Shown here piece by piece: positions 1 through 34,082 of a stretch of DNA of 34,082 nucleotides (its first letter is position 1; each line of letters starts with the position of its first letter). Source of the DNA: Candidatus Aenigmarchaeota archaeon ex4484_224 (GTDB lineage: Archaea; Aenigmatarchaeota; Aenigmatarchaeia; CG10238-14; EX4484-224); the NCBI GenBank assembly GCA_002254545.1, contig NJEA01000008.1, positions 1 through 34,082 on the forward strand, given 5' to 3'. The translations under genes were made by a program, and so were the position numbers. The notes under the pieces are model-generated. The model was not told the origin of the DNA. It made no database searches and saw only the letters and a list, made by a program, of their open reading frames with translations.

Positions 1-2
1 TA

Positions 3-635
3 AGACCTAGACCAATTGGGACTTTAAATTTTTCTGAAAGAGCAGATAAAAAAATTTTTGTTGTTCATATACCAAATCATGTTGATCTAGAATCTCTTTC
101 TATTTTGCAAATTCAAAAAGAAATAGTTCAATCAAAAAATAAAAAAGAAAATATGTTTGTCGGATATATCCATATTTACGCTCCTAGCTGGGAAGAAAAA
201 CTTAAAAGCATTTCAAAATGGTTTTGGGATAATTATGCGAAAAATGGAAATGGAAGATTTGGAACTTATTCTGAAGTGGGATATCAATTTTTAGCAAATG
301 CATCTATAAAACAAAATATAGTTGTAAATAACTCTACACATTTGATTTATAATCTTTCTTCCACAGTTCCAAAAATTTATTGGTTCTCTCTCGCTATTCC
401 AAGAAACGAAATTAAAGGAAAAAAAGTTTTTTTTGTAAGTTCTGATAATGGAAAAACTTGGAAAAAAGTATATCCTACAAAAAATTCAGATAAATTTTAT
501 TGGTTTGAATTAGAAATTAGAAAAAATCTTTTGTTTTGTGCTAGGAAAAGTAAAACAAATTACTTAAATTTTATACTTACATTTTTGCCCAATCTTTGTC
601 CTTTATGTAAAATTCTTTCAATTTATTTCTTATAG
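3..635 (+). CDS. hypothetical protein, 5'-truncated by window edge
   Basis: Frame of ORF 105..635 stays open upstream to the window start (..[30 protein letters not shown]..). C-terminal ~40 aa overlap the 3' end of the minus-strand gene and may be spurious. Confidence 0.5.
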
Positions 636-1080
636 CCAATTTTTCTCAAAAATTCCTTTCTCTCTTTAATTTTTTCTTCATCCTCAATTCCCAAAGGCTT
701 ATATCCATCAACAATTCCAATTATAGCTCTTCCTTGCTCGCAGTAGCAGCTAATATAGTTAAAACTTCTGGAACAGCTTTAATTCTATCTAAAACATTAA
801 TTGGATATGCATTTTTTATAAAAATTATAAAGCCATGACCAGCACCAATTTCCAAAGCTTTTTTCTTTGCTAATTCAATCAATTCTTCATCATTTCCATC
901 ATATCTAACCAATCTATCACCAGAAGCTTCACAAAAAGCTAAACCAAATTTTATATTTGGCACAGAATTAACTAAAGCTTCGTACAAATCTTCCACACTT
1001 TTAATAAAATGTGAAATTCCAATTATTACATTAATTCCTTCTTTTGCCTCAATTTTAACTTTTTCAATTTTTATATCCAT
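623..1080 (-). pseudogene. adenosine-specific kinase family (PF04008-like), internal deletion plus frameshift
   Basis: ORF 721..1080 (..[63 protein letters not shown]) stops early. The expected C-terminus [38 protein letters not shown] continues in another frame down to 623. Confidence 0.85.
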
Positions 1081-1116
1081 GATTTAATTTAATCTAACTT
1101 TCTTTTTATTTCTTTC

Positions 1117-1736
1117 CTAACTAAAAATTCTTCTTCCTAAGAATCTTTCAATTCTTCTTTCAATTCTTTCCTCAATTTCTTCGACACTTTCCTTAACATT
1201 TCTAACTTTAACTTTTACAATTCTAAATTCATTCTTTCTCAAAATTTTCATAACTGGAGGAAAAACTTGATAATAAATTTTCAATCTTTTTCTAATAATT
1301 CTTGGTCTATCATATCCTTTTTTGGCTTTTCAAAAAGCAAATTATAAATTCTTCCACATTTTGGGCAAACTCTTCTAGAAGATAACCTTTTAACTATAAC
1401 TTCATCATCAACATCTATATCCAAAATTAAATCAACTTTGAAATTTTTTACAAAAAATTCAGCTTGCTCTTCGTCTCTGGGATATCCACTTAAAACAAAA
1501 CCTTTCTTTGCTTTTTTAGCTTCTTTCAAAACTAATTTATTAGTAATCCAATCGGGGGCATATTCCCCTTTATCAATTTTTTCTTTAATCAATTTTCCAA
1601 TCTTAGTTCCTTTCTTAGCTTCTTTTCTTAGCAAATCTCCAGCTTCTATATACTTAATTTTTAATTTTTTAGCTAGAATTTTTGCATGAGTGCTTTTTCC
1701 AGCTCCTGGCTTGCCAAGCACAACAATTCTAACCAT
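1117..1736 (-). pseudogene. adk: adenylate kinase, internal deletion plus frameshift in LID region
   Basis: P-loop GKPGAGKST, LSGYPRDEEQ, LID CPKCGRIYNLLFEKPKKD. Tail DRPRIIRKRLKIYYQVFPPVMKIL..FLGRRIFS* is in a different frame. The second Cys pair of the LID is absent. Confidence 0.85.
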
Positions 1737-1739
1737 TTT

Positions 1740-2318
1740 TTACCCATATATCCTATCTAAACAATTCTTATAATCAAAAATTTCATCTTCTTTAAAAATT
1801 GTTTTAATTTCTCTTTCAGCTTCTTCTTTGCTATCGCTAGCATGAATTAAATTTTTAACTGCTCTTTTTCCCAAATTTGCTAATTCAGGACTTTCTAAAG
1901 AATAATCTCCTCTTATAGTTCCTGGTAAAGCTTTGTAAGGAAAAGTATGACCAACAATTTTTCTAACGATTTCAACAGCTCTATTTCCTTCTAAAACCAT
2001 TCCAACAACAGGCTTAGAACAAACAAACTCAACTAGCCATTTTTTAACAATTTTTCCAATTTCTTTTTCATCATCAGTTCCTAAATGTTCCTTAACATTT
2101 AAACCAAACTCTTCATAGCTTTTTTTAGTTTTTTGACCAACCTTTTCAAACCATTCTTCGCTTGTAGGATAAAACTTTTCAGCCAATTCTTTATCAAATT
2201 TAAACATTTTCAAAGCAACAACTTTTAAACCAGCTCTTTCAAACCTAGCAATAATTTCTCCGATTAAACTTCTTTCAACTCCATCTGGCTTAATCATCAC
2301 AAAAGTTCTTTCTTTCAT
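1740..2318 (-). CDS. ndk: nucleoside diphosphate kinase
   Basis: MKERTFVMIKPDGVERSLIGEII..RKIVGHTFPYKALPGTIRGDY..NLIHASDS; has an internal insertion (YPTSEEWFEKVGQKTKKSYEEFG..). Confidence 0.95.
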   Translation of the reverse strand: MKERTFVMIKPDGVERSLIGEIIARFERAGLKVVALKMFKFDKELAEKFYPTSEEWFEKVGQKTKKSYEEFGLNVKEHLGTDDEKEIGKIVKKWLVEFVCSKPVVGMVLEGNRAVEIVRKIVGHTFPYKALPGTIRGDYSLESPELANLGKRAVKNLIHASDSKEEAEREIKTIFKEDEIFDYKNCLDRIYG

Positions 2319-2354
2319 TAATCTTATAATTTCTCTTTTTAATTAAATAATTTT

Positions 2355-2708
2355 ATGCAAATCAAATTTTCTCAAAAAATTTACAAAATTTTAGCTTTGG
2401 GATATCTACTTACAATTTTTATTGTCTCTTCCTTTCCTTTGGTATTGCCAGAAATTTATTTTGATCCTAGAAAGCTAATTTTTCATTTTTTCGAATATTT
2501 TTTACTTTCTTTTCTAATTTTTAAATCAATAAACAAAAAAGAAGAAGCTTGCTTACTTTCTTCAATTTATGGATTGTTAGATGAAATTCATCAATTTTAT
2601 GTTCCTTCAAGAACTTTTGATTTTTTTGATATCCTTGCAGATATTTCTGGAAGTTTTTTCTTACTAATTTTTGTTTATTTGAATCTTGATAAAAACCTAA
2701 AAATTTAA
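2355..2708 (+). CDS. VanZ-like membrane protein
   Basis: Hydrophobic; GLLDEIHQFYVPSRTFDFFDILADISG motif. Confidence 0.8.
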   Translation: MQIKFSQKIYKILALGYLLTIFIVSSFPLVLPEIYFDPRKLIFHFFEYFLLSFLIFKSINKKEEACLLSSIYGLLDEIHQFYVPSRTFDFFDILADISGSFFLLIFVYLNLDKNLKI

Positions 2709-2731
2709 TTGAAATTTTGTAAGATTATTTT

Positions 2732-3160
2732 ATGAAAAAACAAAAAATTCAAGCAACCGTAGCTGCTATAATTGAAAATCAGAAAGATGAAATTTTGTTG
2801 GAAAAAAGAAATGTTAATCCATTCAAAAATTTTTGGTGCTTGCCAGGAGGTCATATAGAATTTGGAGAAAATGCTTTAAAAGCAGTTAAAAGAGAAATTA
2901 GAGAAGAAGTTGGTTTAAAAATAAATCCAATTTTTCTTTTCTATCAAGATGAAATAATTAAAAAATTAAATTGGCATGCTATTGTTTTGGTTTTTTACGC
3001 AAAAATTAAGAAACAGAAAGTTAGAATCGAAAGGAAAGAAGTCAAAGAAATCATTTGGATAAAACCAAAAAAAGCTTTGAAATTAAAATTGGCTTTTAAA
3101 CATAAAGAAATAATTAAACAATTCTTAGAATTGAAAAGATGTTTAAAAGAATGTTTTTAA
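2732..3160 (+). CDS. Nudix hydrolase
   Basis: Nudix box GGHIEFGENALKAVKREIREEVGL. Confidence 0.95.
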   Translation: MKKQKIQATVAAIIENQKDEILLEKRNVNPFKNFWCLPGGHIEFGENALKAVKREIREEVGLKINPIFLFYQDEIIKKLNWHAIVLVFYAKIKKQKVRIERKEVKEIIWIKPKKALKLKLAFKHKEIIKQFLELKRCLKECF

Positions 3161-3188
3161 ATTCAAATTTTGTTAAAAATAAAATAAA

Positions 3189-3298
3189 GCCGGGGTAGCT
3201 CAGTTGGTTAGAGCGCTGCGCTCATAAGCAAATGAGCTTTGATAAAACATGAAAGCTAAGAAACGCAGAGGTCGCGGGTTCAAATCCCGCCCCCGGCA
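3189..3298 (+). tRNA. tRNA-Met(CAT), elongator type, with 36-nt intron at 37/38 (3227..3262)
   Basis: GCCGGGG/CCCCGGC acceptor, CTGCG/CGCAG anticodon stem, loop CTCATA^..^A. Intron contains ATGAGC pairing with GCTCAT and an AGCTTT/AAAGCT hairpin, consistent with a BHB. Confidence 0.92.
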
Positions 3299-3320
3299 AA
3301 TAATAAATGGAAGAACTTAT

Positions 3321-3866
3321 ATGCATAGTTATTTCAAATATGCACAATTAACTTGGAATAAAAATTTTAAAATAAAAAAAGATGTCTTGGAAAATCCTAG
3401 AAATGGTAGAAATTTGATGTTTTTAGCAAAAATTGGATTTGAAGTTTATGGTATTGATATCTCTTCTTATGCTGTAAAAATTATAAAGAAATTAAGTAAA
3501 AAAGAAAATTTAAAAATCAATGCTAGAGTTGGAAATATTTTCAAGAAACTACCTTATAAAAACGAATTTTTTGATGTAGTAATTTATACCAGAACTTTAA
3601 ACCACGGAAAAATTAATTGGATTAGGAAAACAATAAAAGAAATTTATAGAGTCTTGAAACCAAGCGGATATGTATTTATAACTGTCCACAAACATAGAGG
3701 TAAAAAACATATTCCTAAAGAGAGATTATATGGAATTAAATGGATAGAACCAAGAACTTACATAATATTAGGTGGTCCGGAAAAGGGAATTATCCACTAT
3801 AAGTTTAATAAAGAGATTTTAATAAAAGAATTTAAGAAAGTTGGTTTTAGAATTTTGAAATTTTGA
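3321..3866 (+). CDS. SAM-dependent methyltransferase-like protein
   Basis: NGRNLMFLAKIGFEVYGIDISSYAV..FDVVIYTRTLNHG..IYRVLKPSGYVFITV. The listed ORF start at 3249 lies inside the tRNA, so ATG 3321 is preferred. Confidence 0.75.
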   Translation: MHSYFKYAQLTWNKNFKIKKDVLENPRNGRNLMFLAKIGFEVYGIDISSYAVKIIKKLSKKENLKINARVGNIFKKLPYKNEFFDVVIYTRTLNHGKINWIRKTIKEIYRVLKPSGYVFITVHKHRGKKHIPKERLYGIKWIEPRTYIILGGPEKGIIHYKFNKEILIKEFKKVGFRILKF

Positions 3867-3941
3867 TAAATTCAAACAATTATTATTGTTTATTAGGTCA
3901 AAAATAGTTAAAAATTTAAAGCTTTACTTCTACTTTCAATC

Positions 3942-4646
3942 ATGAGCTATACTTTACTTATTCAAAAAGAAGAAAGAAAAAATGAAATTACTAAAATTGG
4001 AATTGATTTATCTACAATTTTTCCTTCTATAATTTATGAACAAATTTCTTACATAGCTGAATTAGAAAGAAAAAGAATGGAAGAATTAGAAATGGAAGAC
4101 TATTTAAGAATTTATGAAATCGTTAGATATGAAAATAATTTGGAGAAAACAAATTTGCTTAAAAGAGAATATAAAAAATATAATCCAAAGAGACTTTTAG
4201 ATCAAATAAATTTAATTTTTCGGTTACAAGATTTATTTTGGGATTTATACCCAAAAGAATATTCAACCAAATTATACCAATTGGATATCCTAAATGATTT
4301 AATCGAAATAGAGGAAGGACTAGAAAGATTTGAAGAAAGAAGAAATATTTTGCAATTGATTGACATTTTAGAGAAAACTGGAATTCCTTATAAAGATTTT
4401 GTTAATATAAAAACAATTGAAGAAAAATTGGAAAATTATGATATTTTGATTACAAATGATAATTTGGTTGTAGAAGCTGTAATTAACAACAGAAGATATA
4501 AAGAAAGAGATAAAAAAATTATTCTTGTAGAGGAAGAATGGAATTATTATTTATCGCATAATTTGGAAAAGTTATCTACTTTAGAGAATGTTTACCTTGT
4601 TAAGAATTTGGTAGAAGCTTGGAAAAAACTGGAAGAAATTGTTTAA
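3942..4646 (+). CDS. hypothetical protein, possibly PIN-like
   Basis: Single ORF between tRNA-Met and tRNA-His; weakly PIN-like strings IGIDLSTIF and YDILITNDNLVVEAV. Confidence 0.55.
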   Translation: MSYTLLIQKEERKNEITKIGIDLSTIFPSIIYEQISYIAELERKRMEELEMEDYLRIYEIVRYENNLEKTNLLKREYKKYNPKRLLDQINLIFRLQDLFWDLYPKEYSTKLYQLDILNDLIEIEEGLERFEERRNILQLIDILEKTGIPYKDFVNIKTIEEKLENYDILITNDNLVVEAVINNRRYKERDKKIILVEEEWNYYLSHNLEKLSTLENVYLVKNLVEAWKKLEEIV

Positions 4647-4691
4647 GAATTCAAAATTTAAATTTAGCATTTTCTATAATTTTGGTTAGAT

Positions 4692-4766
4692 GGCCCGAGT
4701 AGCGTATCCTGGTAAGCGCACCGGCCTGTGGAGCCGGAGGACCGGGTTCAAATCCCGGCTCGGGCC
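4692..4766 (+). tRNA. tRNA-His(GTG)
   Basis: G-1 plus GCCCGAG/CTCGGGC, anticodon arm CCGGC CTGTGGA GCCGG, T arm CCGGGTTCAAATCCCGG. Confidence 0.95.
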
Positions 4767-4917
4767 CAAAAGCTCAGGTATAGTGCCTTGAGATGTTGTT
4801 TAAATTCGGTGATACCAAGGTCAATTAACAAATATCTATTCTTAAAAAGACTTTTTGTTCCGTTAAAGATTTATGCTTTATGAAACAATAAAAAAGTAGA
4901 TTTTATGAGGAGATTAG

Positions 4918-7900
4918 ATGAAGAGTACTAATCTTAGCAGTAAAGGTTTGGTGTTGTTAATAACTTTCGGGTTTTTTATTCTAAATTTTGTTTTTCCAGT
5001 CTTAGCTAATACTCTTACAGTCTGCTCATCTGGGTGTAACTACACAAGCATCCAACAGGCAATAAACAATGCAAATGATGGAGATACAATAATTGTTGCA
5101 AATGGAACATATAATGAGCAGATAATCATTGATAAAAGTATAATAATTCAAGGTCAAGGAGATACAACAATCATAAAACCAAATCAAACTACTGCCGATA
5201 GTTTCACGCTTTTCAGCAGAAAAGCTGGTGGTTCTGATAATACTGCTGCTATAGTTGTTGTGAATGCAAATGCAACAATAAAGAATTTGAAGATAGATGG
5301 TTCGGAAATCACTTCTGTACCCAGTAGTGCTACTCTCGTTGGTATATTGTACCGTGGTGTTAACGGAACGATCGATTCTGTTACCATAGATAATATTAAC
5401 ATCAGCAGTGGTATTGGTGGTAATGCTATTTACGTTTCATCTATGGGTAAAGAATCTAATGTGGAGGTAAAAGGATGTAGGATATCAAATTTCTACAAAA
5501 ATGGAATTACAGCCAATTATGAAGGACTTACAGTCAGTATACATGATAACATTGTTACTGGTTCAGGACCTATATCTAGCGTAGCTCAAAATGGGATCCA
5601 AATCGGCTTAAATGCTGAAGGAGAAGTAAAGAATAACATAGTTAATGGTAAAGGAGAGTATTATACTGGCTCGGATTGGACAGCTACAGGCATTCTTATC
5701 TATGCAGCGAATGCAACTGTTAGAGGAAATACAATTATGAATGCTCAAACTGGTATTGATGTCACCGGGGATTACTGGGGTAGATTTTCAAGTCCATGGA
5801 AAGTTAGTATTATAAATAATACTGTAGATACATCTAATCTCGATGCAAGTCAGTGGGCTGTAGGTATTGCAGTTGCAACATATTCGGATGGAGAGATAAT
5901 CAATGCAAATATAGAAAACAATCAGATTATTGGCGGGGCAGCCGATGATGCTGGAATTGACATAGGCATAGCTTATTATGGTTGTCCCGGCTATGTAATC
6001 TTTGCTATTAAAAACAATCACATTGAGAATTTGGACTACGGTATATATATCGAATGTTCAATAGGTAACGATAGTACTATCATGCATAACCTGATTCAGA
6101 ATAATACCCATGGAATTTATCTTTGTAATGATGCTAATGCTACCAATGTAACAGTTCACTATAACAACATTATTGGTAATTCTGAGTATAGTATTTACAA
6201 TAACGGCACTGGTGAGCTTAATGCAAAATACAACTACTGGGGAGATGCAACTGGACCGTATAATGCAACAACAAATCCAAATGGTCTTGGAAATGGTGTT
6301 GAAGGAAATGTCGATTACTCTCCATGGCTCGGTTTTCCATGGCCTACAAGTCCAATGGTTTGGTATGTTAATCCAACCGGGAAAATACAAGAAGCAATAA
6401 ATGCTGCAAGCGATGGAGACACCGTCATCGTGGTAGCGGGGACATATCGAGAACCCATAACCGTTAATAAGAGCTTAACTCTGAAGGGAGCCTCTAAACC
6501 TATTATCGATTGTTCCGATAGGACAGTTTTAGGATTGTCGAAAACGAATGGATGCATAGAAGTTATCGCTGACAATGTAAGCATCCAAGGCTTCAAGCTC
6601 ATCGGTTATGACCCTACAGACGAAAGTTGGAATGATCAAAAGAGCTCGAGTTACTACGCTACCATAAAAGTAACCAATGGCGCTGATGGCTTGAAGGTTA
6701 AGAACAATGAGTTCGTGGCACCCCCTGATGGTAAGGCTGCTGTAGCGCTCCTTGTTGATGATGATAGTGATAGTGTCGAGTTTACTGGTAACACGGTCAC
6801 AGGCTATCTGCAGGGTGTTGCTGGTCACAAAAGTGTGGATAACCTGCTAGTTAAAGATAATGAATTTATTATCCCAATAGCAGAGAATACAAGTTTGGAT
6901 CATGATCAAGCTATCGGCTACGGGGTTCAGCTTTGGCATGGCAACAACCTACGGGTAATCAATAATACCTTCACAGGAAGCTGGGACACAGTAACCGGAG
7001 ACTATGAAGACCCAGATGCTCTGTGCAACCACTATGCGGTATCTACCTTTACTACATATTTCGCAAGTGCATTTGGATGGCCCGATATAGTAGGCGATAT
7101 CCACATTAGGGATAACGAGATAACCAATCTCTATCTCGGTGTGGGTAGCTTTGCTGGTGGAGGAGAGATCGAAAACAACGAGATCCATGATAATCTCATT
7201 GGCATTCAACTTGGCCAGGTGAGCGGTACCTGGGCAACAGCTCGTACAGCGGGATTGGCAATCACAGGCAATGACATACAGAACAATAAGAGAGGTATTT
7301 GGGCTCAGAGTTTTGAACCAGATGGTATAGCGGCACATTTCAATAACATCGTTGGCAACACAGAGTACGGCATCATAAATGATGACCCTGAGAACGATAT
7401 TTTTAATGCCACCTACAATTATTGGGGACACTCTTCTGGACCAAATGCTACCGACAATCCAAATGGATTAGGTGACAAAGTAAGTGATAACGTTATTTAT
7501 TGGCCTTACTTTATTGATCCAGCAAGAAGCAGTTTATCAACAGAATCACAAGTAATGTTAAAAGAAATTACAGAAGTAAACGAAACGAAAACAGAAATAA
7601 TAATACCTTCAAACAATCCAGCCGCAAACATTACTGTACCAAGCAATGTAACGAACGTTACTTTGAATTTAGCTCCAATATTGAGTAAAACAAGTGAAAC
7701 AGCAAATGCTACGCTTACTGGTAGCTTAAGCATCAATACATCAACTCCAATTGGTAATGTGCTAGTACAAATACCTTCAGGTGTAACAATCTCAGGAAAT
7801 GCTTCCTGGAATGGTACAATAAACTTGCCAAGATTTAAAGGAACTATTCCATCAGTTCCATTATCTTCATTACCAGTCTCACCTGGATATACCCCTACTG

Positions 7901-8853
7901 TTACATCAGTTATAGAAATAGGATTTGGTGATGTAGAACTTGTTTTTGATAAAGCTGTAAGAATACTTATTCCTGGAAAGGCAGGACAAAGAGTGGGTTA
8001 TTCTAGAGGAGGAACTTTCACAGAGATAACTACAATTTGTTATGAAGATTCACAAAATGCAGGTAATGGGCTTCCTGTAGGTGGTGATTGTAAAATTGAT
8101 GTTGGTCCAGACTTGGTAGTATGGACAAAACACTTTACTGAGTTTGTAACTTATACTGAATCTCCAGTACCACCACCTACATCTGCAGCAAGAGGAGGAG
8201 CAGGAGCAGCTATACCACCTTACTTAAGAGTAAGCATAACTTCTGCAGACACAGCAATAACCCAAACTGCAAATACCTCACAATCTTATAGAGTAAAAGT
8301 AAGAAATCTTGGTACAGCTACAGGCAACTTTTCTCTATCAATTTTAGGTTTGCCTTCAAGCTGGTATAGAGTATCTGCTCCAATAACTTTAGCATCGTTT
8401 GAGAGTGGAGATTTATTCTATACTTTAACTCTACCCGCCGATGCAACCAATGCAACTTTTAAAGTAAACATAACTGCAGTAGGCAAAGGTGGAATAACAG
8501 CTTCTAATTCCTATGATGTAACTTTAACAGTTCTACCACCAGCAATACCAGTAATAATAAACATAACAACTCCAGTACCCGTAAATGTAACTCGTAATGT
8601 AACAGTACCAGCAAACGTGACTGGAGTAGCAGGAGCAATTACAGGTGCAATAACCATGATAACCAGTTTTGCTTCTCTACCAATAACTCAATACACAGCT
8701 GGAGGAATAGTAGGGTTTATAATTTTAGTTGGTTTAATTAGGTTTGGTGCTAAAAGAAGAAAACCTTGGAGAACAAGCTTCAAACCTAGCTATAAGGAAA
8801 GAGTAGTGAAAAGATTGAAATGGCAGATAAGAAAAACTTTGAGGGAGGAATAA
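4918..8853 (+). CDS. large secreted/membrane-anchored parallel beta-helix surface protein
   Basis: Signal peptide, two beta-helix units (AINNANDGDTIIVANGTYNE.., AINAASDGDTVIVVAGTYRE..), YNYWGDATGP/YNYWGHSSGP motifs, C-terminal TM and basic tail RFGAKRRKPWRTSFKPSYKERVVKRLKW. Confidence 0.9.
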   Translation: MKSTNLSSKGLVLLITFGFFILNFVFPVLANTLTVCSSGCNYTSIQQAINNANDGDTIIVANGTYNEQIIIDKSIIIQGQGDTTIIKPNQTTADSFTLFSRKAGGSDNTAAIVVVNANATIKNLKIDGSEITSVPSSATLVGILYRGVNGTIDSVTIDNINISSGIGGNAIYVSSMGKESNVEVKGCRISNFYKNGITANYEGLTVSIHDNIVTGSGPISSVAQNGIQIGLNAEGEVKNNIVNGKGEYYTGSDWTATGILIYAANATVRGNTIMNAQTGIDVTGDYWGRFSSPWKVSIINNTVDTSNLDASQWAVGIAVATYSDGEIINANIENNQIIGGAADDAGIDIGIAYYGCPGYVIFAIKNNHIENLDYGIYIECSIGNDSTIMHNLIQNNTHGIYLCNDANATNVTVHYNNIIGNSEYSIYNNGTGELNAKYNYWGDATGPYNATTNPNGLGNGVEGNVDYSPWLGFPWPTSPMVWYVNPTGKIQEAINAASDGDTVIVVAGTYREPITVNKSLTLKGASKPIIDCSDRTVLGLSKTNGCIEVIADNVSIQGFKLIGYDPTDESWNDQKSSSYYATIKVTNGADGLKVKNNEFVAPPDGKAAVALLVDDDSDSVEFTGNTVTGYLQGVAGHKSVDNLLVKDNEFIIPIAENTSLDHDQAIGYGVQLWHGNNLRVINNTFTGSWDTVTGDYEDPDALCNHYAVSTFTTYFASAFGWPDIVGDIHIRDNEITNLYLGVGSFAGGGEIENNEIHDNLIGIQLGQVSGTWATARTAGLAITGNDIQNNKRGIWAQSFEPDGIAAHFNNIVGNTEYGIINDDPENDIFNATYNYWGHSSGPNATDNPNGLGDKVSDNVIYWPYFIDPARSSLSTESQVMLKEITEVNETKTEIIIPSNNPAANITVPSNVTNVTLNLAPILSKTSETANATLTGSLSINTSTPIGNVLVQIPSGVTISGNASWNGTINLPRFKGTIPSVPLSSLPVSPGYTPTVTSVIEIGFGDVELVFDKAVRILIPGKAGQRVGYSRGGTFTEITTICYEDSQNAGNGLPVGGDCKIDVGPDLVVWTKHFTEFVTYTESPVPPPTSAARGGAGAAIPPYLRVSITSADTAITQTANTSQSYRVKVRNLGTATGNFSLSILGLPSSWYRVSAPITLASFESGDLFYTLTLPADATNATFKVNITAVGKGGITASNSYDVTLTVLPPAIPVIINITTPVPVNVTRNVTVPANVTGVAGAITGAITMITSFASLPITQYTAGGIVGFIILVGLIRFGAKRRKPWRTSFKPSYKERVVKRLKWQIRKTLREE

Positions 8854-8854
8854 A

Positions 8855-9607
8855 ATGGTAGTTATTAGTGTACTATCGGGAAAGGGAGGGGTTGGAAAAA
8901 CTACAGTAACTACTAACATAGCTACAGCTCTTACTGCAGTTTTTAAGAGAAAAACATTAATTTTAGATACAAACATTACAAGCTCTCACATAAGACTTCA
9001 TTTTGGCATGTACGATGAGATGAAATATACATTAAAAGATATAATAAAAGACGAATCAATGCTCAAAAAAGTTATTAGAACAAGTGAATTGACAGGAGTA
9101 GATTTAATACCTTCACCAGAAACTCTAAAAGGATTAAATCTAGAGAAACTAAAAAACTTAGCTTCCCAACTTGCAACTTCTGAGTATAATTTTGTAATAA
9201 TCGATTCTGCTCCCGGCTTCAGAGAAAATGTTCCACACATAATCAAGGCATCAGACCATGTTTTAATAGTCACCAATCCTTATTTGCCAGATGTGACGGA
9301 TGCTTTAAAGCTTTTAGAAGTAGTCAAGAAGTACAAGAGGAAATTTACAGTTATTGTTAACCGAATTAAGAAGAAAAAATATGAGTTGAGTGATGAACAG
9401 ATAAAAGATATGCTTGATGTTAAGAAAATAGTTGAGATACCGGAAGATGAGAAAGTTCCTGAAAGCATAGCTGCAGGTGTACCAATTGTTATTTATAAAC
9501 CGGGATCAAAGGCTTCAATAGCTCTGAAAAAATTAGCAGCTTCCTTGATAGGAGAAGAATATAAGCCTAGTATAAGAGAAAGAATAAAATGGTTTCTTGG
9601 ATTTTAG
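8855..9607 (+). CDS. MinD/ParA-like ATPase
   Basis: SGKGGVGKTTVTTNIATAL; C-terminal amphipathic RERIKWFLGF. Confidence 0.92.
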   Translation: MVVISVLSGKGGVGKTTVTTNIATALTAVFKRKTLILDTNITSSHIRLHFGMYDEMKYTLKDIIKDESMLKKVIRTSELTGVDLIPSPETLKGLNLEKLKNLASQLATSEYNFVIIDSAPGFRENVPHIIKASDHVLIVTNPYLPDVTDALKLLEVVKKYKRKFTVIVNRIKKKKYELSDEQIKDMLDVKKIVEIPEDEKVPESIAAGVPIVIYKPGSKASIALKKLAASLIGEEYKPSIRERIKWFLGF

Positions 9608-9685
9608 TCTTTAAATATCTCAAGTCTTATTTCTAATTTAGAGCTTTTTAAAAATCCTAAATCTTAAAAATCAAATAATAATTTT

Positions 9686-10840
9686 ATGCCAATTTGCAAG
9701 CATTTTCAACAATGTGGAGGTTGCCAACTTCAACACTTAGCTTATTCAAAACAATTAGAAATTAAGAAAAAAATTGTTGAATATTTGGTTAAAAGAAAAA
9801 TCGACAAAATAATTCCTTCTCCAAAAATTTTTTACTATAGAAACAAAATGGATTATTCAATAGATCAAGAAAATGGAAAAATAATTGTTGGTTTAAGAGA
9901 GAAAGGGAAATGGTGGAAAGTTGTTGATTTGGAAGAATGCTATTTAATGTCAAAAGAAGCTAATCAAATAAAAAACTTGTTCAGAGAATTTGCTAACAGA
10001 AAAAAACTTTCAGTTTATGATAAAAATTCCCATAAAGGTTTACTTAGATATCTTGTAATTAGAGAAGGAAAATTTACAAACCAAAGAATGGTTGTTATAA
10101 ATACTTCTAGCCAATTTTCAAACAAAGAAGATTTACATTCAATTTTTCTAGAATTTTTCGATATCCTTAAATCAAACTCAATAAAAATTACTTCTTTTTT
10201 GCATGGTATAAACGATTCTTTATCAGATATATCCCTTTCTTTCCAAACATTTTTGCTAAAAGGAAATAGAATGATTGTTGAAAATTTGAATGGAATAAAT
10301 TTTTTAATAAACGAAAATTCTTTCTTTCAAACAAATTCCTATACAGCAAATTTAATGATAAAAGAAGTTGAAAAAATTGTTAAAAATTTAGATAAGAAAA
10401 TTTTAATCGATTTGTTTGCAGGTACTGGAACTTTTTCAATTCCCTTTTATAAAATTTTTGAAAAAATAATTGCAATAGAAGCTTGGAAAGAAAATACAAA
10501 ATTGTATATTCAAAATTTGAAAATTAATGGAATTAGCTTGAAAAAATTTGAAATCATTGAGAAAAAAGTCGAAGAAATTAAGTTTAATTTTGATAAAAAT
10601 TCTTTAGTTATTGTTGATCCTCCAAGGCAAGGTTTATCAAGCAAAACAATAAAACTATTAAACAAATCAGAAATCGATACTTTAATCTATATTTCCTGCA
10701 ATCCTTTAAGTTTTTCAAAAAATCTTTCAAAACTAAATTTTAAAATTCAAAAGTTAATTTTAGTTGATCAATTTCCAAATACTTGGCATGTAGAATTAAT
10801 TTCTTTGCTTAAAAAAATAAATTTAACCAAAACAAAATAA
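9686..10840 (+). CDS. RlmD/TrmA-family class I tRNA/rRNA uracil-C5 methyltransferase
   Basis: CKHFQQCGGCQLQHL Fe-S motif, DLFAGTGTFSIPF, VDPPRQGL, YISCNP. Confidence 0.92.
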   Translation: MPICKHFQQCGGCQLQHLAYSKQLEIKKKIVEYLVKRKIDKIIPSPKIFYYRNKMDYSIDQENGKIIVGLREKGKWWKVVDLEECYLMSKEANQIKNLFREFANRKKLSVYDKNSHKGLLRYLVIREGKFTNQRMVVINTSSQFSNKEDLHSIFLEFFDILKSNSIKITSFLHGINDSLSDISLSFQTFLLKGNRMIVENLNGINFLINENSFFQTNSYTANLMIKEVEKIVKNLDKKILIDLFAGTGTFSIPFYKIFEKIIAIEAWKENTKLYIQNLKINGISLKKFEIIEKKVEEIKFNFDKNSLVIVDPPRQGLSSKTIKLLNKSEIDTLIYISCNPLSFSKNLSKLNFKIQKLILVDQFPNTWHVELISLLKKINLTKTK

Positions 10841-10847
10841 GATAATC

Positions 10848-11030
10848 ATGAAGGTTTGGGTTGATAAAAGTAAATGCATAGGATGTGGAGTTTGTACAGC
10901 TTTGTGTCCAGAAGGATTTGAAATAGGAGAAGATGGAAAATCTCAAGTTAAAAATCCAAATGCAAATTGTAATTGGAAAGAAATTGCAAGTAATTGCCCA
11001 GTCGGAGCTATTCAAATAGAAGAAGATTAA
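10848..11030 (+). CDS. ferredoxin, single 4Fe-4S
   Basis: CIGCGVCTALCPEGFEIGEDGKSQV..NCPVGAIQIEE. Confidence 0.93.
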   Translation: MKVWVDKSKCIGCGVCTALCPEGFEIGEDGKSQVKNPNANCNWKEIASNCPVGAIQIEED

Positions 11031-11530
11031 ACATTTTCTTTTTGGTAAATTCCTCTGTATTCTTTCCTGCTTTCTTCTTCTAACTTCAAAAAAATCATTT
11101 GTGCAATTCTTGCATTTTTCTTAAGCTTAATTCCATTTTCATTAAAAACAACTAATAAAACTAAACTTCTTCCCTCATAGCCAGGATCCCACAAAGAAGA
11201 AAAAATACTTGCTCCATTCCTTAGCAAAGAAGACCTTGGTCTAACTAAAGCTATTAAATCTTTAGGAATTTTAACAATCTCATTAAACATTATCAAATAA
11301 CTTCCTTCTTTCAAAAATACCCAATCATTTTTAAATTCAATTTCTTTTCTTTCAGCAATTTTCCTTTCACTATTGTCAAAATCTAAGCTTCCATTGCTTT
11401 CAAATTCAAAAACTTTTGCTAAAGTTAAATCAAAGCTTGCTGGTTGTAATTGGATGTCCAAATCAATAAAATTTTTAATTAAATCTTTTTCTTCAATTAA
11501 TCTTTTAATTTCCTCATCGCTCAAAATCAT
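11027..11530 (-). CDS. dcd: dCTP deaminase/dUTPase family protein
   Basis: MILSDEEIKRLI..IDLDIQLQPASFDLTL..RPRSSLLRNG..WDPGYEGRS. Confidence 0.88.
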   Translation of the reverse strand: MILSDEEIKRLIEEKDLIKNFIDLDIQLQPASFDLTLAKVFEFESNGSLDFDNSERKIAERKEIEFKNDWVFLKEGSYLIMFNEIVKIPKDLIALVRPRSSLLRNGASIFSSLWDPGYEGRSLVLLVVFNENGIKLKKNARIAQMIFLKLEEESRKEYRGIYQKENV

Positions 11531-11577
11531 TAAAAATAAATTATTGTTTAAATTTTAAAGAATTTTTATCTTTAATT

Positions 11578-12618
11578 ATGAAAAAAGCAATGCTTTGGAA
11601 AAAAGTTGAAGGAAAAAAAGTTATTTGTAATTTATGTGCTAGAAAATGTATTTTGGATAATGGCCAATTAGGATTTTGTTTAGTTAGAAAAAATATAAAT
11701 GGAACTCTTTATTCTTTGAACTATGGCAAACTAATAGCTGCTGGTCCAGACCCAATAGAAAAAAAGCCATTATATCACTTTTTACCAGCTTCTTGCTCAT
11801 TTTCCATAGCTTCTGCTGGCTGTAATTTTAGATGTGCTTTCTGCCAAAATTGGGAAATTTCTCAAGTTTATAGAGAAGGTTTAGCTAGTGAGATTGTTGG
11901 AGAAGAATATACTCCAAAACAAATAGTTGATTTAACTTTAAAATTTGGATGTAAAGCAATTAGCTATACTTATACTGAGCCAACAATTTTCTTTGAATTT
12001 GCTTACGATGTAGCTAAACTTGCAGTAAAGAAAAAAATTGCAAATACTTTTGTAACAAATGGATATATGACGCCAGAAGCCATTAAAAAAATTGCAAAAT
12101 ACTTGCATGCAGCAACTGTTGATTTTAAAGGAAATGCAAATTTAGACTTTTATAGAAAATTTTCTTTAGTGCCAGACATCCAACCAATTTTTGATTCTTT
12201 GTTAGAAATGAAAAAAAGAAAAATTTTCATAGAAATTACAAATTTAGTTGTTCCAAAAGTCGGTGATAAAGAGAAAGATTTGAAAAAGCTTGTAAAATGG
12301 ATTGTTGATAATCTAGGAAATGATATACCTTTCCATTTGCTAAGATTCTTTCCACATTACAAAATGTCAAATCTTGAGCCAACACCTATAGAAAAATTAT
12401 TAAAGCTAGCTAAAATTACTGAAGAAGAAGGTTTAAATTATGTATATATCGGAAATGTTCCTGGAATTGATAAAGAAAATACTTATTGTCCAAAATGTGG
12501 AAATTTGTTGATTGAAAGAAGTGGATTTTATTCAAGAATTGTTGGTTTGGATAAAAAAGGAAGATGCAACAAATGTGGATATAAACCAAATATTGTATTG
12601 AAAGTGAAATTCAAATAG
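11578..12618 (+). CDS. amrS: AmmeMemoRadiSam-system radical SAM enzyme
   Basis: CNLCARKC..GFCLVR, radical SAM CNFRCAFCQNWEISQ, C-terminal CxxC pairs (CPKCGNLLIER, CNKCGYKPNI). Confidence 0.85.
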   Translation: MKKAMLWKKVEGKKVICNLCARKCILDNGQLGFCLVRKNINGTLYSLNYGKLIAAGPDPIEKKPLYHFLPASCSFSIASAGCNFRCAFCQNWEISQVYREGLASEIVGEEYTPKQIVDLTLKFGCKAISYTYTEPTIFFEFAYDVAKLAVKKKIANTFVTNGYMTPEAIKKIAKYLHAATVDFKGNANLDFYRKFSLVPDIQPIFDSLLEMKKRKIFIEITNLVVPKVGDKEKDLKKLVKWIVDNLGNDIPFHLLRFFPHYKMSNLEPTPIEKLLKLAKITEEEGLNYVYIGNVPGIDKENTYCPKCGNLLIERSGFYSRIVGLDKKGRCNKCGYKPNIVLKVKFK

Positions 12619-12655
12619 CATAAAAAATAAATTTTTTACTTTTTAGCTAAATTTT

Positions 12656-12790
12656 ATGAAATTATATGCATTTTTTGATCAAGAAAAACATTTTCAAGAA
12701 TTAAGAAAACTATATAATGGAAAAGATTACAACGAAAAAAGAATAAACGAAATCTTAGATTTTTACAAATCTCTTTATAGAATTATCTAA
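12656..12790 (+). CDS. small ORF, 44 aa hypothetical
   Basis: ATG..TAA: MKLYAFFDQEKHFQELRKLYNGKDYNEKRINEILDFYKSLYRII*. Confidence 0.4.
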   Translation: MKLYAFFDQEKHFQELRKLYNGKDYNEKRINEILDFYKSLYRII

Positions 12791-13777
12791 TCAATGCCAA
12801 ATTCCAAACCTTTTAACTTCTTTAATTCCTTTTAAATACAAAAAAGCTTGCAAAGCTGCTTTTGTTCCTTCACTTGCAGCAATTGTTAATTGTTTAAATG
12901 GAGTATTTGTTATATCGCCAGCCGCAAAAATTCCTTCTCTTATTTTTTCGCTATTTGGATAAAATGTTCTGCAAACATTATCTATTACAATTTGATTGTT
13001 TTCATCAACCTTTACCAAATCTTTTAACCAATCTATTTTACTTTCAAACCCAATACAAACCAAAACAAAATCAACTTTTAATTCTTCAAATTCATTTAAT
13101 TCAACAATTTTTCCATTTTCTTCTTTTACTTTTTGTAATAACAAACTTTCAACTTTTTCTTTTCCTCTGATTTCCTTAACAATCCTAGAAGTTAAAAATT
13201 CTAAATTTTCAATTTTTTTAGCTTTTTCTTGATATTCTTTAAAAGCTCTAAACCAATTCCTTCTATGAATTAGATATACTTTCTTTGCAAACTTGCTTGC
13301 ATTAAAAACTGCTTCAAAAGCTGAATTTCCTCCTCCTACAATAGCAACAACTTTATCCTTCAAAATTTCATAATTTTCTAAGCTAGTATAAGCCAAACCT
13401 TTTCCAAAAAATTTATCCTCGTTTTTAACATTTAACTTTCTTGGATTTTTTCCAGAAGCAATTATAACTGCTTTTGCCAAAAATTCTCCAACATTAGTTT
13501 TAACCAAAAACTTTCCATTACTTTCTTCAATTTTTTCAACAATTCCCTTTCTTAAATCAATTTCTAAATCTTTTAGTTGATCCAAAATTCTTTCAAGCAA
13601 TTCTTTTCCAGAAATTTGTTTAAAGCCGGGATAATTTGTAATTTTATCAGTTAAAATCATTTGACCTCCAAGCATCGAACCAATAGCTAAAGTTTTAATT
13701 CTATTTTTTGCTAAAAATAAGGAAGCTGTTAAACCAGCAATTCCTGTACCAATGACAATTACATCAAATTCTTCCAT
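12791..13777 (-). CDS. thioredoxin-reductase-fold FAD/NAD(P) oxidoreductase lacking CxxC
   Basis: DVIVIGTGIAGLTASLFLAKN..VVAIVGGGNSAFEAVF..GIFAAGDITNTPFKQLTIAASEG. Start moved to MEEFDV. Confidence 0.85.
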   Translation of the reverse strand: MEEFDVIVIGTGIAGLTASLFLAKNRIKTLAIGSMLGGQMILTDKITNYPGFKQISGKELLERILDQLKDLEIDLRKGIVEKIEESNGKFLVKTNVGEFLAKAVIIASGKNPRKLNVKNEDKFFGKGLAYTSLENYEILKDKVVAIVGGGNSAFEAVFNASKFAKKVYLIHRRNWFRAFKEYQEKAKKIENLEFLTSRIVKEIRGKEKVESLLLQKVKEENGKIVELNEFEELKVDFVLVCIGFESKIDWLKDLVKVDENNQIVIDNVCRTFYPNSEKIREGIFAAGDITNTPFKQLTIAASEGTKAALQAFLYLKGIKEVKRFGIWH

Positions 13778-13814
13778 ATCATTTTTATTACTTTTACCTT
13801 GAATAAAAAGATTT

Positions 13815-14096
13815 ATGAGAAGTTGCAAGAGAATTAAAGTTAAAATTTATGGAAGAGTTCAAGGTGTTGGATTTAGATATTCAGTTTACTTGCTTGCAAA
13901 AAGTCTAGGAATTAAAGGTTGGGTTAGAAATTGTGAAGATGGAACAGTAGAAGCTATTTTTGAAGGATATCTCTCAAAAGTTGAAGAAATGATTAAATTT
14001 TGCAAGAAAGGACCTCCTTTAGCAAAAGTTGAAAGAATTGAAATAAAAGAAGAAAATTGTAAAAATGAGTTTGAAAATTTTGAAATAAGGTTTTAG
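13815..14096 (+). CDS. acyP: acylphosphatase
   Basis: VKIYGRVQGVGFRYSVYLLAKSLGIKGWVRNCEDGTVEAIFEG. Confidence 0.96.
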   Translation: MRSCKRIKVKIYGRVQGVGFRYSVYLLAKSLGIKGWVRNCEDGTVEAIFEGYLSKVEEMIKFCKKGPPLAKVERIEIKEENCKNEFENFEIRF

Positions 14097-14097
14097 A

Positions 14098-14748
14098 ATG
14101 AAGTTTGATGAATCTAAGCTAGAAAAAATTTTGGAAATAATGGAGAAAGAAGCTAGAAAAAGAAATGCTCCAGTATATCAAAAAGAAAAAACTGTTGATA
14201 AAGATCCTTTTAAAATTTTGATTTTTGCTTTTCTTAGCACAAGAACAAAAGATGAAACTACAATTAAAATTTGTAAAAAACTTTTTCAAAAAGTTAAAAA
14301 TTTAGATGATTTGATAAAAATTGATTTGGAAAAACTTGAAAAAATTTTGTATGAAATTGGTTTTTATAAACAAAAAGCAAGAAATTTGAAAGAATTAGCA
14401 TTTCAAATAAAAGTTAAGTACAATGGAAAAATTCCTTCTAGGTTAGAAGAATTGATAAAATTGAAAGGAATTGGGAAAAAAGTTGCAAAAGTTATTTTAA
14501 ATGAAGCTTTTGATAAACCTTATATTGCTGTTGATGTTCATGTTCATAGGATATCCAATAGAATTGGATTAATTAAAACAAAAAGTGTTGAAGAAAGTGA
14601 TGAAATTTTGAATAAAATTATTCCGAAAAAATTGAAGAAAAAATTTAACAAAACTTTAGTTGCTTTTGGTCAAACAATTTGTAAACCAATTAAACCTCTA
14701 TGCAAAGAATGTCCTTTGAAAGAAATTTGTCCAAAAATTGGAGTTTAG
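14098..14748 (+). CDS. nth: endonuclease III-like DNA glycosylase
   Basis: HhH LKGIGKKVAKVILNEAFDKPYIAVDVHVHRISNRIGL; Cys cluster CKPIKPLCKECPLKEIC. Confidence 0.93.
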   Translation: MKFDESKLEKILEIMEKEARKRNAPVYQKEKTVDKDPFKILIFAFLSTRTKDETTIKICKKLFQKVKNLDDLIKIDLEKLEKILYEIGFYKQKARNLKELAFQIKVKYNGKIPSRLEELIKLKGIGKKVAKVILNEAFDKPYIAVDVHVHRISNRIGLIKTKSVEESDEILNKIIPKKLKKKFNKTLVAFGQTICKPIKPLCKECPLKEICPKIGV

Positions 14749-15749
14749 CTACATTGTGCATTAGAAGAACTAGAAGAAGTTTCTGTTAAAGGACCAAATC
14801 CTGGAGAAGCTGTTTGTGTTGATAGTTTTTGATTGCATTCTTCAGGAGGATTAACAAAAGCTGAACAAATTGCTTCTTTATAAGATTCTGGACTTCTTGC
14901 AATAGAAACAACTTTATCATTTATTACTAAAGTTGGAGATCCTCTTACTCCATACTTATCATTTAGGTCTTTCTCTACATTGAATGGTGGGAATCTTCCC
15001 ATCCATTTTGATTGATCATTCAAAGCTTCTGTAATTCCATATTCTTTATCAATTCTTTGCATACAATCATTCAATTTATTTTCATCAACATTAGCTTCTT
15101 TCAAACATTTAGAATAATTTCCTGATTGTACAAAACAAAGCAAATAATCATAATATTTATCTTTTTGCTCTTTTTGAATACAGTATTGTCTTAAGTTTTC
15201 ATAAACTTCTTTTGTTCCATGCATGCAATAATCAACAAAATGAATTGTAATGCTTGCTTTTCCATCAAGCAATTTCATTACTGGAAGCATTGCTTTTTCT
15301 GCTTGCAAACCAAAAGGACAATAGCTCATAACAAACAATTTTACATCTGGTTTTTCTCTCTTAGGAATTTCTGGAGTGGGTGCTTTTGGTTGGTTGGAAG
15401 AGGTTGCTTGATTTAAATTAAAAGCACCTAAAAAAAGATAATTTCCATCTTTTGAAACATAAACTGGTATATCTCTTCCTTGATATCTTGTCATAACTCT
15501 ATAAACTGATCCCAAATCTTCAACCTTAACCAAAGAAGCTGAAGTTCCAGGCCTTACCAAATTTGAATTTATATAATCAATAGCCTTTTGTCCAATTTCA
15601 TCTTTTGGGATTGAACTTATAGAATAAAATTTTCCTGAAAAATTTAGCAAATTAAAATAAGATAAAACAAACAAAATTGCAAAAATAAAAGTTAAAATTT
15701 TCCAGTAATTTTTTAACGCTGGAATTTTCAAAGTAATTGTTTTTCCCAT
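14745..15749 (-). CDS. membrane-anchored DsbA/thioredoxin-fold protein
   Basis: N-terminal TM, DVKLFVMSYCPFGLQAEKAMLPV, YGVRGSPTLVINDKVV. Confidence 0.85.
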   Translation of the reverse strand: MGKTITLKIPALKNYWKILTFIFAILFVLSYFNLLNFSGKFYSISSIPKDEIGQKAIDYINSNLVRPGTSASLVKVEDLGSVYRVMTRYQGRDIPVYVSKDGNYLFLGAFNLNQATSSNQPKAPTPEIPKREKPDVKLFVMSYCPFGLQAEKAMLPVMKLLDGKASITIHFVDYCMHGTKEVYENLRQYCIQKEQKDKYYDYLLCFVQSGNYSKCLKEANVDENKLNDCMQRIDKEYGITEALNDQSKWMGRFPPFNVEKDLNDKYGVRGSPTLVINDKVVSIARSPESYKEAICSAFVNPPEECNQKLSTQTASPGFGPLTETSSSSSNAQCS

Positions 15750-16514
15750 TCACAACCCCAAAAATTTTCTTATTTTATGGAAAAAGCTTACTCTTTCAAA
15801 TTTAAATTGTTTACCTTCCAAACTATAACCAATTTTTTTAATAGCTAAAGCTGCTGGAGAATTAGGATTTAATTTTAATAAAGGAATTCTAAAATCAACA
15901 CTTCTTCCTACTTCTCTATCTTCTGGAATAATTCCAATTATTCTTTCTCCAATTAAGGATTGAATTTTTTCTAAACTCAATTCACTTTCTCTAGCTCCAA
16001 CTCTATTCACAACAACTCCAATTACCTTTTTATCCAAACTTTTTGCTAATTCAATGATTTTTAATCCATCAACAACACTTGGTAATTCCGGATTTACGAC
16101 CAAAATTATTTCATCAGCTACATTCATCGCATATATTGTTTCTCTTCCTATTCCAGCGCTTCCATCCAACAAAATATAATCAGCTAATGGCAAAAGTTTT
16201 ATTACAGCATCTAACAATCTATCTGGATTTACATCGATTATATCTTTTGTTTTTAAGCTTCCTGGCAAAATTTTAATTCCAGAGCTATGAAAATGAATTA
16301 CTTCATTTAGATCTTTTCTTTCTGCTAAAAAATCATGTAAAGTAGAAGAAGTTAAAGAAAAACCAAAAAAATAAGAGAGATGGGGGGTTGTTAAATTTGC
16401 ATCTATAACAAAAACTCTTTTGTTTAGTTCAGTTAATACCAAAGCTAAGTTTGTTGTTAAAATAGTTTTGCCAGTACCACCTTTTCCAGAAGTTATTAAA
16501 ATAACTCTTGCCAT
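15750..16514 (-). CDS. MinD/ParA-like ATPase
   Basis: TSGKGGTGKTILTTNLALVL; C-terminal amphipathic SFFHKIRKFLGL. Confidence 0.92.
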   Translation of the reverse strand: MARVILITSGKGGTGKTILTTNLALVLTELNKRVFVIDANLTTPHLSYFFGFSLTSSTLHDFLAERKDLNEVIHFHSSGIKILPGSLKTKDIIDVNPDRLLDAVIKLLPLADYILLDGSAGIGRETIYAMNVADEIILVVNPELPSVVDGLKIIELAKSLDKKVIGVVVNRVGARESELSLEKIQSLIGERIIGIIPEDREVGRSVDFRIPLLKLNPNSPAALAIKKIGYSLEGKQFKFERVSFFHKIRKFLGL

Positions 16515-16615
16515 TTTCTCAAATAAATTTTGAGAATTAACAAAATAAATTTATTTTTCATGAATAACCACCTAAAAATGATAACTTTTTATGCTTTTCT
16601 CTTCTATACTTGAAT

Positions 16616-18538
16616 ATGAAAAAATTAACAAAGATAGCAATAATACTAGTTTTATTTACATTTCTAGTTTCAATTTCTCAAAATGCTTTAGCTCATGATT
16701 TAATTAACAATATAATTTATCCTAGAGAAAGTTGCATTTCTTATAGATTAAACCTAATAGTTCTTGATCTTCAAACAAAAACTCCTATTAGCAATGCAAA
16801 AATATACATGGACGATAAGCTAATAGGAAAAACAAATCAATATGGAAAGTTTTTTTATATAATCGAAGATAATAAGCTACATAAAATAAGAATTGAAAAG
16901 GAAGGATATCTTCCTAAAACAATAAGCATTTATCCAATGGGAATGGCTTCTTGCTATTTTAAGAAAATAGTATATCTAGAAAGAATTCAAGAACAACCAC
17001 AACCAAGACCTCCTTCCCCTATTAATCCTTTATATCCTTGTGAACCATCAAATCCACTAGTTTTAATTTTTCCATCAATCAAAGAAGGATACCCTAGCGA
17101 TACAATCACATATAAACTAAAAATTGTAAACAAAAATTCATTTTTCTGTCAACCATCTAAAATTAAGCTTTGGGTTAAATGTAAAAGTGGATTTATTTGT
17201 TATACTAATAAGAAAGGCACAATATTAGCACCTCTTTCTTCATTTACAACAACTCTTTACGTAAAAATTTTAACCAAAACACCTGGAATATATCCTATTG
17301 AAATTTATGCAAAGGATTTAACATACAATAAAGAAACTAAAATTTTAGGTTTTGTAAAGGTTTTGAAGAAAAAGAAACCTAAGCCAAAACCCAAACCAAA
17401 AATTTTTGAAATCGAAATTTTAAGCTTAGATGTTCCTTCAGAAGTTTGTATAAATAATGAAACAGAAGCTAAAGCTAAAGTTAAATTAATTTCAAATCGT
17501 CCATCTCTTCTATTTGTTAATTGGATGCTAGATGATAATTTAATTTCACAAACTTTAAATTTTTTCCAAATAAATCAAACTAAAGAATTTTCTATAAATT
17601 TTGTAGTTAAAGAAGAAGGGAATCATACAATAAAAATAATAGTTGGAAAATATTTCCCATACGATTATAACCCAATTAAGAAAATTAAAGTAAAAAGTTT
17701 TTATGCAATAAACTGTACTAAAGAGATGGAAGAAAATAAAACAGAAGAAGAAATTACTAAACCAAAAGTCTCTTATCATAGACATGTTTATCATAGACAT
17801 GTTGTTGTAAGCGAAAATGTTTCAAAAGAAGAAAAACGTATAGAAATTAATTTTCTTCCTATTCAAATTCCAGAAAAAATAAAGTATGGAAAAAAGTTGA
17901 ATTTTTCTGTAAAAATTAATCTTACAGAATCTCCTCAATATCCTACATATCTAACAGTTTTTGTTTATGTTGATGAAAAAATGGATTCTTTCTATCCGAT
18001 TTCATTCTTAAAAGAAGGTTTAAAAGAAGTTAAAGTTTCTATAGATACTTCAAAATATTCTGCTGGAAATCATTCTTTATTCGTTTATTTAATTGTAAAT
18101 GGTATATCCAAAAATCAAACAAAGCTTTTTGAAATTGTTGGAGCTCATTGTATAGAAATTTTAGATATACAAAAAATTGGAAATTACCTTTACTTTAAAG
18201 TAAGAAATTGTGGAAACTATGATGAAGAAAATATATCTGTAAAAGAAATGAATAACAAACTTGAAATTGCAAAAAATATAACTTTAAAAAGAAACTCTGA
18301 AAAAGTTTTTGGAATTGATCTAAATGAAATTAAAACAAAAAAATTGAAGCTAAAAGTTGAAAATGATTATGCAAAAGTTTGTAAGGAAATTTCGTTAGAA
18401 AAAGCTATATTTATCTCTGAAATTTTCTTTAAGATAGTAATTATTTTGTTAATTGCAAGCTTACTTGCTTATGGAATTTATAGATATCAACAAATTCAAA
18501 TAAGAAAAATACCTGAAGAATTTCCAAAAGAAATTTAA
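16616..18538 (+). CDS. secreted, C-terminally anchored protein with Ig/PEGA-like domains
   Basis: Signal peptide, Cys pairs, terminal TM FKIVIILLIASLLAYGIYRYQQIQIRKIPEEFPKEI. Confidence 0.75.
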   Translation: MKKLTKIAIILVLFTFLVSISQNALAHDLINNIIYPRESCISYRLNLIVLDLQTKTPISNAKIYMDDKLIGKTNQYGKFFYIIEDNKLHKIRIEKEGYLPKTISIYPMGMASCYFKKIVYLERIQEQPQPRPPSPINPLYPCEPSNPLVLIFPSIKEGYPSDTITYKLKIVNKNSFFCQPSKIKLWVKCKSGFICYTNKKGTILAPLSSFTTTLYVKILTKTPGIYPIEIYAKDLTYNKETKILGFVKVLKKKKPKPKPKPKIFEIEILSLDVPSEVCINNETEAKAKVKLISNRPSLLFVNWMLDDNLISQTLNFFQINQTKEFSINFVVKEEGNHTIKIIVGKYFPYDYNPIKKIKVKSFYAINCTKEMEENKTEEEITKPKVSYHRHVYHRHVVVSENVSKEEKRIEINFLPIQIPEKIKYGKKLNFSVKINLTESPQYPTYLTVFVYVDEKMDSFYPISFLKEGLKEVKVSIDTSKYSAGNHSLFVYLIVNGISKNQTKLFEIVGAHCIEILDIQKIGNYLYFKVRNCGNYDEENISVKEMNNKLEIAKNITLKRNSEKVFGIDLNEIKTKKLKLKVENDYAKVCKEISLEKAIFISEIFFKIVIILLIASLLAYGIYRYQQIQIRKIPEEFPKEI

Positions 18539-18568
18539 AAATTAATTTAAAATTTCAAATGGGAGAGA

Positions 18569-18721
18569 ATGGGATTTTTGCCAGCAACCTCAAGCTTATC
18601 TCATCCAATAATTTCACTTTCTTTAATAGATTGGGCAATAATTATAATTTTAATCGTTTTTATTCTATTGATAATGCTACGAAAAGATATAAGGAAAATC
18701 CCCGAAAAGTTTGAATTTTAA
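18569..18721 (+). CDS. small single-TM protein, 50 aa, below ORF-track cutoff
   Basis: MGFLPATSSLSHPIISLSLIDWAIIIILIVFILLIMLRKDIRKIPEKFEF*; tail resembles upstream gene's tail. Confidence 0.6.
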   Translation: MGFLPATSSLSHPIISLSLIDWAIIIILIVFILLIMLRKDIRKIPEKFEF

Positions 18722-18753
18722 AACTTTTTATATCAATAAATCAAGAAAGGATT

Positions 18754-19342
18754 ATGGAAGAAGGAGACTTAGTTTACATAAATTATATTGGAAAGATAAA
18801 AGAAAGTGGAGAAATTTTTGATACAAATATAGAGGAAGTTGCAAAAAAAGCAAACATTTATAATGAAAAATTATCTTATAAGCCTTTGCCAGTTCTAATA
18901 GGAGCAAAGTTTGTTTTTAAAAAAATTGAAGATACTTTAAAAGAAAAGACAATTTTCAACGAAAGACTTTTTAAATCAAGGAATTAATCCAATTGCTGGG
19001 CAAGAAGTTACAATAAATGGAATTAGAGGAAGAATTTTAAGTGTTTCTGGAGGAAGAGTGATTGTTGATTTTAACCATCCTTTGGCTGGAAAAAATTTGG
19101 TTTTTGAAATTGAAGTTGTTAGTAAAGCAAAAAATGATAAAGAAAAAATTTTAGGAATAATTGAAATCTTTTCAAATAGTAAAGATCTTGATGTTGAAAT
19201 TGAAAATGAGAGTATTAAAATTAAAGACAAGAAGAAAATTTTAGATTTTACGAGAAAGAATTCAATTTCCGAAACAATTTTGAAGTTCTTTAAAAATATT
19301 AAGAAAGTTCAGTTTATAGATGAATATGAGAGAGAAAGTTAA
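18754..19342 (+). pseudogene. FKBP-type peptidyl-prolyl isomerase, internal deletion plus frameshift
   Basis: MEEGDLVYINYIGKIKESGEIFDT..KPLPVLIGAKFVFKKIEDTLKE, then frame change to DFLNQGINPIAGQEVTINGIRGRILSVSGGRVIVDFNHPLAGKNLVFEIEVV. Confidence 0.85.
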
Positions 19343-19994
19343 AGGAATTTTGTTTGATTTGGCAGGAACTATTGTTCATTCAAGATATAGAGAGGCTATT
19401 AGCTTTATTTGTGAAAAATTAAAGGTTGAAAATCAAAAAGAAATTATTTCTGAATTTTTGAAAGAATTAAAAGAAATTATATATTGTCAAAAGGAGTTTA
19501 AACCAATTTTGGATATAACATCTTCTTCCTTCTCTAAATTTGGAATTAAACTTTCAACCAATGAAATTTTTAATTTTTACAAGCAATATATTGAAGAAAA
19601 GACATTTGTTTTTGAAGATGCTTTAAATTTTTTAGAAAATTTGAAAGAGAAAGATTTGAAATTAGGAATTATATCGAATAGTGATGATAAAATTGTTGAA
19701 TATACTTTAAAATTTCATGATTTGAAAAAATTTTTTAATTTTATTGTAACTTCTGAAAAAGCAAAATCTTACAAGCCAAATAAAAGAATCATAGAATTAG
19801 CAATTAAATTATACCAAGAAAAACCTGAAAATTTAATTTTAATTGGAAATTCTCATGTTGATATAAAAACTGCAAAAAATTTCAACATTTTTTCGATTTT
19901 GATTTTAAGAAGTAGAAAAGAATTGCAAAAAGTTTTTGAAGTTAAACCAAATTTAATAGTTTTCGATTTAAGAACTTTGAATGATTTACTTTAA
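19326..19994 (+). CDS. HAD-family hydrolase
   Basis: GILFDLAGTIVHS, LGIISNSDD, KPNKRIIELAI, LIGNSHVDIKTAKN. Confidence 0.88.
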   Translation: MREKVKGILFDLAGTIVHSRYREAISFICEKLKVENQKEIISEFLKELKEIIYCQKEFKPILDITSSSFSKFGIKLSTNEIFNFYKQYIEEKTFVFEDALNFLENLKEKDLKLGIISNSDDKIVEYTLKFHDLKKFFNFIVTSEKAKSYKPNKRIIELAIKLYQEKPENLILIGNSHVDIKTAKNFNIFSILILRSRKELQKVFEVKPNLIVFDLRTLNDLL

Positions 19995-20849
19995 GTTTAA
20001 TTTTTTAAGAAAGTTTTCAAAAGATTTTTCAATTTCTTTTTTAATTTTTTCATCACAAAAAGCAGTTTTAAACTTTGATAAACAATCAATTAATTTTTCA
20101 GAATAGCTAATTTTTCCAATTATTCTATCTTTAAATTCATTTTCAATTTTTTTACTAACTTTTTCGTTTAAATTAAACTTATTTATCAAAACAAAAAATT
20201 CAATTCCAAAATATTTAATGACTCTAAGAACTCTTTTCATATCCGCATAACTTGATAAGCTTGGCTCAACCACTATAATTGCGTAATTTGCAACTTTTAA
20301 AGATGCGTTTACTGGGCATCCTACCCCAGCAGAAGAATCTATTATCATGATTTCATGGTCAAATTTTTCAGCTTCCTTAACAGTTTCATCAACGATTTTT
20401 CCTGAACCTGTTTCTCCAGGATAAAGTTGAGCAAAAATTAATGGAAAACCAAATTTTGTATTGACAATCCTAATCTCGGCATTTTCTACATCTTTTAACC
20501 CAAAACCTTTAGGGCATAAAGCATTACATAAGCCACAACCTTCACATAAAAATCTATTAATTTTGTATTTTCCATTTTCCAAAGAAATTGCACCAAACTT
20601 ACAAATCTTTGGATCTAAATTACACTTCTTTGCCTCTTTTTGGTTTTTAATAAAAGATTTCTTAGAAGTTTTAACTTTTCTAATTAACTTTGATTTTCTA
20701 ATACCAAGCCAAATTGCCATGTTTGGTGCATCTACATCACAATCACAAGCAACAATTTTTTTACCTCTTTTCGAAAAAAGAATAGCAAAAGAACTTGCTA
20801 TCATACTTTTTCCTACTCCACCTTTTCCACTAACAACAGCAATTTTCAT
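19986..20849 (-). CDS. MinD-superfamily ATPase with inserted ferredoxin domain
   Basis: VVSGKGGVGKSMIASSFA..FLCEGCGLCNALCPKGFGL..MIIDSSAGVGCPVNASLK; first Fe-S cluster motif is degenerate. Confidence 0.92.
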   Translation of the reverse strand: MKIAVVSGKGGVGKSMIASSFAILFSKRGKKIVACDCDVDAPNMAIWLGIRKSKLIRKVKTSKKSFIKNQKEAKKCNLDPKICKFGAISLENGKYKINRFLCEGCGLCNALCPKGFGLKDVENAEIRIVNTKFGFPLIFAQLYPGETGSGKIVDETVKEAEKFDHEIMIIDSSAGVGCPVNASLKVANYAIIVVEPSLSSYADMKRVLRVIKYFGIEFFVLINKFNLNEKVSKKIENEFKDRIIGKISYSEKLIDCLSKFKTAFCDEKIKKEIEKSFENFLKKLNLK

Positions 20850-21691
20850 TCTATCACCTTCATCCAGTTAATTCTTTTAAATTCTAAAATTTTCCCTTGA
20901 GAATAAGTTTTTGCAAATTCTATGGAAAATGGAATTTTTAAAGCAATTTCGACTTTGTTCTTCTTTGCAATTCTTTCTATAAATTTTTCATCTCCAATGC
21001 CTGCTTTGTTTAAAATGACTTTGGTTTTTAACTTGAGTCTTTTAGTTAGCTTTAAAGCTAAATCTAAATCATAAGCTCCTAAGGGAGTTGGTTCACTTAC
21101 TAATAAAACCAAATCAGAATTTATTAATGCATGAATTACATTACAATGCATACCTACTCCAGTGTCAATGATTAGATAGTCTATTTTTTCTTTTTTACAA
21201 AACTCCAAAGCTATTTCTTTTGATTTTTTAACTATATCCCCAGTTTCTTCAATTTCTTCTTTTGAAACTCCTGTTAACAAATATAAATTTTCATTTACCT
21301 TATTGAGAAAAACTTTTCCTACCTCCTCTTTTTTCATTTTAATAGCTCCGAAAGGACATTTAATCTGACATAAACCACAACCAATACAATTTTCTTTAAT
21401 AAAAATTGGATATTTTCCTTTTACCCAAAAAATTGCATTTTGATTGCAAGATTTTGCACAAATTCCACATTTTTTGCATTTTTCTTTTATAAGAACAGGA
21501 TGCTCTCTAAAAACTTTTCCAATTTCCTTTTCCAATTTTTGAATTAGTAAAATATAATCATTCGGACATTCAACATCTAAATCAGCTAGTAGAACTTTAT
21601 AATTTTTTGAAAGATAGAGAGAAAGTAAAATTGCAACGCTTGATTTTCCAACTCCTCCTTTAACCCCAGAAACTGCAATAATTTTTACCAA
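20846..21691 (-). CDS. MinD-superfamily ATPase with inserted 2x[4Fe-4S] ferredoxin domain
   Basis: SGVKGGVGKSSVAILLS..CKKCGICAKSCNQNAI..CIGCGLCQIKCPFGAIKM..IIDTGVGMHCNVIHAL. Confidence 0.92.
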   Translation of the reverse strand: MVKIIAVSGVKGGVGKSSVAILLSLYLSKNYKVLLADLDVECPNDYILLIQKLEKEIGKVFREHPVLIKEKCKKCGICAKSCNQNAIFWVKGKYPIFIKENCIGCGLCQIKCPFGAIKMKKEEVGKVFLNKVNENLYLLTGVSKEEIEETGDIVKKSKEIALEFCKKEKIDYLIIDTGVGMHCNVIHALINSDLVLLVSEPTPLGAYDLDLALKLTKRLKLKTKVILNKAGIGDEKFIERIAKKNKVEIALKIPFSIEFAKTYSQGKILEFKRINWMKVIE

Positions 21692-22095
21692 GGTCCTCTA
21701 CCCCAACCTCCTCTCCAACCTCTTCCTCTTCCAAATCCAGGACCAAAAGGAGCTTTAAATTCATTCAATTTTCCTTCCAAAAACATTTCAACTGCTTGTT
21801 TAATGCTAATTCCAAAAGGGCAAGAATAAATTTTAATTCCTACTTGAATTAACAAACCAAAAGAATTTGGACCAATAGAAGGGGAAATTACAACATTTGC
21901 TCCTTTGTTTGCAACAAATTGAGATGCTTGGATTCCAGCCCCTCCAAAAGCATTGTAAGCAGGATTTTCATAAGCTTCAAATTTTTTAATTTCTTTTCCT
22001 TCAACATCAACAAAAACAAAATATAAAGCTCTTCCAAATCTTGAATCTACAATTGAATTTAAATCTTTTCCTGTAGACGGTAAAGCAATTCTCAT
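21685..22095 (-). CDS. NifX/NifB-like (dinitrogenase Fe-Mo cofactor fold) protein with G/R/W-rich tail
   Basis: MRIALPSTGKDLNSIVDSRFGRALYFVFVD..GGAGIQASQFVANKGANVVI; tail GPGFGRGRGWRGGWGRGPW. Confidence 0.92.
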   Translation of the reverse strand: MRIALPSTGKDLNSIVDSRFGRALYFVFVDVEGKEIKKFEAYENPAYNAFGGAGIQASQFVANKGANVVISPSIGPNSFGLLIQVGIKIYSCPFGISIKQAVEMFLEGKLNEFKAPFGPGFGRGRGWRGGWGRGPW

Positions 22096-22096
22096 T

Positions 22097-23353
22097 TTAA
22101 CCACTTTTTCTAGTTGGTTTTTCAACTATTTCTAGTTTTCCTTTTAAAAATTTTTCAATACTCTCTTTTATTGTTAAATCCTTTTTGATTCTAAAAATTT
22201 CAACAAAATTACTTCTTAAAGTATTAAATGCGATTCCACCAATTTCTTTACAAATAACTATATCAACTTTTTGATTAACTAAGAAATTACCAACTGTTAA
22301 TCCCACTCTAATTTTCTTTTCCTTGAATTTATTTTTTTTAACAACAACTTTCTTTACTTTTTTAGCTTTTCTATCAACTTTAACCAAAACAAAGAAATTA
22401 GCTCTAGAAAATTCTTTGCTTACCTTTGAATTTAACTTTTTATTTTCATTGGTTGGAATTGCTATAATTATTTCTCTTCTTTCAAACGGTTCAAAATGGA
22501 TAGAAAATGAAATAATTTCATCAAACTTTTCTTTAACAATTTCTTCAACCAAATCAGCAATTTTATGAGCTTTTTTAACATCAGTTTTTTCTTCAACTTC
22601 AATTTTAGCTTCTCCCAAAATGAAAGGTCCCGATCTTCTTAATTTAATTTCTTTTATTCTTTTAACCCCTTTAACCGAAAGAATTTCTTTTTTAACTCTT
22701 TTTTCGATTTCTTTGCCAGGAGAAACATCAAGCAAAGAAAAAATTGAATCCTTAGCTGAAATTATTCCATCTCTAAAAACTAAAATTGAAAAGAAAATTA
22801 CTGCTAAACCTTCTACATAAGGAACTTTATAGAATGAAAGAAAAACTACTAAAAGAATTGCAATTCCAGAAAGTACATGAGCTCTTCTTTCTTTTCCATT
22901 TACTATCAAAGCCTGTGAATTTACTTTTTTTCCTTTTTTTATTAAATAAACTGCAAGAAAGTAAGAAAAAATTATAGAGACAATTGTTATTCCAAAAACT
23001 TCTAAAGGCATTTTAAATTCTGTTAGAACAAAAATTCTTTGATATCCTTCTATTAACAATTCAAAAGCTGCATAAACTATGAAAATTGAAATTAGTAAAG
23101 AAATTAAATTTTCTGCTTTGTAAAACCCAAAAGGAAATTTTTCTGTTGGCTTTCTTCTCGAAATTCTTAAACCTAGCCAAGAAGCAAAAAGAACTAAAGA
23201 ATCTGTAAGATTGTGCAAAGCATCTGAAACCAAAATTAGAGCTGAAGAAAACAAACCTATTAAAGCTTCTAGGATAGAGAGAAGAATAATTGAAAACGCT
23301 CCTACTAGAGCTGCTTTTTCTCCCTGTTTTATTCTTTCTTCTTTCATATTCAT
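22097..23353 (-). CDS. cation diffusion facilitator fused to C-terminal NifX-like domain
   Basis: SDALHNLTDSLVLFASWLGLRIS, multiple TMs; C-terminal IIIAIPTNENKKLNSKVSKEFSRANFFVLV. Confidence 0.9.
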   Translation of the reverse strand: MNMKEERIKQGEKAALVGAFSIILLSILEALIGLFSSALILVSDALHNLTDSLVLFASWLGLRISRRKPTEKFPFGFYKAENLISLLISIFIVYAAFELLIEGYQRIFVLTEFKMPLEVFGITIVSIIFSYFLAVYLIKKGKKVNSQALIVNGKERRAHVLSGIAILLVVFLSFYKVPYVEGLAVIFFSILVFRDGIISAKDSIFSLLDVSPGKEIEKRVKKEILSVKGVKRIKEIKLRRSGPFILGEAKIEVEEKTDVKKAHKIADLVEEIVKEKFDEIISFSIHFEPFERREIIIAIPTNENKKLNSKVSKEFSRANFFVLVKVDRKAKKVKKVVVKKNKFKEKKIRVGLTVGNFLVNQKVDIVICKEIGGIAFNTLRSNFVEIFRIKKDLTIKESIEKFLKGKLEIVEKPTRKSG

Positions 23354-23377
23354 ACAAAAAAGTTAAATTTTTGAAAT

Positions 23378-23551
23378 TTATTTTTGTTTGTTTTCTTCTT
23401 TCTTTTTGTTTAAAAAGAATTTGTAATAGAAATACCAGCAAGGTCCTCTTCCTGGCCAAAACCAAGGAAATTCCTGGATATCCTGGATATCTCTTCTATT
23501 AGCTAACCAATACCAAAACCATCTTCTTCTAAACCTTCTTCTCCATCTCAT
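23378..23551 (-). CDS. W/R-rich small protein, 57 aa, absent from ORF track
   Basis: MRWRRRFRRRWFWYWLANRRDIQDIQEFPWFWPGRGPCWYFYYKFFLNKKKEENKQK*; GGTG Shine-Dalgarno upstream. Confidence 0.7.
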   Translation of the reverse strand: MRWRRRFRRRWFWYWLANRRDIQDIQEFPWFWPGRGPCWYFYYKFFLNKKKEENKQK

Positions 23552-23563
23552 ATTTTTTCACCT

Positions 23564-23586
23564 TTTTTTGCTATATCACAAAATAT
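23564..23586. repeat. 23-bp direct repeat copy 1 (TTTTTTGCTATATCACAAAATAT), candidate operator
   Basis: Exact match to 23609..23631; core TTTG-nn-ATAT-nn-CAAA is palindromic. Confidence 0.9.
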
Positions 23587-23608
23587 TATTAGCAAACTTT
23601 TATATAAA

Positions 23609-23631
23609 TTTTTTGCTATATCACAAAATAT
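23609..23631. repeat. 23-bp direct repeat copy 2, overlaps the ATG of the DUF134 gene
   Basis: Exact match to copy 1; TATA-like TTTATATAAATT lies between the copies. Confidence 0.9.
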
Positions 23632-23953
23632 GGGATGGAGATGGAGATGGGGATGGAAAGGTAAAGGAAGAATTCCTAGATGGATATATTTACAAGAATT
23701 ACCAAGAGTTCAAGAATTTGTTCCTGAAAAGAAAGTTGTGAAAGAACCAATGATTTTAAGCTATGCTGAGTTTGAAGCTATAAGGTTAATTGATTTGGAA
23801 GATTTAACTGTTGAAGAAGCTGGCAAAAGAATGAATGTTTCTAGAGGAACTGTTTGGAGATTGATAAATAGTGCAAGAAAAAAGATAGCAAAAGCTTTGG
23901 TTGAAGGTAGACCTATAAAAATTGAAAGTTTAGGAGAAATTGAAAGAATTTAA
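23630..23953 (+). CDS. DUF134-family HTH protein, probable regulator
   Basis: EPMILSYAEFEAIRLIDLEDLTVEEAGKRMNVSRGTVWRLINSARKKIAKALVEG; N-terminus MGWRWRWGWKGKGRIPRW. Confidence 0.93.
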   Translation: MGWRWRWGWKGKGRIPRWIYLQELPRVQEFVPEKKVVKEPMILSYAEFEAIRLIDLEDLTVEEAGKRMNVSRGTVWRLINSARKKIAKALVEGRPIKIESLGEIERI

Positions 23954-24024
23954 TTTTTATTACTTTATTGACAAACTTTCCATTAATATTTCTATAAAAT
24001 GTAAAATTTAGAGTGGTTATTCCT

Positions 24025-24651
24025 CTATGTAAAGCCTTTAACCTTTGAAATACCAGTTACTTTTTTAAACAATTTCGCTATTTCTTCGTTTAAATACTCA
24101 AGAATTGAAAGTATTCCTCTTTCAGTAATTTTTCTAACTTTAGAAGATGCTAAAACAACTAGTTGAGTGGGCGACACTTCCAATTCTTCATGCAACATGT
24201 TAAAGTTCCATTTTCTTACATAGGGTATTTTAATAGACCCGTTTCGATTGCATATTAACACCATAGCCGAATTACAGCCCTTTCTTATAGCGAAATCTCT
24301 AGCCTTGTAAAGTTCTTTAATTTTTTCTCGCTCATATTTTTTTACCACACATGCATATGCGTCGAAACCATCTTTAAACACATCATGCCTAATTTTCTTT
24401 GGTAGAGTAAAAAGCTTCATTGCTTGATCAAAAACTTTCTTACCTTTAGGAGAAAGTTCAGTTCCTTTTCGTGTAATAACAATAAGCTTTCTATTAGAAA
24501 GTATTTTCAGTATATTTCTAATACTTCCTTCGCCTATCCCACTCAGTTTAGATAGTTTACCCCTCGGGACTTTACCTTTTTTTCCTATCAAAAAGAAAAC
24601 CCTAAGTACATCGTATCTGTCAAATTTTCTTAAGGTTCTAACTTTTTTCAT
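24025..24651 (-). CDS. winged-HTH protein (DUF4443-like), probable regulator
   Basis: KFDRYDVLRVFFLIGKKGKVPRGKLSKLSGIGEGSIRNILKILSNRKLIVI..GKKVF; divergent from nrdD. Confidence 0.7.
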   Translation of the reverse strand: MKKVRTLRKFDRYDVLRVFFLIGKKGKVPRGKLSKLSGIGEGSIRNILKILSNRKLIVITRKGTELSPKGKKVFDQAMKLFTLPKKIRHDVFKDGFDAYACVVKKYEREKIKELYKARDFAIRKGCNSAMVLICNRNGSIKIPYVRKWNFNMLHEELEVSPTQLVVLASSKVRKITERGILSILEYLNEEIAKLFKKVTGISKVKGFT

Positions 24652-24777
24652 ACTTTTATTTTGGTAACTCTTCTACTTTATAATATAAACCAAGGAGAAG
24701 CTAAATAGGAAAAATGTTATCCTGATGAGATTGTTAAAATACTTAGAGCTTAAGGAAATATTATATGTTTAAATACA

Positions 24778-24794
24778 TTGGATACGGTATCCAA
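24778..24794. promoter_or_regulatory. perfect 8-bp inverted repeat TTGGATAC-G-GTATCCAA upstream of nrdD
   Basis: Read directly; lies after TATA-like TTTAAATA and before ATG 24829. Confidence 0.75.
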
Positions 24795-24828
24795 ATTCTT
24801 TTATACCGAAAAGGATAAAATTTGTTTT

Positions 24829-26919
24829 ATGCAAGAAATTGAAAAAATAAAAAAGCGTGATGGCAGAGTAGTTCCTTTTGATAAGAGAAAAATTACGATA
24901 GCTGTTTTAAAGGCTATGAAAGCTGTAGGTGAAGGTGATAAAAAAGTTGCTGAAACTATTGCAAATGAAGTTGTAATTTCGTTAAAAAGGTCAGGTAAAG
25001 CTATACCCACAGTAGAGGAAGTTCAAGATTTGGTAGAAGAAGCTCTCATGAAAAAAGGTTTCTATAAAGTTGCAAAAGCTTACATTCTTTATAGAGCCCT
25101 TCACAACCAAATTAGAGAGTTAGTAGACGGATATTTGTACAAAAAGACATGGTTAGTAAAAGAAAATGCGAACATGACCTTCTCTTTGCAGGGGTTAAAT
25201 ACCCATATATTCTCACAAGTTGTACGTGAGTATTGGCTTCATAGAATTTACTTGAAGAGAAATCCTGAAATAGCGAAAGCTCATATAAACGGTGATTTTC
25301 ATTTACACAATCTTCAAATCCTTGGCCCGTACTGTGTTGGTTGGGACCTACGAGATTTGTTATTAACTGGATTTACTGGGGTAAGGGGAAAGATTACATC
25401 TAAACCAGCAAAACACTTTAGAGTTGCTTTATTGCAAGTTGTTAACTTTCTTTATACGCTGCAAGGAGAGGCTGCTGGCGCACAAGCTTTCTCAAATTTC
25501 GACACTTTCCTTGCACCTTTCATAAGATATGATAAACTAAGCTATAGAGATGTAAAACAAGCTTTACAAGAATTTATGTTTAATATGAATGTTCCTACAA
25601 GAGTTGGATTTCAAACACCTTTCACTAATATAACGCTAGATTTAAAAATCCCTGGCTTCATGAAAAACGAACCTGTAATTGTTGGAGGAAAGATTAGGAA
25701 TGAAGTATATGGAGACTTCCAAGAGGAAATGAATATTTTCAACGAGGCTTTAGCCGAAGTCATGCTCGAGGGAGATGGTATAGGAAGAGTATTTACTTTT
25801 CCAATTCCTACCATTAACATAACAAAAGATTTTGATTGGAAAAGCGAAGTTACAAAAAAAGTTTTCGAAACTTCAGCAAAATACGGAATTCCTTATTTTG
25901 CTAATTTCGTTAATTCTGATATGAAACCAGAAGATGTGCGAAGTATGTGTTGTAGACTTAGAATCGATAAAAGGGAGTTAAGGAAAAGAGGTGGAGGACT
26001 TTTTGGAGCCAATCCTTTAACAGGATCTATAGGTGTAGTTACCATCAATATGCCAAGGATAGGCTATTTATCAAAGGATGAAGATGAATTTTTTGAAAGG
26101 TTAAGTAATCTCATGAATCTTGCAAAAGAATCTTTAGAAATTAAAAGAAAAGTACTAGAAGAATTTACTGAAAGAGGTCTCTATCCCTACTCGAAATTCT
26201 ATTTAAGAAGTATAAAGCAAACTTTTGGTGAATACTGGAAAAACCATTTCAGTACAATTGGTTTAATTGGAATGAATGAAGCTTGCTTAAACTTTTTGGG
26301 TTGTAGCATAGGTGAGAAAGAAGGACACAAGTTCGCAATAAAAGTTTTGGATTTCATGCGTAGCAAATTGATCGAATTCCAAGAAGAAACAGAAAATATG
26401 TACAATTTAGAAGCTACTCCTGCGGAAGGCACAAGCTATAGGCTCGCAAGAATAGATAAAAGCAAATATTCCGACATAATAGTTGCAAATGAAAAAGATG
26501 TGAAAGAGAAGAAAGCTGCTCCTTACTATACAAATTCTACTTGGCTTCCAGTTTATTATACAGATGATCTTTGGGAACTATTGAGACATCAAGATCCTCT
26601 TCAAACCAGGTATACAGGTGGAACCGTTGTACACATTTGGTTGGGAGAAAGAGTGACAGCAGAAGGAGTAATGGCCTTAGTAAGAAAGGTATTTGAAAAC
26701 TTCAGATTGCCTTATATCAGTATCACTCCAACTTTCAGCGTTTGTCCTGTTCATGGTTACATAGCTGGAGAATATCCAAAGTGTCCGATTTGTGGAAAGA
26801 GAACAGAAGTTTACTCAAGAGTTGTCGGTTATTTGAGACCAGTAGATCAGTACAACCCCGGAAAGCAAGCAGAGTTTAAGCAAAGAAAAATGTTTGATAA
26901 AGCATTCGTGAGTTCATGA
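24829..26919 (+). CDS. nrdD: anaerobic (class III) ribonucleoside-triphosphate reductase
   Basis: ATP cone KRDGRVVPFDKRKITIAVLKAM..; CPVHGYIAGEYPKCPICG; glycyl radical RVVGYLRPVDQYNPGK. ATG 24829 preferred over listed 24778. Confidence 0.95.
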   Translation: MQEIEKIKKRDGRVVPFDKRKITIAVLKAMKAVGEGDKKVAETIANEVVISLKRSGKAIPTVEEVQDLVEEALMKKGFYKVAKAYILYRALHNQIRELVDGYLYKKTWLVKENANMTFSLQGLNTHIFSQVVREYWLHRIYLKRNPEIAKAHINGDFHLHNLQILGPYCVGWDLRDLLLTGFTGVRGKITSKPAKHFRVALLQVVNFLYTLQGEAAGAQAFSNFDTFLAPFIRYDKLSYRDVKQALQEFMFNMNVPTRVGFQTPFTNITLDLKIPGFMKNEPVIVGGKIRNEVYGDFQEEMNIFNEALAEVMLEGDGIGRVFTFPIPTINITKDFDWKSEVTKKVFETSAKYGIPYFANFVNSDMKPEDVRSMCCRLRIDKRELRKRGGGLFGANPLTGSIGVVTINMPRIGYLSKDEDEFFERLSNLMNLAKESLEIKRKVLEEFTERGLYPYSKFYLRSIKQTFGEYWKNHFSTIGLIGMNEACLNFLGCSIGEKEGHKFAIKVLDFMRSKLIEFQEETENMYNLEATPAEGTSYRLARIDKSKYSDIIVANEKDVKEKKAAPYYTNSTWLPVYYTDDLWELLRHQDPLQTRYTGGTVVHIWLGERVTAEGVMALVRKVFENFRLPYISITPTFSVCPVHGYIAGEYPKCPICGKRTEVYSRVVGYLRPVDQYNPGKQAEFKQRKMFDKAFVSS

Positions 26920-27620
26920 AGATTGGTGGATTTCAGAAATTAAGCTTGATAGACTATCCAGGTAAAATTTCTTGTATAGTATTCACTATTGGCTGTAATT
27001 TTAGATGTCCCTATTGTTATGTACCACAGCTTGTTCTCCCGGAAAAGATAAAAAAGCTGAAAGAAGTACCTGTAGCTGAAATTTTTTCTTTTCTTCAAAA
27101 GAATAAAGGTTTGAACGAAGCAGTTGTTATAACAGGTGGTGAACCTACCATTCACCCAGACCTTCCCGAATTCATAAGAAGAGTTAAAGCTATGGGCTAT
27201 TCGGTTGCTCTTGAAACCAACGGAACAAATTTTAGAATGTTGAAAAATTTGGTAGAAGAAAAGCTAGTAGATTATGTGGAATTGGACATTAAAAACAAAT
27301 TAGATTTTGAAAAGTACAATCTAACTGTTGGTGGAGTTTTAACTGAAAAAATGTTTGAAAATATAAAAAAATCAATTAAACTTTTACTGGAAGGAAAGAT
27401 AGCTTACGAGTTTAGAACTACGCTAGTGAAAGAATTTCACAGAGTTGAAGATATAGTTGAAATTGCTAAAGCTATCAAAGGCGGTAAGATATATTATTTA
27501 CAGAATTTTAGACCTGATGTGGAGGTGGTTGGAGGAAAAAGGTTTACTCCTATGGACGAAGAAACGCTAAAGGAGATTGTTAAAAAGGCAAGTAACTTTG
27601 TAAGAGTTGTGAGGAGATGA
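26916..27620 (+). CDS. nrdG: anaerobic ribonucleotide reductase activating protein
   Basis: GFQKLSLIDYPGKISCIVFTIGCNFRCPYCYVPQL..VVITGGEPTIH; overlaps the nrdD stop. Confidence 0.92.
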   Translation: MKIGGFQKLSLIDYPGKISCIVFTIGCNFRCPYCYVPQLVLPEKIKKLKEVPVAEIFSFLQKNKGLNEAVVITGGEPTIHPDLPEFIRRVKAMGYSVALETNGTNFRMLKNLVEEKLVDYVELDIKNKLDFEKYNLTVGGVLTEKMFENIKKSIKLLLEGKIAYEFRTTLVKEFHRVEDIVEIAKAIKGGKIYYLQNFRPDVEVVGGKRFTPMDEETLKEIVKKASNFVRVVRR

Positions 27621-27696
27621 GGATGGGAAAAATATTTGGAATAGCTAAAAAATTGAAAAGAAGAAGCAAAAGTTAGCTCGATATCTTTTATTTTTC

Positions 27697-29022
27697 TTAA
27701 TTTCTTAATTGTTGCTTTGCTAAAAATGCAGCCCTAACTATTGGAAAAACTGTTGGCGCTGGCGTAAGCCATGGTTGAGTTGCAAACTGCATACTCAAAA
27801 TTTTATCTACCGTATATCCATTTTCTATTAACAAACTAATTAAGTTAATCAAATGTACTGAACTTAAACTTCCAAGCAATTGTCCTCCAATCAATTTTCC
27901 ACTTTTATCAAAAACTAATTTAACTTTAATTTTTCTAGCTTCTGGCATTTTTCCAGGATGCTTATCAACAGTTTCAAAACTTGAACTAACAACATCAATT
28001 CCCTCTCTTTTTGCATTTTGCTCGGTATATCCAGTAGCTCCTAAAACTAAATCATCAAATTTTGTTAGGAAAGTTCCATAAACTCCTTTCATTTTAACCG
28101 AACTTTCTTCAAACAAATTTTCAATTGCTACAAAAGCTTCTGTACAAGCAATAGAAGCTAGCATTATTGGCTTAGGTTTTTTTGTTAAGAAATCATACTT
28201 TTCAGCACAATCTCCAATTGCAAAAATATCTTTATCACTAGTTTGCATTCTTTCATTAACTTTAATTGCTTTATTTACTTCTAACCCTGCTTTTTTAGCT
28301 AATTCTATATTTGGTTTTGTTCCAATAGCAACTATTACTAAATCACTCTCAATTTTTCTTCCATCTTCCAAAATTACCTTAAATTTTTCATTTTTCTGAA
28401 TTTCAACAACTTTTGAATTTGTAAGCAATTCAATTCCTTTTTCTTTCATTTTTTCTTCCAATTCTTTACAAAATTCTTCATCAAAAGCAATTTGCAAAAC
28501 ATGAGGCAAAATTTCTATTATTCTAACTTTCTTTCCCATTTTTACCAAATCTTCGCTAAGCTCAACTCCTATAAAACCTCCTCCTACTATGGTTATATCA
28601 TTTGCTTTTTCAATTTCTTCTTCTAATTCTCTAAATTTTTCAACTTCTTTGTAAACAAAATAAGCATTTTCAATTCCTTTAATAGGAACTTTTGATGGTA
28701 AAGAACCAGTTGCCAAAATTAATTTTTGATATCCAATCTCAATTCCTCCTTTTGTTTTAACAATTTTATTTTTTCTATCTATTTCAACAACCTCATCTAT
28801 TATCAATTGAATTCCCAAATCATCCAAAGGTTTATCTGAAAGTAAATCTTTATCTATTTGACCTAACGTTCCACAAACATAAGGTAAAGCACAAGGAATT
28901 ACTCCTTTAGAAACTTTTCTTATCAAAGCAATTGATTTTTCTTTGTATTTTTGCTTTGCTAAAATAGAAGCTAAAAAACCAGCTGGTCCTCCTCCAACTA
29001 TAACAATGTCATAATTTTCCAT
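27697..29022 (-). CDS. pyridine nucleotide-disulfide oxidoreductase family protein (NADH oxidase/CoA-disulfide reductase-like)
   Basis: YDIVIVGGGPAGFLASILA..ITIVGGGFIGVELSEDL..IFAIGDCAEKYD; dimerisation domain tail. Confidence 0.88.
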   Translation of the reverse strand: MENYDIVIVGGGPAGFLASILAKQKYKEKSIALIRKVSKGVIPCALPYVCGTLGQIDKDLLSDKPLDDLGIQLIIDEVVEIDRKNKIVKTKGGIEIGYQKLILATGSLPSKVPIKGIENAYFVYKEVEKFRELEEEIEKANDITIVGGGFIGVELSEDLVKMGKKVRIIEILPHVLQIAFDEEFCKELEEKMKEKGIELLTNSKVVEIQKNEKFKVILEDGRKIESDLVIVAIGTKPNIELAKKAGLEVNKAIKVNERMQTSDKDIFAIGDCAEKYDFLTKKPKPIMLASIACTEAFVAIENLFEESSVKMKGVYGTFLTKFDDLVLGATGYTEQNAKREGIDVVSSSFETVDKHPGKMPEARKIKVKLVFDKSGKLIGGQLLGSLSSVHLINLISLLIENGYTVDKILSMQFATQPWLTPAPTVFPIVRAAFLAKQQLRN

Positions 29023-29091
29023 AATTTATTTTAGAAGTTTAGCTCTTTTAAAGAATTATTTTTTACATTACATATTCACAAAAAATTTCAA

Positions 29092-29166
29092 TGCCTCCGC
29101 CGGGATTTGAACCCGGGTCTGCGCCTCGAGAGGGCGCCATCCTTGACCTGGCTAGACGACGGAGGC
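29092..29166 (-). tRNA. tRNA-Glu(CTC)
   Basis: GCCTCCG/CGGAGGC, anticodon arm GCGCC CTCTCGA GGCGC, T arm CCCGGGTTCAAATCCCGG. Confidence 0.94.
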
Positions 29167-29202
29167 TTTTTCAATTTATCTTTTGATTTCTTAATTAAAA
29201 CA

Positions 29203-29676
29203 TTAAGCAATTTGATTTATAATTTCTTTTTCAAATTTTTTCTTAGGTCTAACTGCCCTAAATCCCTTTTTAGCAAAATATGAAACATCTTTTGGAAAAG
29301 AAATTAACATTCCAATCTCATCTTTTGATAGATATGGATCATATAACTCTGAAACTTTATAGCTCCTTAATCTCTTTACTATTTCTTCCTTCTTTTCTTC
29401 ATAATCTATTTCTCTTTCCTCAATTTCAAAAATATACTTTTTAATATGAATTTGAACTTCTCTAACTTTTGTGTAGAATTGGTTTAAATCCTTAACTCTT
29501 AATACCATTCTTTCTTCGTCCGAAACATATCTTTTAATTTCTCCAGGAAAAAGTTCTTCAATAATTTCTGTAAGTTCTTTCTCTATGGATTCTTCTTTCC
29601 ATTCTGGCAAGGATTGCCTATAATAAACAGAAAATTGAACAAACTTTATTTTCCTTCTTCTTTCTAACCAACTCAC
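29203..29676 (-). CDS. hypothetical protein
   Basis: 157-aa ORF, charged, no family recognised. Confidence 0.6.
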   Translation of the reverse strand: MSWLERRRKIKFVQFSVYYRQSLPEWKEESIEKELTEIIEELFPGEIKRYVSDEERMVLRVKDLNQFYTKVREVQIHIKKYIFEIEEREIDYEEKKEEIVKRLRSYKVSELYDPYLSKDEIGMLISFPKDVSYFAKKGFRAVRPKKKFEKEIINQIA

Positions 29677-29763
29677 TAATTGAAGTTCTAAAAAAGCGAA
29701 TAAATTAGTATGCTTAAAGCTTATATCTAAACTTTATGATTCTCAAAATTCATAGAATTTCCT

Positions 29764-29820
29764 CCCCTCTGAACTTAAGGGTCTCATCATAGATCATGCT
29801 GCCCGTCATTCTTCATAGGG
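29764..29820 (-). ncRNA. candidate double-guide C/D-box sRNA
   Basis: CCCU-[C AUGAAGA]-12nt-[D' AUGA]-UCU-[C' AUGAUGA]-12nt-[D CAGA]-GGGG. Guide 1 holds UGACGGGC, complementary to 16S GCCCGUCA; guide 2 holds CCUUAAGUU, near-complementary to 16S AACUUAAAGG. Confidence 0.65.
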
Positions 29821-30051
29821 TTTAAGGTCAAATTAAATTTTTACTAAATAATTAAAATAAATATTAGTTATTTTGAGAAATCCTGAAATTATTAAAGGAT
29901 ACTTGGAATGATAGTTAAAGAAAATAGAATTATCTAAATTTAAAATTGTTAAATTTCTGAAAAATAGGGCTAGAAGTAGATGTCCTTGGTATATGGAATC
30001 ATAAATCTTAAACTTTTCTTTAGTTAGTATGTATAACTGGTTAAAACGATA

Positions 30052-30124
30052 TGGGCCCGCTGGGATTCGAACCCAGACGACGGGGTCCGAAGCCCCGCAG
30101 GCTATCCAATTACCTCACGGGCCC
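30052..30124 (-). tRNA. tRNA-Arg(TCG)
   Basis: GGGCCCG/CGGGCCC, anticodon arm CGGGG CTTCGGA CCCCG, T arm CTGGGTTCGAATCCCAG. Confidence 0.95.
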
Positions 30125-30199
30125 TCTAATTTTTTTATCTTTTTCATATTTATTCAAACTAGCTAAAACTTTAAATATTAACAACCAAAAAGTAGTATC

Positions 30200-30862
30200 A
30201 TGAGAAAAGAGAGAAATGTTATAAGTATATTCTTGGATGAAAATGTAGTAGTCTCTTTGTTAGCTAATCAACTAGAAAAAGAATTATATCAAGAAGAAAA
30301 TTTCTATGAAGATTTTAAAGAAATGTTTACGTTTGATAGAATAACTTATAGAGATATCTCTAACATAATCGAAAAGGTTAGTAAAATGTATGGAAAATAC
30401 ATCCAATTTTATACTTCTCTTGAAATAATAGATGGTTCTGTTCAAAAAATTAAAGAAAAAATATATGAATACTTTAGAATATATAATCTTCACAGAGAAG
30501 GAAAGATAGATATCCAAAAATATTTGAAAAGAATAATTTTTTCCAAAACTAATCAGAAAAAACTTCTAGATAAGGGATATATTCCAGTAAAAGTTGGGGA
30601 TGTAGAAATAAATATCCAAGCTCTTGAACTGGTTGAAGAAAAAGGAATCCTTTATATACTTGATTTAAAAAGTAAAACGCTTGAAATAGCAAAAAGAAAA
30701 AAACTATACGAAAAGGCAAGCATTCCTTCAATCTACACAGACCCCGCTGATAAAAAAGTTCTAGATATTGCATACTATGGAAAAATGGATATGATCCTTA
30801 CAGCAGATAATAGGATAGTTAAAAATAACCCAAAACTTCATTACTTTAAGAAGAAAGTATAG
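30200..30862 (+). CDS. PIN-like nuclease candidate
   Basis: Acidic strings ISIFLDENVVVSLL and DPADKKVLDIAYYGKMDMILTADNRIVK. Confidence 0.55.
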   Translation: MRKERNVISIFLDENVVVSLLANQLEKELYQEENFYEDFKEMFTFDRITYRDISNIIEKVSKMYGKYIQFYTSLEIIDGSVQKIKEKIYEYFRIYNLHREGKIDIQKYLKRIIFSKTNQKKLLDKGYIPVKVGDVEINIQALELVEEKGILYILDLKSKTLEIAKRKKLYEKASIPSIYTDPADKKVLDIAYYGKMDMILTADNRIVKNNPKLHYFKKKV

Positions 30863-30870
30863 AAGAAATC

Positions 30871-30957
30871 ATGAAAAAAGGATATAGGAAATTTAAAAAA
30901 AGATTTTCAAGTAAGAAAAAATGGGAACAAATTAAAGGTGAAAATAATGATAGATAA
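30871..30957 (+). CDS. basic micro-ORF, 28 aa
   Basis: MKKGYRKFKKRFSSKKKWEQIKGENNDR*, overlapping the RNA-ligase start. Confidence 0.35.
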   Translation: MKKGYRKFKKRFSSKKKWEQIKGENNDR

Positions 30958-31774
30958 AATTCCTGCGTACAAAATTAATAGGATATATACCCCTAATACA
31001 CTTGTTAGGGGTAAAGATTATTTAACTCCTAAAGAAGTTGAATTACTACTTTCCAAGCCAATAGTAATAGAAGAAAAGGTAGATGGAAAGCAAGTAAAAT
31101 TTGAAATAAATGGATATATCCTCTTTGGAGAAGACCTAACAAACACTCATACAATTTATTATCAAGAGTTACCTTCTCCTGTATTAGGAATTGATATTTA
31201 TAGTGTTCATAGCAAGAAATTCTTAGACCTTCCTGAAAAAATTAGAATATTTCTGCAAATAGGAATGATACCTGTTAATGTTATTTATGTTGGTCAAATT
31301 TCTAGAGAAAACTTTCAAGAATTTTTAGAAAATTTGCTATTTTCTACAAAAAGTAGTTTTAAAACAAAAATTAATCCCAAAATGGTTGAAGTAATTAGAG
31401 AAAACGAAGAAGTAAGAGATATCCTTTCAAAAGAAAATTTTATTGAAGGAATTGTAGTAAAAAATTATGAAACGCAACTCTTTGGAAAAATTGTGAATCC
31501 AACTTTTGAAAAAATTATAGATTTTGTTGGAAGATACGAAAAATATCCCTACAGAAATAGATGGAGAGTATATTCCAAAAAGGAATATGAAAGGTATATC
31601 AGTAGAATTATTGAAAAAGTAAAAGAATATAGAAAAGAAGTAAACTATCCAGAGTTTTTAGCAGAAAACATGGAAAGAAATTATATGAGATATCTAAGTT
31701 TTCTTAACTTCGTTAGCACTTCTAGAGAATATAAAAATATAGGAAAGATTTTGGAACTTAAAGTTTCTCAATAA
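30947..31774 (+). CDS. ATP-dependent RNA ligase-like nucleotidyltransferase (PF09414-like)
   Basis: Motif I EEKVDGKQVKF, THTIYYQELP..LGIDIYS, motif IV EGIVVKNY, motif V GKIVNPTF. Confidence 0.82.
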   Translation: MIDKIPAYKINRIYTPNTLVRGKDYLTPKEVELLLSKPIVIEEKVDGKQVKFEINGYILFGEDLTNTHTIYYQELPSPVLGIDIYSVHSKKFLDLPEKIRIFLQIGMIPVNVIYVGQISRENFQEFLENLLFSTKSSFKTKINPKMVEVIRENEEVRDILSKENFIEGIVVKNYETQLFGKIVNPTFEKIIDFVGRYEKYPYRNRWRVYSKKEYERYISRIIEKVKEYRKEVNYPEFLAENMERNYMRYLSFLNFVSTSREYKNIGKILELKVSQ

Positions 31775-31991
31775 TTATATCCTTAATTTTCTTAGGATCT
31801 CCCTTTCCTTTAGTTCTTTCCATAACTTTTGAAATCAATTTTGTTAAAGAAGATCTAATTCCAGATCTATATTCCAAAATTAACTTTGGGTTTTCCCTAA
31901 TAACTTCTTCAACAATTTCTTCTAAGTTTGGAAATTCTTCTGCTTGAAACTCAGAAATTTCAACAAAATTTTCTTTTTTCTTCTTTTCCAT
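31758..31991 (-). CDS. stand-alone GatB/YqeY C-terminal (tail) domain protein
   Basis: EEVIRENPKLILEYRSGIRSSLTKLISKVMERTKGKGDPKKIKDIIIEKL matches the GatB tail pattern. Confidence 0.75.
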   Translation of the reverse strand: MEKKKKENFVEISEFQAEEFPNLEEIVEEVIRENPKLILEYRSGIRSSLTKLISKVMERTKGKGDPKKIKDIIIEKL

Positions 31992-32253
31992 AATTTTCTT
32001 CTAACTTCTAAAAATTTAAAATAAACTACCATTTGAGTAAATATTTTTCAAAATATTTTTTAAATCTAATAGAATAAACTCTAGAAATGTTTTTATAATG
32101 CCCAACAGAATTTATTTTTTAGGCGCGCGTTCTTTTCATTTGGGCAGTCTAATTTCTAAAATTCAAACCTTCTAAAAAAGAAAATGTTGAAACTCTATAT
32201 AAATGAATTTCGATTGAGAAAAATATATGATTTGAAAAATAGGAGGATAAAAT

Positions 32254-33402
32254 ATGGATTCAATTGTTAAAAAAGCCTTGGAAAAAACATTCAAAGAAGA
32301 TAGTCCAACTGAAAGATTTAAAATTCAATCAACAAGCGGAATGGTTTCAAGAGATGTAGACTATTACAAACTAGTTGAACAAGAATTTGGATTTAGTGTA
32401 AGAAGAGCAAAAATTGCTGTAATTGGATGCGGAGGAGCCGGTAACAACGCAGTTACAAGATTAACTGAAATGGGGATTGAGGGAGCAAAAACAGTTGCAA
32501 TCAATACAGATGCTAAACATTTAGCAATTGCAAAAGCTGATCAAAAGATTTTGATAGGAAAAGAACTTACAAAAGGTTTAGGAGCTGGGGGTTTTCCAGA
32601 AATTGGTAAAAAAGCGGCTGAAGAATCAAGAAATGAAATAAAAGAAGCTTTAGAAGGAGTTGATTTGCTATTTGCAATAGCTGGTTTGGGAAAGGGAACT
32701 GGAACTGGAAGCATTCCAGTTGTTGCTGAAATTGCAAAATCAATGGGTGCTTTGGTAATTGCTGTAGTTACGATGCCATTCAAGATTGAAGGAGCAAGAA
32801 TTGCAAAAGCAGAAGAAGGATTGCAAAATTTAAGACAATATGCAGACACTGTAATTGTAATTGAAAATGACAAATTGTTGAAATATGCTGGTAATTTAAG
32901 TATTCAACAAGCTTTTGCTGTAGCAGATGAACTAATAGCAAGCATGGTAAAAGGAATTACTGAAACAATCACTTTGCCAAGCCTAGTAAATCTAGATTAT
33001 GCAGATGTAAGAGCAGTAATGAGAGCTGGTGGAGTTGCTTCTATTGGAGTAGGAGAGTCAAATAGCTCAGATAGAGCAAGAGATGCAATAACTAAAGCAT
33101 TAACAAATCCATTGCTAGAAGTTGATTATACTGGAGCTACTGGAGCATTAATTCATATAACAGGAGGACCAGATTTGAAACTAGAAGAAGTTAATTTAAT
33201 AGGAGAAACAGTTTCTCAATATTTAGATCCAAGTGCACAAGTCTTCTGGGGAGCTAGAATTTTGCCAGAGTTTGAAGGAAAGATTCAAGTAATTACAATT
33301 GTTACTGGAGTAAAATCACCATACATTTTAGGACCAGTAACAAGAGAAGAACCAGTTACAAGAGAAATCAATAGAACACTCGGCATTGATATTATCAGAT
33401 AG
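32254..33402 (+). CDS. ftsZ: cell division protein FtsZ
   Basis: AVIGCGGAGNNAVTRLTEMGIEGAKTVAINTDAKHL..GLGKGTGTGSIPVVAEIAKSMGALVIAVVTMPF. Confidence 0.97.
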   Translation: MDSIVKKALEKTFKEDSPTERFKIQSTSGMVSRDVDYYKLVEQEFGFSVRRAKIAVIGCGGAGNNAVTRLTEMGIEGAKTVAINTDAKHLAIAKADQKILIGKELTKGLGAGGFPEIGKKAAEESRNEIKEALEGVDLLFAIAGLGKGTGTGSIPVVAEIAKSMGALVIAVVTMPFKIEGARIAKAEEGLQNLRQYADTVIVIENDKLLKYAGNLSIQQAFAVADELIASMVKGITETITLPSLVNLDYADVRAVMRAGGVASIGVGESNSSDRARDAITKALTNPLLEVDYTGATGALIHITGGPDLKLEEVNLIGETVSQYLDPSAQVFWGARILPEFEGKIQVITIVTGVKSPYILGPVTREEPVTREINRTLGIDIIR

Positions 33403-33431
33403 CCCCTCTTTTTTATTTTTTTAAAGAGGGG
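33403..33431 (+). terminator. hairpin CCCCTCTTT-N11-AAAGAGGGG after ftsZ
   Basis: Perfect 9-bp stem directly abutting the ftsZ stop; T-rich loop. Confidence 0.55.
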
Positions 33432-33446
33432 TAGAAAGGTGGAAAA

Positions 33447-33521
33447 ATGGAGCTAGATGAATTTGAAAGAGATGATCTCTGGGATCCATTAGTTGATGAA
33501 GAAGATGATCTAGGATTCTGA
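33447..33521 (+). CDS. acidic micro-ORF, 24 aa, below ORF-track cutoff
   Basis: MELDEFERDDLWDPLVDEEDDLGF* with GGTGG Shine-Dalgarno-like sequence just upstream. Confidence 0.5.
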   Translation: MELDEFERDDLWDPLVDEEDDLGF

Positions 33522-33587
33522 CTAAGCTTAACTTTTTGGGTTTTTTGTTTTTTTAACAAAAAATTAGAAGAAAGAAGAAAGAAACTT

Positions 33588-33872
33588 TTAAGACTCTTCA
33601 ACAACTTCAGTTGAAACTTCTGGCATTGCTATATGCTTAATTATTACTATATCTCCAATTGCTTGAACCATTGAATATGGAACTATCATTCCTCTCTTTC
33701 CTGAAAGCATTCTATCAAAGATAGTTCCTCTTGCAATTTCTATTACTAATGACTTTACTTTGAATCTTGAAAGATCTAGCTCAACATCTCTTACTTTCCC
33801 ACAATAAAAGCCCTTTGTTGTAAAAACATCTTTTTCTACTAGATCATTCAAGGTTTGAACTGTTATTGGCAT
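33588..33872 (-). CDS. PRC-barrel domain protein
   Basis: TVQTLNDLVEKDVFTTKGFYCGKVRDVELDLSRFKVKSLVIE..IVPYSMVQAIGDIVII. Confidence 0.85.
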   Translation of the reverse strand: MPITVQTLNDLVEKDVFTTKGFYCGKVRDVELDLSRFKVKSLVIEIARGTIFDRMLSGKRGMIVPYSMVQAIGDIVIIKHIAMPEVSTEVVEES

Positions 33873-33944
33873 CTTCTTCCACCTAAATATAATTTCGAAT
33901 TTAGCTTAATAATGTTTAAGTTTTTAGAAAATTAAATAAAATTT

Positions 33945-34082
33945 ATGGAATTGATTAATCAAAAAATTGCAGAATTAGCTGGAATATTTGCTGGTGATGG
34001 AACTTTATATAAGACAAACAGAAGTTTTGTAATGGAAATAAGAGGAAATAAAGAAGAACTTCCATACTATTTTCATATTAAA
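33945..34082 (+). CDS. LAGLIDADG-like homing endonuclease, truncated by window end
   Basis: MELINQKIAELAGIFAGDGTLYKTNRSFVMEIRGNKEELPYYFHIK..; LAGIFAGDG resembles the LAGLIDADG motif. Confidence 0.7.
   Translation, partial: MELINQKIAELAGIFAGDGTLYKTNRSFVMEIRGNKEELPYYFHIK

Follow-up and report, generated by a model that had tools for sequence, protein, structure and literature searches.

A short intergenic element on the minus strand of the window, by which we mean the whole 34,082-nucleotide stretch of DNA analyzed here, very probably encodes a double-guide box C/D sRNA, with guides predicted to serve methylation of C1402 and U912 in 16S rRNA. The same sRNA gene recurs across one order of tiny archaea. 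The double-guide C/D-box reading had been advanced in an earlier note on the window, hereafter the original prediction, and it is supported by boxes that are conserved in relatives and by complementarity to the organism's own 16S rRNA.

Layout, conservation and gene context

From 29820 to 29764 the minus strand reads CCC-U-AUGAAGA-AUGACGGGCAGC-AUGA-UCU-AUGAUGA-GACCCUUAAGUU-CAGA-GGGG, letter for letter as originally predicted, including two guide spacers of 12 nt each and a canonical C' box. The predicted GC-rich patch is likewise present: G+C rises locally to 0.45, from approximately 0.15-0.3 in the surroundings. Boxes and guides fall within the proposed span of 29820-29764, but the conserved structure reaches further, to 29827-29761. 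No open reading frame of at least 50 amino acids overlaps the element, and the intergenic stretch that holds it is bounded by a tRNA-Arg gene (30052-30124) and an ORF (29203-29676). The source genome is an archaeal assembly of 485 kb, 80% complete. The features, all on the minus strand, are as follows.

29759..29829, minus: C/D-box sRNA gene as modelled, 71 nt (covariance model R1 match, 86.1 bits)
29824..29827, minus: outer terminal stem, 5' strand CCUU, pairing with 29761-29764 (double changes in 4/4 pairs, 98% of cells paired)
29821..29823, minus: 3-nt bulge AAA separating the two stem segments (in most members, mostly AAA)
29818..29820, minus: inner terminal stem, 5' strand CCC, pairing with 29765-29767 (double changes in 3/3 pairs, 100% of cells paired)
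29810..29816, minus: box C, AUGAAGA, with 3b = A where the consensus has U (sequence; 3b = A in 22/25 members)
29798..29809, minus: D' guide AUGACGGGCAGC, predicted D'+5 target 16S C1402, E. coli numbering (best of 4,466 rRNA registers, scored on a relative's 16S)
29794..29797, minus: box D', AUGA (sequence; NUGA in nearly all members)
29784..29790, minus: box C', AUGAUGA, canonical (sequence; mostly AUGANNA in the family)
29772..29783, minus: D guide GACCCUUAAGUU, predicted D+5 target 16S U912 (10/10 pairing with own 16S AACUUAAGGG; rank 1 of 4,466 registers)
29768..29771, minus: box D, CAGA, with 3n = A (sequence; 3n variable among members)
29765..29767, minus: inner terminal stem, 3' strand GGG (double changes in pairs)
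29761..29764, minus: outer terminal stem, 3' strand GAGG (double changes in pairs)

Six genomes from the order of the source gave close homologs in a DNA search, and from these homologs we built covariance model R1. The model matched 25 of the 38 genomes of the order, and every one of the 13 with a completeness of 90% or more was among them. Elsewhere in the class there was no match at E ≤ 1e-4, and at E ≤ 0.01 the 159 genomes searched gave one weak, marginal match (G128, E 0.0048); the search for deeper homologs in the phylum covered the same 159 genomes. Boxes C, D', C' and D stand in this order in the 25 genomes, with guides of 10-12 nt, so that the boxes are kept in relatives, a check that the original prediction had suggested.

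C and D are joined by a two-part terminal stem, consisting of four pairs, a 3-nt, mostly AAA bulge and three pairs, followed by the k-turn. In the 25-row alignment, which was fitted to the stem structure under test and thereby favours it, 99% of cells pair, and both partners change in each of the seven pairs. The covariation score was 0.638, compared with 0.273 in shuffles, none of 500 of which reached 0.638, and sliding the stem out of place gave at most 0.205. Even so, the strength of the covariation, together with this slide control, leaves little doubt about the two-part covarying stem.

These results bear on whether the boxes could be a chance arrangement without function, given that boxes C and D are short and that a complementarity of 10 bp is by itself not rare. 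A strict pattern of box C, guide, D', C', guide, D and a 3-bp stem occurs at only two distinct places in the approximately 483 kb of the source genome, the element included, and is absent from 12 genomes simulated by a Markov model with matched size and dinucleotide content, which argues against chance. Order-wide conservation and the covarying stem contradict it as well, and we give this explanation almost no weight.

It is also very improbable that the element regulates the downstream gene at 29203-29676 or serves as its untranslated leader, even though the two share a strand and the element precedes the ORF by approximately 85-145 nt. Beside the homologs, whose neighbours vary in kind and orientation, none of the ORFs that flank it in the window recurs, and flanking genes differ between families; the cis-regulatory leader was thus rejected, as the neighbours are not conserved. 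Since its flanking genes are not shared with relatives, and since in many homologs a TTTAWW box precedes the modelled start by 24-31 nt, the sRNA is a stand-alone RNA gene.

The sRNA reached no Rfam 15 family at the gathering score, and the family is new relative to that release. Its best sub-threshold matches are archaeal C/D sRNAs, first sR14 (E 1e-6) and then sR47. These Pyrococcus families (RF01145 and RF01131, respectively) share with it the box order, spacing and double guides, but the guides differ, and the bipartite terminal stem with its 3-nt bulge is absent from both models. Membership in sR14 was discarded: the end-to-end alignment scores 28.9 bits against a gathering score of 38, and the match is by boxes only.

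Predicted targets of the two guides

To rank targets, we took the 16S and 23S rRNAs of a relative and scored all their registers under the N+5 rule, in E. coli numbering, which we take from conserved sequence context and established knowledge. For the D' guide, C1402 was the best of 4,466 registers in 21 of the 25 members, the source's included, as the original prediction had anticipated by the D'+5 rule. The organism's own 16S contig (C6) ends before position 1399, the 3' half of the gene being absent from the assembly, so this target was tested on the 16S rRNAs of relatives only. On a 16S with C1400, the D' guide forms eight contiguous base pairs and one further pair; its position 3 makes an A·C mismatch, as it also does in one relative, G022. 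A 16S with U1400 would let the guide pair uninterrupted over positions 2-11. Two relatives with U1400 (G003 and G015) have a guide with A at the position that faces it, where all relatives with C1400 except G022 have G; as G003 and G015 belong to one family, this change is perhaps a single event. C1400 of 16S rRNA is usually invariant, and we observed U there at three loci, L070 (G003), L077 (G015) and L069 (G028), which read CACACUGCCCGUCA.

The proposed target nucleotide is not itself new, as published listings already record its methylation for P. abyssi, yeast, human, plants and E. coli: Cm1402 of E. coli equals Cm1369 of P. abyssi, Cm1639 of yeast, Cm1703 of human and Cm1645 of Arabidopsis, the last guided by AtU43 (PMC11542601). 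The likeness of the sRNA to the U43-type snoRNAs of eukaryotes and to the Cm1369 site of P. abyssi is one of target nucleotide, with no sequence homology claimed. The D guide could be set against the organism's own 16S rRNA, a check that the original prediction had called for. This 16S (contig C6) reads GAAACUUAAGGGAAUUGG, and the guide pairs at 10 of 10 positions with AACUUAAGGG; the predicted complementarity near 912 is present, without the mismatched position that had been expected within AACUUAA(x)GG. Taken by itself, a 10-bp match is modest, as approximately 6% of shuffled guides reach at least 10 bp against 16S and 23S. U912 was the first-ranked of 4,466 registers in 13 of the 25 members. 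Complementarity in the N+5 register was thus found for the D guide in the organism's own 16S, and for both guides when ranked on the 16S and 23S of a relative.

Conservation of the D guide is looser. In genus g2 it has been replaced by a guide complementary over 10-11 bp to 23S AACUCGGCAAA, where methylation would be expected at the AACUC site of 23S rather than at U912, and several further genomes keep the D' guide while their D guide has no U912 match. The D' guide is thus the constant part and the D guide the exchangeable one, in line with the description of guide modules by Dennis et al. (PMC4644070). Position 915 of 16S is G almost throughout the order, and D guides carry C or U facing it; strict covariation of guide and target there was ruled out, as both pair with G915.

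Some further features of these rRNA and RNA genes were observed. An intron of approximately 480 nt, in which there is a LAGLIDADG-like reading frame, interrupts the organism's own 16S (L032, G000:C6), as does a short second insert. Inserts lie at or next to the 912 site in G016, G020 and apparently G007, and at the 1400 site in G007 and G006, so that 16S introns occupy the very sites that the sRNA would bind. On the minus strand of another contig (L131, G000:C28, approximately 3617-3780) we noted a guide-RNA cluster, in which an H/ACA-like hairpin (fold z-score -4.9) is followed by four C-guide-D units with a period of approximately 27 nt. One of its guides pairs with own 16S GGGAUUAGAUAC over 12 nt, and another fits AAGGGUGAA, just 5' of the D target of the window's sRNA; G004 (L140, contig C14) has a comparable run of C/D units, which also seems to follow a hairpin. 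On the same contig as the cluster, a tRNA gene (L131, 3027-3166, minus strand) has an intron that looks like a C/D-box sRNA (AUGAUGA ... GUGAGGA ... CAGA), which resembles the tRNA-intron guides known in other archaea. In the window itself, Rfam reports a 110-nt tRNA at 3189-3298 that is missed by ARAGORN and probably contains an intron.

The terminal k-turn

The UGA of box C and the GA of box D, which form the tandem sheared G·A pairs, are kept in 25 of 25 members, as is a G-C pair at 4b·4n. The next position is loose: the U:U reported as usual at 3b:3n of box C/D k-turns (PMC5689011) is not kept in the family, where 3b·3n is A·A in 7 members, A-U in 11, A·C in 2, A·G in 2, and U·A, U·U and C·C in one each. 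The A residues noted in the original prediction at position 5 of box C and position 2 of box D are present, but they do not form the paired change proposed for them. As 3n varies independently of 3b, fixed as A in 22 of the 25, a compensated A·A change was ruled out, and the A·A of the window is one state of a loose position. Nor is A at 3b unprecedented, as the Rfam consensus box C of sR47 is also AUGAaGA. According to McPhee et al. (2014), a Watson-Crick 3b·3n pair blocks k-turn folding in metal ions alone, a rule that would fit a k-turn in this sRNA that waits for L7Ae.

Proposed action on the decoding centre

Genes for fibrillarin and Nop5 lie side by side in the source genome (contig C19), where L7Ae is also present. 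In every feature open to comparison at the sequence level, the element agrees with archaeal C/D sRNAs. We infer from these genes and from the sequence that in the source organism the RNA is transcribed, assembles into an RNP, pairs through its D' guide and serves methylation. L7Ae would bind the terminal C/D k-turn and the internal C'/D' k-loop, and Nop5 and fibrillarin would then join the L7Ae-bound sRNA. The D' guide would pair with 16S at approximately 1399-1408 and the D guide with 908-917. C1402 and U912, each of which faces the fifth nucleotide counted upstream from a D box, would then be methylated at the 2'-OH by fibrillarin while the subunit is still being made. Most likely, then, the sRNA steers 2'-O-methylation of two sites in the decoding centre.

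Alternatively, its main job could be that of a 16S assembly chaperone, whose guides would keep hold of nascent 16S at the 908-917 and 1399-1408 strands, methylation being secondary. A long stretch of 16S sequence separates the two targets, which flank both strands of helix 28, and Dennis et al. proposed such a role for sR17 and sR15 of Nanoarchaeum equitans (PMC4644070). However, the D guide is swapped for one that fits 23S in genus g2, and the U912 match is lost in several other genomes while D' stays; it is thus the C1402 guide that is conserved, and not the bridge, which makes a chaperone as the main function rather unlikely. The comparison with N. equitans sR17 is itself partial: its bridging of two distant 16S strands resembles that of the sRNA, with targets A915 and U1371 in that paper's numbering, but D and D' serve opposite regions (PMC4644070), and the termini of N. 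equitans C/D sRNAs are reported as unpaired (PMC4644070, PMC3491384), unlike the stemmed sRNA described here. A more specific version, in which an order-specific chaperone of decoding-centre assembly would have its particle formation timed by the altered k-turn (3b = A and the bulged, two-part stem), seems to us doubtful, and less credible still.

Guided methylation therefore stays the preferred reading of this sRNA family, which follows one order of small-genome archaea. C1402 carries methylation in each of the three domains, with machinery that differs among them; in bacteria, the protein enzymes RsmI and RsmH act at this site instead of a guide RNA. The family also supplies naturally occurring k-turns that have A opposite a free partner where U·U is usual, and published folding rules (PMC4382518, PMC5689011) may be tested on them.
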